From an uncultured Porticoccus sp. (GTDB lineage Bacteria; Pseudomonadota; Gammaproteobacteria; Pseudomonadales; Porticoccaceae): a DNA stretch of 64,000 bases. Every line of letters starts with the position of its first letter. Positions within the stretch are counted from its first letter, which is position 1. Location of the stretch: NCBI RefSeq assembly GCF_913061305.1, contig NZ_CAJXST010000001.1:186001-250000 (forward strand), written 5' to 3'. This document shows positions 1 to 64,000 of the stretch, piece after piece. A program made the position numbers and the translations under genes. The notes under the pieces were generated by a model. That model had not been told where the DNA came from. It searched no databases and was given only the letters and a program-made list of their open reading frames with translations.

Positions 1-606
1 TGCGTAATTGCTCTGCTCGTCATCCTGTTTCTCCGCCACAACCGTTCCCTGTGCAATCTCGTCCAGGACTGCGAGCAGGGCATCGGGGCCGATCCCGGCC
101 AGTTTGTCATGGAGAGTGCCGGCATTATCGTCCGCTGTTATGGGGCAGTGGGCCTTGCGCAGCATATCGCCGGTATCCAGGCCTTCATCCATCTGCATGA
201 TGGTTACCCCGGTTTCGGTATCTCCGGCTTCGATGGCGCGCTGAATGGGGGCGGCGCCTCGCCAGCGGGGCAACAGCGAGGCGTGCACATTGATGCAGCC
301 ATGCCCGGGGGTGGCCAACACAGCCTTTGGCAATAGCAGGCCATAGGCCACAACCACCATGATGTCGGCACTATAGTTGGCCAGGATTTGTTGCTCCGCA
401 GCCGCTTTCAGGCTGAGTGGCTGATGAACAGGTATCTGGTGATCGGCAGCCAGCAACTTGACCGGGCTGGCAGTGAGTTTTTTGCCGCGCCCGGCCGGAC
501 GATCGGGCTGTGTGAATACGGCGGCCACTTGGTGGGATGGGCAATCCAGCAACGCCTGAAGGTGTGATGCTGCAAATTGCGGGGTGCCGGCAAATACGAT
601 GCGCAA
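1..606 (-). CDS. fmt: Methionyl-tRNA formyltransferase, C-terminus cut by window edge
   Basis: Formylates the amino group of initiator methionyl-tRNA in the cytoplasm, using 10-formyl-tetrahydrofolate. About 202 N-terminal residues are visible and the frame is open to the window edge. The family is usually near 310 residues, so the C-terminal tRNA-binding domain lies outside. The Rossmann-type start (RIVFAGTP) and the folate/catalytic segment [18 protein letters not shown] are intact. The start is a TTG at 604-606, because no ATG fits and the conserved RIVFAGTP begins right after it; an AGGA lies just upstream. It sits 30 bases downstream of def in the same direction, the common def-fmt operon, in which the deformylase undoes this modification. 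Confidence 0.95.
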
Positions 607-636
607 AGAAGGATCCTCGGGGTTGACCAACCGGTG

Positions 637-1143
637 TCAGTCTTGTTGACGGTGGAGTTTTTCCAGTTTTTGCCGGATTCGCTGCCGCTTGATGGGTGAC
701 AGGTAATCCACGAAAAGCTTGCCGTCGAGGTGGTCAATTTCGTGCTGGATACAGACGGCCAGCAGACCTTCCGGCTCAAGCACGTAGGGCTGCCCTTCCC
801 GGTCCAGTGCGCTCAGACGAATATGTTCAGGGCGTTGAATGGTTTCATAAAAACCGGGCACTGACAGACAGCCTTCCTGATGGGGGCAGGTGGTATTGTC
901 CAGTACTTCTATCTGCGGGTTGATCATCACGATCGGCTGATCACCCTCGTCTGATAAATCCATGACCACAATCCGCTTGTCGACGTTGACCTGGGTGGCG
1001 GCAAGACCAATGCCGTTAGCCTGGTACATGGTCGCCAGCATATCGTCCACCAGCGACCTGGTGTTCTGATCGATTTCTGCTACGGGAGCAGCCCTGATAC
1101 GCAGTCGTGGGTCAGGAAATTCAAGGATGTTGAGTATTGACAT
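637..1143 (-). CDS. def: Peptide deformylase
   Basis: Removes the formyl group from the N-terminal methionine of nascent proteins. It is a metalloenzyme (iron or zinc) working at the ribosome exit. The 168-residue length is typical of type 1 deformylases. All three family motifs are visible: GIGLAATQ (about 44-51), EGCLSVP (90-96, with metal-binding Cys92) and HEIDH (134-138, two metal-binding histidines and the catalytic Glu). First gene of a def-fmt operon, divergent from the LysM gene with a 134-base gap that must hold both promoters. Confidence 0.98.
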
Positions 1144-1277
1144 TTGTTTGTGACGAGTTTCTAGCTATCTGGCGTAAACCACTGCTAACATAAGGCCAAT
1201 GGAGTGGAATATCACTTAATATAGTCGGGTGAGAAGTATACACACAATCCGGATATAGCACACAGGACGGCCATAAG

Positions 1278-2297
1278 ATGAAAAAAACATTGTTGGGAAT
1301 AGTAGCTGCTTGCGCTATTGCAATTGCCGCCATTGCTGCAGAGGCACCCTTTAATGAGAATGTCCCTGAAAAATATACCGTGAAGAAAGGCGACACACTG
1401 TGGGATATCTCCGATCTGTATCTGCGGGATCCCTGGTTATGGCCTGAGATCTGGTACGCCAACCCCCAGATTGCCAACCCCCACCTGATTTACCCCGGTG
1501 ACATCATTTCCATGGTTTATATCGATGGCCGTCCCCGTTTGATGCTGGAGAAGCGTGACCGGCGGGTAAAACTGTCTCCCGAAGTGAAGGTTGTGCCTGA
1601 GTCGGAGGCCATTCCGGCACTGCCGCTGGATATCATCAACAGCTTTCTGACCCGCAACCGTATTGTCACCCAGGAAGAAATCGATGCGGCACCGTATGTG
1701 GTGGCCGGTCATGAGAAAAAACTGCTCTCTGGCTCGGGAGATACTTTCTACGCACGCGGTCAGTTTGACGAAACGCCGACCTATGGTCTCTACCGGGTTG
1801 GTGCGCCCTATGTGGATCCGGTGACCCAGGAAATATTGGGTATACGCGCGCAGGATGTGGGGTCTGCCAAGGTACAAAAAGTGGCCGATGATATAGCGAC
1901 CATGCTGGCGACCCGATCTCTCGAGGAAGTGCGTATTGGGGAGCGGTTGTTACCCCATGAAGAGCGACCACTCAATTCAATCTTCTACCCCAGCGCCCCC
2001 GAGTCTACGGTCGAGGGTGAGATTATGGCAGTTGAGGGTGGTCTCACCCAGATCGGGCATCTCGATGTGGTGTCGATTAACCGAGGCGAGCGCGAAGGGC
2101 TCGAAGCGGGAAATATTCTGGCCATTTTCAAACGTGGTGAGGAAGTAACTGACTACATCGCCAAGGAAAAAATAAATCTGCCCAACGAGCAGGCCGGTTT
2201 ATTGATGATATTCCGCGCGTTTGAAAAAATGAGCTATGGTCTGGTGATTAAAGCCGAGCGCCCTCTGGCGGTAAACGATATTGTCAAAAACCCCTAG
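1278..2297 (+). CDS. Secreted LysM-domain protein
   Basis: 339-residue exported protein with a hydrophobic signal peptide (about 1-21), followed directly by one LysM domain (about 32-80, starting YTVKKGDTLW). The LysM copy is the tryptophan-rich variant with LRDPWLWPEIW and NPHLIYPGD that is typical of the protein encoded beside def and dprA in gammaproteobacteria. LysM domains bind the glycan backbone of peptidoglycan, so a periplasmic wall-binding role is likely. The remaining 250 residues show no motif I can name. The precise function of this family is not known to me. A rho-independent terminator follows its stop codon. Confidence 0.85.
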   Translation: MKKTLLGIVAACAIAIAAIAAEAPFNENVPEKYTVKKGDTLWDISDLYLRDPWLWPEIWYANPQIANPHLIYPGDIISMVYIDGRPRLMLEKRDRRVKLSPEVKVVPESEAIPALPLDIINSFLTRNRIVTQEEIDAAPYVVAGHEKKLLSGSGDTFYARGQFDETPTYGLYRVGAPYVDPVTQEILGIRAQDVGSAKVQKVADDIATMLATRSLEEVRIGERLLPHEERPLNSIFYPSAPESTVEGEIMAVEGGLTQIGHLDVVSINRGEREGLEAGNILAIFKRGEEVTDYIAKEKINLPNEQAGLLMIFRAFEKMSYGLVIKAERPLAVNDIVKNP

Positions 2298-2311
2298 CCA
2301 CCGGGGCAACT

Positions 2312-2339
2312 AAAACGCCGGCCTGTGTCGGCGTTTTTT
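2312..2339 (+). terminator. Rho-independent terminator after the LysM gene
   Basis: Perfect inverted repeat AAAACGCCG / CGGCGTTTT (2312-2320 and 2329-2337) with an 8-base loop and a T-run. It sits 14 bases after the LysM stop and before dprA, so dprA probably has its own promoter or relies on read-through. Confidence 0.85.
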
Positions 2340-2382
2340 GTGGGCAAGGGACATCAAACGGGTACAGGGGAGTACCAACTCT

Positions 2383-3480
2383 ATGGACAGGGAGTCCAAA
2401 GCAGCACTTGTCATGGCTTTTCTCGACGGATGCTCACCTGCTGACAGTGTCAGGTTGTGCCGGACGTTGGGTTCATTTGTCGAAGCAGCTGTTCAGGCAG
2501 AAGACTATTTTTCCTCCGGGCGCGCCAGTCGGGCGGGAAAGTTTTTCCGAAAACACCCTAACAGTCGAGCGGAACGGGAAGATCGGGCAGAGCAAGTGCT
2601 GGATTGGTGCCGGCATAATCAGGTGACCTGCCTCAATTTGCTCGATCCGGATTACCCTCCACTTTTGCAGGAACTGAGTGTTCCTCCACCGCTGTTGTTT
2701 ATTCGCGGTGATGCGCAACTTCTCTCCATGCCACAAATCGCTATTGTTGGTAGTCGCAATGCCAGCCCCGGTGGGCTGGGCAATGCCCGGGCCTTTGCCA
2801 CCGCTTTGGCGGCCAGCGGTTTTGTGATCACCAGTGGTCTGGCGTTGGGCATTGATGGGGCGGCCCATGATGGTGCCCTGCAAACGGGCAAAACCATCGC
2901 TGTGCTGGGCACCGGTCTGGATGTGATCTACCCTCGCCGACACGGTGATTTGTATCGGCGGATAATTGATCAGGGTGGTGCGGTCGTCAGTGAGTTTTTG
3001 CCGGAAACACCACCCCTCGCGGGCAATTTTCCCCGGCGCAACCGGATAATCAGTGGTCTGAGTTTGGGCATTCTGGTGGTTGAAGCGGCATTGAAGAGCG
3101 GGTCGCTGATTACTGCGCGATATGGTCTGGAACAGGGGCGTGAAGTCTTTGCCATTCCCGGTTCGATCCATAGTGCTTTCAGTAAAGGTACCCATCAGCT
3201 GCTCAAACAGGGCGCGACTCTGGTGGAATCAGCAGCGGATATTGCAGAGCAACTGGGTGGTCTGCTGGCCTCTATAGCGCCGGAGGTTAAAACAGGCCAG
3301 CAACCGTTGACAGAAACAAGGCATGCCCTGCTGGAAGCCATGGGATTCGACCCGGTTGATATGGATGTGCTTGTGCAGCGTACGGCCATGTCTGTGAATA
3401 CGTTGACACAGGAGCTGCTGTTGCTGGAACTGGAGGGTGCTATTGCCTCCGGACAGGGAACCTACCAGCGGTTGCGGTAA
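2383..3480 (+). CDS. dprA: DNA-processing protein DprA
   Basis: Loads RecA on incoming single-stranded DNA during natural transformation. 365 residues from the ATG at 2383. The open frame extends back to a TTG at 2338, but that codon lies inside the terminator of the previous gene, while 2383 is preceded by GGGGAG. The Rossmann-like DprA core is clear: VGSRNAS near residues 122-128 and GLALGIDGAAH near 153-163. A C-terminal winged-helix segment covers the last 60 residues. DprA is conserved even in species not known to be competent, but the window also begins pilT, which belongs to the pilus machinery used for uptake. Confidence 0.96.
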   Translation: MDRESKAALVMAFLDGCSPADSVRLCRTLGSFVEAAVQAEDYFSSGRASRAGKFFRKHPNSRAEREDRAEQVLDWCRHNQVTCLNLLDPDYPPLLQELSVPPPLLFIRGDAQLLSMPQIAIVGSRNASPGGLGNARAFATALAASGFVITSGLALGIDGAAHDGALQTGKTIAVLGTGLDVIYPRRHGDLYRRIIDQGGAVVSEFLPETPPLAGNFPRRNRIISGLSLGILVVEAALKSGSLITARYGLEQGREVFAIPGSIHSAFSKGTHQLLKQGATLVESAADIAEQLGGLLASIAPEVKTGQQPLTETRHALLEAMGFDPVDMDVLVQRTAMSVNTLTQELLLLELEGAIASGQGTYQRLR

Positions 3481-3604
3481 CAGACGGTCTTTCTCATGGG
3501 GTTCATGCAGTTATGAGCAACAAACCCTCCCGTTAACAGGCGCATTTTATTGCGAAATTCCCCGGCTTCCGGTAGCCTGCCGCGTTTTACAGGGGGATTA
3601 AAAA

Positions 3605-4111
3605 ATGAACAAACCCTTTATTGCCATCCTGATGGGTTCGGACTCGGATCTGCCAGTCATGGAAGCCAGCTTTGAAGTGCTCAAAAAGTTCGAGGTGCCC
3701 TTCGAAGTTAAAGTAATGTCGGCGCATCGGACGCCGGAGGCAACGCACCGTTATGTGAAGGATGCCGACCAGCGGGGTTGTGCGGCCTTTATTTGTGCCG
3801 CAGGAATGGCGGCGCATCTGGCGGGTGCCGTTGCAGCCAATACCCTTAAGCCCGTGATTGGTGTGCCTATCAATTCATCACTGGATGGCCTCGATGCGCT
3901 GCTCTCGACGGTGCAAATGCCCGGCGGAATCCCGGTTGCTACCGTGGCAATCGGCAAGGCAGGGGCAAAGAATGCGGCCTATCTGGCAGCCCAGATAATG
4001 GGTGTCAGTGATGGTGTGTTGCACCAGAAGCTGCTGGATGAGCGAGCAGATAATGCCCGTGCCATTCTGGAAAAAGATGCGGCATTGCAAGAGAAGCTGA
4101 AAAGCCTCTGA
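3605..4111 (+). CDS. purE: N5-carboxyaminoimidazole ribonucleotide mutase
   Basis: Class I PurE converts N5-CAIR to CAIR in purine synthesis; bicarbonate is first loaded by the partner PurK. The 168 residues match the family. The phosphate-binding GSDSD (11-15), SAHRTP (39-44) and GMAAHLAG motifs are intact. In most gammaproteobacteria purK follows purE directly; here the next gene, 11 bases downstream, is tsaC, so purK must lie elsewhere. The unusually short gap suggests co-transcription with tsaC. Confidence 0.97.
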
Positions 4112-4122
4112 GCCGGTTCCCC

Positions 4123-4680
4123 GTGGGCAATTTTCGTGTAGTCCGGGCCGTGAACTACCTGCGTGGTGGTGGGCTGCTGGCTTATCCCACAGAAGCAGTA
4201 TGGGGCCTCGGTTGCGACCCGTTTTCAGAGGCAGCCGTCATGCAGCTGTTGACGCTCAAAAAACGCCGTCGGGACATGGGACTCATCATGATCGCCGCCT
4301 CAATGGCACAGCTGGAACTTTTTTTGGCGGGCATACCGGCGTCTGATCGCCAGCGACTCGCGGCCAGTTGGCCGGGACCCCAAACCTGGCTGGTACCCAA
4401 TAACGGTTGTGCGCCAAGCTGGGTTACCGGTGGCAGGGAAACCCTGGCTCTACGTGTGACGAACCACCCTGTGGCTGCGGCACTTTGTCGTGCTTACGGG
4501 GGCCCCCTGATTTCCACGTCGGCCAACCCGCATGGCTTTAGGCCCGCCATGTCTTTGTTAAAGCTGAATCTTTATTTCCATGGCCAGCTTGATTATGTGC
4601 TGCCCGGTTCATTGGGTGGCCTGACATCTCCGACACCGATCAAAAATCTGAAAACCGGAGAGGTGATTCGGGGCAGCTGA
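4123..4680 (+). CDS. tsaC: L-threonylcarbamoyladenylate synthase TsaC
   Basis: Makes threonylcarbamoyl-AMP from threonine, bicarbonate and ATP, the first step of the t6A37 modification of ANN-decoding tRNAs. 185 residues, the TsaC rather than the longer Sua5 form. The YPTEAVWGLGCDP opening, the KKRRRDMG substrate-binding segment and the ISTSANPHG motif are all present. The start is a GTG 11 bases after purE; no good ribosome site is seen, which fits translational coupling to purE. The dprA-tsaC-hemF-aroE order is the conserved one, with purE inserted. Confidence 0.94.
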   Translation: MGNFRVVRAVNYLRGGGLLAYPTEAVWGLGCDPFSEAAVMQLLTLKKRRRDMGLIMIAASMAQLELFLAGIPASDRQRLAASWPGPQTWLVPNNGCAPSWVTGGRETLALRVTNHPVAAALCRAYGGPLISTSANPHGFRPAMSLLKLNLYFHGQLDYVLPGSLGGLTSPTPIKNLKTGEVIRGS

Positions 4681-4755
4681 TGCGTCCGGTCTTTACATGG
4701 CTGGCAAGTTGTCAATGACGGGTTGGCCTATCACACTGTGTACTATGTGACCTAA

Positions 4756-5679
<924 letters not shown>

Positions 5680-5702
5680 GTTGTACAAAATGGAAGACCA
5701 GC

Positions 5703-6551
5703 ATGATTGATCGTTACGCCGTTTTTGGCAATCCTGTGGAGCACAGTAAGTCGCCGCAAATTCACCGGGCCTTTGCCGCCCAGACGGGTGAGGGGATTGA
5801 ATACGACAAACAATCTGTGGCACCAGATGGTTTTTATCGCGCTGCGGACAATTTTTTTGCAGAGGGTGGCAAGGGTCTTAACATCACAGTGCCTTTCAAG
5901 CAGGAGGCCTATGGTTATGCTGCGAGGCTGACGACCCGCGCCCGCCATGCGGGTGCAGTTAACACCCTGGCCCTGCAGAATGATGGCACGGTATTGGGGG
6001 ACAACACCGATGGCATCGGCATGGTCAGAGACCTGCTTGAAAACCTCAACTGGCAGATCAAAGGCAGGAAAGTGCTGGTTCTCGGTGCCGGCGGTGCAGT
6101 GCGTGGCGTCCTTGAGCCCCTGCTGGAGCAATTGCCTCAGCATGTGGTGATTACCAACCGCACACTCGCCAAGGCGCTGCAACTGGCTAAGGGTTTTGCG
6201 GAAATGGGTTACTTGCTCGGTTGTGACTATGAGATGCTCGAGGGTCAGCAGTTTGACCTGATCATCAATGGCACCAGTGCCAGCCTTGCAGCACAGCTAC
6301 CGCCCCTCCCCGATGGTCTACTGGCAGACCAGGCCTGTTGCTACGACATGATGTACGCGGCACAGCCAACGGTATTTATGAGCTGGGCCAAACAGCAGGG
6401 TGCCGCCGGTGTTGCCGATGGACTTGGCATGCTGGTCGAACAGGCGGCGGAATCCTTTCGGCTCTGGCGTGGTATCAGTCCAAACACCGCGCCGGTTATT
6501 GCTGAAATTCGCCAGATGCTGGTAGACCAGGCTTGTTCGGACACCCCATAA
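5703..6551 (+). CDS. aroE: Shikimate dehydrogenase
   Basis: NADPH-dependent reduction of 3-dehydroshikimate to shikimate in aromatic amino acid synthesis. 282 residues from the ATG at 5703. The open frame runs further upstream into hemF, but the conserved start DRYAVFGNPVEHSKSP fixes the ATG. Shikimate-binding SKSP (15-18), catalytic Lys66 in NITVPFK and Asp103 in DNTDGIG are intact, as is the nucleotide-binding GAGGAVRG. It ends 15 bases before the oppositely directed gamma-carbonic-anhydrase gene. Confidence 0.97.
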   Translation: MIDRYAVFGNPVEHSKSPQIHRAFAAQTGEGIEYDKQSVAPDGFYRAADNFFAEGGKGLNITVPFKQEAYGYAARLTTRARHAGAVNTLALQNDGTVLGDNTDGIGMVRDLLENLNWQIKGRKVLVLGAGGAVRGVLEPLLEQLPQHVVITNRTLAKALQLAKGFAEMGYLLGCDYEMLEGQQFDLIINGTSASLAAQLPPLPDGLLADQACCYDMMYAAQPTVFMSWAKQQGAAGVADGLGMLVEQAAESFRLWRGISPNTAPVIAEIRQMLVDQACSDTP

Positions 6552-6566
6552 AACATTTTTACAGCC

Positions 6567-7133
6567 CTATTCTGCACCATTGCGCCCGTTATCAGCCTGC
6601 TCGGCGAGATACTGATCTTTGAGTTTGACGTAGTTGCCGGGGGAGTAGGAAAAGAACGCCCGCTCTTCGGTAGAGACCGGCCTCAGTAACCGGCAGGGAT
6701 TGCCGACATAGAGGTTGCCGCTTTCCAGATGCTTGCCGGGCGGCACTACTGTGCCGGCGCCGATAATCACCTCATCCTCTACTACGGCACCATCATTGAT
6801 AATGGCGCCATTGCCCACCAGAATGTAGCTGCCGAGAGTACAGCCGTGAAGAATGGCGCCGTGGCCGACAATCACGTTTTCGCCGATAGTCAGTGGCCAG
6901 CCGCCGGGGTTGAAATCACTTGCATGGGTAATGTGCAATACGGCGGTATCCTGAATATTTGAGCGATTGCCTACGGTAATACGGTGCATGTCGCCGCGAA
7001 TTACGGCCCCGGGCCACACTGAGACATCATCGCCGAGGGTGACATTGCCGATTACGGTCGCCGCCGGATCAATGTAAACTCGTTCACCGAGGGTGGGTAA
7101 AACACCTTTATAGGGTCGGATATTCTCTGTCAT
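6567..7133 (-). CDS. yrdA: Gamma-carbonic anhydrase family protein (YrdA-like)
   Basis: Left-handed beta-helix hexapeptide-repeat protein of about 188 residues. The three histidines expected to bind metal between subunits of a trimer are visible in VLHITHASDF and GHGAILHG. Many members of this family bind metal without proven carbonic anhydrase activity, so the reaction is uncertain. The frame opens 17 codons earlier; I place the start at the second of two adjacent ATG codons (7131-7133), with AGGCGAG just upstream. It is divergent from the zinc-ribbon gene at 7271. Confidence 0.88.
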   Translation of the reverse strand: MTENIRPYKGVLPTLGERVYIDPAATVIGNVTLGDDVSVWPGAVIRGDMHRITVGNRSNIQDTAVLHITHASDFNPGGWPLTIGENVIVGHGAILHGCTLGSYILVGNGAIINDGAVVEDEVIIGAGTVVPPGKHLESGNLYVGNPCRLLRPVSTEERAFFSYSPGNYVKLKDQYLAEQADNGRNGAE

Positions 7134-7270
7134 CATCTCGCCTGCGCTGACTAATTGATCTAGAGCGATATAATACGTTGCCAAATGGCTGGCTTATAGC
7201 CGTTGTAGCGATCTGGCATAACAATTGGTTGAATTTTTTCACTTATCCCCGACCTGAAGGCCTTTCATCG

Positions 7271-7510
7271 ATGTTTAAAGCTGACAAGCGTTTTATTGCA
7301 GGTGCCGTCTGCCCGCGCTGTAACCAGATGGATAAACTGGTCATTTTCAATGAGGATGGCAAGGATTTCAGGGCCTGTGTTAGCTGTGATTTTCGGGAGC
7401 AGATGTTTATGCAGGGCGCCCCCCGCGAACTGGAGACCCGGGTCAATCTCTCTCCCGAGGAAAGGCGGGTTGACGTTCAGACGGTGAAGCTCGTCGATCC
7501 CAAAAAATGA
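7271..7510 (+). CDS. yheV: YheV-type zinc-ribbon protein
   Basis: 79-residue protein with two CxxC pairs (CPRC near residue 16 and CVSC near 38), the arrangement of the YheV family of putative metal-binding proteins. Function unknown. The open frame starts at 7178, but the ATG at 7271 begins the conserved segment FKADKRFIAGAVCPRC. As I recall, this gene usually stands beside the oligopeptidase gene prlC in relatives; there is no prlC here. It converges on the unknown gene at 7526 with a 15-base gap. Confidence 0.82.
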   Translation: MFKADKRFIAGAVCPRCNQMDKLVIFNEDGKDFRACVSCDFREQMFMQGAPRELETRVNLSPEERRVDVQTVKLVDPKK

Positions 7511-7525
7511 CGAACCCTGCCAGCA

Positions 7526-8185
7526 TCAATGGATCAATAACTGCCCCGATCCGTTGAACAACAGATTGACCGACAGATTGTCGATCAGACAGGGCCACCG
7601 CTGTAGATCACTTGCCCACCGGTTGCTGCGGTCCTCCCTGCATGCCTCGGGAACAAACACCAGATCCTTTTGTTGCAGCTCATCCACGGTCAGGTGAACA
7701 GCGCTGTCGAGTTGATTGGCGAAGGGTTCGCCAATCAGGTGATGAATGATCAGGTTTGAACGAGTGATATCCATCGGCACCAATGGCGTGTTGTAGCCCG
7801 AGATAAACCGGTCATTGACCTCTTCGATCAATCGATGGGCGAGATAGGATTCACCCATAAGAGAGTTGAGTCCCTCGTGGCCGGCCACCAGCGCCGGCGG
7901 TCTGATGAAAAACTCCCTGGCAGTGGAAATCACCGGCTCTATGTAGTCGATCAGTCCGCATTCATCTGCGATGCAATCTACCGCATCAATAAATTCTGGA
8001 ACCTGATCTATGTAGTGAATAATAAAATTGAGCAGTGCTGGAATGATATTTTCGGACGGCAACTGAATGGACTTGTGGAGTGCGCTGACGCGGGTTCTGA
8101 GCAACGTGGCGAGCTGACCGGTTGCCCTTTCATGTGTTTTGGCAGCGGCAATAGCCTGGCGAATAATTACAGTGTCCATAGTCAA
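7526..8185 (-). CDS. Conserved-looking protein of unknown function
   Basis: 219 residues, probably mostly helical, with no signal peptide or membrane segment and no motif I recognise. Composition and codon use look like those of neighbouring genes, and no longer frame competes on the other strand, so it is likely a real gene. A second ATG lies two codons in. It has three cysteines between residues 60 and 200 and several scattered histidines but no obvious metal site. Downstream of the MATE gene on the same strand (65-base gap), so possibly co-transcribed. Confidence 0.7.
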   Translation of the reverse strand: MTMDTVIIRQAIAAAKTHERATGQLATLLRTRVSALHKSIQLPSENIIPALLNFIIHYIDQVPEFIDAVDCIADECGLIDYIEPVISTAREFFIRPPALVAGHEGLNSLMGESYLAHRLIEEVNDRFISGYNTPLVPMDITRSNLIIHHLIGEPFANQLDSAVHLTVDELQQKDLVFVPEACREDRSNRWASDLQRWPCLIDNLSVNLLFNGSGQLLIH

Positions 8186-8250
8186 AAGTTAGTTGAGCTG
8201 GATAAAAAGGCAAAGAACATCTCGCTATAAGCCCCGCGACTTTTTGTCCA

Positions 8251-9579
8251 TCAGCATTTGTAAGCGATCCACTGGTCGCGTTTGCTGAACAGGGCGAATA
8301 GCCATGCCATCTGAACACTGCGTGCCGCTAAAAAGCCGAGATACGCTAACCATAGCCCATGATTGCCGAGCGAGGCTGAGAAGTGCCACAGTGGCAAAAA
8401 AACCAGGAAAGACGCCACCAGCATGCTGTCCTGCATCGCGCGGGTTTTGCCGCTGCCGATGAAAATACCGTCCGCCATAAAGCAAACAAGGCCGACCAGT
8501 GGCATGGCTGTCAGCCAGGGCCAATAGATTTTCACAGCAGGTAAAACCTCTGGCAGATCGGTAATAGCACGAATAATGGTATCCGGGAAAAACGCATAAA
8601 TGAGGGTGGCGATCAAGGCGATGACCAACCCCCAGGCAGTGGTAATCAGACAAATGCGGTAAAAGCCTTTAAGGTCTTTCTTGCCGATGGCATGCCCGGC
8701 AAGGGACTCGGCGGCGTGCGCAAAGCCATCCTGTGTAAACGCCACCAGTAGTATTAGTTGCATCAGGATGGCATTGGCCGAGAGAATAACATCGCCCTGC
8801 CGTGCACCCTGGGCGGTGAAAAAAGTCATGATAAATACGAGGCAGGCCGTGCGGACAAACAGGTGGCGGTTGGCCCTGAACAGCTCGCGGTATCTAGACC
8901 ATTTGGTCAGTTGTATTGATCTGATCGGTGTTTTGAGCTGGCGTATGGTCACTGTCACCAGCAGCAGAGCGAGCCCCAAACCGAGATATTCCGCCGTTAA
9001 AGAGGCCCATGCCGCCCCGGCACTGTTCAGCCTCATTCCGACTATGAACAGGAAATCAAAAGCAACATTGGTGAGATTGACGAATAGCATGAGGAGCAGC
9101 GTGGTACCGGCTCGCTGCAGCCCGAGCAGCCAGCCCATCGCACAGAAAGTGGCGAGGGTGGCGGGAGCAGCCAGAATGCGAATCTGACAGTACTCCATGG
9201 CCAGTGGTCTGGCTTCAGTGGAGGGTTTGATCAGGTCGAGAATCAGGCTGAGGATGGGTTGCCGCAACAGGATCAACAGGATCCCGAAAGTGAATGCAAT
9301 CACCAGTGACTGAGCCAGCACTTCAACACAGCGGGATGCATCTCCGGCACCCCAGGCCCTGGCAGTTAGGCCGATAGTGCCCATCCGCAAAAATCCAAAC
9401 AACCAGAACAACATGGTGAGTACGCTACTGCCACCAGCCACGGCAGCGAGAAAACGGGCATTTGCCAGATGACCGAGAATCGCGGTATCGACGAGGCCGA
9501 GGATCGGGATACTGATGCTCGCCAGAGTCATAGGCAGAGCGATCACTAAAACTTTTTGTTGGATAGGCGGTGATTTCAT
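8251..9579 (-). CDS. MATE family efflux protein (DinF-like)
   Basis: 442-residue inner-membrane protein with about 12 hydrophobic segments in two six-helix halves, the MATE layout. The N-terminal helix with SIPILGLVDTAILGHL is characteristic of the DinF subgroup. These are cation- or proton-coupled exporters of drugs or metabolites; the substrate cannot be read from sequence. In E. coli dinF follows lexA and is SOS-controlled; there is no lexA here and no LexA box in the upstream gap. It is divergent from the cytochrome oxidase operon. Confidence 0.9.
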   Translation of the reverse strand: MKSPPIQQKVLVIALPMTLASISIPILGLVDTAILGHLANARFLAAVAGGSSVLTMLFWLFGFLRMGTIGLTARAWGAGDASRCVEVLAQSLVIAFTFGILLILLRQPILSLILDLIKPSTEARPLAMEYCQIRILAAPATLATFCAMGWLLGLQRAGTTLLLMLFVNLTNVAFDFLFIVGMRLNSAGAAWASLTAEYLGLGLALLLVTVTIRQLKTPIRSIQLTKWSRYRELFRANRHLFVRTACLVFIMTFFTAQGARQGDVILSANAILMQLILLVAFTQDGFAHAAESLAGHAIGKKDLKGFYRICLITTAWGLVIALIATLIYAFFPDTIIRAITDLPEVLPAVKIYWPWLTAMPLVGLVCFMADGIFIGSGKTRAMQDSMLVASFLVFLPLWHFSASLGNHGLWLAYLGFLAARSVQMAWLFALFSKRDQWIAYKC

Positions 9580-9667
9580 TTTGTCCCTGGGTGGTTAAAG
9601 AGGCCATTCTGGCAGAAAAAGCATTCACTCTTTGGGCGGAATAGTCTGGAGCGGTGCGGAAAAAATC

Positions 9668-9676
9668 TGGTATACT
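9668..9676 (+). promoter_or_regulatory. Candidate extended -10 promoter of the cox operon
   Basis: TGGTATACT gives an extended -10 (TGn plus TATACT). No recognisable -35 is present 16-18 bases upstream, as is usual for extended -10 promoters. It lies 93 bases upstream of the coxB start. Confidence 0.45.
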
Positions 9677-9768
9677 CGCCCGGTTTTTCGTGTCCAGAGC
9701 GGCTGCTTGGCCCTCGCAGGATGGAATTCATAACTAGAAACAATAACTTATTGACTGGAGATAGGGCG

Positions 9769-10917
9769 ATGTCAAGAAGAGCACGTATGCTTTTCGCGCT
9801 GATGCTAGCCCCTGCGATGTTCTTGGCCACTTTTGGCAAGGCATTGGCAGATGATGCACAGCGTTGGGCTGTCAATATGCCCAAGGGGGTAACCCCTGTG
9901 AGCAACGCAATCTACGATATTCACATGATCATTTTCTGGATCTGCGTGGTGATCGCGGTTGGCGTATTTGGCGTGATGTTTTACAGCATGTATGCGCACC
10001 GCAAGTCCAAGGGTGCCGTTGCTGCAAACTTCCATGAGAATACCACCGCTGAGATTGTCTGGACCGTGATTCCAGCCGTTTTGCTGATCGTTATGGCGAT
10101 TCCAGCAACCAGCGCGCTACTGCAGGTTTATGATGCCAGTGAAGCCGAGATGGATGTCAAGGTTACCGGCTACCAGTGGAAATGGCAGTACGAGTATCTC
10201 GGTCAGGATGTCTCCTTCATGAGCGAGCTGGCCACGCCCGAATCTGAAATCTACAATACGGCGCCGAAAAGCCAGTATTACGTACAGGAGGTGAGTGAAC
10301 CCCTGGTGATACCGGCCAATACCAAGGTGCGTTTCCTGATCACGGCGAAAGACGTGATCCATTCCTGGTGGTTGCCTGATCTCGGTGTCAAGAAAGATGC
10401 TATCCCCGGTTTGGTCAACGAAACCTGGGCCTATGTCAATGAGCCGGGTATTTACCGTGGAGCCTGTACCGAACTTTGTGGGCAGGGTCATGCGTTCATG
10501 CCAGTTGTGGTCAATGTGCTCGAAAAAGAAGCCTATAATTCCTGGCTGGCAGAGAAGAAAGAAGCCGCTGCCGCAGTTCGTGAACTGTCCAAAAAGACCT
10601 TCACGATGGATGAGCTGATGGCTCAGGGGGAAGAGGCCTACAATCGCTCTTGTGCCTCCTGTCACCAGGTGAACGGCCAGGGTATTGCTGGCGTGTTCCC
10701 CTCAATGATTGGTGGTGCTATAACGACTGGCGACATTACTTCACATATCGATATCGTGGTGAATGGCAAGGCGGGAACGGCGATGCAGGCTTTCGGTGGT
10801 CAATTATCAGAGGTGGATATTGCTGCGATTGTTACCTATGAGCGCAATGCCTGGGGTAATAATACCGGTGATGTCGTGCAGCCCATCGATATTCTCAAAC
10901 ATAAGCAAGGCCAATAA
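9769..10917 (+). CDS. coxB: Cytochrome c oxidase subunit II with fused cytochrome c domain
   Basis: Takes electrons from cytochrome c and passes them through the CuA centre to subunit I. 382 residues from the ATG at 9769, chosen over the upstream ATG at 9721 because GGAG precedes it and a signal peptide follows. Order: signal peptide, two membrane helices (about 40-110), cupredoxin domain with the CuA set GACTELCGQGHAFM, then a C-terminal class I cytochrome c with CASCH and a later Met. The fused heme domain marks a caa3-type enzyme. First gene of coxB-coxA-ctaG-coxC. Confidence 0.97.
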   Translation: MSRRARMLFALMLAPAMFLATFGKALADDAQRWAVNMPKGVTPVSNAIYDIHMIIFWICVVIAVGVFGVMFYSMYAHRKSKGAVAANFHENTTAEIVWTVIPAVLLIVMAIPATSALLQVYDASEAEMDVKVTGYQWKWQYEYLGQDVSFMSELATPESEIYNTAPKSQYYVQEVSEPLVIPANTKVRFLITAKDVIHSWWLPDLGVKKDAIPGLVNETWAYVNEPGIYRGACTELCGQGHAFMPVVVNVLEKEAYNSWLAEKKEAAAAVRELSKKTFTMDELMAQGEEAYNRSCASCHQVNGQGIAGVFPSMIGGAITTGDITSHIDIVVNGKAGTAMQAFGGQLSEVDIAAIVTYERNAWGNNTGDVVQPIDILKHKQGQ

Positions 10918-10932
10918 TAGGAGGATTAAGTC

Positions 10933-12486
10933 ATGGCACACGGTCCCGCAAAAGGTATTGGCCGCTGGCTATTTACTACGAACCACAAAGACATCGGTAC
11001 GATGTACCTATGGTTTAGTTTTGCCATGTTTCTGTTGGGTGGCTTTTTTGCCATGGTGATTCGTGCCGAGCTGTTTCAGCCCGGCATGCAGCTCGTCAAA
11101 CCCGAATTTTTTAACCAGATGACGACAATGCATGGGTTGGTGATGGTATTTGGTGCCATCATGCCGGTATTTGTCGGTCTCGCAAACTGGATGATCCCGA
11201 TGATGATCGGGGCGCCGGATATGGCGCTGCCGAGGATGAACAACCTCAGTTTCTGGATCCTGCCGTTTGCGTTTCTGATGCTGAGTTCCACCCTGTTCAT
11301 GGATGGTGGCGCTCCCAACTTTGGTTGGACGTTCTACGCACCGCTGTCGACGACCTATGCCCCTGATTCGGTGAATTTCTTCATCTTTGCCATTCATATC
11401 ATGGGTGCCTCCTCTATCATGGGTTCCATCAATATCATTGCCACCGTGCTCAACCTGCGCGCGCCGGGCATGACGCTGATGAAAATGCCCATGTTCGTAT
11501 GGACCTGGTTGATTACCGCGTTCCTGCTGATTGCCGTGATGCCGGTACTGGCCGGTGCGGTCACCATGATGCTGATGGATATCAACTTCGGCACCAGCTT
11601 CTTCAATGCGGCCGGTGGCGGTGACCCGGTACTGTTCCAGCACGTGTTCTGGTTCTTTGGTCACCCCGAGGTTTACATCATTATCCTGCCGGCTTTCGGG
11701 GTGATTTCACATATCATTCCGACATTCAGCCGCAAGCCGTTGTTTGGTTACAGCTCCATGGTGTATGCAACGGCATCCATTGCCTTCCTGTCGTTCATCG
11801 TATGGGCACACCATATGTTCCTGGTGGGAATGCCAGTGGGCGGGCAGCTGTACTTCATGTACGCCACCATGCTGATTGCCGTGCCTACAGCCGCCAAGGT
11901 GTTCAACTGGATCAGCACCATGTTCAGGGGCTCCCTGTCCTATGAGACACCGATGCTGTTTGCCATAGCATTTGTGATTCTGTTTACCATCGGTGGCTTT
12001 ACCGGCTTGATGTTGGCCATTGCGCCTGCGGATGTTCAATATCACGACACCTACTTCGTCGTGGCCCACTTTCACTACGTGATGGTTGCCGGCTCGTTGT
12101 TTTCTGCCACCGCAGCTGTCTATTACTGGCTGCCCAAGTGGTGTGGACGGATGTACAACGAAACGATGGGCAAGGTGCAGTTCTGGATCTCGTTCATTGG
12201 TTTCAACGTGACCTTCTTCCCCCAGCACTTCCTGGGCCTGGCCGGTATGCCGCGCCGTTACGCGGATTACGCGTTGCAGTTCTCTGACTGGAACATGATT
12301 TCCAGTATTGGTGCATTCATCTACGGTGCTGCTCAGCTGTTGTTCCTGTTCAATGTTGTTCGGACCATCAGATCTGGCAAACCCGTGAGTGAACCAAAAA
12401 CCTGGGAAGGTGCAGAAGGCCTGGAGTGGACTGTTGCCACACCAGCTCCATACCACACCTTCAGTACAGCGCCGGTTGTCAAATAA
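10933..12486 (+). CDS. coxA: Cytochrome c oxidase subunit I
   Basis: Catalytic subunit: low-spin heme a plus the heme a3-CuB site that reduces oxygen and pumps protons. 517 residues with 12 membrane helices. The CuB histidine and cross-linked tyrosine motif GHPEVY, the HH pair in WAHHMF, and the heme-binding HFHYV are intact, as expected of an A-type heme-copper oxidase. Starts 15 bases after coxB with GGAGG upstream. The His/Gln-rich frames on the other strand here are shadows. Confidence 0.98.
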   Translation: MAHGPAKGIGRWLFTTNHKDIGTMYLWFSFAMFLLGGFFAMVIRAELFQPGMQLVKPEFFNQMTTMHGLVMVFGAIMPVFVGLANWMIPMMIGAPDMALPRMNNLSFWILPFAFLMLSSTLFMDGGAPNFGWTFYAPLSTTYAPDSVNFFIFAIHIMGASSIMGSINIIATVLNLRAPGMTLMKMPMFVWTWLITAFLLIAVMPVLAGAVTMMLMDINFGTSFFNAAGGGDPVLFQHVFWFFGHPEVYIIILPAFGVISHIIPTFSRKPLFGYSSMVYATASIAFLSFIVWAHHMFLVGMPVGGQLYFMYATMLIAVPTAAKVFNWISTMFRGSLSYETPMLFAIAFVILFTIGGFTGLMLAIAPADVQYHDTYFVVAHFHYVMVAGSLFSATAAVYYWLPKWCGRMYNETMGKVQFWISFIGFNVTFFPQHFLGLAGMPRRYADYALQFSDWNMISSIGAFIYGAAQLLFLFNVVRTIRSGKPVSEPKTWEGAEGLEWTVATPAPYHTFSTAPVVK

Positions 12487-12503
12487 CAGGAAAACAAAAG
12501 AAC

Positions 12504-13058
12504 ATGTGGGCCAATCCAACCAGACCACTGATATTCAAACTGCTTGGCGGAGTGGTCTGCATGTTCCTGTTTGCCCTGTTTGTCATGCCGCCGTTGTACG
12601 ACATGTTCTGTGAGGTCACCGGTATTGGTGGTAAAACATCGGGCCCCTATGTGGCCTCTCAAGCTGGTATTGATACCAGCAGGACGGTCAAGGTGCAGTT
12701 TATCGCCACCAACAATGCCGCCATGTCCTGGCAGTTTTCGCCCAAGACATATGAGGTGGTTGTGCATCCGGGTGAGGCGACCGAGGTGGCGTTTTATGCC
12801 AAAAATAGCACGCATCGGGATATGGTTGCCCAGGCAATTCCCAATGTTACACCCTTTAATGCAGCATCCTATTTCCATAAGACCGAGTGTTTCTGCTTTA
12901 ACCAGCAACCGCTGAAAGCGGGTGAAGAAGCCGATTTACCGTTGGTGTTTATAGTGGATCGTGATCTGCCCAGGGCGGTTAAGACAATCACGCTGTCCTA
13001 TACCCTTTTTGATATAACGGATCGTGTGAACGACGGTTCAGTAGCAAAATTAAATTGA
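12504..13058 (+). CDS. ctaG: Cytochrome c oxidase assembly protein CtaG/Cox11
   Basis: Copper chaperone that inserts CuB into subunit I. 184 residues from the ATG at 12504: one N-terminal membrane helix, then a periplasmic beta domain. The copper-binding motif CFCF lies near residue 130 (ECFCFNQQPL). The upstream extension of the frame lies within coxA and is ignored. Sits between coxA and coxC, its usual place. Confidence 0.96.
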   Translation: MWANPTRPLIFKLLGGVVCMFLFALFVMPPLYDMFCEVTGIGGKTSGPYVASQAGIDTSRTVKVQFIATNNAAMSWQFSPKTYEVVVHPGEATEVAFYAKNSTHRDMVAQAIPNVTPFNAASYFHKTECFCFNQQPLKAGEEADLPLVFIVDRDLPRAVKTITLSYTLFDITDRVNDGSVAKLN

Positions 13059-13104
13059 TGATAAGAACCGACCCACCAGGGTTGGCGTTGATGGAGAAAA
13101 AGTA

Positions 13105-14010
13105 ATGTCTACAGAGAGCAGCTATTACGTTCCTGAACAAAGTAAGTTGCCTGTGCTGGCGGCACTGGGAATGGGCTTGATGGCCTATGGTGCTGGGAGT
13201 TGGGTGCAGGGTGGTTCGGCACTGGTGTTACTTGCCGGCGCGCTTGTGATGGTCTTTACCCTCTACAACTGGTTCAGCACCGTTATCCACGAAAATATGG
13301 CGGGAATGAACAGTGCCCAGCTGAAGCGCTCCTACGTATGGGGTATGAGCTGGTTTATTTTTTCTGAAGTGATGTTCTTCGCTTGTTTCTTTGGCGCCCT
13401 GTTTTATGTGCGCGTACTGGCACTGCCCTGGTTGGGTGGTGAGGGTGGTCACGCGGGCAACGATTTGCTGTGGGAAGGTTTCGAGCCCGCCTGGCCTCTG
13501 ATGACCACGCCCGATATGGCCGTCAATGGCGAAAATGCCCAATTCATGGGTCCTGAGCAGCATATGAGTTTTCCCGGTTGGGCCAACCTGCTGGGGTGGT
13601 TGCCGCTGTGGAATACCATTGTTCTACTGTCTTCGAGTGTAACTGTACACATTGCTCACACTGCACTGAAAAACAGTAATCGCGCAAAATTCAATTTATG
13701 GTTGGGAATCACTGTTCTTCTCGGCGCTATCTTTATTGTGCTACAGGTAGAAGAATACATTCACGCCTATCAACATATGGGGCTGACTCTGGAGTCAGGC
13801 ATTTACGGAACAACCTTCTTTATGCTCACGGGATTCCACGGTGCTCACGTGACCATGGGGACTATCATGTTGCTGATAATGTTCTTACGTGGGCTCAAGG
13901 GCCACTTTAGTCCCGACGATCAGTTCGGGTTTGAGGCAGCCTCCTGGTACTGGCACTTTGTTGACGTGGTCTGGGTCGGTTTGTTTATTTTTGTCTACGT
14001 GCTTGCCTGA
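13105..14010 (+). CDS. coxC: Cytochrome c oxidase subunit III
   Basis: Non-catalytic core subunit with seven predicted membrane helices, supporting stability and proton uptake of subunit I. 301 residues; the EVMFFACFFGALFY segment and the terminal WYWHFVDVVWVGLF are family signatures. A strong bidirectional terminator follows 23 bases after its stop, closing the structural part of the operon before the assembly genes. Confidence 0.97.
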   Translation: MSTESSYYVPEQSKLPVLAALGMGLMAYGAGSWVQGGSALVLLAGALVMVFTLYNWFSTVIHENMAGMNSAQLKRSYVWGMSWFIFSEVMFFACFFGALFYVRVLALPWLGGEGGHAGNDLLWEGFEPAWPLMTTPDMAVNGENAQFMGPEQHMSFPGWANLLGWLPLWNTIVLLSSSVTVHIAHTALKNSNRAKFNLWLGITVLLGAIFIVLQVEEYIHAYQHMGLTLESGIYGTTFFMLTGFHGAHVTMGTIMLLIMFLRGLKGHFSPDDQFGFEAASWYWHFVDVVWVGLFIFVYVLA

Positions 14011-14033
14011 TTCAGTACTTTTCGGGCTGTAAT

Positions 14034-14068
14034 AAAAAAGCGGCCAGGGTTTCCCTGGCCGCTTTTTT
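14034..14068. terminator. Bidirectional rho-independent terminator
   Basis: 16-base perfect inverted repeat, A6-GCGGCCAGGG / CCCTGGCCGC-T6, with a 3-base loop. It serves coxC on the plus strand and the DUF2909 gene on the minus strand. Confidence 0.95.
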
Positions 14069-14089
14069 CTCACTTTGTAGAAGAAAAAT

Positions 14090-14344
14090 CTATTGATGCA
14101 TTTGCGGCGCGACCCGCTCGGGGTGCAGTTGGCGATCCCAGGGTGCTTTACTGGTGAGTTGTCCGGAGTAGATGCCCCAGGCAATTGTTCCCACCAATGC
14201 CACGGCCAGCACCACTCGCACACCGAGAGCATAAAGTGTTCGTTTGCTCGGGTTGCCGACGTCTTTCATCAGAAAAACCAGCGCGCTGCTCAGGCTGATA
14301 AGAACCGCAATAAACAAAAAAACAATGATAGTTTTGAGTAGCAT
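14090..14344 (-). CDS. Twin-transmembrane DUF2909 family protein
   Basis: 84 residues with two membrane helices (about 4-27 and 40-62) separated by a short basic loop (GNPSKRTLY). This small protein is regularly found between coxC and surf1 in Pseudomonas-type clusters, and this one has the expected length. Function unknown; position suggests oxidase assembly. It lies on the minus strand inside an otherwise plus-strand cluster, divergent from surf1 with a 40-base gap. Confidence 0.85.
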   Translation of the reverse strand: MLLKTIIVFLFIAVLISLSSALVFLMKDVGNPSKRTLYALGVRVVLAVALVGTIAWGIYSGQLTSKAPWDRQLHPERVAPQMHQ

Positions 14345-14384
14345 GAACGTGCCCCCGAAATTCAGAGAATTTATTTAAACACAG

Positions 14385-15164
14385 ATGCCAGTTGAACCGC
14401 AGCAGCAAACTAAAATTTCCTTCCGGTGGCAGTGGAACTGGAAAATATTGCTATTCGCCGGCATTTTTTTTCCAATCACACTCAGCCTTGCTTTCTGGCA
14501 ATTGGAGCGTGCCGATGAAAAGCACGCGCTGCTGGAAACCTATCGACAGAAAAAAATTGCAGCACCTGTTTCCATCACCGAGGCAATGAAGCTTCCTGAT
14601 CAGCAGTATGTTCGTGTTCGTCTCAAGGGAGAATATGATAATCGCTCTCCCCTGTTGATAGACAATCAAGTCCGCAACGGGCGTCCGGGCTATGAAGTTG
14701 TCAGCCCGTTTGAGTCCTCCCAGGGTGGGTGGTTTCTGGTCAACCGGGGTTGGTTGCCGGGTGGGCTAGATCGCAGTGTTTTGCCCGATGTGGGCGCGGT
14801 GCCTGGCAGTGTCACACTGGTTGGATACCTGTATCGCTCCCCCGGTAAACAGCTGATGCTGGGTGAAGATCCGTGGAGAGAGGGCGGCGGACCAAAAATC
14901 ATTCAGAATGCGGCACCGAAAAAAGTCTCGGAAAAATTGGCCATCCCTTTTTATGACTACACGCTGCGACTCGATGCAGGCATGCCGGGAGCGCTTGAAA
15001 CCGGTTGGCAGGTAGTGAACGTGGTGCCGGGTATGCATACTGGATATGCGGTTCAGTGGTCGGCATTATCCATGGCGCTGCTCATTCTGACGCTATTTGC
15101 CAACTCAAATCTTGGTGCTGTCCTAAAGCATCGAAAGTCATATACACGTAAAAAAACGGAGTAA
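14385..15164 (+). CDS. SURF1 family oxidase assembly protein
   Basis: Helps deliver heme a to subunit I. 259 residues with the SURF1 layout: an N-terminal membrane helix (about 21-38) followed by LAFWQLERADEK, a periplasmic domain carrying GWFLVNRGW, and a C-terminal helix with YAVQWSALSMALL. The last base of its stop codon is the first base of a possible ATG for the next gene, showing tight coupling. Confidence 0.95.
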   Translation: MPVEPQQQTKISFRWQWNWKILLFAGIFFPITLSLAFWQLERADEKHALLETYRQKKIAAPVSITEAMKLPDQQYVRVRLKGEYDNRSPLLIDNQVRNGRPGYEVVSPFESSQGGWFLVNRGWLPGGLDRSVLPDVGAVPGSVTLVGYLYRSPGKQLMLGEDPWREGGGPKIIQNAAPKKVSEKLAIPFYDYTLRLDAGMPGALETGWQVVNVVPGMHTGYAVQWSALSMALLILTLFANSNLGAVLKHRKSYTRKKTE

Positions 15165-15169
15165 TGGTA

Positions 15170-15793
15170 ATGACCGAGAATCAGGCCAAGCCGGGTTACT
15201 GGCCAATATTGATCATGATCGGGGTTTTGTCTGGGGTTATTGTGGCCGGTTTTCTGCTGTTTCCGAAAACGCCTGATGAACGCAATAGTTTATTGGGTCG
15301 CCTCGGGACAACCAATTTTGGTGAGTTTGTAGTCCCGGCCGTATCCATGACGGATCTGAACCTGAAGGCGGGGGATGGCAAGCCCTGGGTATTTTCCGAG
15401 CAAAAAATAAAATGGCGTCTGATTATTCCCGGCGCCGGAAAATGCATTGATGAATGTCGTGAGCTACTTCATACCACCAGGCAGGTTCATATCAGTCTGG
15501 GAAAATACAGTCGCCGTTTCGAGCGGGTATACATCGCCCTGGACGATGAAATTGATCCGGAAACAGGGCGTTATATGGAGGAGCACCCCTATCTGAGCGT
15601 TGTTCATGGTAAGCAGGACGAGTTGGCGTTGTTGTTGAAAGCCACTAACGCACCACTGTTCACAGAAGGTGCACCTCTAAGAGCCTACCTGGTGGACCAG
15701 GAAGGTTTGATCATGATGTCGTACACCCTGGCCAATGATGGCAAGGAAATGATCGAGGACATAGAGCACCTGATGAAATATTCGCCCGGTTGA
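15170..15793 (+). CDS. Sco-like CxxxC membrane protein of the oxidase assembly cluster
   Basis: 207 residues: one N-terminal membrane helix (about 11-31), then a periplasmic domain. After a beta-strand (KWRLIIPG) comes CIDEC (Cys92, Cys96), the same CxxxC spacing and position as the copper-binding CPDIC of Sco proteins, followed by a helix and a strand RVYIAL. The later copper-binding His of Sco has no clear counterpart (YLVDQEGLIMMSY). It may be a thiol reductase for CuA cysteines or Sco rather than a copper carrier; this is inference. The start at 15170 is preferred to the ATG at 15164 because GGAG is then 8 bases away. Confidence 0.75.
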   Translation: MTENQAKPGYWPILIMIGVLSGVIVAGFLLFPKTPDERNSLLGRLGTTNFGEFVVPAVSMTDLNLKAGDGKPWVFSEQKIKWRLIIPGAGKCIDECRELLHTTRQVHISLGKYSRRFERVYIALDDEIDPETGRYMEEHPYLSVVHGKQDELALLLKATNAPLFTEGAPLRAYLVDQEGLIMMSYTLANDGKEMIEDIEHLMKYSPG

Positions 15794-15891
15794 AAACATT
15801 TGTTGCAAGATGAGGGAGAGTTGCTAGCTTCCTGATTAAGCAATAATGGTGCTTTGGTGAAGTAAATAAACCACGTAGTGAACTGTGATTG

Positions 15892-16923
15892 ATGTCCGCA
15901 TATTCCCCTAAACAACGCCAGGCCGGGTTCAGATTGGCTGTAACCGCCACAGTCCTGTCGGTGGTCGTTTTACTGCTCGGTGTTTTTACCCGCCTGACGG
16001 ATGCCGGGTTGAGTTGTCCCGACTGGCCGGGCTGTTATGGTCATTTTTCGTGGCTGAGCAATGCTGATGTCATTGCGCGTGCTGAACGTCTTTATCCCGA
16101 TAATCTGATAGAACATCAGAAAACCATGGTCGATATGGTTCACCGGTATGCAGCGGCGGTGCTGGGTTTATTGACGGTTGTACTGGCTGTTATCTCCTGG
16201 TTTCGCAGGGAGGACGAAGGCTATCCTTTTCGACTTCCAACATTTATTTTGTTCCTTGTGGTCTGGCAGAGTCTGTTTGGCATGTGGTCTGTCACTTTAA
16301 AGCTGTGGCCGCAGATTGTGACGCTCCATCTGCTCACTGGCATGGTGACTTGTTCGCTGTTATGGTTACTCACCCTCCGTTTGGGTAGTCGCAAGTGGCG
16401 ACTTTCTCCGGAAGTAATGGGTCAGCTGGGCAGCGTTAAATCCTGGTTGCTGGTTGTGATAACCGTAACCCTGTTACAGATTATTCTGGGTGGGTGGACG
16501 AGTGCCAACTATGCTGCTTTTGCCTGTGTCGAGTTTCCCACTTGTCGCGGTGAATGGTGGCCCGAGATGGATTTCAAAAACGGTTTTAACCTCATCCAAA
16601 CGATCGGACCCAATTATTTGGGTGGAAAGCTGGAAAGTGAGGCGCGAGTGGCCATTCATATCATGCATCGCCTGGGTGGTTTGATCCTTGCGCTGTTGAT
16701 GATTGCTTTTGCAGTGCGGCTGTTCACAATTAAAAGTACTCGGTTTCGCTGCATGGGGCTGATAACGTTGGCTGTTTTGACCGTGCAGATTGCCCTCGGG
16801 GTCAGTAATATTTTTCTGATGTCACCACTGCTCATGGCATTGATGCATCATTTGGCAAGTGTCCTGTTACTGCTGGTATTGGTCACGATCGCCGCCAGAA
16901 CCTGGACGGCCAGGCTGGAATGA
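15892..16923 (+). CDS. ctaA: Heme A synthase (COX15/CtaA)
   Basis: Oxidises the C8 methyl of heme O to a formyl group, producing heme A for CoxA. 343 residues with eight predicted membrane helices in two four-helix bundles. Paired histidines fall in the helices (MVDMVHRYAAAVLG, TLHLLTG, IHIMHRLGG, MHHLASVLL), as expected for heme ligands. The loop with the cysteine pair CVEFPTC is present. The ATG at 15892 is used; a TTG one codon earlier is less likely. Confidence 0.96.
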   Translation: MSAYSPKQRQAGFRLAVTATVLSVVVLLLGVFTRLTDAGLSCPDWPGCYGHFSWLSNADVIARAERLYPDNLIEHQKTMVDMVHRYAAAVLGLLTVVLAVISWFRREDEGYPFRLPTFILFLVVWQSLFGMWSVTLKLWPQIVTLHLLTGMVTCSLLWLLTLRLGSRKWRLSPEVMGQLGSVKSWLLVVITVTLLQIILGGWTSANYAAFACVEFPTCRGEWWPEMDFKNGFNLIQTIGPNYLGGKLESEARVAIHIMHRLGGLILALLMIAFAVRLFTIKSTRFRCMGLITLAVLTVQIALGVSNIFLMSPLLMALMHHLASVLLLLVLVTIAARTWTARLE

Positions 16924-16941
16924 CAGATACGGGAGTTTTAA

Positions 16942-17853
16942 ATGATCAATGAAACAGGGGCCGAGATGGCGAAAGCGGTCTGGCGCGACTATCTGGAGCT
17001 TACAAAACCCAATGTAGTGGCGTTGATGATCCTCACTACAGTGATTGGTATGTTCCTCTCGGTGCCGGGTATGGTGCCAGTCAATGTGCTGATTTTAGGT
17101 AATCTTGGGATCGCTCTCTGCGCCGGGGCTGCCGCTGTGGTTAACCATGTCGTGGACCGCCAGATCGATACAAAAATGGCCAGGACGGTTAATCGTCCGG
17201 TGGCAAAAGGTCGTGTCGAGCCGCTCCAGGCCATGGCATTTGCCACTGTGCTCGGCCTGCTGGGCATGGCCATCCTGTTGGTCTACATCAACCCGCTCAC
17301 TGCCTGGCTGACCCTGGCATCACTGGTGGGCTATGCCGGTGTCTACACCCTGTTCCTGAAACGTGCCACACCTCAGAATATTGTAATAGGTGGCCTGGCG
17401 GGTGCTGCTCCCCCGCTGCTGGGCTGGACGGCGGTGACCGGTGAAATCCACGGCCATGCACTGCTGTTGGTGCTGATTATTTTTGCCTGGACACCACCGC
17501 ATTTCTGGGCGCTGGCAATACACCGCAAGGACGAATATGCCAAAGCGGATATCCCGATGCTGCCGGTCACCCACGGTGAAAAATACACCAAGCTGCATAT
17601 TCTGCTGTATACCCTGATGTTGCTGGTAATTAGCGTACTTCCCTTTGTGACTGGCATGAGCGGATGGCTCTACCTGCTGGGGGCGTTGGCGCTCGGGGTT
17701 GGGTTCATTTATTGGGCCATTGTCATGATGGTCGGTAAAAAAGCCAATGCGGGAATGGATACTTTTAAGTACTCGATCATCTACCTGATGGCGCTGTTTG
17801 TGATTATGCTACTCGATCACTATCTGATTACGGTCCCCGCATTCTTTCCCTAG
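16942..17853 (+). CDS. ctaB: Heme O synthase (protoheme IX farnesyltransferase)
   Basis: UbiA-family prenyltransferase adding farnesyl to heme B, the step before CtaA. 303 residues, about nine membrane helices. The first aspartate-rich motif is [20 protein letters not shown] and the second [15 protein letters not shown], both with the expected acidic residues. Start ATG with GGGAG upstream. Directly downstream of ctaA, so the heme A pathway is encoded as one unit. Confidence 0.97.
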
Positions 17854-17901
17854 CGAGGTGTTTTGAATAACTATATCCAATAAAAAAGTGAGATATCCAA
17901 C

Positions 17902-18558
17902 GTGTTAATCAGGCAAAAAAATAGGGGCAGTGTGAAGCTGACGGTCACGGTACTGGTGGTTTTTATTGCGCTGGTGGTCACTGGCTTTGTCTTCAAACTG
18001 AATCAGCCTCACCTCCTTAGTGAGCAGGAGCTGCAGGCCAATGGTGCTGTTCTGCTGGACACTCCCCGCCAGTTCAGCGAATTTCAGTTAACTGACCATC
18101 TGGGCGAAGTATTCGACAAAAACAGTCTGAAGGGAAAGTGGTCACTGCTGTTTTTCGGATTCACCCATTGTCCCGATATCTGCCCCACCGCTATGGCTTC
18201 GGCTGCCAGAATGTACGCCGGCCTCGAACCCGAGGAGCAGGAAAAACTCCAGGTCGTCCTGATTTCGCTGGATCCGGAAAGGGATACCACGGATAAACTT
18301 GCTGAGTATGTGCCCTATTTCAACCCGGAATTTGTTGGTGCCACCGGAGACAAATATGTGTTGCTCAAGCTGGCCACCGAGCTGAACGTCGCCTTTACGA
18401 AAGTTGAGTTGGAAGGCGGTGATTACACCATAGATCACAGCGGTAATATGGTGCTCGTTAATCCCTATGGAGACTACCACGGTTTCCTCAAGCCACCCTT
18501 TGAAGAAGAACAGATGCGCCTGACTTTGCGCTCGATTATTGCTTCATTTCGACATTAA
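17902..18558 (+). CDS. Sco family copper chaperone
   Basis: Delivers copper to, or reduces the cysteines of, the CuA site of subunit II. 218 residues: one N-terminal helix (about 11-31) and a thioredoxin-like domain with CPDIC near 93-97 and the copper-binding His in IDHSGN. Annotated from the GTG at 17902; a GTG at 17932 has a better ribosome site (AGGGG, 5 bases) and would give 208 residues, still with the membrane helix. Last gene of the cluster, convergent with znuB. Confidence 0.93.
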   Translation: MLIRQKNRGSVKLTVTVLVVFIALVVTGFVFKLNQPHLLSEQELQANGAVLLDTPRQFSEFQLTDHLGEVFDKNSLKGKWSLLFFGFTHCPDICPTAMASAARMYAGLEPEEQEKLQVVLISLDPERDTTDKLAEYVPYFNPEFVGATGDKYVLLKLATELNVAFTKVELEGGDYTIDHSGNMVLVNPYGDYHGFLKPPFEEEQMRLTLRSIIASFRH

Positions 18559-18587
18559 CGTCGCTATTTGATAGGTCCTCACTGAGC

Positions 18588-19367
18588 TCACTGCTTTTTA
18601 ATCAATGAGAGCAAAAACAGTCCTCCGGCACAGAGTACGATCGATGGCCCGGCTGGCGTGTCCAGAAACCAGGAGCTTGATAACCCGCAAATGACGGCGA
18701 TACAGCCCAAGAGACTGGCCAGCAATGCCATCTGCTCCGGGGTCCGCGCGAAACGTCTCGCCGTGGCGGCGGGTATAACCAGTAGCGATGTGATCAACAG
18801 GATTCCCACGACTTTCATCGCAATGGCAATTTCCAGGGCAATTATCAACATAAAAGCCGACCGCACAGCCGTTACCGGTATTCCCTCCACCCTGGCCAGT
18901 TCTTCATGGATGGTGATCGACAGGAGTGGTCTCCAGAGTAGTACCATCAATAAAATCGATGCGGTACCAATACTGTAGATAATCACAATATCTTGCGCTG
19001 TAACGGTTAATAAATCGCCAAACAAAAGGCTGAGCAAATCCACTTTGACAGAGGGCATCAGCGAGATTGCCACCAGACCAATGGCCAGTGAGGTATGTGA
19101 AAGAATCCCCAGCAGGGTGTCTGAGGCAAGATTTTGCTGTTGTTGCAATACCACCAGGATTAGCGCCAGTACCAGGCAGACAATGACCACCGACAGGGTT
19201 GGGTGAATGGACATCAACAGGGCCAGCGCCACCCCCAGCAGGGAAGAGTGAGCCAGGGTATCGCCAAAATAGGCCATGCGCCGCCAGACAATAAAGGCAC
19301 CCAGCGGTCCGGTGACCAGGGCAACCCCCAGCCCTGCCAGCAGGGCGTAAAGCAAAACATCAATCAT
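18588..19367 (-). CDS. znuB: Zinc ABC transporter permease ZnuB
   Basis: Inner-membrane channel of the high-affinity Zn2+ importer. 259 residues, about eight membrane helices, ABC-3 permease family. The open frame extends to 19520 inside znuC, but the ATG at 19367 has an excellent GGAGGTGGCC just upstream and matches the family N-terminus. It overlaps the end of znuC by 8 bases, indicating translational coupling. Confidence 0.95.
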
Positions 19368-20118
19368 GGTGGCCACCTCCGGAATGGCCATTGCGGCTGT
19401 TATCTGCCGGGTCATGACTGTGATCGTGGTGGTGCGTGTAGGGCGCGGTCCTGCTGCCGAAAAGCTCGATAAAAGCCGGATTTGTACTGACCTGGTCGGG
19501 ATGGCCGTGACAGCAGACATGCTGGTTAAGGCAGATAACTTCGTCCGTGGCCGACATCACCAGATGCAAGTCGTGGGAGACCATCAGCACGCCGCAGTCC
19601 AGTCGATCCCGGAGTTGCCCGATCAAGCGATAAAGGCCTTCCTGACCGATCACGTCAACCCCCTGAACCGGTTCATCAAGTACCAGTAAATTGGGTTTTC
19701 GCAGGATAGCCCGGGCCAGCAGGGCCCGCTGCATTTCGCCGCCGGAGAGGGATTGCAAGGGCATATCAATCAGCTTCTCAATGCCAACTTCGGCCAGTGC
19801 ATTAAGGCACAGCTGCAAGCTGGGTTCTGCCAGCGACAGAAAACGCCGCAGCGTAAGGGGCAATGTCGGGTCGATATGTAATTTCTGTGGCATGTACCCG
19901 ACACGCAGGTCAGGGGCCCGGGTCACTGTACCAGTATCCGGTTTGAGTAAACTGAGGACAATTTTTACCAGGGTGGTTTTGCCGGCCCCGTTCGGTCCAA
20001 TCAGTGTAATAATCTGCCCCGTCTCGATGGTCAGGCTGACGTCCGATAAAACACGGTTTCCCTGAAAGGCATGCCCGATTGCGCTGAGTTCGATCAGCGG
20101 CGCCTTCACAATTGGCAC
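19360..20118 (-). CDS. znuC: Zinc ABC transporter ATPase ZnuC
   Basis: Cytoplasmic ATPase powering ZnuB. 252 residues (E. coli about 251). Walker [10 protein letters not shown], signature LSGGE and Walker B LLVLDEP are intact, with the switch His in MVSHDLH. The C-terminal 28 residues are very histidine-rich (THHHDHSHD and GHHD), which could bind or sense zinc at the cytoplasmic face. Start overlaps the end of zur by 13 bases, so zur-znuC-znuB is one coupled operon. Confidence 0.95.
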
Positions 20119-20594
20119 TCCGGACAGATACCGACGATTTCAATCACTTTGGATTCCACCTGAAAGTTTGCCCGCCCGGCGGCGTGTTTGACGGCATGAT
20201 CCACCTGGTCGTCGCTGCACTCTGCCGTTGAACCGCATTGTCCACAGATGAGAAAAAAATCACTGTGATAATTACCGGGAAACGGGCAGCCTATGTAGGC
20301 GTTCAGGGACGAGAGACGATGAATCAGGCCCTGGTCCAGCAGGAACTGAATCGCCCGGTAAACCGTAGGCGGCAAAATACGATGAGCAGACATTTCTGAT
20401 TGCGACATCAGGTCGACTATTTCATAGGCGCCGAGTGGGCGGTGACTGGCCCATATGGTTTTCAGAACCGTTTCACGTATCGGCGTGAGCCGGGCTTTTC
20501 TGGCATCACAAAGCTCCCTGGCACGGCACAGTGCTGCATTGATACAGCGCTTGTGGTCATGGTGGTGATAAGCGATTCGGGAGTTGGTCAGCAT
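20106..20594 (-). CDS. zur: Zinc uptake regulator Zur (Fur family)
   Basis: Zn-dependent repressor of zinc import. 162 residues with an N-terminal winged helix ([28 protein letters not shown]) and a C-terminal dimer domain. The structural zinc site is clear: CGQC near residue 113 and CPEC at the end. Upstream of the helix is an unusual His/Cys-rich stretch (HHHDHKRC, about 10-17). It is first in the zur-znuCB operon and divergent from znuA, which is the standard autoregulated arrangement. Confidence 0.95.
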
Positions 20595-20615
20595 TTCTAG
20601 TCTCTTCAGAAAAGA

Positions 20616-20630
20616 TGTTACTTTATATCG
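20616..20630. promoter_or_regulatory. Candidate Zur box
   Basis: TGTTACTTTATATCG matches the enteric Zur core TGTTATAnTATAACA at 10 of 14 defined positions; the flanks GAAA and TTTATTC also resemble the outer arms. It begins 22 bases upstream of the zur start codon in the zur/znuA divergent gap. Matching was done by eye. Confidence 0.45.
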
Positions 20631-20640
20631 TTTATTCTGT

Positions 20641-20661
20641 AGTTGAGAATACAGTTCAACT
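20641..20661. repeat. Inverted repeat in the zur-znuA gap
   Basis: AGTTGA / TCAACT perfect arms of 6 with a 9-base centre. It could be a second operator site for Zur or another regulator on the znuA side, or chance; the arms do not match the Zur consensus. Confidence 0.35.
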
Positions 20662-20803
20662 CAAATAGGTAATATTGATACATTGTTGCATTTAGCTTTG
20701 GTTGCCACGGTATGAACCATTTATGGCTCTAGAGCCTGGCAGTCAGTATACTTTCAGGGCCTGTAGTTGAATCTCCATTGATGAAACAATATAGCAATAG
20801 ATA

Positions 20804-21715
20804 ATGAAAAAGAAGACATATACACATGGGATCGCCCTGTTGATTGCTGGCGCAATGCTGGCAAACAGGGTCATTGCAGATGAAGTCCCGGAAGTGATCG
20901 CTTCCATCAAGCCCCTCGCTGCCATAGCTGAGGCGATTGCTGGCGAAAGCGTTGTGGTCAAAGTGTTATTACCGGCAAATATCTCACCCCATGACTACTC
21001 ACTGAAATTTTCCGATCTTCGTGCACTAAGGTCTGCCAAGCTGATCATTTGGATTGGTCCACACTTTGAGTCTGTGTTGCAGAAACCCCTGGCACAACGG
21101 TCTGACTCGCAGTTACAGATTGCCCAATTAAACGGGTTGATTTGGCCGCCGGAACACACGGAAAAAACCCCGGAGCACTCACACGGACATGCGCATGATA
21201 GTCTCACACGGGACTTACATGTCTGGCTCAATCCGATGAATGGAATCGTGATTGCCCGGGCGATTGCAGCGGAGCTGACCAGGAAATACCCTGCCAAACA
21301 GGCCATTTTTGATCAGAATCTCGAGGCGTTTACCGAGATGGTTACTCAACTGGACTCCGTGAGCAGGCAGCGGCTTGCGGGTTTGCGCGAACGCGGTTTT
21401 ATCGTCATGCATGATGGCTATAGTCATTTTGTCGCTCATTACGGACTGACGCAGTTGGCTATGATGCAGCTGTCCAGCGGGGTAACACAAGGCATCCGCC
21501 ACTACGGGCAAATGTTGGCGCTGGGGCAGCAAGTAGGCTGTGTCTTCAGTGAACCGCAACTGGACAGTAAGGCCGCCCACCAGTTGGCGCAGCAACTGGG
21601 GGCAAAAAGTGCCGAGCTCGACCCCCTGGGTATCCACCTGGATTCAGTAAAGGAGGGTTATCCAGCGCTGATAGAGGGTATTGTGGACGCGTTTGTCAGT
21701 TGCCTGAGCGAATAA
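20804..21715 (+). CDS. znuA: Zinc ABC transporter periplasmic binding protein ZnuA
   Basis: Captures Zn2+ in the periplasm for ZnuBC. 303 residues: signal peptide (about 1-25), then a cluster A-I binding fold. Zinc ligand His63 is in SPHDYS, followed by the mobile His/acidic loop (EHTEKTPEHSHGHAHD, about 118-132), His139 in LHVWLNP and the HDGYSHF segment. Divergent from zur with a 209-base gap. Confidence 0.95.
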   Translation: MKKKTYTHGIALLIAGAMLANRVIADEVPEVIASIKPLAAIAEAIAGESVVVKVLLPANISPHDYSLKFSDLRALRSAKLIIWIGPHFESVLQKPLAQRSDSQLQIAQLNGLIWPPEHTEKTPEHSHGHAHDSLTRDLHVWLNPMNGIVIARAIAAELTRKYPAKQAIFDQNLEAFTEMVTQLDSVSRQRLAGLRERGFIVMHDGYSHFVAHYGLTQLAMMQLSSGVTQGIRHYGQMLALGQQVGCVFSEPQLDSKAAHQLAQQLGAKSAELDPLGIHLDSVKEGYPALIEGIVDAFVSCLSE

Positions 21716-21721
21716 GTGCGG

Positions 21722-22678
21722 TTAATCAGGCAGGGGAATGTAACCGACAATCCGGCGGCGAAGCTTTTCCTTGTATTCAGCCGGATCACGTTTTACTGAC
21801 AGTGTGTCGCTGTGCTCGGGAAGGAGTGAGTTTAATAGTCTGGATATCCAGAATCGGGTGGCAGAGAAACATAAAATGTCTTGCCAATACTGATTTTCCA
21901 CAGTGGTGAAAGGTCTTTCAGCAGCATAGGCGTCCAGCAATGCGCTAGTCAGTTGCCGGTCCAGCTCACCCTGTTGATTACAACACCATTCATTAACTGC
22001 CTGGGCCACATCCAGCAGGAGCCAGTCAGTGCAGGCAAAGAAGAACCCCGTCATGGCTTGAAGTTGCGCCCCTCTGAAAATCAACTGGTCGGCAAACAGG
22101 CTGCCTATCAGGGGGCCGGAGGGTAGCACAGGGCCAGCCTCGGCTGTCCGTCTGAATCGGATCAACTGTTCTTTCAGTAACGCCGCATCACCTGCTGACA
22201 ATTGGTCTATCACTTCCTGCGCGGCAAGATCCAGCCATATCAGGCTGCGGGGGTTGCTGTGCTGTTCACTGAAGTCTTGGGTACTGGCGTGCATTCTGCC
22301 AAGGAACGTACCAATTTCATGACATATTGAAGGGTTTGGCTGCTTTGGCGCCTGCCCTTCCGGTAACTGAAACAGCAGTGCCGGCGATTCGCCATAGTTG
22401 GTTACATGATGACCCGAGTGATCGGCAAGACAGGGCGTGACGGGGATTTGCTGCCCACGGAGGTAATTCACCAATCGAGCTGAGAACGCCAGCCGATCCC
22501 TGGCAGCCTCCCCCGCCACCACGAGAAAAAAACGGTCGCCGGCGACAACACTGAATCTGCAGGTCAGGTGATTCCGGGCTGAATAAATGGCATCAATGCC
22601 AGCGACCAATCTTTCCGGTGAGTATTGGACAAGAAAATGATTGAGTGTCCGGATATCTGGCAGCAGGAACGAAGACAT
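21722..22678 (-). CDS. ThrB2/APH-fold protein with degenerate kinase site
   Basis: 318 residues. Similar along its length to the homoserine kinase (APH-fold ThrB) found beside polA in Pseudomonas: AYAAERPF, RFWISRLL and the C-terminal block are recognisable. However the catalytic loop, HADLFRDN in active homologues, reads IGSLFADQ (192-198): the catalytic Asp is Ser193 and the Asn is Gln198. The metal-binding Asp of the IDF segment is Gly211 (TGFFFAC). The reading frame is uninterrupted, so this is not a frameshift. It is probably not a working homoserine kinase; a regulatory or binding role is possible. Homologue sequences are from memory. Divergent from polA. Confidence 0.75.
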   Translation of the reverse strand: MSSFLLPDIRTLNHFLVQYSPERLVAGIDAIYSARNHLTCRFSVVAGDRFFLVVAGEAARDRLAFSARLVNYLRGQQIPVTPCLADHSGHHVTNYGESPALLFQLPEGQAPKQPNPSICHEIGTFLGRMHASTQDFSEQHSNPRSLIWLDLAAQEVIDQLSAGDAALLKEQLIRFRRTAEAGPVLPSGPLIGSLFADQLIFRGAQLQAMTGFFFACTDWLLLDVAQAVNEWCCNQQGELDRQLTSALLDAYAAERPFTTVENQYWQDILCFSATRFWISRLLNSLLPEHSDTLSVKRDPAEYKEKLRRRIVGYIPLPD

Positions 22679-22790
22679 GGCGTTAATGATACCTCACGAA
22701 TTTCCTGGTTAGATTAGCCGCTTGTTGGCTGGAAAGAAACAATTTGGGGTATGCTTCACCCATCCAAGTCTCTGCTCAAGTTGCCTGCCA

Positions 22791-25511
22791 ATGAATGATA
22801 AAACACCGCTCGTACTGGTGGATGGATCCTCCTACCTCTACCGGGCTTTCCACGCCTTACCTCCCCTGATTACTTCGGGTGGACAGCCAACTGGCGCTAT
22901 CAAGGGGGTTATCTCAATGATACGCCGCCTGTTGAAGGACTACCCAGGAAGCCCGCTGGTGGTGGTTTTTGATGCGAAGGGGAAAACCTTTCGCGATGAA
23001 CTCTTTGAAGCGTACAAGTCACACCGCCCACCGATGCCCGATGAGTTGAGACAGCAGATTGAACCGATCCATCAGATTATCCGTGCCATGGGGTTGCCCC
23101 TGCTGGTGGAAGAGGGGGTGGAAGCAGACGATGTCATTGGTACGCTTGCGCTGAAAGCCTCGCAAAACCAGACCCATGTGGTGATCTCCACTGGTGACAA
23201 GGATATGGCTCAACTGGTTTCAGAGCAGATTACGCTGGTCAACACCATGACTGAAACGGTCATGGATCCGCAGGGGGTGATCGACAAATTCGGTATTCCG
23301 CCAGAATTGATGATTGATTATCTGGCGCTGGTTGGCGACAAATCAGACAACATCCCCGGTGTCCCTGGCGTCGGTGAAAAAACGGCCCTGGCCATACTGC
23401 AAAATCTGGGTGGTATGGATGCCATATACGGCAATCTGGAGGCGGTTGCCGAGCTCGATTTCCGCGGCGCCAAAAAAACACCGGCAAAGCTTGCCGAGAA
23501 CCGGGACCAGGCATTTCTTTCCTACCAGCTGGCGACCATTAAAACCGACGTGCCATTGACAGTAACCTTGTCGGAGCTGGGTAATGGCTTGCCCGATAAC
23601 GCCGCCCTGCTCGACTGGTTCCGCCAACTGGAGTTCAAGGGCTGGGTTGAGGAATTGCTCGCTGCCGGGGAAAGTGACAACAGTTTGTTGTCGCCAGCCG
23701 CTGACAAAGACTACCAGGTGATTCTCACTCAGCAGCAACTCGATCAGTGGCTGCAGAAATTGGAGCGGGCTGAATTGGTTGCCTTTGACACGGAAACCAC
23801 CAGCCTCGACTACATGCAGGCCAGCATTGTCGGCGTCTCCTTTGCAATTGCTGCGAATCAGGCGGCCTATGTCCCCCTTGCCCACGACTATCTGGGTGCA
23901 CCCCGGCAACTCGATCGGGATGCGGTGCTGGAACAATTGAAACCGTTGCTTGAGTCACCAAAACTCGCCAAGGTAGGCCAAAATCTCAAATATGACATGA
24001 GTGTACTGGCCAATCACGGTATTGCCATGCAGGGCATCCGCTTCGACACCATGCTTGAATCCTATGTGCTGGATTCCACTGCAACACGGCACGATATGGA
24101 TAGCCTGGCATTGAAGTACCTCGGGGAAAAAACCACCCACTTTCAGGATATAGCTGGCAAAGGTGCCAATCAGCTCACCTTCAATCAGATTGCCATTGAG
24201 CAGGCCGCTCCCTACGCGGCAGAAGATGCGGATATCACCCTGAGACTTCATGAAACACTCTGGCCAAAATTGCAGGATATAACCGGGCTGGCGCATGTTT
24301 ACCAGGCCATTGAAATGCCATTGGTGCCTGTTCTGTCAAGAATAGAAAGAAATGGAACAAAAGTAAGTGCTGACTTACTTCGGAAACAAAGCGACCAGTT
24401 GGGTGAACGCATAGCGGAGTTGGAGCAGCAGGCTTTTGAGTTGGCGGGGGAAGAATTCAATCTGGCCTCACCAAAACAGCTCGGCTACATTCTCTTTGAA
24501 AAACTGAAAATTCCGGTACAAAAGAAAACGGCCAAGGGCGCCGCTTCCACCAAAGAAGAGGTGCTGCAGGAGTTGGCGCTGGATTACCCGCTGCCGAAAT
24601 TACTGCTTGAGCATCGTAGCCTCAGCAAGCTCAAGTCCACCTATACCGACAAGCTGCCTTCGCTGGTTAATGCTGCTACAGGGCGAATTCATACTTCCTA
24701 TCATCAGGCGGTAACGGCAACCGGTCGGTTGTCTTCCTCTGACCCGAATTTACAGAATATTCCCGTGCGCTCCGCAGAGGGACGCCGCATTCGCCAGGCA
24801 TTTGTAGCCACAGAAGGTTGCAAGATAGTGGCGGCCGATTATTCGCAAATCGAGCTACGAATCATGGCCCATCTCTCGGGAGACCGCGGATTAAAAGCAG
24901 CATTCGATCAGAATCTTGATGTGCACAGTGCCACAGCCGCAGAGGTGTTTGGCGTCGAATTGGCTTCTGTGACGGGAGAACAGCGGCGCAGTGCCAAGGC
25001 GATCAATTTTGGATTGATCTACGGCATGTCAGCCTTCGGTCTGGGCCGCCAGTTGCACATTGGACGGAATCAGGCCCAGGAATATATCGATTTGTATTTT
25101 GCCCGCTACCCCGGGGTGCAGGCCTACATGGAGTCCACCCGAAAGCGTGCAGCCGAGCAAGGCTATGTTGAGACACTGTTTGGCCGGCGGTTGTATCTGC
25201 CCGAAATCAGGGCCAGTAACGGGATGCGCCGACAGGCCGCAGAGCGCACTGCGATCAATGCCCCGATGCAGGGAACAGCGGCCGATATCATTAAACTGGC
25301 AATGATCAGCGTCGATCAGTGGTTGGCGGATAAAAAGCTCAACGCCAGGATGATTATGCAAGTGCACGATGAGCTGGTTCTGGAGGTTCCCCAGGCTGAA
25401 CTGGAGGACGTGTTGTCTGGCCTCAAGGCTCGCATGACCGATGCCGCCCGGCTCGATGTGCCGCTGCTTGTCGATGTGGGTGTCGGTGATAACTGGGATG
25501 AGGCACATTAA
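22791..25511 (+). CDS. polA: DNA polymerase I
   Basis: Repair and Okazaki-fragment processing polymerase. 906 residues from the ATG at 22791, where the conserved [20 protein letters not shown] begins. Three domains: 5'-3' exonuclease (about 1-300), 3'-5' proofreading exonuclease with intact FDTETTSL and AEDADIT acidic residues, and polymerase with motif [11 protein letters not shown] and motif [12 protein letters not shown]. All catalytic acids are present, so it should proofread. Followed by the two sRNA genes rather than another coding gene. Confidence 0.98.
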
Positions 25512-25611
25512 GCGGTTTGGCGCTTTATCAAACTGAAAAAGCCATACAACTCTGAGGACAAAGAAAAAATTATTTTATAATCAAGTGCTTAAATTTTTTT
25601 TAAGCTGGATG
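25512..25611 (+). other. AT-rich leader of the polA-engB gap
   Basis: This is the first part of the only gap over 300 bases in the window (25512-25962). It has no coding frame. It is strongly AT-rich, with A- and T-tracts and a hairpin GCTTAAA / TTTAAGC (25587-25605, loop TTTTT) that may end polA transcription weakly or bend DNA upstream of the first sRNA promoter. The rest of the gap is filled by two tandem sRNA units, described separately. Confidence 0.6.
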
Positions 25612-25639
25612 GGAACTCATGCCATAAATAACTGACTAA
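25612..25639 (+). promoter_or_regulatory. Sigma-E/AlgU-type promoter of sRNA 1
   Basis: GGAACTC-N15-GACTAA, one mismatch in each element against the extracytoplasmic sigma-E/AlgU consensus GGAACTT-N15-GTCTAA. Spacing is exact and identical to that of unit 2. Confidence 0.7.
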
Positions 25640-25645
25640 CCTTAC

Positions 25646-25750
25646 GAGCAGGCAAATATTGCTTTGTTCTCCCCAAACTAAATGCAAAGCTCGTTAGTCC
25701 CCAAACAACGTGCAAAGCACGCCCTGATCTCGATGGTCAGGGTTTTTTTT
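25646..25750 (+). ncRNA. Small RNA 1 of the polA-engB locus (ErsA/Spot 42 position)
   Basis: Predicted transcript of about 105 nt from the promoter at 25612-25639 to the terminator T-run. The 5' end can form a short hairpin (GCAA-ATA-TTGC). Two C-rich unpaired segments follow, TCTCCCCAA and TCCCCAAACAAC, of the kind that pair with Shine-Dalgarno regions. Next come hairpin CGTGC-AAA-GCACG (25709-25721) and a terminator stem CCCTGA/TCAGGG with eight T. The polA-engB gap is where E. coli encodes Spot 42 and Pseudomonas encodes the AlgU-dependent sRNA ErsA. Exact 5' end is inferred. No open frame with a ribosome site is present. Confidence 0.75.
25722..25750 (+). terminator. Terminator of sRNA 1
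   Basis: Stem CCCTGA / TCAGGG with a 9-base loop and eight consecutive T, the Hfq-sRNA type of 3' end. Confidence 0.9.
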
Positions 25751-25800
25751 GCCCTGCACATTCTGCGGAAAAGGCTGAATAAAAAACTTTTTGTCAGAAT

Positions 25801-25828
25801 GGAACTTCTCATTGGCAGGAGAGACTAA
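25801..25828 (+). promoter_or_regulatory. Sigma-E/AlgU-type promoter of sRNA 2
   Basis: GGAACTT-N15-GACTAA. The -35 element is a perfect match and the -10 has one mismatch to GTCTAA. This is the better of the two promoters. Confidence 0.75.
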
Positions 25829-25835
25829 TTACTAC

Positions 25836-25934
25836 AAGCAACATTGCTATTTTCTCCCCAAGTTAAATGCAAGGTTTGTAAATCCCCAAACAACAGCAAG
25901 GCACGCCCTGATCTCAATGGTCAGGGTTTTTTTT
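25836..25934 (+). ncRNA. Small RNA 2 of the polA-engB locus
   Basis: Predicted transcript of about 99 nt, diverged copy of sRNA 1. Keeps the 5' AGCA/TGCT hairpin potential, both C-rich segments (TCTCCCCAA and TCCCCAAACAAC) and the terminator. It has lost the perfect CGTGC/GCACG hairpin of copy 1 through one deletion and two substitutions, so the middle should fold differently. The conserved C-rich segments suggest shared targets; the drifted middle (AAGGTTTGTAAA) suggests partly separate ones. Downstream engB is on the opposite strand, so the two units are isolated. Confidence 0.75.
25906..25934 (+). terminator. Terminator of sRNA 2
   Basis: Same stem and T-run as copy 1 (CCCTGA / TCAGGG, eight T); the loop differs by one base. 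It lies 28 bases before the convergent end of engB. Confidence 0.9.
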
Positions 25935-25962
25935 GCACGATATTCTTGCAAAAGGGGGATTG

Positions 25963-26571
25963 TCAGTCAGCCAACCAGGATTGAATCACCAGTTTTAATT
26001 GCTCGATGCCCGTTTTCTTTAGCGATGAAAAGGTTTGTACCGTCACCTCATCCCCGAACCCGGCATTGGTCAGCTCGCGTTTGACCGTCAGAAGTACCGT
26101 TTTAGCGGGACCATTATTCAATTTATCTGCTTTGGTGAGCAATAGATGAACCGGCATGGCAGACTGTGTGGCCCAGCCGATCATCTGCCAATCATATTCC
26201 TGTAATGGATGGCGAATATCCATCAGCATCACAAGACCTTTCAGGGAGCGGCGTTGTTGCAGATATTCGGCGAGATTGCGGTCCCACGCCTGTTTCATGG
26301 CCTTCGGTACTTTGGCGAAACCGTAACCGGGCAAATCCACCAGACGGCAGTTTTCGGTCAGGGAAAAAAAGTTGAGCAACTGCGTACGGCCGGGTGTTTT
26401 GCTGGTTCGGGCCAATTTACTATTGTTGGTAAGGGTATTGATGGCGCTGGACTTTCCGGCATTGGAGCGTCCGGCAAATGCAACTTCCCTGCCGACATCC
26501 TCCGGACACTGCCAAACAGTCGGGGCGCTAATGAGAAATTGAGTCTTGGTAAAAGAGATTTCTTCTGACAT
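25963..26571 (-). CDS. engB: Ribosome biogenesis GTPase EngB (YsxC/YihA)
   Basis: Essential GTPase of large-subunit assembly and cell division. 202 residues. GTP-binding motifs in order: G1 [10 protein letters not shown]2 region with conserved TPGRTQ, G3 DLPGYG, G4 TKAD and G5 SSLKK. Convergent with the sRNA pair and divergent from cytochrome c4, the usual polA-sRNA-engB-cytochrome c4 order. Confidence 0.97.
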
Positions 26572-26608
26572 ATGGAAAAGCCTTGGTGGAGTAACCTGAT
26601 ATCAACTA

Positions 26609-26637
26609 TTAAGGTCAGAGGGGGTTTGGTATATAAT
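26609..26637 (+). promoter_or_regulatory. Candidate promoter of the cytochrome c4 gene
   Basis: A perfect -10 TATAAT (26632-26637) lies 17 bases after a weak -35 TTAAGG, 67 bases before the start codon. Confidence 0.5.
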
Positions 26638-26703
26638 GCCCCCGCTTTTTAGAAGGCAATAAGAATGTCCCATTGTAGCGGAATGCAGAGAGCGGATTAA
26701 CCA

Positions 26704-27342
26704 ATGAAAAAAATGATTCTGACAGTGACTGCCCTACTCACAACGGCCCTGACTGCCCCTTTTGTCTTTGCGGCAGGTGATGCTGCGGCCGGCCAGGCTA
26801 AAACAGCGATGTGTGCTGGCTGTCATGGTGCCGATGGCAACAGCGCCATGGCGACCTTTCCGAAGCTGGCCGGTCAGGGTGAGAAGTATCTGACCAAACA
26901 ACTGCAAGATATCAAAGCAGGGAATCGTGTGATACCTGAAATGACCGGTATGCTGAATAACGCATCGGAGCAGGATTTGCAGGATATGGCGGCCTACTAT
27001 GCGTCCAAGACCATTCAAATGGCCGGTGCCAAAGAAACCGCACTCGACCTCGGTGAGCGTATTTACCGTGGAGGCAACATTGAAACCGGTGTGCCAGCCT
27101 GTACCGGCTGTCACTCCCCGGCGGGCAATGGTAACAACCCTGCGGGTTATCCGGCATTGGGAGGTCAGTTTGCCGAATATACCGCCAAACAACTGCGCGC
27201 CTTCCGCACTGGTGCCCATGATCCCGATAATTCGGCAGCCCGTACCAATGATGGCGACTCACAAATCATGCGCAGTGTTGCTGCCCAGATGAATGATGTT
27301 GAAATCGAAGCGGTGGCGAATTTTATCGCCGGGTTGAAATAA
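26704..27342 (+). CDS. Diheme cytochrome c4
   Basis: Periplasmic, usually membrane-associated electron carrier that can feed cytochrome oxidases. 212 residues: signal peptide (about 1-23), then two cytochrome c domains with heme motifs CAGCH (37-41) and CTGCH (133-137). Likely axial Met ligands follow in each half (EMTGMLNNAS; QIMRSVAAQM). It plausibly donates electrons to the CoxB CuA/heme c of this window; that link is inference. A terminator follows. Confidence 0.95.
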   Translation: MKKMILTVTALLTTALTAPFVFAAGDAAAGQAKTAMCAGCHGADGNSAMATFPKLAGQGEKYLTKQLQDIKAGNRVIPEMTGMLNNASEQDLQDMAAYYASKTIQMAGAKETALDLGERIYRGGNIETGVPACTGCHSPAGNGNNPAGYPALGGQFAEYTAKQLRAFRTGAHDPDNSAARTNDGDSQIMRSVAAQMNDVEIEAVANFIAGLK

Positions 27343-27355
27343 GCAACAGCACGCC

Positions 27356-27380
27356 AAGGCGGTATCCGACCGCCTTTTTT
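27356..27380 (+). terminator. Terminator after cytochrome c4
   Basis: AAGGCGG / CCGCCTT stem with a 7-base loop and T-run, 13 bases after the stop codon. Confidence 0.9.
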
Positions 27381-27453
27381 AATGCTGTGTAGGGAACCTG
27401 TCCGCTCTCTGTGGTCTATGCAGGGTAATTCAACCAGTCTAAAGGAAAAGCTA

Positions 27454-28125
27454 ATGCGTAATCTGCTATCGACTCTTATGGTATCCGTCGCGATGCTGGT
27501 CTTTGCTGTGTCTACCGCCCATGCAGAAGGCCCCTACAAAGCAGGTGTCCATTACGAGGTGCTGGCCGAACCGGTTGCCACCAGTAACCCTGCCAAAATC
27601 GAGGTGGCAGAGGTGTTTTGGTACGGCTGTAGCCACTGCTACACTTTTGAACCTGCGCTCAACACTTGGGTTAAGGCGTTATCCGAGGATGTGGAGTTTG
27701 TCCGCGTTCCGGCGATTTGGCACCCGACCATGCGTCTCCATGCCAAAGCTTATTTCACGGCCAAAGCCATGAAAGTCCTTGATCAGATCCATGAGCCTAT
27801 TTTTGAGGCAATGAATCCCAAAAAAACCAAACTGAAGAATCCCAAAAAAGCCCGTCTGGAGACAGAGAATGAAATCGCTGACCTGTTTGAGGCCAATGGG
27901 ATAGATCGCGCAAGGTTCACTAAAGTCTTTAACTCGGCAGGCATCAATATGGCTGTTGATCTGGCAGCTAAAAAGCAGCGGCGCTACAGCATCCAGGGCA
28001 CACCCGAAATGGTTGTGAATGGAAAATACCGGATATCCGGCCTCGATAATAATGGTGACAACGAGGAAATGCTGAAGGTGGCTTCATACCTTATTCAGCG
28101 GGAACGTTCGTTGATGGGTCAATAA
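27454..28125 (+). CDS. dsbA: Thiol:disulfide interchange protein DsbA
   Basis: Periplasmic oxidase that introduces disulfide bonds. 223 residues from the ATG at 27454 (AAGGAAAAG upstream); the frame continues upstream, but a signal peptide (about 1-24) begins at this ATG. Thioredoxin fold with a helical insert. The active site is CSHC (Cys59-Cys62) in FWYGCSHCY, instead of the CPHC of E. coli; the residues between the cysteines tune redox potential. The cis-Pro loop GTPEMVV is intact. It may help fold CoxB, Sco and the c-type cytochromes encoded nearby. Confidence 0.95.
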   Translation: MRNLLSTLMVSVAMLVFAVSTAHAEGPYKAGVHYEVLAEPVATSNPAKIEVAEVFWYGCSHCYTFEPALNTWVKALSEDVEFVRVPAIWHPTMRLHAKAYFTAKAMKVLDQIHEPIFEAMNPKKTKLKNPKKARLETENEIADLFEANGIDRARFTKVFNSAGINMAVDLAAKKQRRYSIQGTPEMVVNGKYRISGLDNNGDNEEMLKVASYLIQRERSLMGQ

Positions 28126-28164
28126 CGAACGCTTCAGTCCATTGCGATATCCACCGCCGTAGGT

Positions 28165-28191
28165 GCCTCTTGTTGTTATACAACGGGAGGC
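28165..28191 (+). other. Stable hairpin between dsbA and serC
   Basis: GCCTCTTGTTG / CAACGGGAGGC form an 11-pair stem (two G-U pairs) around loop TTATA. No T-run follows (TTGACCCC), so it is a poor rho-independent terminator. It could protect the dsbA mRNA 3' end or act in a leader upstream of serC. Confidence 0.5.
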
Positions 28192-28294
28192 TTGACCCCA
28201 ATATTATTAGTGGCTTCTATTCGTAGTGGCTTTGTGCAGTAGCCAATCCCGCTTAAAATGTCCCGCTTCTTTTCATCTTCCAGGCAGATCAATC

Positions 28295-29410
28295 ATGAAA
28301 CCGACTCAAAAGCCGGCCAACCCAAATTTTTCTTCCGGGCCTTGCAGCAAGCGTCCCGGCTACGATGTGTCCACCCTTGATCTTACTACCCTTGGACGCT
28401 CACACCGAGCGGCTATCGGCAAGACCGCATTACAGCGGGTGTGTGAGGAAACGGCCCAGGTTCTGGGCTTGCCAGAGGGTTACAGGGTGGGGGTGGTTCC
28501 TGCCTCGGATACCGGGGCCGTTGAAATGGCGCTCTGGTCGATGCTGGGTCCCCGCCCGGTTGACGTATTTTCCTGGGAGTCTTTCGGACAGGGCTGGCTA
28601 ACGGATATTGTCAAGCAACTGAGACTCGAGCAGGTCAATGATTACGGCGCTGATTATGGCAAGCTGCCGGAGCTAAATCTTGCCGATCCCGCACACGATA
28701 TTGTGTTTACCTGGAATGGCACCACTTCCGGGGTCAAAGTCCCCAATGCAGACTGGATCAGTGATACCCGTGAGGGTTTGACCATTTGCGATGCCACCTC
28801 TGCGGTATTTGCCATGGAGATGCCCTGGGAAAAACTCGACGTGGTCACTTTCAGTTGGCAAAAAGTACTCGGTGGTGAAGGTGCCCACGGAATGCTGATC
28901 CTTAGCCCCAGGGCAGTTGAACGATTGGAAACCTATACACCACCCTGGCCACTGCCGAAGATTTTCCGCATGACCAAAGGCGGCAAGCTGATTGAGGATA
29001 TTTTCAAGGGTGCAACCATCAACACGCCCTCGATGCTCTGTGTGGCAGATTATCTCGATTCGCTGAATTGGGTTAAGTCTATCGGCGGTGTGCAGGCAAC
29101 GGTTCGCCGGTCCAGCGACAACCTGTCGGTCATTGAGCAGTTTGTTGCGACCCATGACTGGATACACTTTTTGGCGGAAGACCCGGCCAACCGGTCAAGT
29201 ACCAGTATCTGCCTGACCTTGTCACTGGAGGCCGATCAGGTAAAACAACTGGTTAAACTGCTCGATGCGGAAGGTGTGGCCTATGACATTGGCGCCTACC
29301 GGGATGCCCCTGCCGGTTTGCGGATCTGGGGTGGTGCGACCGTCGAAAAAACGGATATTGAAGCACTGATGCCCTGGATTGAATGGGGTTATCGGGAAGT
29401 TTCCCGTTAA
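28295..29410 (+). CDS. serC: Phosphoserine aminotransferase, Methanosarcina/alphaproteobacterial type
   Basis: PLP enzyme converting 3-phosphohydroxypyruvate to phosphoserine. 371 residues from the ATG at 28295. The sequence ([45 protein letters not shown] with the PLP lysine) belongs to the branch first described in Methanosarcina and common in alphaproteobacteria, not the E. coli SerC branch. It forms a two-gene unit with serA, 35 bases downstream, giving the first two steps of serine synthesis. Confidence 0.92.
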
Positions 29411-29445
29411 TGATCGGTATAAGCAGCGTTGCGTGAGAAAAAGCC

Positions 29446-30615
29446 ATGTTTAAAGTGCGGACCTATAACCAGATTTCTACCAAAGGGCTGGACCGTTTTC
29501 CCAGAGAAGACTACGAAATAGCCAGCGAATTTTCGCAGCCAGATGCGATTTTACTGCGCAGCCAGAAACTGCATGAAGAAATCATTGCCGAGAGCGTCAA
29601 GGCGGTGGCGCGTGCCGGTGCGGGTGTCAATAATATTCCGGTGGCTGAGTATACCCAGCGTGGCATCGTGGTATTTAACACCCCGGGTGCCAATGCCAAT
29701 GCGGTGAAGGAGTTGGTAGCCTCCGCCTTGTTTCTCGCTTCCAGAGATATTTTTGGCGGCATGAATTACGTACAGGGACTCACCGCCATCACGGATGATG
29801 CCGAGATGTCGACACTGCTGGAGAAACAGAAAAAGCAGTTCGCCGGCTGTGAAGTAGCTGGCAAGACCCTGGGTGTGGTCGGCCTCGGTGCCATCGGTGC
29901 GCTGGTGGCCAATATGGCTCTTGAGCTTGGCATGAACGTGGCCGGCTATGATCCGGCGATTTCTGTGGAAGCGGCCTGGCGCCTGTCCAGGCGGGTTCAG
30001 AAAGTGGAAAACCTGCAGAGTCTGCTGGCCTGCTCCGATTTCATTTCCCTGCATGTGCCTGCCATGGAGGCAACCCGCCATCTGATCAATGCTGAAGCAC
30101 TGCGCTGTGTCCGGCCCTCTACCATTCTGTTGAATTTTGCCCGGGAGGAAGTGGTCGACCTGGCAGCGATCACGGCGGCTTTGGATGAAAAGCGTCTGGC
30201 GAAGTATGTCACCGATTTTCCGGTGCCGACGCTGCTTGGCCGCAAGGATGTACTCTGTATGCCGCATATCGGCGCCAGTACTGAAGAGGCTGAAGAAAAC
30301 TGTGCCATGATGGCTGCCGATCAGCTCATGGATTATCTGGAAAATGGCAACATTCGCAATTCGGTGAATTTCCCGAACACCAAAATGGCCAGAAATGGTG
30401 GCTATCGAATCACGTTCTGTAACGAGAATGTGCCAAAAGTGTTAGGTCATGTGCTGTCCCTGCTGGCGGATCGGGACATGAATGTTATCGACATGGTCAA
30501 CCAGAGCCGTGATGGCATCGCCTACAATATTATTGATGTCGCCAGTCAGCCAACTAGCGACCTGCTCAAAGCCATTGCCGACGTCGAGGGTGTGGTCGCA
30601 GTTCGGTCTGTTTGA
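29446..30615 (+). CDS. serA: D-3-phosphoglycerate dehydrogenase
   Basis: NAD-dependent oxidation of 3-phosphoglycerate, the first step of serine synthesis. 389 residues: split substrate-binding domain, Rossmann domain with GLGAIGALVAN near 145, and a C-terminal ACT domain (last 75 residues). Catalytic Arg in NFAREEVVD, Glu in the following segment and His in MPHIGAST are recognisable. The short form with an ACT domain suggests feedback control by serine. Convergent with the hybrid kinase gene, 43 bases apart. Confidence 0.95.
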   Translation: MFKVRTYNQISTKGLDRFPREDYEIASEFSQPDAILLRSQKLHEEIIAESVKAVARAGAGVNNIPVAEYTQRGIVVFNTPGANANAVKELVASALFLASRDIFGGMNYVQGLTAITDDAEMSTLLEKQKKQFAGCEVAGKTLGVVGLGAIGALVANMALELGMNVAGYDPAISVEAAWRLSRRVQKVENLQSLLACSDFISLHVPAMEATRHLINAEALRCVRPSTILLNFAREEVVDLAAITAALDEKRLAKYVTDFPVPTLLGRKDVLCMPHIGASTEEAEENCAMMAADQLMDYLENGNIRNSVNFPNTKMARNGGYRITFCNENVPKVLGHVLSLLADRDMNVIDMVNQSRDGIAYNIIDVASQPTSDLLKAIADVEGVVAVRSV

Positions 30616-30640
30616 TCAGATTCCAGTAATAAGTCTGATA

Positions 30641-30657
30641 GAGCTTTTTTAAAGCTC
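30641..30657. terminator. Weak terminator-like hairpin between serA and the kinase gene
   Basis: GAGCTTT / AAAGCTC around loop TTT in the 43-base convergent gap. No T-run follows on either strand, so termination strength is doubtful. A second inverted pair ATCAGA / TCTGAT lies just before it. Confidence 0.35.
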
Positions 30658-30658
30658 C

Positions 30659-33310
30659 CTACAGGTCGATCCATTCAACCTCACGGTCAATCTTGTCGAG
30701 CAGTACTGAAACTGACGTCAACGATCCCGCCTTGATCTGTTCGTGAAGGTGCCTCACCAGTTGTTCCAATGTCGCCAGTTTGAAGACACCGGCGATACCC
30801 AACAATTGGTGAACCTGTTCACGCAATTCGGCAAGGTCATCATCGGCCACGGCCTGGCGTGCTTTTTTCAACAGATCCCTGACTTCCTGACGGAATAAAT
30901 CCACGGAAAGATCCCCCCCTTCAGTGGATGGAGCTGGCACATCCGTGGGTGGCCTGATGTTGAGTAGTTTGCAGATGTTGGCAAGCAATTCATTTTCATT
31001 GAGAGGCTTGAGTTGCAAACCATTTGCTCCGGCATCGAACAGTGCCCTCTCCTCTTGCTGGAGGATATCGGCCGTCAGGGCCAGGGCCGGAATTCGTGCG
31101 TTGGGATTATTGCTGCGCCGCAGAGCGATCAGGGTATCAATGCCATTTTTCTGAGGCATGTGTATATCCACCAGTAACAGGTCAAAGGTGTCATGCTGGC
31201 AGGCTGCGAGGGCTTCGTTGCCGTTGTTTGCCAATGTGCAGTAGGCGCCCATCTTGCTCAGCAAAGTATCCAGTAGCAGGCTGGTGAACTGGTTATCCTC
31301 GGCAATCAGGATATTCACACCATCAAGGAGTTGGCTATTTACCGGGGCAACGGTGGTCGGGTCCTGTGACGGGCCATTTTCATTCAGTGATCGGTGCAGC
31401 TCGGACAGCGGTGGCGGCATTGATAGAAAAGCGACCGGAGTGAGCTCTGCCCGCTCCCTGGCATTGAATTGCTGATAAAAATTCAACTGTGATGCTGTCA
31501 GAATCAGTTTAGCCCTGGTTGCATTGCGCAACTGCACCATGAGTTTCGAGAGATCATCACTGGCCCCCTGCGGGGCGGGTATGCAGACAATAACCCGGTC
31601 GCTGGCCTCAAGGTGTAATGAGGTATTCAGCAAATGGTCGTAATCGGTGACGAGAATATCGTTCACCCCGAATCTTTCCAGAGCATGCCTGAGTGCCCGT
31701 GTTGTAAATTCGTTACAGCTGGCGATAACCACCTTGCAGGGCCTGATTTTCCAGTTTGGTTGGGTCTCACAGAGCGGTAGTGGTAGCGTTATACGGAAGG
31801 TGGAGCCGCTACCCTCCTGGCTCTCCAGGTCAATGTCACCCCCCATGAGATCAACCAGGCTTTTGACAATCGAAAGTCCCAGTCCGGTCCCGCCATAGTG
31901 ACGGGAAATGGAGGTGTCTGCCTGGGTAAATGCATTAAAGAGCAGACCCTGGGCATCGGCGGAAATACCGATACCGGTATCCAGCACTTCGATAATAACG
32001 GCTTGTGCCGGGTTGGTTTTCAGTGAGATGAAAACCCCACCCTGTTCGGAAAACTTGATGGCGTTGGCGATCAGATTGCTCAAAATTTGCTGTAGCCGGA
32101 TCATATCTCCCACCCGGTGCAACAACACATCGGGTGCATAATCCACTGCGATACAAAGGCCCTTGTGTTGGGCCTGGGGAGAAAACAGGGCGCTGGCCTG
32201 CTCTACGCATTCCGCCAGATCAATTGGCTGTTGATCGAGCTCAACGGTATTGGACTGGAGTTTTGAGCAAGCCAGAATATCGTCAATCAGTGTCAGTAGC
32301 TGGCGTGCTGATTGATCAATAATCTGGCAATAGTGACGGTCTGTTTCGGACATGATGCTGAAATCGAGCAAGTGTACAAACCCCTGAATGGAGGTAATGG
32401 GTGTCCGCAGCTCATGACTCATCCGTGCCAGAAAATCACTCTTTGACTGATTCGCTGTTTCCGCTTCCTGCCGTGACAATTCCAGTTCACGGTTCTTTTT
32501 TTGCAGACTCTCGAGGGTATCCTGTAACTGGCTGGTAGCGAGATTAATCCGATATTCAAGATTTTGTTTGCCCTCAGTAATTGATTCCGCCAGTTGGTTG
32601 ATGCCACTGGCGAGAATGGCAAGTTCGTCGTGGGTTCCGGTTTGGGCCCGAATACTCAGGTTCCCGCGGGCCATTTTTTTTATGACGGCGGTGAGGTGCT
32701 GAATCGGAGCAATCAACCCCAAGCTTAGGTAATAGGTCAATATGAAGGCAATAATCAGTCCCAACAGCGATAGCCAGAGGGAGGTAAAAACAATCTGACG
32801 CTGTTTTTGGTGCAAACGGGCCTGATCAATCGCGACGATTACCCAGCCGATCAATTCATCATCGGCCGCTTGCGCGGCCTCTTCCTCGTAATCACTGAAC
32901 TCAATACCCAGTAAATAAACGGGTTTCTTGAAGTAGACGTGATTATCCAGTCGAAAGGGTTGTTTGTCTGGCGAAAATCCCAATGCTGCCGCGGGTATAT
33001 CTCCCGAATTCAGAACCAGTTTCTCCGCGTGGTCTATAAAGGCGACACCGGACACATCGGGCAGGCGAATGGCCGCCGCCGATGTGTTTGCGAGTAACTT
33101 GATGTTTCTTGAGTAGAGCGACAGATCCGAAATCGTCGCCAGGTAATCCGATGTTATATCCCCGGACTGATAAAGATTTTCTGACAGATCGCCCCGTCGG
33201 GCATCAATTGTGTACAGCGCCAAAAACGTGATGATTAACAGTAGTGGGAAAAGTGCCACCACAAGAAACCGCTGATGAATCGACTTGCTGAGCAAAGGGC
33301 TTTTAGTCAT
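30659..33310 (-). CDS. Hybrid sensor histidine kinase with REC and HPt domains (BarA-like layout)
   Basis: 883 residues from the ATG at 33310; the longer open frame is discounted because this ATG overlaps the stop of the preceding gene as ATGA. Layout: membrane helix (about 14-34), periplasmic sensor of about 140 residues, second helix (about 174-198), HAMP, coiled coil, HisKA with MSHELRTP (His299), HATPase with NLIANAIKFS, DTGIGIS and GGTGLGLS, a receiver-like domain lacking the usual Asp, a true receiver (AEDNQ, VDIHMPQKNG), and a C-terminal HPt with VHQLLGIAGVF. Such kinases pass phosphate to a separate regulator; none is encoded nearby. Last gene of the receptor-binding protein-kinase operon. 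Confidence 0.9.
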   Translation of the reverse strand: MTKSPLLSKSIHQRFLVVALFPLLLIITFLALYTIDARRGDLSENLYQSGDITSDYLATISDLSLYSRNIKLLANTSAAAIRLPDVSGVAFIDHAEKLVLNSGDIPAAALGFSPDKQPFRLDNHVYFKKPVYLLGIEFSDYEEEAAQAADDELIGWVIVAIDQARLHQKQRQIVFTSLWLSLLGLIIAFILTYYLSLGLIAPIQHLTAVIKKMARGNLSIRAQTGTHDELAILASGINQLAESITEGKQNLEYRINLATSQLQDTLESLQKKNRELELSRQEAETANQSKSDFLARMSHELRTPITSIQGFVHLLDFSIMSETDRHYCQIIDQSARQLLTLIDDILACSKLQSNTVELDQQPIDLAECVEQASALFSPQAQHKGLCIAVDYAPDVLLHRVGDMIRLQQILSNLIANAIKFSEQGGVFISLKTNPAQAVIIEVLDTGIGISADAQGLLFNAFTQADTSISRHYGGTGLGLSIVKSLVDLMGGDIDLESQEGSGSTFRITLPLPLCETQPNWKIRPCKVVIASCNEFTTRALRHALERFGVNDILVTDYDHLLNTSLHLEASDRVIVCIPAPQGASDDLSKLMVQLRNATRAKLILTASQLNFYQQFNARERAELTPVAFLSMPPPLSELHRSLNENGPSQDPTTVAPVNSQLLDGVNILIAEDNQFTSLLLDTLLSKMGAYCTLANNGNEALAACQHDTFDLLLVDIHMPQKNGIDTLIALRRSNNPNARIPALALTADILQQEERALFDAGANGLQLKPLNENELLANICKLLNIRPPTDVPAPSTEGGDLSVDLFRQEVRDLLKKARQAVADDDLAELREQVHQLLGIAGVFKLATLEQLVRHLHEQIKAGSLTSVSVLLDKIDREVEWIDL

Positions 33311-34278
33311 TGTGCTGCTTGCTCCTGCTTTTGGATGTCCATGTAAAGCGTATTGTCTGTCGGCAGGGATATGCCCAGTGATCGTGCTATGGCCGGGTTG
33401 GTGGAAATACTGAAATAGCGGGGATACTGGGGCTCGCCGAGAGTGCTTTCCGGATTGCGCAGCCATTGACTGATCTGTTCCCCTGCCTGTCTGCCAATAT
33501 CGTCAGGCGAAGAAAAAATAGAGGCCAGCGCCCCGGCGATGGTATAGGCCTTTGAAAAGCCGATTACCGGGACCTTTTGCTGAAAGCTGAGGTGGAGAAT
33601 CCACTTGGCGATCGCCCGGTTCAGGACGGCCTGATCCGGCAGGGCAATAAACAGGTCTGTACCGTTGACCACGGGACGCAGCACCGACACAGGGTTGTCC
33701 TCCCGGTCGAGGTAGCCGTGTTTGAGAACCAGGCCACGTGCAGCGGTAAGTGTCTCCAGCTCTGTCTCCAACCCCCTGGAGACAGGACCGAATATGGTAC
33801 TGAATCGCGTGGCTTCCGGTTTCAGTAATGATGCGAGTGTGATCACCCGACTGAGGGGTTGATCCAGAAAAATTGCAGAAACCGACCGCGTTGGTGCTTT
33901 ATCGTGCGCTGACCAGGCAGATTCATAGGCATTTTTTGGGGTGAAAATACTGAGCACAGGTGTTTCCCCTCCCCAGTCAACCACCTCGCGAGTCGCATAG
34001 CTGCCGATGGCAACAATGAGTTGATAGGGGGGATCCTGGTGATCTGGCAGCTCGGTTTTATGGAGGTCAATGATGCTGAAAGCGGGGTTTCCCGGCAGTG
34101 TTTTGTTGACAGTGTCTTGCAGTGAGTCGGCGGTTTCAAGGTAGTAAGAGGCATCGCTGGATAACAGCAACAAAATGTCTGCCTGAGCTATTGGACACGT
34201 CAAAAGAGAAAGGAGAAGGAGCCCAAGGGTGGAGAGGGTAGCAAAGATACCTTGTTTCCTTACCGGTCGCGTCAACAT
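33307..34278 (-). CDS. Periplasmic ABC-type substrate-binding protein (ABC_sub_bind family)
   Basis: 323 residues: signal peptide (about 8-33, ending AQADILLL) then a two-lobe binding fold. Segments such as LIVAIGSYATREV and PVIGFSKAYTIAGALASIFSS fit the ABC_sub_bind (TrpX-like) family. No permease or ATPase gene is nearby, so it probably presents a ligand to the kinase rather than a transporter (inference). Start at 34278 is preferred to an ATG 5 codons earlier because AGGGA lies 5 bases upstream. Its stop overlaps the kinase start as ATGA. Confidence 0.8.
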   Translation of the reverse strand: MLTRPVRKQGIFATLSTLGLLLLSLLTCPIAQADILLLLSSDASYYLETADSLQDTVNKTLPGNPAFSIIDLHKTELPDHQDPPYQLIVAIGSYATREVVDWGGETPVLSIFTPKNAYESAWSAHDKAPTRSVSAIFLDQPLSRVITLASLLKPEATRFSTIFGPVSRGLETELETLTAARGLVLKHGYLDREDNPVSVLRPVVNGTDLFIALPDQAVLNRAIAKWILHLSFQQKVPVIGFSKAYTIAGALASIFSSPDDIGRQAGEQISQWLRNPESTLGEPQYPRYFSISTNPAIARSLGISLPTDNTLYMDIQKQEQAAQ

Positions 34279-34364
34279 GTCTTCCCTAAGCAATGTTGCT
34301 ATTGAGCGTGAGACCTTTCATGTCCATCGTAGTGATTTTGTCTGGAACAATGAGGTCAAGCACA

Positions 34365-36461
34365 TCAAAAATTCAGCACGAGACGCAAAAAAAGTCTGGT
34401 TTCAAAAACATTGTTTTGAGCATGCTCCATATAGTCACCCCCCAGATTTTGGCCGATAAGTGACAGGTTTCCAGTGCTTGAACCCACAGTAAAATCATAA
34501 CCCAGATGGGCATCTACCCGGACAAACTGTTCGACAGGGTTGCCATCACGCCAGTCTGCTGCGGTCATGTGGTAGACATTGATGCCTGAGGACCAGCCTG
34601 CAGAAAATCGCTGAAACAGCAGCAGGCCGGCCGTATGGCGCGGTGCACGTTCGTTGTGATCCTTGATCTGAAAATAGGGTTCATAACGGGAGATATAAAA
34701 ACTGTCCACATCCCGATAGCCGTAGTGGGCATTGATCAGGGTATGCTCGGTGGGTTGGTAGCGGAGTTGTAACTCAACTCCCCGCGTTACCCAGCGACTG
34801 TTATTGTCGCGAACTGAAATGGTTTCATCCAGCCCGAGCGATGGAATACCCAGATCAGCAGGTGCCTGGTAGGTATCGATGCCATCTTTAACGGATTCCC
34901 GAAATAGCCTGACATCAAAGGTCAGTCCCTGTGTGGGTAACTGCGCCAGATAGCCCAGTTCCAGGCTTTTCAGTCGCTCTTCCTCGACGTTTTCAGCAGA
35001 TTTTCGAATCGCCTGAACCAGTACCTGGTCGGCAAGAATATCTACATTCAGCTCTCTGGCCTCGCCCAGAGAAGGTGAGCGCCGACCAATGGCATAACCT
35101 ATGCGAAGCGTATGGGAAGGATTGATGTGGTAATTGGCGCCGACACGGCCGGATGCAATCGTGTCCACCAGGACGTTGTTTTCGATCATCAGACCGGCAT
35201 TCATGGTCCAGTGGGAACTGGCCTCCCATTCCAGGTGCCCGAAGAGTCGGCGACTGGTCAGTGATTCATCGCCACTATGACCAAATACTGTTTTGCCACT
35301 GATATTGTCGTAGCGCAGGCCTGCCCCCCAGGTAGCCCGCAAATCGGGGGTCAGGTGCAGGCGATGTTCCAGTTCTACGTCGTAGCGCTCTGAATCAATG
35401 CCCTGAAAGCCGACGATATAGTGTTGATCTTCAATATCCAGGGTCGGGTCAATCATCTGAAAAAAGCCCGGCACCTGTTCCGGAGTAATGGTGAATCCGA
35501 GTTCCTCCGACAACAGGTTGGAAACCAGCCCCTGGTTGATATAGTTCTCACCCTCAATTCGGTTGTGATACAAATGGATTTGCAGCCCGTCGCCGTTGAC
35601 CAGATCCCGGTTCCACTTCAGAGACTGGTATTGGTTTTTGAACTGGACACCAGCGTACTCCGCCGGGCGGTCGGCATCACCCCAGCCAGAATTGTTGTGT
35701 GTGTATCCGGCTTGAAGGTCGAATGTATCTGTAATATTCGGGGTGTACATAGCGCGCAGGTTCAAGGCCAGCATTTCTTTGCCGTCCTCCATTGGCCCCC
35801 GGTTGTCTCCGGAACTTACCGATGGGAAGCCATCGTTGTGTTGGTAATTAAAACTGACACGGTAATCCAGCTTGTCGGCATTGCCGCTGTAACGAACAGT
35901 GGTTTCCCGGGTTTGCTGGTCTCCTGCTGTCACGCCGACCTGCCAGCCGCGCTCCTGCACAGGTTTGCGAGTGATGATATTGACAGCGCCCAAAAAAGCA
36001 TTGGAGCCGTAGGCCGGGGCATTTGATCCCCGCACAATCTCAATATGGTCAATATCTTCCAGACTGATACCCAGCGAACCCCATTCAGTATTGGCATACA
36101 CCGGGTCATAGATGGGCCGGCCATCAACCATAATCTCCAGATGGTTCGGGAATTCGCGGCCAAAGCCGTGATAGCCGATTCCGTAGCGATTGCCATTGAT
36201 ATAGTAGGATTCGAAGCCGGGTACCAGCCGAAAAACATCGACCCAGGTCATGGCACCGGAGGCCTTGATCAATTGCTGGTCGATAATGGTGACACTTGCG
36301 GGAACCTGGTTCAGGGGTTGAACCATCCGCGCTACGGAGGTGACTGAGGGCAGCTCACCGAGCATGTCCTCTTCCGTAATGAATGCTGATTGAGGTTGAC
36401 TGAGAACCAGCTGGCTGAAGAGTAAACCCGTTACTGTCAGGCTCAGTGTGGCGCGAGACAT
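34365..36461 (-). CDS. TonB-dependent outer-membrane receptor
   Basis: 698 residues: signal peptide (about 1-22), plug domain (about 40-165, with VPASVTIID, IMVDGRPIYDP, IEIVRGSNAPAYGSNAFLGAVNIITRKP) and a 22-strand barrel ending in the aromatic RLFLRLVLNF. I see no long N-terminal signalling extension of the FecA kind and no clear TonB box. The ligand cannot be read from sequence. Preceded by GGGAG at a good distance. It heads an operon with a periplasmic binding protein (86-base gap) and a hybrid kinase, suggesting uptake-linked or ligand-linked signalling. Confidence 0.92.
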   Translation of the reverse strand: MSRATLSLTVTGLLFSQLVLSQPQSAFITEEDMLGELPSVTSVARMVQPLNQVPASVTIIDQQLIKASGAMTWVDVFRLVPGFESYYINGNRYGIGYHGFGREFPNHLEIMVDGRPIYDPVYANTEWGSLGISLEDIDHIEIVRGSNAPAYGSNAFLGAVNIITRKPVQERGWQVGVTAGDQQTRETTVRYSGNADKLDYRVSFNYQHNDGFPSVSSGDNRGPMEDGKEMLALNLRAMYTPNITDTFDLQAGYTHNNSGWGDADRPAEYAGVQFKNQYQSLKWNRDLVNGDGLQIHLYHNRIEGENYINQGLVSNLLSEELGFTITPEQVPGFFQMIDPTLDIEDQHYIVGFQGIDSERYDVELEHRLHLTPDLRATWGAGLRYDNISGKTVFGHSGDESLTSRRLFGHLEWEASSHWTMNAGLMIENNVLVDTIASGRVGANYHINPSHTLRIGYAIGRRSPSLGEARELNVDILADQVLVQAIRKSAENVEEERLKSLELGYLAQLPTQGLTFDVRLFRESVKDGIDTYQAPADLGIPSLGLDETISVRDNNSRWVTRGVELQLRYQPTEHTLINAHYGYRDVDSFYISRYEPYFQIKDHNERAPRHTAGLLLFQRFSAGWSSGINVYHMTAADWRDGNPVEQFVRVDAHLGYDFTVGSSTGNLSLIGQNLGGDYMEHAQNNVFETRLFLRLVLNF

Positions 36462-36675
36462 AACGTGCTCCCGGGAGAATTGGCGTGATATTTTTGCAGG
36501 GACATATTCTAAGTCCCCGATGCGGGAATATCAGCTGTTTATTGCTGCCCGGATAAAGAAAACCCCTGTAAACCCTGTTATCGGGTTGCATGACAGGGTC
36601 GCAGTGTCAATCCAATAGCAGCAGTAGGCACTGATCCGGGCTAAAATGCCGGGTTATGATTGAGGAGAGTAACTG

Positions 36676-37311
36676 ATGTCGCTGGAAGATAGTCGTCGCG
36701 AATACCAGTATGGACGCTTGCGCAGGGAATCACTTAAGGATTCTCCCTTTGAACAATTCAACCTGTGGATGGAGCAGGCCATTCACTCGGATTTATCCGA
36801 TCCGACGGCGATGTGTCTCGCCACGGTCAACGCCGAGGGTAAACCCTGGCAGCGCACCGTATTGTTAAAGGGTATGGATGAGAGAGGGTTGATGTTCTAT
36901 ACCAACCTGGGTAGTCGCAAGGCCAGAGAGATGTCAGGCAATCCGAATGTCAGCCTCATTTTTCCCTGGATGCGGATGGATCGGCAGGTGATTGTCGGCG
37001 GGCAGGTGGAAAGACTCACGAAAACTGAAGTTCTGAGCTATTTTCTCAAGCGCCCACGGGGGAGTCAGCTGGCAGCCTGGGCCTCGCAGCAGAGCAGCCG
37101 GCTCAGCTCCCGGCAGGCACTGGAAGCCCAGTTCATACAAATGAAAGAGAAGTTTGCTGCCGGGGAGATACCGGTGCCGGATTTCTGGGGCGGGTATCGG
37201 GTGGTGCCCGGCGAATTTGAATTCTGGCAGGGCGGAGAAAACCGTCTGCATGACCGTTTTCAATACCTCAGGTCCGAGAAGGGTTGGACTATTTTGAGGT
37301 TGGCACCATGA
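36676..37311 (+). CDS. pdxH: Pyridoxamine 5'-phosphate oxidase
   Basis: FMN enzyme making pyridoxal phosphate from PNP or PMP, the last step of vitamin B6 synthesis and salvage. 211 residues, near the usual 218. Family segments are intact: TVLLKGMDERG, FYTNLGSRKA, FFxxRPRGSQ-type KRPRGSQLAAWAS and the C-terminal RLHDRFQY. GAGGAGAG gives a strong ribosome site. It supplies the cofactor used by SerC in this window; YggS at the far end balances its pool. Confidence 0.97.
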   Translation: MSLEDSRREYQYGRLRRESLKDSPFEQFNLWMEQAIHSDLSDPTAMCLATVNAEGKPWQRTVLLKGMDERGLMFYTNLGSRKAREMSGNPNVSLIFPWMRMDRQVIVGGQVERLTKTEVLSYFLKRPRGSQLAAWASQQSSRLSSRQALEAQFIQMKEKFAAGEIPVPDFWGGYRVVPGEFEFWQGGENRLHDRFQYLRSEKGWTILRLAP

Positions 37312-37340
37312 CTGACCCCGTGCCGGGGCAGTTCCCACAG

Positions 37341-37368
37341 AAAAAACCTGGCATTAGCCAGGTTTTTT
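37341..37368. terminator. Bidirectional terminator between pdxH and rho
   Basis: A6-CCTGGC / GCCAGG-T6 perfect 12-base arms with loop ATTA, serving both convergent genes. Confidence 0.95.
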
Positions 37369-37382
37369 GATACCGCTTGAGA

Positions 37383-38642
37383 CTATTTGCGTTTCATCGA
37401 CAGGAAAAACTCATCATTGGTTTTGGAGTCTTTCAGTTTATCGATGAGAAATTCAGTGGCATCCGAGTCTTCCATGCTGTGGAGGAGTTTGCGCAAAATC
37501 CACACCCGTTGCAGTTCCTCTTCACCCATTAACAGATCTTCGCGGCGGGTGCCGGAGCGGCGGATATTGATAGCGGGATAGATACGCTTCTCTGCCATTT
37601 TCCGATCCAGGTGCAGTTCCATGTTGCCGGTGCCCTTGAACTCTTCATAAATGACTTCGTCCATCTTGGAGCCGGTTTCTACCAGCGCTGTGGCGATAAT
37701 GGTAAGACTGCCACCCTGCTCGATATTTCTGGCAGCACCAAAAAAGCGCTTGGGACGTTCCAGGGCGTGGGCATCCACGCCCCCGGTCAACACTTTGCCC
37801 GACGAGGGCTGGACGGTGTTGTAGGCCCGGGCCAGTCGGGTTACCGAGTCGAGTAGAATGACCACATCTTTTTTGTGTTCCACCAGTCGCTTGGCTTTTT
37901 CGATAACCATTTCAGCGACCTGTACGTGACGTGAGGGCGGTTCGTCAAAGGTAGAGGCAATCACTTCACCGCGTACAGAGCGCTGCATTTCCGTCACTTC
38001 TTCCGGACGTTCATCGATCAGCAACACCATGATGTAACACTCTGGGTTGTTGCGGATGATGGACTGGGCGGTGTGCTGCATGAGAATGGTTTTACCGGCT
38101 TTTGGTGGCGCTACGATGAGACCGCGCTGGCCTTTGCCAATGGGTGAAACCAGGTCGATAATTCGGGGGGTCAGGTCCTCGGTAGAGCCATTGCCTGCTT
38201 CCAGTACCAGTCGCTCATCGGGAAACAGTGGTGTGAGGTTTTCAAACAGAATTTTGTTGCGGGCATTTTCCGGCTTGTCAAAATTGATTTCGTCGAGCTT
38301 GAGCATGGCAAAGTAGCGCTCGCCCTCTTTGGGCGGTCGAATTTTGCCGGAAATGCTGTCCCCGGTTCGCAGGTTGAACCGGCGGATCTGGCTGGGGGAG
38401 ACATAAATATCGTCCGGGCCAGCAAGGTAGGAACTGTCGGCGGATCTTAAAAAACCAAAGCCGTCGGGGAGTATTTCAAGAACGCCGTCTCCGTAGATAT
38501 CCTCGCCACTTTTGGCATGCCGTTTGAGAATACTGAAGATGACATCCTGCTTGCGTGAGCGGGCCAGGTTGTCGAGGCCAATTTCCTCGGCAAGTTTCAG
38601 TAGTTCATCGATGGGTTTAGTCTTGAGCTCGGTCAGATTCAT
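37383..38642 (-). CDS. rho: Transcription termination factor Rho
   Basis: Hexameric RNA-dependent ATPase helicase ending transcription. 419 residues, the same as E. coli. Start set at the ATG giving MNLTELK, four codons into the longer frame. N-terminal RNA-binding domain ([17 protein letters not shown]), Walker A APPKAGKT, Walker [15 protein letters not shown] with Q-loop following and R-loop [12 protein letters not shown] are intact. The 5' leader is about 130 bases, which in other bacteria is the site of Rho autoregulation. trxA lies upstream on the same strand. Confidence 0.98.
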
Positions 38643-38782
38643 AAATACAGACATAGTAATAATTGTTGTTAGGATTTGAGGCAGGCTGACAACCGGCCGG
38701 AAATTATCTTTGGTGTCCTGGAAGGGCTAAATGGGGTTTTTTGGTAAGGCCTCTCGCCTGGGAGTTCGGCGGGAACAGTCGC

Positions 38783-38811
38783 AGTATAGGGGGGCCTACT
38801 CTAAAGCGCAA
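38783..38811 (-). promoter_or_regulatory. Candidate rho promoter
   Basis: Reading on the minus strand: TTGCGC-N17-TATACT, with a good -10 and a partial -35. It would give a leader of roughly 130 nt before the rho start codon. Confidence 0.45.
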
Positions 38812-38859
38812 CAATCTGAGCGGCAGCGCAAAAGGCAGGCCACTCAGTATTATGATTGA

Positions 38860-39186
38860 TCAGAGACCGGCTTCAATGAATTCAACCAGCTGGGTTTTGG
38901 ACAGAGCCCCGACCTTGGTGGCTTCAATATTGCTGTCCTTGAACAGGATCAATGTCGGGATACCACGAACATTGAATTTTGCCGGTGTCTCGGGGTTTGA
39001 ATCCACATCCACTTTGCAAATCTTGACCTTGCCGGCATATTCGTTCGCCAGTTCATCGAGAATAGGTGCAATCATCTTGCAGGGGCCGCACCACGCAGCC
39101 CAAAAATCAACGAGTACCGGCAAGTCTGAGCCAAGCACTTCGCTTGCGAAACTGGCATCGGTTACGTGAACGATGTTGTCGCTCAT
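38860..39186 (-). CDS. trxA: Thioredoxin 1
   Basis: Cytoplasmic disulfide reductase. 108 residues, with the active site WCGPC near 33-37 in [14 protein letters not shown] and the cis-Pro in [10 protein letters not shown]. The usual trxA-rho order is kept, with a 217-base gap that contains a candidate rho promoter but no clear T-rich terminator. Confidence 0.98.
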
Positions 39187-39343
39187 TGGGGATCTCCAGA
39201 GTAATGTGAATTAAGTCGTAAGGGGGTAGAATTGTTACAAATCATAACACCCGTCCCGGGCAGGTAACAAATCTTCCGGACGGTGGTCAGATGGTGCCGA
39301 CTATAGTGCCGGTAGCCTTACCAAACCACAAGGAAAACCCGCA

Positions 39344-40861
39344 TTGCAAAATACCGTGGCGAATGGCCAGGGCAAGACGCTGGCAGCGATTGACCTCGGC
39401 TCAAACAGCTTTCACATGATTGTTGCCCGGGTGACCCAAAACGAAATGCGACCCGTGGAACGTTTTGGCGGCCGGGTCCAGCTGGGTGCCGGCATGAAGT
39501 CAAATCGATTGGCCCCGGAGGCCATAGAGAGAGGACTAGCCTGCCTGGCCCGTTTTCGTCAGGCCCTGGATACACTGCAGCCGGAACAGGTTCGAATCGT
39601 GGGAACCAACGCGCTGCGCGCTGCAAAAAATGCCCCGCTATTCATCAGGCAGGCGGAAGCGCTGATGGGTTATCCGGTGGAGGTGATTTCCGGTCGTGAA
39701 GAGGCCCGGCTGGTGTATCTCGGTGTGGCCCACACCCTTGCCGATGACGACAACTCCCGCCTGGTGGTGGATATCGGTGGCGGCAGTACGGAATTTATTA
39801 TCGGCCAGCGCTTTGAAGCCAAATTGCGTGAAAGTCTGCATATGGGTTGTGTGACCTATCGTGATCGATACTTCCGGCAGGGAAAAATCTCGCCAAAACG
39901 TTTTGAAAAAGCCTACCGCGCCGCATATCAGGAAGTGCTGAAAATCCGTAAGGCCTATAAAAACCATGGTTGGGATAACGGGGTGGGTTCTTCCGGCACC
40001 ATGACCAGTATCGAAAAGCTGATCATTGACAAGGGCTGGGCCGAGGAAGGTATCAGTGCGGTCAATCTGGGGCGTTTGAAAAAGTTGCTGCTGCAATATA
40101 AGGACATCAATTCACTGTCTGAATTATCGGGTTTGAGCGAGCGTCGACGGGGGGTGATTGTGTCGGGTGTCGCCATCACCTGTGCCATTTTTGACGCCTT
40201 GAATATTCAGCAAATACACACTTCCAGCGGTGCCCTCAGGGAGGGGGTCATCTATGAAATCATGGGCCGGTTCGAACACGAGGATGTTCGTGAACGCAGC
40301 GTGATGGCGCTGATGCTGCGATCGGAAGCAGATCAGCAAAATGCGGATCAGGTGGAGTCCATGGCCACCCTGCTATTCGATGCCGTGGCCGATGACTGGC
40401 AGCTGGATGCGTCTGACCGGGCGCTGCTGTGCTGGGCGGCCAGATTGCATGAAGTGGGTTTGAGTATTGCGCACAGTCAATTTCACAAGCATGGGCAATA
40501 CCTTATTGAGCATTCTGATCTGGCGGGTTTCAGTAAACAGATGCAGCGGGAGCTGGCACTCCTGGTTCGCAGTCACCGGCAAAAGTTTCCGGCGGGTGAA
40601 TTTGTCAGTTACGAAGCCGGGCAGCGCATCCGCTTAAAGCGTCTCTGTATACTGATGCGCTTGGCCGCGCTGTTTAAGTATGTGACGCCCGTGGAGGGCA
40701 AGCCGATGTTTGCCACGAAGGTCAAAGGGTCGGAAGTAACACTGTCCTTTGATGCCGACTGGCTGCAGCGCCATCCGCTGACCAGTGCGGCACTGGAGTC
40801 GGAGCAACGGTATCTGAAGAAAATCGGTTTCCAGCTGAAGTTTCAGCAGTCGCTGAGCTAA
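39344..40861 (+). CDS. ppx: Exopolyphosphatase (Ppx/GppA family)
   Basis: Degrades polyphosphate from its ends; the family also hydrolyses pppGpp. 505 residues: two actin-like ATPase lobes (AAIDLGSNSFHMIV, VVDIGGGSTEFIIG) and a C-terminal HD-like helical region (LHEVGLSIAHSQFHKHGQYLI). The start is a TTG with AGGAAA 8 bases upstream; the conserved lobe begins 11 codons later and no ATG lies between. Converges on ppk, the opposing enzyme; the two stop codons overlap by 3 bases. Confidence 0.94.
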   Translation: MQNTVANGQGKTLAAIDLGSNSFHMIVARVTQNEMRPVERFGGRVQLGAGMKSNRLAPEAIERGLACLARFRQALDTLQPEQVRIVGTNALRAAKNAPLFIRQAEALMGYPVEVISGREEARLVYLGVAHTLADDDNSRLVVDIGGGSTEFIIGQRFEAKLRESLHMGCVTYRDRYFRQGKISPKRFEKAYRAAYQEVLKIRKAYKNHGWDNGVGSSGTMTSIEKLIIDKGWAEEGISAVNLGRLKKLLLQYKDINSLSELSGLSERRRGVIVSGVAITCAIFDALNIQQIHTSSGALREGVIYEIMGRFEHEDVRERSVMALMLRSEADQQNADQVESMATLLFDAVADDWQLDASDRALLCWAARLHEVGLSIAHSQFHKHGQYLIEHSDLAGFSKQMQRELALLVRSHRQKFPAGEFVSYEAGQRIRLKRLCILMRLAALFKYVTPVEGKPMFATKVKGSEVTLSFDADWLQRHPLTSAALESEQRYLKKIGFQLKFQQSLS

Positions 40862-42984
40862 TCCGCCAGCTTCTCCAGTAATTCCAGTTGGGCGGCATAG
40901 CGGGTGGCCCCTTGAGCGGGGTGGTTGAGCAGATATTGCCCGTCGGGCTGCAGCACCCAGCTCTGGCAATTGTCAGTGAGATAGCTTTGCAGTTCGTTGC
41001 GTATTCTCGCCTGTAACCGGCCGCTCAGGATGGGGAAACAGATTTCTACCCGATGCATCAGGTTGCGCTCCATTGCATCGGCGCTGGCACAGTAGATATG
41101 CGGTGAGGCGTTGAGAAAATAATACACCCGTGAGTGTTCCAGAAAGCGTCCGATGATGGAGCGTACCTGGATATTCTCGGATACGCTGGCAATCCCCGGT
41201 CGCAGACAACACATCCCGCGAACGATCAGATCAATTTTGACCCCGGCATTGCTTGCTTCATACAGCGAGGTGATGATTTTTGATTCGGTCAGCGCATTCA
41301 CCTTGATGATGATGTGGGCTTCCCTGCCCTGCCGGGCGGCTTCAGCCTCCGCTTCGATCAGTCGCACCAGATTTTTTTTCAGTGTAAAAGGGGCGCTGAA
41401 CAGGGTCTTGATGCGTTCTGCCTTGCCCATCCCCGTGAGCTGCTGGAAGATTTTATGCACATCGCTGCACAGGTCCGGGTCAGCCGTCAGCAGGCTGTAA
41501 TCGGTATACAGGCGGGCGTTGCCCGAGTGATAGTTGCCTGTACCCAGATGCACATAGCGACGCAACTGGTTGTTTTCCCGGCGGACAATCAGGAGTGCCT
41601 TGGCGTGGGTTTTATAGCCAACCACGCCATAGGTGACTACAGCACCTGCCTCCTGCAGATGGGTTGCCAGTTGCAGGTTTTCCTCCTCATCAAACCGGGC
41701 TCTCAGTTCAATGACGACCGTCACCTCTTTGCCGGCTCTGGCGGATTCCAGCAGCGCATCGACAATTTCTGATGAGGCGCCGGTGCGGTAGAGCGTCATC
41801 TTGATCGACAGCACGGCACTGTCCCTGGCGGCCTGGCGCAGCAGATCAATGATCGGGGTAAATGACTGAAACGGATGGTGCAGCAGGATATCCTCCTTTC
41901 GCACCCTATCCAGAATGCTGTTGTCCGATAGTCGCAATGTTCTGGGAATGGAGGGAATCATGGGTGGAAACAGTAGATCAGGACGATTCAACATCTGCCG
42001 CAGTTGCATCATCCGCCCGAGATTCACCGGGCCATCCACCCGATAGAGCTCGTCCTCACCGAGGTTGTACTCCCGCAATAAAAAATTCACCAGCTCGGCC
42101 GGACAGTTCTGGTCCACTTCCAGCCGCACGGCGCTACCAAAACGTCGCGAGTGCAGTTCGCCGCGAAGCGCCCTGGCAATATCTTCCACTTCAGCCGCAT
42201 TCAGGTCGAGGTCAGCATCGCGGGTAATGCGAAACTGGTAGCAGCCGGTAGCGCTCATGCCATTGAACAGATCATCGATATGGGCATGCATCAGTGAGGA
42301 GAGCAGCACAAAGTTATCGCCATCGACACAGAGTTCATCGGGCAGCCTCACCAGTCTCGGCAGCGAGCGCGGTGCCGGCACAATGGCCATACCACTATCC
42401 CGGCCAAAGGCATCCTTGCCCTCCAGCGAAACAATAAAATTGAGGCTTTTGTTGACCAGCCGGGGAAATGGATGGGCGGGATCGAGTCCGATGGGGCTGA
42501 TTACGGGCATCACCTGATGACGAAAATAGTCCTCGGCCCAAACAGCTACCTCCGGACTCCACTGGTGGCGATTGAGCACCCGGATTTTTTCCTGCTCCAG
42601 TGCGGGTAACAGTAACTCGTTGAGGATCTGATACTGCCGACTGGTGGCCACTTTGCACTGCTCGCTGAGGACCTGGAGGACGTCCCTCGGTGGCATGCCA
42701 TCGACGTTGACGACTTCCCGTGCGAAGCTGATTTGCCGTTTCAACCCCGCCAGTCGAATTTCAAAAAATTCGTCCATATTGCTGTTGAAAATCATCAGAA
42801 ACTGGAATCGTTCCAACAGTGGATAATCTTCGTTCAACGCCTGTTCCAGCACGCGCAGGTTGAACTGCATCAGGCTCATGTGGCGGTTGATAAAGTGTCT
42901 GGCATGGCCAATGTCGATCTGCTCTTCAGGCACGCGGGCTTCCGATTTTATCGTTTGATGGGTCAATTCAGTTATATTGTTCAT
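40858..42984 (-). CDS. ppk1: Polyphosphate kinase 1
   Basis: Makes polyphosphate from ATP at the membrane. 708 residues from the ATG at 42984 (the longer frame lies in the promoter region). Four-domain PPK1 layout; the phosphorylated His lies in GYKTHAKALLIVRR and the second active-site His in LEHSRVYYF. Both PLD-like halves are present. A Pho-box-like promoter lies 51 bases upstream, consistent with induction in phosphate starvation. Confidence 0.97.
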   Translation of the reverse strand: MNNITELTHQTIKSEARVPEEQIDIGHARHFINRHMSLMQFNLRVLEQALNEDYPLLERFQFLMIFNSNMDEFFEIRLAGLKRQISFAREVVNVDGMPPRDVLQVLSEQCKVATSRQYQILNELLLPALEQEKIRVLNRHQWSPEVAVWAEDYFRHQVMPVISPIGLDPAHPFPRLVNKSLNFIVSLEGKDAFGRDSGMAIVPAPRSLPRLVRLPDELCVDGDNFVLLSSLMHAHIDDLFNGMSATGCYQFRITRDADLDLNAAEVEDIARALRGELHSRRFGSAVRLEVDQNCPAELVNFLLREYNLGEDELYRVDGPVNLGRMMQLRQMLNRPDLLFPPMIPSIPRTLRLSDNSILDRVRKEDILLHHPFQSFTPIIDLLRQAARDSAVLSIKMTLYRTGASSEIVDALLESARAGKEVTVVIELRARFDEEENLQLATHLQEAGAVVTYGVVGYKTHAKALLIVRRENNQLRRYVHLGTGNYHSGNARLYTDYSLLTADPDLCSDVHKIFQQLTGMGKAERIKTLFSAPFTLKKNLVRLIEAEAEAARQGREAHIIIKVNALTESKIITSLYEASNAGVKIDLIVRGMCCLRPGIASVSENIQVRSIIGRFLEHSRVYYFLNASPHIYCASADAMERNLMHRVEICFPILSGRLQARIRNELQSYLTDNCQSWVLQPDGQYLLNHPAQGATRYAAQLELLEKLAD

Positions 42985-43011
42985 AATAGATACAGTGCAA
43001 CAAACAAGACA

Positions 43012-43052
43012 ATTATCTATTGTCCCTGTCGTCTGTGACAAATTTTAGACAA
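43012..43052 (-). promoter_or_regulatory. Pho-box-like promoter of ppk
   Basis: On the minus strand, TTGTCTA-AAAT-TTGTCAC (43035-43052) is an 11-bp direct repeat close to the PhoB box CTGTCAT-AAAT-CTGTCAC. Its second half occupies the -35 position, 17 bases from a -10 GATAAT (43012-43017). This is the layout of PhoB-activated promoters. Confidence 0.55.
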
Positions 43053-43163
43053 TCTGTAACAACGGCGGGATTTGCGCATCCCAGAAGTGGAGCTCGGTGT
43101 CGGTAAAATGTATTGTCGCCGGTGTGTCACTGATGGCAGTGTTGAGGCGAGCTAAGGAGTCCC

Positions 43164-44204
43164 ATGTACGATATCGTCAAAGACTATTACGGCAGGGCAT
43201 TGCAGGGTTCCGAGGATTTGCAGACGGATGCCTGCTGCACGGTTGACAGTGTTCCCGATGCCATCAAGCCGATCATGGCAAAAATACACCCGGAAGTGAG
43301 CGGCAAATACTACGGCTGCGGCTTGATTGCCCCGGCGCTGCTGAGCGGCCTCAGGATCCTGGACCTGGGCAGTGGCTCGGGGCAGGATTGCTATGTGCTC
43401 TCCGCTTTGGTGGGTGAGAGCGGTGAAGTGGTGGGTGTGGATATGACGGACGAACAACTGGCTGTTGCCAACCGACATATCGAGTTTCACCGGGATGCCT
43501 TTGGCTTCAAAAAAGCCAATGTGCGTTTTCTCAAAGGCTATCTGGAAAACCTCGATGAGTTGGATCTGGCCGATGCAAGTTTTGACGTGATTGTCTCGAA
43601 TTGCGTGATTAACCTGTCCCCCGACAAGCGAGCGGTTCTGGCCCAGGCCCATCGGTTATTGAAGCCCGGTGGTGAGTTGTATTTTTCCGATGTCTATTCT
43701 GATCGGCGGGTTCCTGTCGAGCTGTCAAATGACCCTGTCCTCTACGGCGAGTGTCTGGCCGGGGCGCTCTACTGGAATGACTTTCTGCAACTGGCCCGGC
43801 AGGTCGGTTTTGCCGATCCGAGACTGGTGGAGGATCGTCCGCTGAGCGTTGGCAATCCTGACATAGTGGAGAAAGTTGGCCCGCTGCGTTTTTACTCGGC
43901 AACCTACCGGCTTTTCAAGCTGGAAAATCTCGAACCGGCCTGTGAAGACTACGGCCAGTCAGTGATCTACAAGGGGACTATTCCGGGTTCAGAAAACCAG
44001 TTTTTACTGGACTGTCATCACCGGATAGAAACGGGAAAAAACTTTCCGGTCTGCGGTAATAGTTACCGGATGTTGCGGGAGACCCGCTTTGCTGAGCATT
44101 TTGAATTTCAGGGTGATTTCCACTGTCATCGAGGTATTTTCAAAGGCTGTGGCATTGATTTGCCCTTTGGCAATGATGGCAGTGAAACATCGGGTTGTTG
44201 TTGA
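43164..44204 (+). CDS. arsM: Arsenite S-adenosylmethionine methyltransferase
   Basis: Methylates As(III) with SAM to mono-, di- and trimethyl species. 346 residues: class I methyltransferase fold with ILDLGSGSGQD (65-75), then the ArsM C-terminal region. The arsenic-binding cysteines are Cys24, Cys52, Cys147 and Cys197; the spacings 28, 95 and 50 closely match those of the characterised algal enzyme (44, 72, 174, 224, from memory). A Cys-Cys pair ends the protein (SGCC). AGGAG lies 6 bases upstream of the ATG. No arsR, arsC or arsB is nearby; it stands alone, divergent from ppk. Confidence 0.92.
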   Translation: MYDIVKDYYGRALQGSEDLQTDACCTVDSVPDAIKPIMAKIHPEVSGKYYGCGLIAPALLSGLRILDLGSGSGQDCYVLSALVGESGEVVGVDMTDEQLAVANRHIEFHRDAFGFKKANVRFLKGYLENLDELDLADASFDVIVSNCVINLSPDKRAVLAQAHRLLKPGGELYFSDVYSDRRVPVELSNDPVLYGECLAGALYWNDFLQLARQVGFADPRLVEDRPLSVGNPDIVEKVGPLRFYSATYRLFKLENLEPACEDYGQSVIYKGTIPGSENQFLLDCHHRIETGKNFPVCGNSYRMLRETRFAEHFEFQGDFHCHRGIFKGCGIDLPFGNDGSETSGCC

Positions 44205-44227
44205 AAAATTTCTGAAAAAACAGCGAG

Positions 44228-45382
44228 TTATTCGCTAAAATAGCACAGTACCGTGTTTAAAAACCGGTGGCCTTTTTTGGTCGTAACAATATGTGAAGGC
44301 GAATTTTCCAGCAAACCTGCGGTGATCAATCTTTCACAAACTGTATTGATTTTATTAAGAGAAATACCGGTTCTCTCTTCAAAATACGGTTTTTCCACAC
44401 CCTGGTTGAGACGCAGGGCATTCAACATGAATTCCAGTGCCAATTCGTTTTCGGGAATGTTTTTACAGCTGGCAATAAATGAATTTCCCCTGGCCAGATA
44501 ATCCCCCGGGTTGCGTGTTTTTGCGGTGCGGGTAATGCGCTGCTCATCGGGCAGCGTGATCTTGCCGTGTGCCCCGGCACCAATACCCAGATAATCGCCA
44601 AACTCCCAATAATTTCTGTTGTGCAGAGCAAATTTTTTCTCGCGACAAAAAGCAGAGACTTCATATTGAAAATAGCCGTTATCCGCCAGTAATTGATGGC
44701 CGCTTTCCTGAATGGTGTCGAGCACATCCTCAGCCGGCAGGGTGGGTGGACGACGGTAAAACTCGGTGTTGGGTTCGATGGTCAGTTGATACCAGGAGAT
44801 ATGCGCTGGTGCGAGATCAATGGCCTGTTGCAGATCGGCTATTGCCTCCACCTCGGTTTGCGTCGGCAGGCCGTGCATCAGGTCCAGGTTGATATTGTCA
44901 AAACCGGCGGATTTGGCCATTGCTACAGCGGCACGGGCATTTTCTGCCGAGTGGATTCGGCCCAGCCTTGCCAGGTGGTGATCATCAAAGCTTTGAATGC
45001 CAATCGACAGGCGGTTGACGCCGACGTCGCGAAAACCATTGAATTTGGTTTGCTCAAAGGTACCGGGATTCGCTTCCAGTGTGATTTCAATGGCGTCGTT
45101 AAAACCGAAGCGCCGCCGGGCCGCCTGAATAACCCTGCCGATACTCTCGGCGGAAAAAAGGCTTGGCGTTCCTCCGCCAAAAAAAATGGAGGACAGTTTT
45201 CTACCCTGTGCATAGGGCAATTCCATCTCCAGCTCGCGAATCAGAGCCTGGATATATTGGTCCTCAGGCAAGTGTCCGTCGTTGGCGTGGGAGTTAAAGT
45301 CGCAGTAGGGGCACTTGCGGATACACCAGGGGATGTGGACGTAAAGTGACAGGGGAGGCAGGCTGAGAGGGATATCACGCAT
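44228..45382 (-). CDS. hemW: Radical SAM heme chaperone HemW
   Basis: HemN-like radical SAM protein that binds and transfers heme. 384 residues with the [4Fe-4S] motif CIRKCPYC in LYVHIPWCIRKCPYCDF, the FGGGTPS segment and a C-terminal helical domain. The CxxxCxxC lacks the extra Cys of true HemN coproporphyrinogen oxidases, supporting HemW. It converges on arsM. Confidence 0.93.
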   Translation of the reverse strand: MRDIPLSLPPLSLYVHIPWCIRKCPYCDFNSHANDGHLPEDQYIQALIRELEMELPYAQGRKLSSIFFGGGTPSLFSAESIGRVIQAARRRFGFNDAIEITLEANPGTFEQTKFNGFRDVGVNRLSIGIQSFDDHHLARLGRIHSAENARAAVAMAKSAGFDNINLDLMHGLPTQTEVEAIADLQQAIDLAPAHISWYQLTIEPNTEFYRRPPTLPAEDVLDTIQESGHQLLADNGYFQYEVSAFCREKKFALHNRNYWEFGDYLGIGAGAHGKITLPDEQRITRTAKTRNPGDYLARGNSFIASCKNIPENELALEFMLNALRLNQGVEKPYFEERTGISLNKINTVCERLITAGLLENSPSHIVTTKKGHRFLNTVLCYFSE

Positions 45383-45504
45383 GGCGCAGATCTTAGCATT
45401 TCGCCGCGCGGAGGCGGTTTATTTTTCTGTGTTGATGCCTGCAATCAGCCGGTTAATACGTCATTGTTCCCGGCAATCCGGTGTTGCCGTCCTGCCAGGC
45501 GGGA

Positions 45505-46539
45505 TTACCAGGAATAGGAAATGGATAGGGAGCCGTACTGATGGGTATTGCGCTGCTGTTCAAATTCACGGGTGCGGAACACCTTTGCGTAGGAGACTTT
45601 CCAGCCGGCCACTAGAAAACTGAAGCCCACGGCGGCATCCCCCACCACTGGCCGACGATGGACTCGATGGCTGTCTTCAAAGGTATTGCCGTCGAGAAAA
45701 ATATCCCTTGCCACCACCCGGGTATCAAAGGACACAAAGGCATGCAAACCACAGATGGGCAGACGGCAATGGCGTCTATCGCCCCGCCCCGGCGCACTGT
45801 TATCACCTCCGGGCCGCAGGGCGGCGGTGCCGAAATCCTCGGGTAACTGCCAGCCAATCCGGTACTCGGCACCAAAATTCAGGTAGGTGGCCACATTGCC
45901 GAGGCTCCCGCCTCCGTGAACAATGGCATCCTGCTGGGGCCACTGTTCGGTCAGTTTATAGCGCCGTTTGTGTTCATAGACCAACTGTAGCCCAAGCTCG
46001 TTTTCCAGCTGGTGATCCCAGCCCTGAAATTTATCGATATCGCGAATCTCATGAATCAGATCCTGCGTATCTTCTGCCAGGGATGCGGGTCCCACCATGC
46101 CCACGTTGAGTTCCAGGGTATCCAGTTGTTGCTGATCGCGGATATGGTAGGCGAACCCGAGGTAGAGGAACCCGGCATAGGGCCGGTCATCTTCAATCAG
46201 CGAGGAGATGTCTTTTTCTCCCGGGGTAAAGATCAGTTGCCCGGCACTGATCACCAGATTGCGTTGCAGGGCCTCCGCATCCTTCAGGCTGTGAAAAAAC
46301 CGCAGTCGATGGTTTGCCGCCCTGACCCACTCGGGCAGATCGGGATCTTTAAGGTAGGAACTGAGGTCCTGTGACACACAGGAGAAGCGGATACCGTTGG
46401 TGTAGTGTTGGTCTGTTTCACCAAACAGGTCATTTTCGAGATAGAGATTGACGGTACTGCAAAAGCGTTCGTCCTCCCCCTCGGCACCGAGGCCAACGGT
46501 GGGAAATAGCACAACAAACAGTATCAGCAGGCGTTTCAT
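45505..46539 (-). CDS. LpxR-family outer-membrane lipid A deacylase (DUF2219)
   Basis: 344 residues with a signal peptide (about 1-19) and a predicted 12-strand barrel ending in the aromatic SISYSW. The hallmark block LENDLFGETDQHYTNGIRFS (34-53, active-site Asn/Asp 36-37), DDRPYAGFLYLG and VGMVGPASLAEDTQ are all present. Members remove the 3'-acyloxyacyl chain of lipid A; activity here is inferred. Upstream of hemW by 122 bases on the same strand; divergent from the MFS-acyltransferase gene, also a membrane-lipid protein. Confidence 0.88.
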   Translation of the reverse strand: MKRLLILFVVLFPTVGLGAEGEDERFCSTVNLYLENDLFGETDQHYTNGIRFSCVSQDLSSYLKDPDLPEWVRAANHRLRFFHSLKDAEALQRNLVISAGQLIFTPGEKDISSLIEDDRPYAGFLYLGFAYHIRDQQQLDTLELNVGMVGPASLAEDTQDLIHEIRDIDKFQGWDHQLENELGLQLVYEHKRRYKLTEQWPQQDAIVHGGGSLGNVATYLNFGAEYRIGWQLPEDFGTAALRPGGDNSAPGRGDRRHCRLPICGLHAFVSFDTRVVARDIFLDGNTFEDSHRVHRRPVVGDAAVGFSFLVAGWKVSYAKVFRTREFEQQRNTHQYGSLSISYSW

Positions 46540-46658
46540 GGTGATCCCGGCAAGGCTTGGGGTTGATTATGTGCTGTGGTGGGGCAATCGGGCAACGTTA
46601 TTGAATAACCCCGGCCGCAACGGCAAGATGACAGTCTGTTGAATAAAAGGATGCGTGG

Positions 46659-48536
46659 GTGAGTAACAGCCGCAGTGAACTGATGAAAGCCCGGCGATTT
46701 CTGCCACTTTTTCTGACCCAGTTTTTTGGGGCCCTTAACGATAATCTGTTTAAAAATGCGCTCCTGGTGATGATCGTCAGTGCCAGTATTGCCGGGACTG
46801 CCAATGTTAACACCGTCGTCAATCTGGCGGCGGGCCTGTTTATTCTGCCCTTTTTCCTGTTTTCTGCCCTCGCCGGCCAATTGGCTGACAAGCACGAGAA
46901 ATCACTTATTATCCGGCGTATCAAGCTGGCTGAAATACTGATCATGCTGCTTGGTGCCGCAGCTTTCTGGTTCGGGGCGCTCTGGCTACTGCTGGCAGTG
47001 CTGTTTCTGATGGGCGCGCAGTCAGCGTTTTTTGGGCCGGTAAAGTATGCCATTTTACCTCAGCACCTCGGTGAAGACGAATTGCTGGCAGGCAACGCCC
47101 GGGTGGGTATGGGAACCTTTGTGGCGATTCTGGTTGGCACCATTGCCGGCAGTTTGCTGGGCGGAACGGCCAGTGCGCACTGGTTGGTGGGTACTGTTGT
47201 AATTTGTGTGGCCCTGACGGGATGGTACAGCAGTCGGCAAATTCCGCTGGCTGAAGCCCGTGCCCCCTCACTCAGGATTGACTGGAATACACCCAGGATC
47301 AGCTGGCAGCTGATCAGGCTGGCCACTGAGAAGCGGTCTGTGTTTCTGGCGATTCTGGGTATCTCCTGGTTCTGGATGCTGGGGGCCAGTTATTTGACCC
47401 AGATGCCCAATTTCACCATCACCGTGCTGCGGGGCACGCCGGGGGTTATTGCCCTGATACTCTCGGCCTTTACCGTTGGTGTGGCTGTGGGGGCAATGCT
47501 CTGTGGCCGATTGAGCGGTGCCCGGGTGGAAATAGGCCTGGTGCCGCTTGGCGCCATCGGCCTTAGCCTATTTGGCATCGACCTGTATTTTGCCGCCACC
47601 GGCTACGTCGCTGAGAGCCCTGTTGAGGTCGCCGGTTTTGTACTCCGTCCCGACGGATTGCGCGTGTTGCTTGATATAGCACTGCTCGGACTCTTTGGTG
47701 GTCTGTATATCGTGCCACTCTACGCCATGGTGCAGGCGCGTACCGATCCGCAATTGCGTGCCAGAATTATCGGCAGCAACAATATTCTCAACGCATTTTT
47801 TATGGTGTTGGCCAGCGTATTGGGCATTCTGTTTCTCGGCGTGGCAGGGTTGCGCATTGAGGAGCTGTTTCTGGTGCTGGCACTGATGAATATCGCCGTT
47901 GCGGTGTTTATTTTTCTGCAGGTGCCCGAGTTCAGCATGCGTTTTCTGGTGTGGTTGGCAGGTCACAGCCTGTACCGGGTGAGACATCGCGGTCTGGAGC
48001 TGATACCACTGAAAGGCCCCGCCATTCTGGTCTGCAATCATGTCAGTTATGTGGATGCGCTGTTGCTGGCCGGTGCGGTGCGGCGACCGGTTCGCTTCAT
48101 CATGTATAAACCGATTTACGAGTTACCGGTACTGAATTTTATTTTTCGCACCGGCGGTGCCATTCCGATTTGTTCGAAGAGCCAGGATCCGGCGGCCTAT
48201 CAACGGGCCATGGAGACGATCGATGCGGCATTGAACAAAGGTCAGTTACTCTGTCTTTTCCCGGAGGGCAAGCTCACTGCGGACGGCGAGATCGATACCT
48301 TCAAAAATGGTATTGAGCGAATACTGGCTCGCAATCCGGTACCGGTGGTGCCGATGGCGTTACAGGGCCTTTGGAAGAGTTTTTTCAGTCGCAGTCACGG
48401 TGGTGCATTCAGAAAGCCGTTTCGACCGGGCTGGCGGCAGGTGGCGGTGATTGCGGGTACCCCGATACCGGCCGAAAGTGCTTCAGTCGGCCGGTTGCAG
48501 GCCGAAGTTGCCGCATTGCGTGGTGAAAACAAATAA
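46659..48536 (+). CDS. LplT-like MFS transporter fused to PlsC acyltransferase
   Basis: 625 residues in one frame. Residues 1-420 are an MFS transporter with about 12 helices of the lysophospholipid flippase (LplT) type (LTQFFGALNDNLFKNAL). Residues about 430-620 are a PlsC-type 1-acylglycerol-3-phosphate acyltransferase with NHVSYVD (HX4D) and FPEGKLT. In E. coli LplT is separate and Aas is PlsC fused to an acyl-ACP synthetase; here the synthetase is missing. Probably imports and re-acylates lysophospholipid. The GTG start has AAGGA about 9 bases upstream. Confidence 0.88.
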   Translation: MSNSRSELMKARRFLPLFLTQFFGALNDNLFKNALLVMIVSASIAGTANVNTVVNLAAGLFILPFFLFSALAGQLADKHEKSLIIRRIKLAEILIMLLGAAAFWFGALWLLLAVLFLMGAQSAFFGPVKYAILPQHLGEDELLAGNARVGMGTFVAILVGTIAGSLLGGTASAHWLVGTVVICVALTGWYSSRQIPLAEARAPSLRIDWNTPRISWQLIRLATEKRSVFLAILGISWFWMLGASYLTQMPNFTITVLRGTPGVIALILSAFTVGVAVGAMLCGRLSGARVEIGLVPLGAIGLSLFGIDLYFAATGYVAESPVEVAGFVLRPDGLRVLLDIALLGLFGGLYIVPLYAMVQARTDPQLRARIIGSNNILNAFFMVLASVLGILFLGVAGLRIEELFLVLALMNIAVAVFIFLQVPEFSMRFLVWLAGHSLYRVRHRGLELIPLKGPAILVCNHVSYVDALLLAGAVRRPVRFIMYKPIYELPVLNFIFRTGGAIPICSKSQDPAAYQRAMETIDAALNKGQLLCLFPEGKLTADGEIDTFKNGIERILARNPVPVVPMALQGLWKSFFSRSHGGAFRKPFRPGWRQVAVIAGTPIPAESASVGRLQAEVAALRGENK

Positions 48537-48594
48537 CCATGGCTACCGGCTGCGATCCGGTGGACAGCAAACCCAACAGGGGCAGGGAACAGAT

Positions 48595-49863
48595 ATGGGA
48601 AAGTTAAAATTACACTGGCAGATGTTGATTGCGATTCTTGCTGCGGTCGTCATCGGCCTCCTGTTCGATGTAAAAACCACCCTGCTGGGTGTGAGCCTCT
48701 ACAGTATCTTTGACTTTATCGGGATGCTGTTTCTCAACGCGCTGAAGATGCTCATTGTGCCGTTGGTGATGTCCTCCATCATTGTGGGTATCGCCGGGCT
48801 GGGCGGCAGTGACAATCTGGGGCGCCTCGGTGCCAAGACCGTCGGTTTCTACCTTTGCAGCAGCCTGCTGGCAATCCTGATTGGCCTGTTGCTGGTCAAT
48901 CTTCTGTCCCCCGGCATCATTGACGGCGAGGCAGCGGGCAGCCGGCTCAATCTCAGCGAACCGGAGGCGGTTTCTTCCCAGTTGGCAGCCGTTGAGGGCC
49001 GGGGTGTCGGTGATATAACCGGGGTATTTCTGCGGATGGTACCGCCCAATATCGTCAAGGCAGCGGCAGATGGACAAATGCTGGGGCTGATTTTTTTCAG
49101 CCTGTTGTTCGGTGTGTTCATGACGCGTATCAGCAAGGAACCCGCGCAGACCCTGTTGGGTTTCTGGAATGGTGTTTACGAGACGATGATGGAAATCACT
49201 CTGTTCATCATGAAATTTGCACCGCTAGGGGTGTTGGGGTTGGTGGCCAAAACCATTCTGGCTACCGGGTTTGATGCCTTCCAGCCGTTGATGATGTTTT
49301 TTATTACGGTTGTACTGGCATTGGCGGTTCATACTTTTGTGACCCTGGCGCTGGTGCTGCGACTCGCTGGCTTGAACCCGTTGAAGCATTACCGGGCCAT
49401 GTTGCCGGCCATGCTAACCGCCTTTTCAACGGCCTCTTCATCCGGCACTTTGCCGGTGACGATTGAATGTGTGGAAAAAAATGCCGGGGTATCCAATCGC
49501 ACCAGTGCCTTTGTGCTGCCGTTGGGTGCCACCATCAATATGGACGGTACGGCACTCTACGAGTGCGTCGCCGCTATCTTTATCGCCCAGGCCTATGGTC
49601 TGGAGCTCAGTTTTGTCACCCAGTTTACGATTGTGCTGGTGGCGCTGCTGACATCGATTGGGGTGGCGGGGATTCCGTCGGCCAGTTTGGTGGCGATTAC
49701 GGTCATTCTCGGGGTAATCGGCCTGCCGCTGGAAGCGATCGGCATGTTGCTGGTGACCGACCGTATTCTGGATATGTTGCGAACCTCAGTGAACGTTTTC
49801 AGTGATTCCTGTGGGGCGGTGGTCATTGCCAGAAGTGAGGGTGAGCAGGGCCTGCTCGTTTGA
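48595..49863 (+). CDS. Dicarboxylate/amino acid:cation symporter (DAACS)
   Basis: 422-residue inner-membrane transporter of the glutamate/aspartate/C4-dicarboxylate family. The helical-hairpin signatures are visible: the serine-rich TAFSTASSSGTLPVT and the cation-binding NMDGTALYECVA, with DRILDMLRTSVNVFSD near the end. Substrate (glutamate, aspartate or dicarboxylate) uncertain. ATG at 48595 with AGGGA upstream; the longer frame runs back into the MFS-PlsC gene and is discounted. Confidence 0.93.
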   Translation: MGKLKLHWQMLIAILAAVVIGLLFDVKTTLLGVSLYSIFDFIGMLFLNALKMLIVPLVMSSIIVGIAGLGGSDNLGRLGAKTVGFYLCSSLLAILIGLLLVNLLSPGIIDGEAAGSRLNLSEPEAVSSQLAAVEGRGVGDITGVFLRMVPPNIVKAAADGQMLGLIFFSLLFGVFMTRISKEPAQTLLGFWNGVYETMMEITLFIMKFAPLGVLGLVAKTILATGFDAFQPLMMFFITVVLALAVHTFVTLALVLRLAGLNPLKHYRAMLPAMLTAFSTASSSGTLPVTIECVEKNAGVSNRTSAFVLPLGATINMDGTALYECVAAIFIAQAYGLELSFVTQFTIVLVALLTSIGVAGIPSASLVAITVILGVIGLPLEAIGMLLVTDRILDMLRTSVNVFSDSCGAVVIARSEGEQGLLV

Positions 49864-49865
49864 TC

Positions 49866-49892
49866 AAAGCCCGGCACAGGCCACCGGGCTTT
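49866..49892. terminator. Terminator between the symporter and pit genes
   Basis: AAAGCCCGG / CCGGGCTTT perfect arms with a 9-base loop. The T-tail is short on both sides, so strength is moderate. Confidence 0.65.
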
Positions 49893-49904
49893 CGGCTTTG
49901 TCCG

Positions 49905-51179
49905 CTAGCTGAAGATGGCCCTGATTATATAAAAAAACAGAATAGCCAAGCCGGCCCCGGCGGGCAGGGTCACCAACCAGGACATAAAAATCGTGCCGAC
50001 CACGCGCAGATTGAGGGCTGCAATGCCCCGCGCCAAACCGACACCCAGTACGGCACCGACCAACGTGTGCGTCGTGGAAATGGGCAGGCCGGTACCCGAT
50101 GCCAGTACCACCGTTGCCGCTGCGCCCAGCTCGGCAGCAAAACCCCGGCTCGGGGTCAATTCGGTAATCTTTTTCCCTACGGTGCCCATGACTTTAAAAC
50201 CATAGGTCGCCAGCCCCAGTATGATGCCAATTCCACCTAATAGCAGAATCCAGCGCGGCATCACGGCCTTCGCCTCAACGGCCCCAGAGTTGATCACACT
50301 GACAACCGCTGCCAGTGGGCCAACAGCGTTGGCCACGTCGTTGGAGCCATGGGCAAACGCCATGGCGCAGGCGGTAAAGATCATCAGCACGGCAAAAACC
50401 CGTTCGACACTGGCAAACCGGTTATTTTTTTCCGCTGTTTCATCCCGTTTAACCCGACGCAGCAGCAGCGTTCCCAGGGCCATGACCAGCAGGCCAACCA
50501 CAATGGCAATCAGGGCACATTGGCCGAAGGAGAGGCTGATGCCCATGTCCCGGAAAACATATTTGACCCCTTTGAGCATGGTTACCATGGCAATCAGGAA
50601 GCCGACGGCAAACATGTAAAAGGGGATAATTTTCTTGGCCCGCATGAACGGGTCGTCCTGGGTCAGGATCAGCTTTTGTACACTGCGAAACAGCATGTAA
50701 GAGAGAGCCCCCGCCAGCAATGGCGAGACGACCCAGCTGGCGACGATGTTGCCCACTTTGCCCCAATTGACCGAATCCACAGAAATCCCCACTGCCGCAA
50801 AGCCGACAATGGCACCGACGATGGAATGCGTGGTTGAGACCGGCCAGCCCATGATGCTGGCCAGCATCAGCCAGGTTCCCGCAGCCAGCAACGCCGACAT
50901 CATTCCGAACACCAGAAGTTCCGGTGAGTTGGCCAGTACCGATGGATCAATAATGCCTTTGCGTATGGTGTCGGTGACTGCACCTCCCGCCAGGTAGGCA
51001 CCGGCAAACTCAAAGACCATGGCGATGAGTATGGCCTGTTTGACGGTCAGTGCCCTGGAGCCCACCGAGGTGCCCATGGCGTTGGCCACATCGTTGGCGC
51101 CCACTCCCCAGGCCATGAATACGCCAAATACACAGGCGAGGATAATCAACAACTGGCCGTGTTCAGCAAGTAGTGCCAT
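49905..51179 (-). CDS. pit: Low-affinity inorganic phosphate transporter (Pit family)
   Basis: Proton-coupled metal-phosphate importer. 424 residues, about 11 membrane helices. The inverted-repeat signatures of the family are visible in both halves: GVGANDVANAMGTSVGSRALT near the N-terminus and AHGSNDVANAVGPLAAV in the second half. Preceded by the DUF47 gene on the same strand with a 29-base gap, the usual two-gene phosphate unit. Pit carriers also admit arsenate, which is relevant to arsM nearby. Confidence 0.95.
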   Translation of the reverse strand: MALLAEHGQLLIILACVFGVFMAWGVGANDVANAMGTSVGSRALTVKQAILIAMVFEFAGAYLAGGAVTDTIRKGIIDPSVLANSPELLVFGMMSALLAAGTWLMLASIMGWPVSTTHSIVGAIVGFAAVGISVDSVNWGKVGNIVASWVVSPLLAGALSYMLFRSVQKLILTQDDPFMRAKKIIPFYMFAVGFLIAMVTMLKGVKYVFRDMGISLSFGQCALIAIVVGLLVMALGTLLLRRVKRDETAEKNNRFASVERVFAVLMIFTACAMAFAHGSNDVANAVGPLAAVVSVINSGAVEAKAVMPRWILLLGGIGIILGLATYGFKVMGTVGKKITELTPSRGFAAELGAAATVVLASGTGLPISTTHTLVGAVLGVGLARGIAALNLRVVGTIFMSWLVTLPAGAGLAILFFYIIRAIFS

Positions 51180-51208
51180 TGGTTTGAATTCCCGTTTACT
51201 GGTTGCGG

Positions 51209-51889
51209 TTACCGGGCGAGAAGCAGCTGTAATTTGCCGCCCACGCTCTGAGACAGATCGGCGACTTCGCCAATGATGTCGATGACCTGATAAAGAAATA
51301 TCACATTGATTGGGGGTAGATCGGTTTCCAGCTTGAACAGGTGATGCCGGATAGCCTGTTCGAGGTGATCGCTTCTGTCTTCCAGCTTGTCCAGGTCGCG
51401 GATCAAATTTTCCACAAAATCTACCTCTTTACCGCTGAAGCCCACTTCCAGCAGTTCATCCAGTTCATTGATTGCGATGTGTGCCTGGCGGCAGGCTTCG
51501 ATTGCCGATCCGACAAATTCACTCATCTTTTCCTGCAGGGGCGCCGGGATCACCATTTTTCGGCCAAGCATCAGACCGGCGATATCCTTGGAGCGGTTGG
51601 CAATGCGATCCTGCTGGCTGAGCATGTTGAGTAGATCGGAACGATCCATTGGCATAAACAGGCTTTTGGGTAAATGCAGGCGCAATTCGCGCTTCATAAC
51701 ATCGGCCTGGTGTTCCAGGTCTGACATCTCGTCGAATACCTTGTCGGCTAGTTGCCAGTTTTCTGTGATGGCTGCGGCCAGGAAATCGGCGAGTTTCTCG
51801 GTACAGGAAACCACCACTGTCATATGGGCTTGCAGAGGGCTGATGGGGGACTTGCCAAAGAGGTTGGAGAGAGGATTGCTGAAAACCAT
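51209..51889 (-). CDS. DUF47 (TIGR00153) PhoU-like Pit accessory protein
   Basis: 226-residue, all-helical cytoplasmic protein resembling PhoU, with acidic/basic heptads such as DLEHQADVMKRELR and LDKLEDRSDHLEQAIRHH. Always found with pit genes; thought to regulate the carrier. First gene of the unit. The promoter just upstream carries an 11-bp direct repeat (separate entry). Confidence 0.9.
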   Translation of the reverse strand: MVFSNPLSNLFGKSPISPLQAHMTVVVSCTEKLADFLAAAITENWQLADKVFDEMSDLEHQADVMKRELRLHLPKSLFMPMDRSDLLNMLSQQDRIANRSKDIAGLMLGRKMVIPAPLQEKMSEFVGSAIEACRQAHIAINELDELLEVGFSGKEVDFVENLIRDLDKLEDRSDHLEQAIRHHLFKLETDLPPINVIFLYQVIDIIGEVADLSQSVGGKLQLLLAR

Positions 51890-51918
51890 GGGATGTCCTC
51901 TGTTCGTTGTAGGGCGCG

Positions 51919-51949
51919 AGTATAAGAATCTGTCACATAAATGTCACAT
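51919..51949 (-). promoter_or_regulatory. DUF47-pit promoter overlapping an 11-bp-period repeat
   Basis: On the minus strand: -35 GTGACA, 17 bases, -10 TATACT. The -35 lies in a direct repeat read on the plus strand as TGTCACAT-AAA-TGTCACAT (51931-51949), whose 11-bp period and TGTCAC core match Pho boxes. Its orientation is opposite to the promoter, which is not the usual PhoB arrangement, so repression or another regulator is possible. Confidence 0.55.
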
Positions 51950-51987
51950 TTTTGCTCAAGTAAAATCACGAATGATTCAGTATGCAC

Positions 51988-54060
51988 CTAAACCTGGCTG
52001 AAATGATCGGTCTCCCCCAGCCAGCGACGAATAATGGCTGCCACCCGGTCGGGGGTTTTTGCGAGCATCTTTTCGGCGGTGCGCCGGATTTCCGGGAGCA
52101 GGTGGCCGTCGCGCTGCAGGTCAGCGATACGCAGCATCACATCGCCGGTTTGCCGGGTGCCGAGTACCTCGCCGGGACCGCGCAGCTGCAGGTCTTTCTC
52201 GGCAATCTGAAAGCCATCGCCGGTTTGCCTCATGATGGCCAAGCGCTGACTGCCAGCTGCCGAGAGCGGTGGGCTATAGAGCAGGACACAATAACTTTCC
52301 GCCTGGCCACGGCCCACCCGACCTCTCAGTTGGTGTAGTTGCGCCAGTCCCAATCGCTCCGGATTTTCGATGACCATCAAACTGGCATTGGGCACGTCAA
52401 CACCCACTTCGATCACGGTGGTGGCGACCAGTAGCTGGATTTCCCCGGCTTTAAAGGCCGACATGGTCGCGGCCTTTTCAGCCGGTTTGAGCCTGCCGTG
52501 AATGAGACCAATAGGCAACTCGGGCAACAACAGGTGCAAGGCGTCTGCGGTTGCTTCCGCGGCCTCCGCTTCGAGTAATTCCGATTCCTCAATCAGAGTG
52601 CAGACCCAATAGGCCTGGCACCCCTGCGCGCACGCATTGCGAACCCGCTCAACCACCTCAAGGCGACGTTGGTTGGAAATGACCACAGTGCTGACCGGCG
52701 AGCGTCCCGGTGGCAGCTCATCAATAATCGAACAGTCAAGATCCGCGTAAGCGCTCATCGCGAGGGTTCGGGGTATCGGTGTTGCGGTCATCACCAACTG
52801 GTGGGGGACCTGGCCATGCTGTCCCTTGTTGCGCAGGGCAAGACGCTGGTGCACGCCAAACCGATGCTGCTCATCGATAATGATCAGGCCGAGGTTGTGG
52901 AACTGAACCTGTTCCTGAAATAGTGCATGGGTGCCGATGGCAATCTGAGCATCGCCTGTGCCGATCATTGCCAACTGTCTTTCGCGGGCCTTGCCCTTGA
53001 CCTTGCCCGTGAGCCATGCGATTTGAATACCCAGTGGTTCCAGCCATTGGGTGAAATTATTGCGGTGCTGCTCGGCCAGAATCTCGGTGGGTGCCATCAG
53101 GGCCACCTGCCGACCGCTGGCGACACATTGTAATGCTGCCATTGCGCTGACGACGGTTTTGCCGGAGCCGACATCGCCCTGTAGCAGCCGCAACATCGGG
53201 CTGGTTTGCTCCAAATCCTGTTTGATTTCCCGGCTGACCCGCTGCTGGGCGTTGGTCAGCGGAAATGGCAGGCACGACAGAAACTCCGACAGCACCTTAT
53301 CATCGCCTTTGAGCTCAGGGGCCCGGTGTTGTCTGATGGCCTGCCGAAGTCGCAGCAAACTGAGCTGGTGGGCCAGCATTTCTTCAAAAGCCAGACGCTG
53401 CTGGGCCGGGTGTTCGCCACTGGCCAGCAGATCGAGCGGTGCATCGGTCGGTGGTTGGTGAAGGAATTTTATGGCGTCTTCCAGGGACAGCACTGCGTTG
53501 TCCTGTTCAAGAAATTCCGTCAGTGATCGGTCGCTGACCAGGGCGAGTGCCTGGTCAATAATGGTCCGTAACCGCTGTTGACTCACGCCCTCGGCAACGG
53601 GATAAACGGCTGTCAGGTGCTGTTGCAGCGGCTGTGCCGCCTGGTCTCCGTCGAGGAACTGGTACTCGGGATGGTACATCTCAAGTCCGGTGCTCCCCGC
53701 ACGGACTTCGCCAAAGCAGCGCAGCCGGCCTCCCCGGGCAAGATTTTGTCGCTGGGCCGTGGAGAAATGAAAAAATCGCAGCGTGATAATCCCGGTGTGA
53801 TCCTGCACCCGGCAGATCAGACTGCGGCGTCGGCCAAAAGCGAGATCGCAACCGCGAATCTCTCCTTCGATGACGACATCACTGTTGGGTTGAAGTGCGC
53901 CGATCGGTGTAATTCGGGTGCGATCCAGATAGCGGAGTGGCAGGTGGAACAGCAGATCCTGGACACTGTGAATACGCAGTCTGGCCAGCTTCAGGGCGAG
54001 TTGGGTTCCGACTCCCTTCAGGCGGGTAACCGGTAGCTGGTCCAGAACAACTTCAGTCAT
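51988..54060 (-). CDS. recG: ATP-dependent DNA helicase RecG
   Basis: Remodels stalled forks and branched DNA. 690 residues: N-terminal wedge (OB) domain (about 1-150) and two helicase lobes. Walker A GDVGSGKT (295-302), DEQH box in IIIDEQHRFGV, motif III TATPIPRTL and motif VI QLRGRVGRG are intact. Its ATG overlaps the TGA of oxyR (ATGA), so it is translated from an oxyR-recG transcript, as in Pseudomonas. Confidence 0.97.
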   Translation of the reverse strand: MTEVVLDQLPVTRLKGVGTQLALKLARLRIHSVQDLLFHLPLRYLDRTRITPIGALQPNSDVVIEGEIRGCDLAFGRRRSLICRVQDHTGIITLRFFHFSTAQRQNLARGGRLRCFGEVRAGSTGLEMYHPEYQFLDGDQAAQPLQQHLTAVYPVAEGVSQQRLRTIIDQALALVSDRSLTEFLEQDNAVLSLEDAIKFLHQPPTDAPLDLLASGEHPAQQRLAFEEMLAHQLSLLRLRQAIRQHRAPELKGDDKVLSEFLSCLPFPLTNAQQRVSREIKQDLEQTSPMLRLLQGDVGSGKTVVSAMAALQCVASGRQVALMAPTEILAEQHRNNFTQWLEPLGIQIAWLTGKVKGKARERQLAMIGTGDAQIAIGTHALFQEQVQFHNLGLIIIDEQHRFGVHQRLALRNKGQHGQVPHQLVMTATPIPRTLAMSAYADLDCSIIDELPPGRSPVSTVVISNQRRLEVVERVRNACAQGCQAYWVCTLIEESELLEAEAAEATADALHLLLPELPIGLIHGRLKPAEKAATMSAFKAGEIQLLVATTVIEVGVDVPNASLMVIENPERLGLAQLHQLRGRVGRGQAESYCVLLYSPPLSAAGSQRLAIMRQTGDGFQIAEKDLQLRGPGEVLGTRQTGDVMLRIADLQRDGHLLPEIRRTAEKMLAKTPDRVAAIIRRWLGETDHFSQV

Positions 54061-54989
54061 GCAGCACAGGGTGGGCAGCTGGGTAGCGAGTTCATTTTGA
54101 TGGCATCCCGCAGTGCATCGACCGCCTTGTGTCGCGGAAAGCTGGCCCGCCAGGCCAGTGCCACCGTTCGGCAGGGAACCGGATCCGCAAAAGGCCTGGT
54201 AATCAGTAACCCGTCCCTGTAGCCAGCGCCGATAGCTGCGGACTGCGGCAGAATGGTAATGCCCAGTCGGGAGGCGACCATATGACGCAGGGTCTCCAGC
54301 GAGCTGCCTTCACTGTGGGTACGAATCTGGCTCTGGGTTTCATCGAGGTGCTTATTCAGGTTGGGCAAAGCCTCCCTGACCTGGTCGCCAAAGCAGTGGC
54401 CCTCGCCAAGCAACAGGACATTCTCGTCGTCCAGATCGACGGGGCGGATGGCTTCTTTTTTGCTCAGGGGGTGATCTTCGGGCATCAATACGACAAAGGG
54501 TTCGGAGAACAGCGGCTGGGTAACCACGTCGGGTTCCGTAAATGGCAATGCCACGATAATCACGTCCAGTTCTCCCTTGCGCAGCCGCTGTCGCAGTGTG
54601 GCGGTAAAGCCCTCCTCTACCACCAGCGGCATTTGTGGCACAGCCTTCTGTAGTGCCGGAATAAAGTGTGGAAACAGGTACGGGCCGATGGTGAAAATGG
54701 CCCCTACACAGAGTGGCGCCTTGAGCTGATCCCTGCCGGCCGAGGCAATATCCCTGATGGAGGCGCTCTCCTCCAGTACCCGTTGCGCCTGGGCGACCAC
54801 CTGCTCGCCGATGGGGGTTGGTCGCACACTGTTCTTGGAGCGTTCAAAGAGATCAACCCCCAGTTCCTGCTCGAGTTTTTTGACGGCGATGCTCAGCGTG
54901 GGTTGGCTCACATGGCATAACTCTGCCGCCTGGCCAAAGTGCTGCTGTTGTGCCAATGTGACGATATAGCGCAATTCCGTTAAGGTCAT
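54057..54989 (-). CDS. oxyR: Peroxide-responsive LysR regulator OxyR with variant cysteines
   Basis: LysR-family sensor of hydrogen peroxide. 310 residues from the ATG at 54989 (the longer frame is not conserved). N-terminal winged helix (HFGQAAELCHVSQPTLSIAVKKLE) and a C-terminal sensor domain whose numbering matches E. coli OxyR. Peroxidatic Cys199 is in GEGHCFGDQ. Position 208, the resolving Cys in E. coli, is Leu (EALPN); the codon is TTG, read clearly. Other cysteines are 25, 94, 273 and a terminal CPPC (305, 308). Either it signals through Cys199 oxidation alone or uses another partner thiol; this is inference. Confidence 0.9.
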   Translation of the reverse strand: MTLTELRYIVTLAQQQHFGQAAELCHVSQPTLSIAVKKLEQELGVDLFERSKNSVRPTPIGEQVVAQAQRVLEESASIRDIASAGRDQLKAPLCVGAIFTIGPYLFPHFIPALQKAVPQMPLVVEEGFTATLRQRLRKGELDVIIVALPFTEPDVVTQPLFSEPFVVLMPEDHPLSKKEAIRPVDLDDENVLLLGEGHCFGDQVREALPNLNKHLDETQSQIRTHSEGSSLETLRHMVASRLGITILPQSAAIGAGYRDGLLITRPFADPVPCRTVALAWRASFPRHKAVDALRDAIKMNSLPSCPPCAA

Positions 54990-55053
54990 ACAGTGTTTCT
55001 CCTGCCGCCAATATGCCAATAATAGCCAAAGCAAATTGAAAAAGGAAAGACGA

Positions 55054-55917
55054 TTGAAAGTATTATTTATTGGCTGTGGCGATATCGGGGTTCGTTGCAT
55101 TCACAGGCTGCAGATGCTGGAGGGGTGGACAGGCCTGGCGATGTGTCGCCATCCCGATCGTCTGCCCGCGACAATTCCATCGGTGGCGGGGGATATCTGT
55201 GATACCCCTCATCTCACTGAATTGCTGCGTAACGCCGATGTCGATGCCATTGTCGTTACGCTGACGCCGGGAGAGATGAGCGACGAAGGTTATCGGGCCA
55301 GTTATGTGGCCGGTGCGGAGTCGCTGGTGAAGGCGATTGGGTGCAGTGGCTGGCGTTCGGGTCCGGTGCTTTGGGTGTCCAGTACGGGGGTGTATGGTCA
55401 GGGCGGGGGCGAGTGGGTCGATGAGTTATCGGACACCGTTCCGGCATCCTATCGAGGTAAGCGCTTACTCCAAGCCGAGGGGCTGATTAGCCAATTGTCG
55501 GTGCCCGCTGTGGTGATTCGTTACGCCGGTATTTATGGGCCCGGTCGGGGGCTTATGCTAGCGCAACTACACAGAGGGGAGCTGGCGCCGCCACAACCTG
55601 TTCAGTGGAGTAATCGCATCCATGCAGAAGATTGCGCCGGGGTGCTGGTGCATTTGCTACAGCGTTACCGGGCCGATAAGCCGCTGCACGGTCTCTATCT
55701 CGCAACGGATAACGAACCCACGCCGCTCTATGATGTACATCGGTGGCTGGCAGCGCAATTGGGCATAAGCATGCCTGATACCGTTGCAACGACCAGTGTC
55801 GGGCGAGCCGGTAGCCGGCGTTGCAGCAATCGACGTCTGCTTGACAGTGGCTACCGGTTTCTCTACCCGACTTTCAGGGAAGGTTACGCAGCGCTGATCT
55901 CCGAATCGCCCCTGTAG
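55054..55917 (+). CDS. NAD-dependent epimerase/SDR-like protein (YeeZ type)
   Basis: 287 residues. Rossmann start KVLFIGCGDIGVRCIHRL with a GxGxxG-like loop, SSTGVYG at the usual Ser/Tyr active-site position, and a C-terminal CSNRRLLDSGYRFLYPTFREGY typical of the YeeZ-like extended SDR group. Substrate unknown. Start placed at TTG 55054, which has AGGAAAG 6 bases upstream and begins the fold; a TTG 6 codons earlier is possible. Divergent from oxyR with a 64-base gap. Confidence 0.8.
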   Translation: MKVLFIGCGDIGVRCIHRLQMLEGWTGLAMCRHPDRLPATIPSVAGDICDTPHLTELLRNADVDAIVVTLTPGEMSDEGYRASYVAGAESLVKAIGCSGWRSGPVLWVSSTGVYGQGGGEWVDELSDTVPASYRGKRLLQAEGLISQLSVPAVVIRYAGIYGPGRGLMLAQLHRGELAPPQPVQWSNRIHAEDCAGVLVHLLQRYRADKPLHGLYLATDNEPTPLYDVHRWLAAQLGISMPDTVATTSVGRAGSRRCSNRRLLDSGYRFLYPTFREGYAALISESPL

Positions 55918-55925
55918 GCGGGTTT

Positions 55926-56309
55926 TCAGATGACCATGATGCCGTCCATTTCCACGCCAACGCCTTTGGGCAATTCCTTGACGCCAATCGCTGCCCGCGC
56001 GGGATAGGGTTCAGTAAAATAGCGGGCCATGGCTTCGTTGACGGTGGCAAAGTTGCTCATGTCGGTCAGGAAAATATTCAGTTTGACAATATCCTTCAGA
56101 GAGCCGCCAGCTTCCTCGCAGACCGCTGCCAGATTTTTGAATACCTGGTCGACTTCTGCCGCAATACCCCCTTCCACCACCTCCATGCTGTCGGGATCGA
56201 GTGGTATCTGACCGGACAGATACACGGTATTGCTGACTTTTATCGCCTGGGAGTATGTGCCGATGGCGGAGGGAGCATGGTCCGTACTGATGACGGCTTT
56301 ATTTAACAT
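55926..56309 (-). CDS. ridA: RidA family reactive-imine deaminase
   Basis: Hydrolyses reactive enamine/imine intermediates from PLP enzymes such as threonine dehydratase. 127 residues, trimeric YjgF fold. The catalytic Arg is in [15 protein letters not shown] and the signature [10 protein letters not shown] is present. Lies 17 bases downstream of spoT on the same strand, so it is part of the rpoZ-spoT unit. Confidence 0.95.
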
Positions 56310-56326
56310 GGGGTTGTCCTCTGGGA

Positions 56327-58429
56327 TTAGTTCTTGGTGCGATAAACGCGTTGCACCTGTTTCAAGTTGCGAATTTTACGCATCACATTGGCCAGGTGAA
56401 TACGTCCTTTGACGTCAATCACCAGATCCACGACGCTGGAGTGGGCATCTCTCTCCTTGATGCTGATTTGCTGAATAGTGGCTTCGCTTTCCGAAATACG
56501 TGCGGCGAGTGCGGCGATGATGCCCCGCTCGGAGGTCAATTCCACTTTGAACTCCACCGAGAAGTCCCCCTTGACCCTGGGGGACCAGTTCAACGCCATG
56601 CACTTTTCGACATTAGTGCGGATTTCATTGAGGTTTTTACAGGACTCACGGTGTACCACCAGGCCCCGCCCCGGGCTGAGATGGCCGAGAATCGGGTCGC
56701 CGGGAATCGGGTGGCAGCAGCGGGCATAACTGATGATTAGGCCGTCGCTGGTATCGATCATGATGGGCGATTCAAATTCCTCGGGGACGTACTCCTTGCG
56801 CATTGAGGGTGGTGCCATCAGGTTGGCCACCCCATAGGCAAGGCGGTTGCCGAGACCAATCTGTTCTAGGACTTCTTCGAAGCTGGCGGCACCGGTTTCA
56901 ACCAGCAGACGCTTGATCCAGGATTTGCGGATATTTTTATAGTTGCTGCCAAAGGTCTCCAGTGCCCGGTCGAGCAGGCGCTTGCCCAAATCCACGGATT
57001 CCTCGTGCTGCTGATGTTTCAGGAAATGGCGGATGGCACTGCGGGCTTTGGCCGTCACGACAAAATTCAGCCAGGAGGGGTTGGGCTGTGCATCCTTGGC
57101 GTTGATGATGGCCACTTTGCAGCCACTTTGCAGCGGTTCGGAGAGGGAGGTTAGCTGTCCGTTAATTTTGCTGGCTACACAGGTGTTGCCCACATTGGTA
57201 TGAACCGCATAGGCGAAGTCGACCGGTGTCGCCCCCGAGGGCAATGAAATAATCTGGCCACCGGGTGTGAAGACATAGACCTCATCGGGGAACAGGTCGG
57301 CTTTGACGTGTTCGATAAATTCCAGGGAATTCCCAGCCTTTTGCTGGATTTCCAGCAGTCCCTGTACCCAGCGGCTGGTTCTGGGATTGCCTTCCTCGCG
57401 TGACTTGTAAAGCCAGTGGGCGGCGATGCCGAAGTTGGCCATGGCATCCATATCCCGGGTTCTGATCTGCACTTCAATAGGCACCCCGTGCATGCCGATC
57501 AGTACCGTGTGCAACGACTGGTAGCCGTTGACCTTGGGAATAGCCACGTAGTCTTTAAACTCACCGGGTACCGGTTTGAACAGGTTGTGGATGACGCCCA
57601 GCGTGCGATAACAGTCATCCACTGTCTCCACCACGATGCGAAAGGCAAACACGTCCATGATATCGCGAAAGGATTTTCGTTTGGTCTTCATCTTCTGGTA
57701 GATACTCCAGAGATGTTTCTCCCGGCCCGTGACCTCGGCAGAGATCAGTTCCTTGCCGAGGCGAATTTCAATGCTGTCCTTGATTTCTTCAACGATGTGT
57801 TTGCGATTGCCGCGAGCCGATTTGAGAGCCGCCCGCAGACGCCGATGGCGCATCGGGTACATCGCCGCAAAGCCGAGGTCTTCAAATTCCACGCGGATAT
57901 CGTTGATCCCCAGTCGCTGGGCAATGGGGGCGTAAATATCCAGTGTCTCTCTGGCGATCCGCCGCCGTTTGGCCGCGCTGAGCACCTTGAGGGTGCGCAT
58001 GTTGTGGAGACGGTCAGCCAGTTTCACCAGCATAACCCGGATATCCCGGGCCATGGCCAGGGTCATTTTCTGAAAGTTTTCTGCCTGCTGCTCGGCTCGG
58101 GAGGCAAACTCAATTTCAGTGAGCTTGCTCACGCCGTCCACCAGCTCAGCGACGGTGGAACCAAAGCGCCCGGCGAGATCTTCTTTGCTGACGCCGGTGT
58201 CTTCAATGACATCGTGCAACATGGCCGCCATCAGGCTTTCTGCATCGAGGTGCATGTCTGCGAGAATATTGGCGACAGCGAGGGGGTGGCTGATGTAGGG
58301 CTCGCCGCTCTGGCGCAGCTGGCCTTCATGGCAGCCAGTCGCGAACTGATAGGCGTCGAGAATGTCCTGGACTTCTTGCTGTTCGAGGTAGGAGGAGAGC
58401 TTGTTACTCAGTGCATCAACGGCTTGCAA
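56327..58429 (-). CDS. spoT: Bifunctional (p)ppGpp synthetase/hydrolase SpoT
   Basis: Stringent-response alarmone enzyme. 700 residues: HD hydrolase domain with HPLAVANIL and [11 protein letters not shown] intact; synthetase domain with GYQSLHTVL and [24 protein letters not shown] domain ([16 protein letters not shown]); helical region; C-terminal ACT. The hydrolase His-Asp pair is present, so degradation should be active; the synthetase region also looks intact. Follows rpoZ by 19 bases. A 376-residue frame on the other strand is a shadow. Confidence 0.97.
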
Positions 58430-58448
58430 GGCTTCCCCCGGTCACGGT

Positions 58449-58736
58449 TTACTCGGTTTCAGGGGCTACCGGTAGCTCGGGAGCTGAGGCATCTTCAAAG
58501 TCACCATATTCCAACAGCATTTCTTCGGGTTCTTCTTTCTGCTTGAGGATGCTTGCGTCGATGAAGCCCTCTTCAATTTCGCGCAATGCCATGACGGTGG
58601 GTTTGTCATTTTCCCAGGGCAGATGTGGTTGCTTGCCGCCGACGGCGAGTTGGCGTGCTCGCTTGGAGCTGACCATGACCAGTTCAAAGCGGTTCTCCAC
58701 ATGATCAAGGCAATCTTCGACAGTGATACGGGCCAT
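58449..58736 (-). CDS. rpoZ: RNA polymerase omega subunit
   Basis: Assists beta-prime folding and forms part of the ppGpp-binding site. 95 residues from the ATG giving [10 protein letters not shown], the near-invariant gammaproteobacterial start; the upstream extension of the frame is ignored. The [14 protein letters not shown] and [13 protein letters not shown] blocks are intact. Adjacent to spoT, linking alarmone metabolism and its target. Confidence 0.97.
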
Positions 58737-58793
58737 ATTTGATTCCGTTTCTTTGTTTAAGTGGGGTGTTATTGATTGGCAATCTGTGTAGAC

Positions 58794-58817
58794 AAAAAGC
58801 CGCGGCAATGCCACGGC
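58794..58817 (-). terminator. Terminator between gmk and rpoZ
   Basis: On the minus strand GCCGTGGC / GCCGCGGC (one G-U pair) with loop ATT and five T. It ends gmk transcription, so rpoZ-spoT-ridA should have its own promoter in the 58737-58793 interval or depend on read-through. Confidence 0.75.
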
Positions 58818-58844
58818 GACTTTCAGTTTACAAAATTGCGGGTA

Positions 58845-59462
58845 TCAGGACAACAAATCCTTGAGTAAATCGCCGTTGCGTCGGCACTGGTAGTCCAATT
58901 TCAGTCGATGACTGATGATAATTGACCGGAGTTCTGTCAGGGCCGTATCGAAATGGTCGTTAATCACCAGGAAGTCCGCTTCTGTATAGTGGGACATTTC
59001 CAGTTGCGCCTCTGCCAGTCGTTGGCGAATGATGGCGGGCTCATCCTGTCCGCGACCGTTGAGACGTTGCTCGAGAATGGCCAGCGACGGCGGCAGGATG
59101 AAAATGCCAATGCAGTCCGGGATCAGCCGTCGGATTTGTGCAGCACCCTGCCAGTCAATTTCCAGGATAACGTCGAGCCCGTCGGCGAGAGTCTGCTCCA
59201 CCCAGCTGCGCGACGTGCCGTAATAGTTATTGAAGACCCTGGCATGCTCAAGGAACGCTTTTTCCCTGAGCATGGTGCTGAACGTTGCCTGATCGACAAA
59301 GTGATAGTTGATGCCATCCTGCTCGCCGGGTCGCATCGGCCGGGTGGTGTGGGAGATGGAAACACAAATGTCCTGACACTGCTGCAAAAGCGCATTTACC
59401 AGACTGGTTTTTCCGGCACCGGAAGGTGCTGATACCGTGTACAGAGTACCTGTGGTCGACAT
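58845..59462 (-). CDS. gmk: Guanylate kinase
   Basis: ATP-dependent phosphorylation of GMP to GDP, essential for GTP and ppGpp supply. 205 residues from the ATG at 59462. P-loop SAPSGAGKTS near residue 10, GMP-binding SHTTRPMRPGE and YYGTS, and EIDWQGA are intact. The longer frame upstream has no conserved content. Confidence 0.97.
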   Translation of the reverse strand: MSTTGTLYTVSAPSGAGKTSLVNALLQQCQDICVSISHTTRPMRPGEQDGINYHFVDQATFSTMLREKAFLEHARVFNNYYGTSRSWVEQTLADGLDVILEIDWQGAAQIRRLIPDCIGIFILPPSLAILEQRLNGRGQDEPAIIRQRLAEAQLEMSHYTEADFLVINDHFDTALTELRSIIISHRLKLDYQCRRNGDLLKDLLS

Positions 59463-59663
59463 TGATATCCGATGCTCCGCCAGTTTCTTGGTCGCTGCAG
59501 GTTGGTGACGCATCACCAAATTTGAAGGTTGCTACAATAACGTAATCGCGCATCGACTGCATCAGAGAGGCGGCGCTTTTATTGAATTATCGGCCGGTGA
59601 GTGACCTGTATCGCGGCAGCAGACCAGAAGAGCTGTGCGGCATTCTATGCAGTGAGCCGCTGC

Positions 59664-60527
59664 TTATTCAATATTCTGGATCTGCTCGCGCATCTGTTCG
59701 ATCAGGACCTTCAGCTCTACCGCTGCGTTGGTGGTATCGGTGGCGATGGACTTTGAGGACAGGGTGTTAGCTTCGCGGTTGAGTTCCTGCATGAGAAAGT
59801 CCAGCCGCCGGCCAATCGGTTCCTGGCGTTGCAACACCCGGCGTATTTCACCCAGATGGGTATCCAGCCGGTCCAGTTCTTCGTCCACGTCGGCCCGCTG
59901 GGCAATCAACACCAGCTCCTGTTCCAGTCGGTTCTGATCCAGGCCGGCGCTCACCTCCTGCAGTCGGTCAACCAGCTTCTGGCGCTGGGCGGCCAGCAGT
60001 TCCGGCAATCGCGATCGCACGGTAGCCAGTTGCACGGCAATCCCGTCCAGTCGCTGTTCGACCAGTTCGCCGAGTTTTTCACCTTCCCGGTGACGGCCCT
60101 CCACCAGTTGATCCAGTGCTTCTTCAAACAACCGCAGCAGTGTGTTCTTGAGTTCCTCCCGGTCGATCTCGGGTTCGCTGAGCACCCCCGGCCAGCGCAA
60201 GATGTCCAGCGGTGAGATTTTTGCCGGATCGGTCATCAGGCGGGCCAGTTGTTCGCTGGCGGCAATATATTGCTCTGCCAGTGGTTGATTGATGGCTACT
60301 TCACCGGATTGTTTGGCGATATTGAGTTGCAGGGTGCAGTCCACCTTGCCCCGTTGCAGGTGCTTTCGGGTCAGTTCGCGCAGCGTCGCTTCAAGATCCC
60401 TGACGGTTTCCGGCATTCTGAAACCGGTTTCCAGATAGCGGTGATTGACAGAGCGGATTTCCCAGGCGGCGGTGCCCCAGTGGCACTCGATACTGTGGCG
60501 GGCAAAGGCAGTCATGCTGCTGGGCAT
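59664..60527 (-). CDS. yicC: YicC family protein (RNase-associated stress protein)
   Basis: 287 residues with the family start SSMTAFAR, the central helical region and the C-terminal block FLMQELNREANTLSSKS followed by LKVLIEQMREQIQNIE. YicC proteins have been linked to endoribonuclease activity and stationary-phase survival; the mechanism is not settled. Upstream of gmk on the same strand (201-base gap, no terminator seen) and divergent from rph, as in E. coli-like genomes. Confidence 0.94.
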   Translation of the reverse strand: MPSSMTAFARHSIECHWGTAAWEIRSVNHRYLETGFRMPETVRDLEATLRELTRKHLQRGKVDCTLQLNIAKQSGEVAINQPLAEQYIAASEQLARLMTDPAKISPLDILRWPGVLSEPEIDREELKNTLLRLFEEALDQLVEGRHREGEKLGELVEQRLDGIAVQLATVRSRLPELLAAQRQKLVDRLQEVSAGLDQNRLEQELVLIAQRADVDEELDRLDTHLGEIRRVLQRQEPIGRRLDFLMQELNREANTLSSKSIATDTTNAAVELKVLIEQMREQIQNIE

Positions 60528-60647
60528 GGGAATCTCCGGGAGAAGGGTGGAATTGACGTTCTATGGTAACACGGCGCCACATACGGCCGACAATTCGGTT
60601 AGAATGCCAGCCTCTTCCCCATTTCAAAAGACTACAGGAAATTTTTC

Positions 60648-61376
60648 ATGTCCCGACCCAGTGGCCGTCGTCCCGAGCAGCTCCGCGCTGTAAAACTCAC
60701 CCGCAGTTACACCCGGCATGCAGAGGGATCTGTGTTGGTGGAGTTTGGTGAAACCAAAGTCATTTGTACCGCCAGTGTCGAGTCCTCTGTGCCACGTTTC
60801 CTGCGCGGCAAGGGGCAGGGTTGGGTGACCGCTGAATACGGCATGCTGCCCCGTTCCACCGGTGAGCGTATGGCCCGCGAGGCATCAAGGGGGCGTCAGG
60901 GTGGCAGGACCCTTGAAATTCAGCGCCTGATTGGTCGCTCACTGCGGGCGGCCATGGATTTGAAAGCGCTGGGCGAGCATACCATTACGGTGGACTGTGA
61001 TGTGATCCAGGCCGACGGCGGCACCCGCACCGCCTCCATCACTGGTGCCTGTGTCGCGCTTGCCGATGCGGTTAGCCACTTGCAGGAGCGCGGTAAGATC
61101 AAAACCAATCCCCTCACCAATATGGTGGCGTCGGTTTCAGTAGGCATTTATCAGGGTGTGCCGGTACTGGATCTTGATTACGCAGAAGACTCCACGGCCG
61201 AGACAGACATGAACGTGGTCATGAACAGCAGTGGTGGTTTTATCGAAATTCAGGGCACGGCTGAGGCGGCACCGTTTACCGAGGGAGAACTACAGGAAAT
61301 GATGGTGCTGGCCAAGCACGGCATTGCCGATTTGGTCAGGGTGCAGAAAATGGCGCTGGCAAACTCGGGCGGTTAA
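60648..61376 (+). CDS. rph: Ribonuclease PH
   Basis: Phosphorolytic 3'-5' exoribonuclease trimming tRNA ends. 242 residues, full length (not the truncated K-12 allele). The phosphate-binding arginines are in [11 protein letters not shown] and in [21 protein letters not shown], and the catalytic Asp is in [14 protein letters not shown]. Its stop overlaps the stop of yggU by 3 bases tail to tail. Confidence 0.97.
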
Positions 61377-61672
61377 ATCTCTGGCGGCTCAATAGCTGCC
61401 TCGTCGGGCAGCCGGGTCGGGTTTTCAATCTGTAATGTCTTTTGTCTGCCGGTCTCTCCTCGCAGCAGGCTGACGGCGGATTTGGGCGTGCCGAACCAGC
61501 GGCTGACCAGTGCAATCAGATGCTGGTTGGCCTTGCCATCCACCGGCGGTGAGGTAATCCGGATCTTCAGGCGGTCTCCCTGCAGTCCGACGATTTCATC
61601 TTTTGACGCGCGCGGCTGCAGCCGGCAGCGCAACAGCAGACAGCCCTCCTGCCACCGGTAGTGTTCTCCCAT
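61373..61672 (-). CDS. yggU: DUF167 family protein YggU
   Basis: 99-residue small alpha/beta protein with the family core [18 protein letters not shown] and [11 protein letters not shown]. Function unknown. The open frame continues 121 codons upstream inside yggT, but the ATG at 61672 shares one base with the TGA of yggT (TGATG), which fixes the start. Last gene of a yggS-proC-yggT-yggU run. Confidence 0.9.
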
Positions 61673-62259
61673 CAGATGCCGGGCACCAGGCCGGAGGGCA
61701 CCTGCAGTGACCTGGCGGCACCGTGCACAAAAATCTGCAGCATATTGATCACCAGAAACATGAAAATGGGCGACAGATCCAGGCCGCCCAGCGGCGGGAT
61801 AATCCGCTGAAAAGGTGCCATAGCGGGGCGAATCAACTGATTTAACAGTGTCAGTGCGGGGTGGTTGCTCTGTGGTGCCACCCAGCTGACGATAATGACG
61901 ATCAACAGGCCGTAGAGATACAGGTTCAGCACCAGATAAATGGCGCCCACCGCACCCCAGGCCAGGGCCGACAGAATATTCATCATACCCAGGCCGTTGA
62001 TCGAAGCGGTAAGCTGAATTACCAGCCATTGGCATAGCAGCGCCAGCACGATAGTGGCCAGATCAAAATGCCGGTAAGTGGGAAACAGCTTGCGCAGGGG
62101 TTTGCTGGGCAAATGGGTGGCCTTCACCAAAAACTGGGAAATCGGATTGTAGAAGTCGGCATGGGAGAGCTGGAGGAGAAAGCGCAGCATCACCACCGCC
62201 AGGTAAAAGCTGCCGAGGGATTGAATCAGAAAAGTGCCGGCCTGGGTGAATGTACTCAT
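61672..62259 (-). CDS. yggT: YggT family membrane protein
   Basis: 195 residues with two YggT repeats, each a pair of membrane helices plus an amphipathic segment containing NPISQFL-type and PFQRIIPPLGGLDLSPI motifs. The family is linked to osmotic and ion-stress tolerance and to division-site membrane organisation in various bacteria; no defined activity. Between proC and yggU with tight spacing. Confidence 0.92.
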   Translation of the reverse strand: MSTFTQAGTFLIQSLGSFYLAVVMLRFLLQLSHADFYNPISQFLVKATHLPSKPLRKLFPTYRHFDLATIVLALLCQWLVIQLTASINGLGMMNILSALAWGAVGAIYLVLNLYLYGLLIVIIVSWVAPQSNHPALTLLNQLIRPAMAPFQRIIPPLGGLDLSPIFMFLVINMLQIFVHGAARSLQVPSGLVPGI

Positions 62260-62281
62260 AGGTTGCCTTGTTGTGTAACGG

Positions 62282-63103
62282 TTAGTTTGCCAGTTCGTCG
62301 GCCATCTCTGCTGCGCGTTTCACGGCGCTATTCATTGCCTCGCGAAACAGTGCTTTCAGATCGCCGGCTTCGAAAGCCTGTATAGCACGCTCCGTCGTGC
62401 CGCCGGGGGAGCTGACCCGCCGCCTCAATTCGGCGGCATCGACATCGCTGCTGACGGCCATTTTTGCCGCCCCAAGGGCAGTTTGCAAGGTGAGCTGCCG
62501 CGAAACTTCCGGTGACAGTCCGAGCTCTTCGCCGATTTCCTGCATGATTTCCATGATCAGGAAGTAGTAGGCGGGGCCACTGCCTGAAACCGCGGTCACG
62601 GCATCAATCTCTTCCTCCGTCTGCAACCAGCAGGACGTCCCCACGGCATTGAGAATATCACTGGCGAGTTGTTTTTGTTGGTCGGAGACCTGCCCGTTGG
62701 CAAACAGACCAGCGGCGCCGGTTTGAACCAGTGACGGCGTGTTGGGCATGCAGCGAACAATCGGCAGGTCGGCACTCAGCCACTGCTCCAGTGACGCCAT
62801 GGATATTCCCGCTGCAATCGAAATAATCAGGGGTCGGTGACCCAGAGCGCCGGCGATCGTTTCGGTCACGGTTTGCATGACCTGTGGTTTTACGGCCAGC
62901 AGAATCACCTCGGCGCTAGCCGCGGCGGCCGCGTTATCGGTTGAGGTTTGGACGCCGAAGGTACTGGCCAATTGCTGGCGATTGGCCTCCAGTGGATCGG
63001 TGACGGTAATGACGTCTGCCGGATAGCCCTTGGCGATGAGACCACCAATCAGGCTGTTGGCCATATTGCCGCCACCGATAAAAGTCAGTGTGGGTTTGTT
63101 CAC
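62282..63103 (-). CDS. proC: Pyrroline-5-carboxylate reductase
   Basis: Last step of proline synthesis, NADPH-dependent. 273 residues: Rossmann FIGGGNMANSLIGGL at the start, and the C-terminal dimer domain with VTAVSGSGPAYYF and the SPGGTTERAIQAF substrate loop intact. Follows yggS on the same strand with a 33-base gap. Confidence 0.97.
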   Translation of the reverse strand: MNKPTLTFIGGGNMANSLIGGLIAKGYPADVITVTDPLEANRQQLASTFGVQTSTDNAAAAASAEVILLAVKPQVMQTVTETIAGALGHRPLIISIAAGISMASLEQWLSADLPIVRCMPNTPSLVQTGAAGLFANGQVSDQQKQLASDILNAVGTSCWLQTEEEIDAVTAVSGSGPAYYFLIMEIMQEIGEELGLSPEVSRQLTLQTALGAAKMAVSSDVDAAELRRRVSSPGGTTERAIQAFEAGDLKALFREAMNSAVKRAAEMADELAN

Positions 63104-63136
63104 AGGTGTTTCCTTAAAACTGGGGGTTGTAGGTGG

Positions 63137-63838
63137 TCATGCCGTGGTTTGTCGGGGACCGAAAATAGCTGTCCCGATACGCACGATGGTGGAACCCTCG
63201 AGAATGGCTGCCTCAAGGTCATCCGACATGCCCATTGAGAGTGTATCCAATCTGGCCAGCCGGGTGGAGTGCCGAAGTGTGTTCAGTTGTGTTGCCAGGT
63301 GGGCAAAGGCCATTCGTTGTCGTTGCAAGTCGGGTTGACTGCGCGGGATACACATTAGCCCGCGGAGGTTAAGGTGAGGCAAGTCAATCAGCTTGTCTGC
63401 CAGGGTTGGTAGCGCTGCCACCGCAATGCCGGATTTGCTTGCCTCGCTGTCGATATTGACCTGCAGGCAGACATTCAGAGGCGCCCGGGTTGCGGGGCGC
63501 TGGGTGCTGAGGCGTTCTGCTACACGGTACCGGTCAACGCTGTGCACCCAATCAAATTGTTCGGCCACTTTTCGGGTTTTATTGGACTGTAGCGGACCGA
63601 TGAAATGCCAGCAGATATCAGTCAGGTCCGCCAGTGCCTGTTGCTTCTCCAGTGCCTCCTGGAGATAGTTTTCGCCGAAGTGGCGCTGACCCAGTGCATA
63701 GGCCGTGCGGATCGCAGTAGCGGGCTGACCCTTGCTGACCGCAAGCAGTTGAATTTTATCTGCATCGCGGCCTGCCCGGTCAGCGATTTGTTGAATCTGT
63801 CGGTGAACTCGGTTGAGATTGTCGGCTATATTATGCAT
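63137..63838 (-). CDS. yggS: PLP-homeostasis protein YggS (PLPBP)
   Basis: Single-domain PLP-binding TIM barrel controlling free pyridoxal phosphate and amino/keto acid pools. 233 residues. The PLP lysine is in LLAVSKGQP near residue 36, and the phosphate-binding end SMGMSDDLEAAI is intact. First gene of the yggS-proC-yggT-yggU run, divergent from pilT. Confidence 0.96.
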   Translation of the reverse strand: MHNIADNLNRVHRQIQQIADRAGRDADKIQLLAVSKGQPATAIRTAYALGQRHFGENYLQEALEKQQALADLTDICWHFIGPLQSNKTRKVAEQFDWVHSVDRYRVAERLSTQRPATRAPLNVCLQVNIDSEASKSGIAVAALPTLADKLIDLPHLNLRGLMCIPRSQPDLQRQRMAFAHLATQLNTLRHSTRLARLDTLSMGMSDDLEAAILEGSTIVRIGTAIFGPRQTTA

Positions 63839-63909
63839 ATACTTGTCATTGGCCGGCAGCGCGGCTTTCAGTAGAGCAGTAGATTAACCCAGAATAACAG
63901 GATTAACGC

Positions 63910-64000
63910 ATGGATATTACGGAACTGCTGGCTTTTAGCGTAAAACAGGGTTCGTCAGATTTGCACCTTTCAGGTGGTCTGCCCCCGATGATCAGGATCG
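63910..64000 (+). CDS. pilT: Type IV pilus retraction ATPase PilT, 5' fragment
   Basis: Only the first 30 codons are in the window: an ATG followed by DITELLAFSVKQGSSDLHLS and GLPPMIRI, the conserved N-terminal PAS-like start of PilT. Divergent from yggS, the standard position. PilT drives pilus retraction for twitching and DNA uptake, which gives DprA in this window a likely partner. Confidence 0.9.
   Translation, partial: MDITELLAFSVKQGSSDLHLSGGLPPMIRI

Follow-up and report, generated by a model that had tools for sequence, protein, structure and literature searches.

Results

Two tandem units occupy the polA–engB gap

The polA–engB gap of an uncultured, marine-type Porticoccus sp. (positions 25512–25962 of the window, the whole 64,000-nucleotide stretch of DNA that was analysed) contains two tandem units, arranged back to back, which probably encode sibling trans-acting small RNAs (sRNAs) of ~100–105 nt. 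To judge from their sequence, they would be transcribed from RpoE/AlgU-type promoters and would block mRNAs at G-rich ribosome-binding sites. The gap is flanked, as the earlier note on this DNA had stated, by polA (22722..25511, + strand), encoding DNA polymerase I, and by the convergent gene engB/ysxC (25963..26571, - strand), encoding a GTPase with a GRSNAGKSS motif. The polA coordinates are those of the longest frame, the true start being possibly further in; its assignment draws on relatives of the C-terminus, whose names suggest a position of the window near Porticoccaceae, the closest named record being that of Porticoccaceae bacterium NAT127 (78%).

Both units lie on the + strand and share one layout, in which an A/T-rich tract is followed by GGAACT-N16-GACTAA and then by a pair of C-rich segments, with a hairpin-T8 terminator at the end. 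In unit 1, the A/T-rich tract upstream of the -35 (25590..25611) is a possible UP element, and similar tracts were seen ahead of many units in relatives. The predicted sigma-E/AlgU-type promoter (25612..25639; GGAACT at 25612–25617, GACTAA at 25634–25639) precedes a predicted sRNA of ~105 nt (25646..25750), whose start was placed from the promoter and which is supported by its fold, the R1 covariance model and conservation. It carries C-rich segment 1 (TCTCCCCAAA, 25668..25677, predicted to be unpaired), C-rich segment 2 (TCCCCAAACAAC, 25698..25709, in the loop of the second hairpin) and an intrinsic terminator (25721..25750, with the stem starting at 25721 and T8 at 25743–25750). After a spacer that includes a further A/T-rich tract (25751..25800), unit 2 repeats this order, with a predicted sigma-E/AlgU-type promoter (25801..25828; GGAACT at 25801–25806, GACTAA at 25823–25828), a predicted sRNA of ~100 nt (25835..25934; start likewise placed from the promoter, support from the R1 model and conservation), C-rich segments 1 (TTCTCCCCAAG, 25852..25862) and 2 (TCCCCAAACAAC, 25883..25894), and an intrinsic terminator (25905..25934, with the stem starting at 25905 and T8 at 25927–25934).

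The earlier description of tandem direct repeats, each closed by a hairpin-T8 terminator and preceded by a promoter of identical spacing (written there as GGAACT(T/C)-N15), was confirmed. The high similarity of the repeats also stood, but not the figure of about 87% estimated by eye: the transcribed parts match at 87 of 104 aligned bases, i.e. 84% ungapped or 82% counting gaps. Searched with a model built on the unit, the genome as a whole gave no copies beyond these two. Elsewhere in the window (19360–21715), an apparent zinc uptake set was recognised from translations only, comprising an ABC ATPase, a Fur-family (Zur-like) regulator and a histidine-rich periplasmic metal-binding protein.

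Promoters and sigma factor

That each copy has its own AlgU/RpoE-type promoter, as had been proposed, was supported by the strict promoter pattern, of which the gap has two instances and 2000 dinucleotide shuffles have none. A search of the whole 2.68-Mb genome for GGAACTTN{14,17}GNCTAA returned a single match, at unit 2, unit 1 being missed because it reads GGAACTC. Across six close species the -35 and -10 of unit 1 are identical and the -35 of unit 2 is invariant; the -10 of unit 2 is GACAAA in five close relatives. In the family as a whole, a sigma-E-type promoter was found in 23 of the 25 gaps with engB in reach, against 0.09 in shuffles. The units thus display the arrangement typical of the sigma-E-type sRNA class, in which a promoter of RpoE/AlgU type stands immediately before a short unit with its own terminator.

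GGAACTT is an RpoE/AlgU-type -35, and the classical sigma-E -10 is TCTGA, from which the GACTAA of both units departs. The genome encodes an RpoE/AlgU-type sigma factor (314 bits, for a cut-off of 236), whose gene is followed by one for a protein with an RseA_N domain (RseA/MucA-like partner), and it also encodes Hfq. Between the rpoE and RseA_N genes there is a candidate sigma-E-type site, an equally loose match being also expected by chance. Five further ECF-like proteins matched the RpoE model, all below the cut-off, and the + strand of the gap yielded no sigma-70-type site.

Predicted RNA structure and C-rich segments

Both window copies and their relatives are predicted to fold alike: a hairpin at the 5' end is followed by an open linker rich in C, then by a second hairpin whose loop is C-rich, and last by the terminator. 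The loss of one hairpin in copy 2, inferred earlier from the letters, was not borne out, since one fold plan is common to both copies. An extra GTGCAAAGCAC palindrome is present in copy 1 of the window, and the five closest relatives lack it in their copy 1, so that it looks like a gain in the lineage of this organism. Fold z-scores were -3.4 for copy 1 and -1.8 for copy 2. The C-rich segments were predicted to be 80–96% unpaired (probability 0.96 for segment 1 of unit 1), and among six species they are 100% conserved in copy 1 and 94% conserved in copy 2. The earlier expectation of unpaired and conserved segments was therefore upheld, as predicted accessibility and, for copy 1, as full conservation among close species. 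In these models the units present the accessible, conserved CCCC segments that mark C-rich anti-Shine-Dalgarno sRNAs with an sX13-like action.

Terminator stems show compensatory changes across relatives. When the fold plan was applied to 23 units, one of which had been the source of the plan, 85% of cells were paired and 6 pairs had changed on both sides, a result above every slid version. Covariation of helices outside the terminator is modest, and RNAalifold alone, applied to a wider alignment, kept only the terminator. Units 1 and 2 scored 94 and 105 bits, respectively, with the R1 model, both being among the model's own sequences.

Relation to known sRNAs

The position of the pair, in the polA–engB gap and on the polA strand, is that of Spot 42 and ErsA, as had been noted. 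Membership of either sequence family, by contrast, was not supported by covariance search: neither the ErsA model (RF01719) nor the Spot 42 model (RF00021) matched in the gap at the gathering threshold or at any E-value up to 10. In positive controls, RF01719 matched Pseudomonas gaps with 112–138 bits and RF00021 matched enteric and Photobacterium gaps (L032, L049 and L085) with 120–126 bits. The failure of both Rfam models on the units indicates, at the level of sequence, that these are a separate family, hereafter type A, for which Rfam has no model. Spot 42 shares their gene neighbourhood and differs in its control, being regulated by CRP and not by sigma-E, whereas the window units have sigma-E-type promoters.

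ErsA (Rfam RF01719, Pseudomon-1) is closer in kind. It sits in the polA–engB region (PMC8575079), is strictly dependent on sigma-22 (AlgU) (PMC7565897), and resembles the units in gap and orientation, GAACT-type promoter, C-rich segments and hairpin with U-rich end. Unlike the window genome, with its two units, the Pseudomonas gaps examined hold a single copy, and the type-A model meets these gaps only over the 3' terminator part, never with an E-value better than 0.2. The units accordingly share with ErsA the locus, the promoter type and probably the mode of action, but not the sequence family. In Xanthomonas, the CCCC loops of sX13 repress mRNAs bearing G-rich motifs (PMC3771888); sX13 and the alpha-r7 sRNAs of alphaproteobacteria are likewise polA-adjacent and carry C-rich CCCC segments acting on G-rich mRNA motifs, as tested for sX13; no sequence relation to the units was seen. 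In addition, sX13 differs in working without Hfq and in having three C-rich loops. Tandem sibling sRNAs such as PrrF1/PrrF2, OmrA/OmrB and AbcR1/AbcR2 are tandem duplicates with partly redundant functions (PMC4211561). As judged from sequence, the window units have the same organisation of adjacent homologous genes, each with its own promoter and terminator, at another locus and with other regulators and sequences. Searches of an open-access library turned up neither an account of duplicated sRNAs at the polA locus nor one of the units described here. What is new here is the duplicated form; an sRNA of this kind at the polA locus is already known from Pseudomonas.

Conservation and age of the duplication

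Sixteen other genomes of the genus were inspected, one of which (G011) was unreadable because polA ends near a contig edge. Most carry two units and G008 and G016 carry three; in G010 two contigs share the gap, and no fewer than two units could be counted. All readable genomes of normal size therefore have two or three units (at least two in the split G010), and the small genomes G001 and G014 (1.2–1.3 Mb) have one diverged unit each. In another genome, G003 (L010), an internal deletion takes out the second C-rich segment of unit 1, a natural variant with one C-rich segment.

Aligning the gaps across relatives, as had been suggested for dating the duplication, showed that in the six closest species copy 1 forms one clade and copy 2 another, so that the duplication predates those species. 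Among more distant members of the genus, the grouping of the copies follows in part the sets of species, a pattern compatible with gene conversion or with duplications that took place separately. Pairwise identity in the six species reached 97% in the transcript of unit 1 and 96% in that of unit 2, compared with 90% at third codon positions of polA and with 52% upstream of unit 1, 82% between the units and 79% after unit 2 in the spacers. From this comparison, both copies appear to be under purifying selection. Their equal conservation argues against decay of either copy, and does not imply that they have different jobs.

Unit types across the family and beyond

Two unrelated types of unit occupy the gap in the family: type A, the kind found in the window, and type B, typified by a C-rich loop on top of a GC-rich stem (e.g. 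CCGGG/CCCGG) and by a GC-rich terminator, often with GGCGC. Covariance models of the two types gave no convincing cross-match. In other members of the family the gap contains a single unit, of type A or of type B, or else A followed by B, the last in at least one genome of each of five other genera (g2, g4, g7, g11 and g14). One of these A-then-B gaps (G022, L121:300-660) contains a second, shortened B unit after the first, and so records another sRNA duplication at this site. Sampled genomes of g8, g9, g10 and g13 have A only, and those of g6 and one of g12 have B only; in g3 B is preceded by a sigma-E-type unit that neither model matched. In a survey of 80 further PolA loci, the majority of them gammaproteobacterial, NAT127, of the same family, was alone in having two terminated sigma-E-type units in the gap.

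Some further arrangements were observed. In the polA–engB gap of family genus g5 (L119 and L120), one promoter-bearing unit is followed by at least two partial copies without promoter, forming a terminator-like array whose copies end in a nearly identical terminator (GCTAGCCCCAACCGTTTTGGTCTGGGGCTTTTTTTT in L119). In the corresponding gap of a Chromatiales locus (L070, 1217–1645), a possible second C-rich terminated unit follows a promoter-bearing one, its own promoter not being clear. Matches of the type-A model in three other families of the order were set aside as lying away from polA and being weak or terminator-like, apart from one promoter-bearing unit present in two genomes. This unit (L245:1400-1530, and near the end of L246, in another family of the order) has a GAACTT-type promoter, C-rich segments and a terminator, scores 47 bits with type A, and adjoins an oxidoreductase-like gene instead of polA; it would be a relocated or a convergent relative.

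Candidate targets

The best target candidate is the mRNA of a TonB-dependent receptor, whose 5' region lies at G000 contig 2, 30228, and whose TTTGGGGAGAATTATG could form a ten-base duplex with TTCTCCCCAA. Four species, close to one another, have the gene, and in each of them G-U changes preserve the pairing; a perfect match was not found beyond close relatives. As a group, the 15 TonB-dependent receptors showed no advantage in pairing over 51 control genes (p 0.18 and 0.62). Strong matches, when counted post hoc, numbered 3/15 for receptors and 1/51 for controls (p 0.03), a difference that was not relied on. Given the closeness of the species and the lack of group enrichment, this receptor stays a prediction. 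Another receptor, L210, was rejected because its G-rich stretch reads as the conserved end (RVWGK) of an overlapping upstream frame, and its conservation is therefore no evidence of pairing. A genus-wide search for the exact complement TTGGGGAGA before an ATG found no conserved gene with a credible start, antisense of the sRNAs themselves aside; one recurrent match, of 407 codons, lies inside a long open frame, which makes its ATG an unlikely start.

Discussion

The sequence features described above suggest the following course of events. A tandem duplication within the polA–engB gap would have given rise to two sibling sRNA genes. Under envelope stress, a single RpoE/AlgU sigma factor would transcribe both units, Hfq would bind the U-rich 3' tail of the transcripts, and the UCUCCCCAA and UCCCCAAAC segments would pair with G-rich Shine-Dalgarno regions to repress translation of a set of mRNAs that probably includes the outer-membrane TonB-dependent receptor. 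The second copy may mainly raise the dose, copy-specific targets being possible.

An unlikely alternative is that only one sRNA works, probably that of unit 1, unit 2 being redundant and retained chiefly for the dose that it adds or as a spare terminator where the two genes converge. The weaker predicted fold of copy 2, its GACAAA -10 in five relatives and the slight variation of its C-rich segments would be in keeping with this, yet copy 2 as a whole is as conserved as copy 1 and retains an invariant -35, and a second unit is present in all readable genus genomes of normal size. Somewhat less probable again is that the sRNAs are real but depend on another ECF sigma factor or on a general promoter. 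The additional sub-threshold ECF-like proteins and the non-classical -10 leave some room for this reading, against which stand the established RpoE/AlgU character of the GGAACTT -35, the sigma-22 dependence of ErsA at the same locus and the failure to find a sigma-70-type site on the + strand of the gap.

It is very improbable that the units are merely transcription terminators or repeats whose resemblance to promoters is due to chance. The flanking genes do converge, and no strong terminator was reported between the polA stop and unit 1; but chance would not account for a promoter type so widespread in family gaps and so rare in shuffles, nor terminator function for the conservation of the body upstream of the terminator. 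Least credible is a small protein encoded by each unit in place of RNA action: short frames exist, as expected by chance, but the longest vary among relatives in frame, length (4 to 36 codons) and sequence, and units from different species also differ in length by numbers of bases that are not multiples of three. A pair of sibling, RpoE/AlgU-type sRNAs is thus the preferred reading.

Spot 42, ErsA and sX13 have in common an sRNA slot beside polA, often driven by sigma-E, in which the sequence turns over and the locus, the promoter type and the C-rich segments remain. More tentatively, the polA–engB gap of this family may be a hot spot in which sigma-E-driven sRNA genes undergo repeated duplication, replacement and loss (A, A+A, A+A+A, A+B, A+B+B and B), such that one stress sigma factor would command a small evolving array of C-rich sRNAs with envelope targets divided among its members. 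The graded copy number, from one to three in related species, provides a natural series in which to ask whether sRNA duplication serves dose or target division, and the units add a candidate envelope-stress sRNA without Rfam entry from a group known largely through metagenome assemblies.
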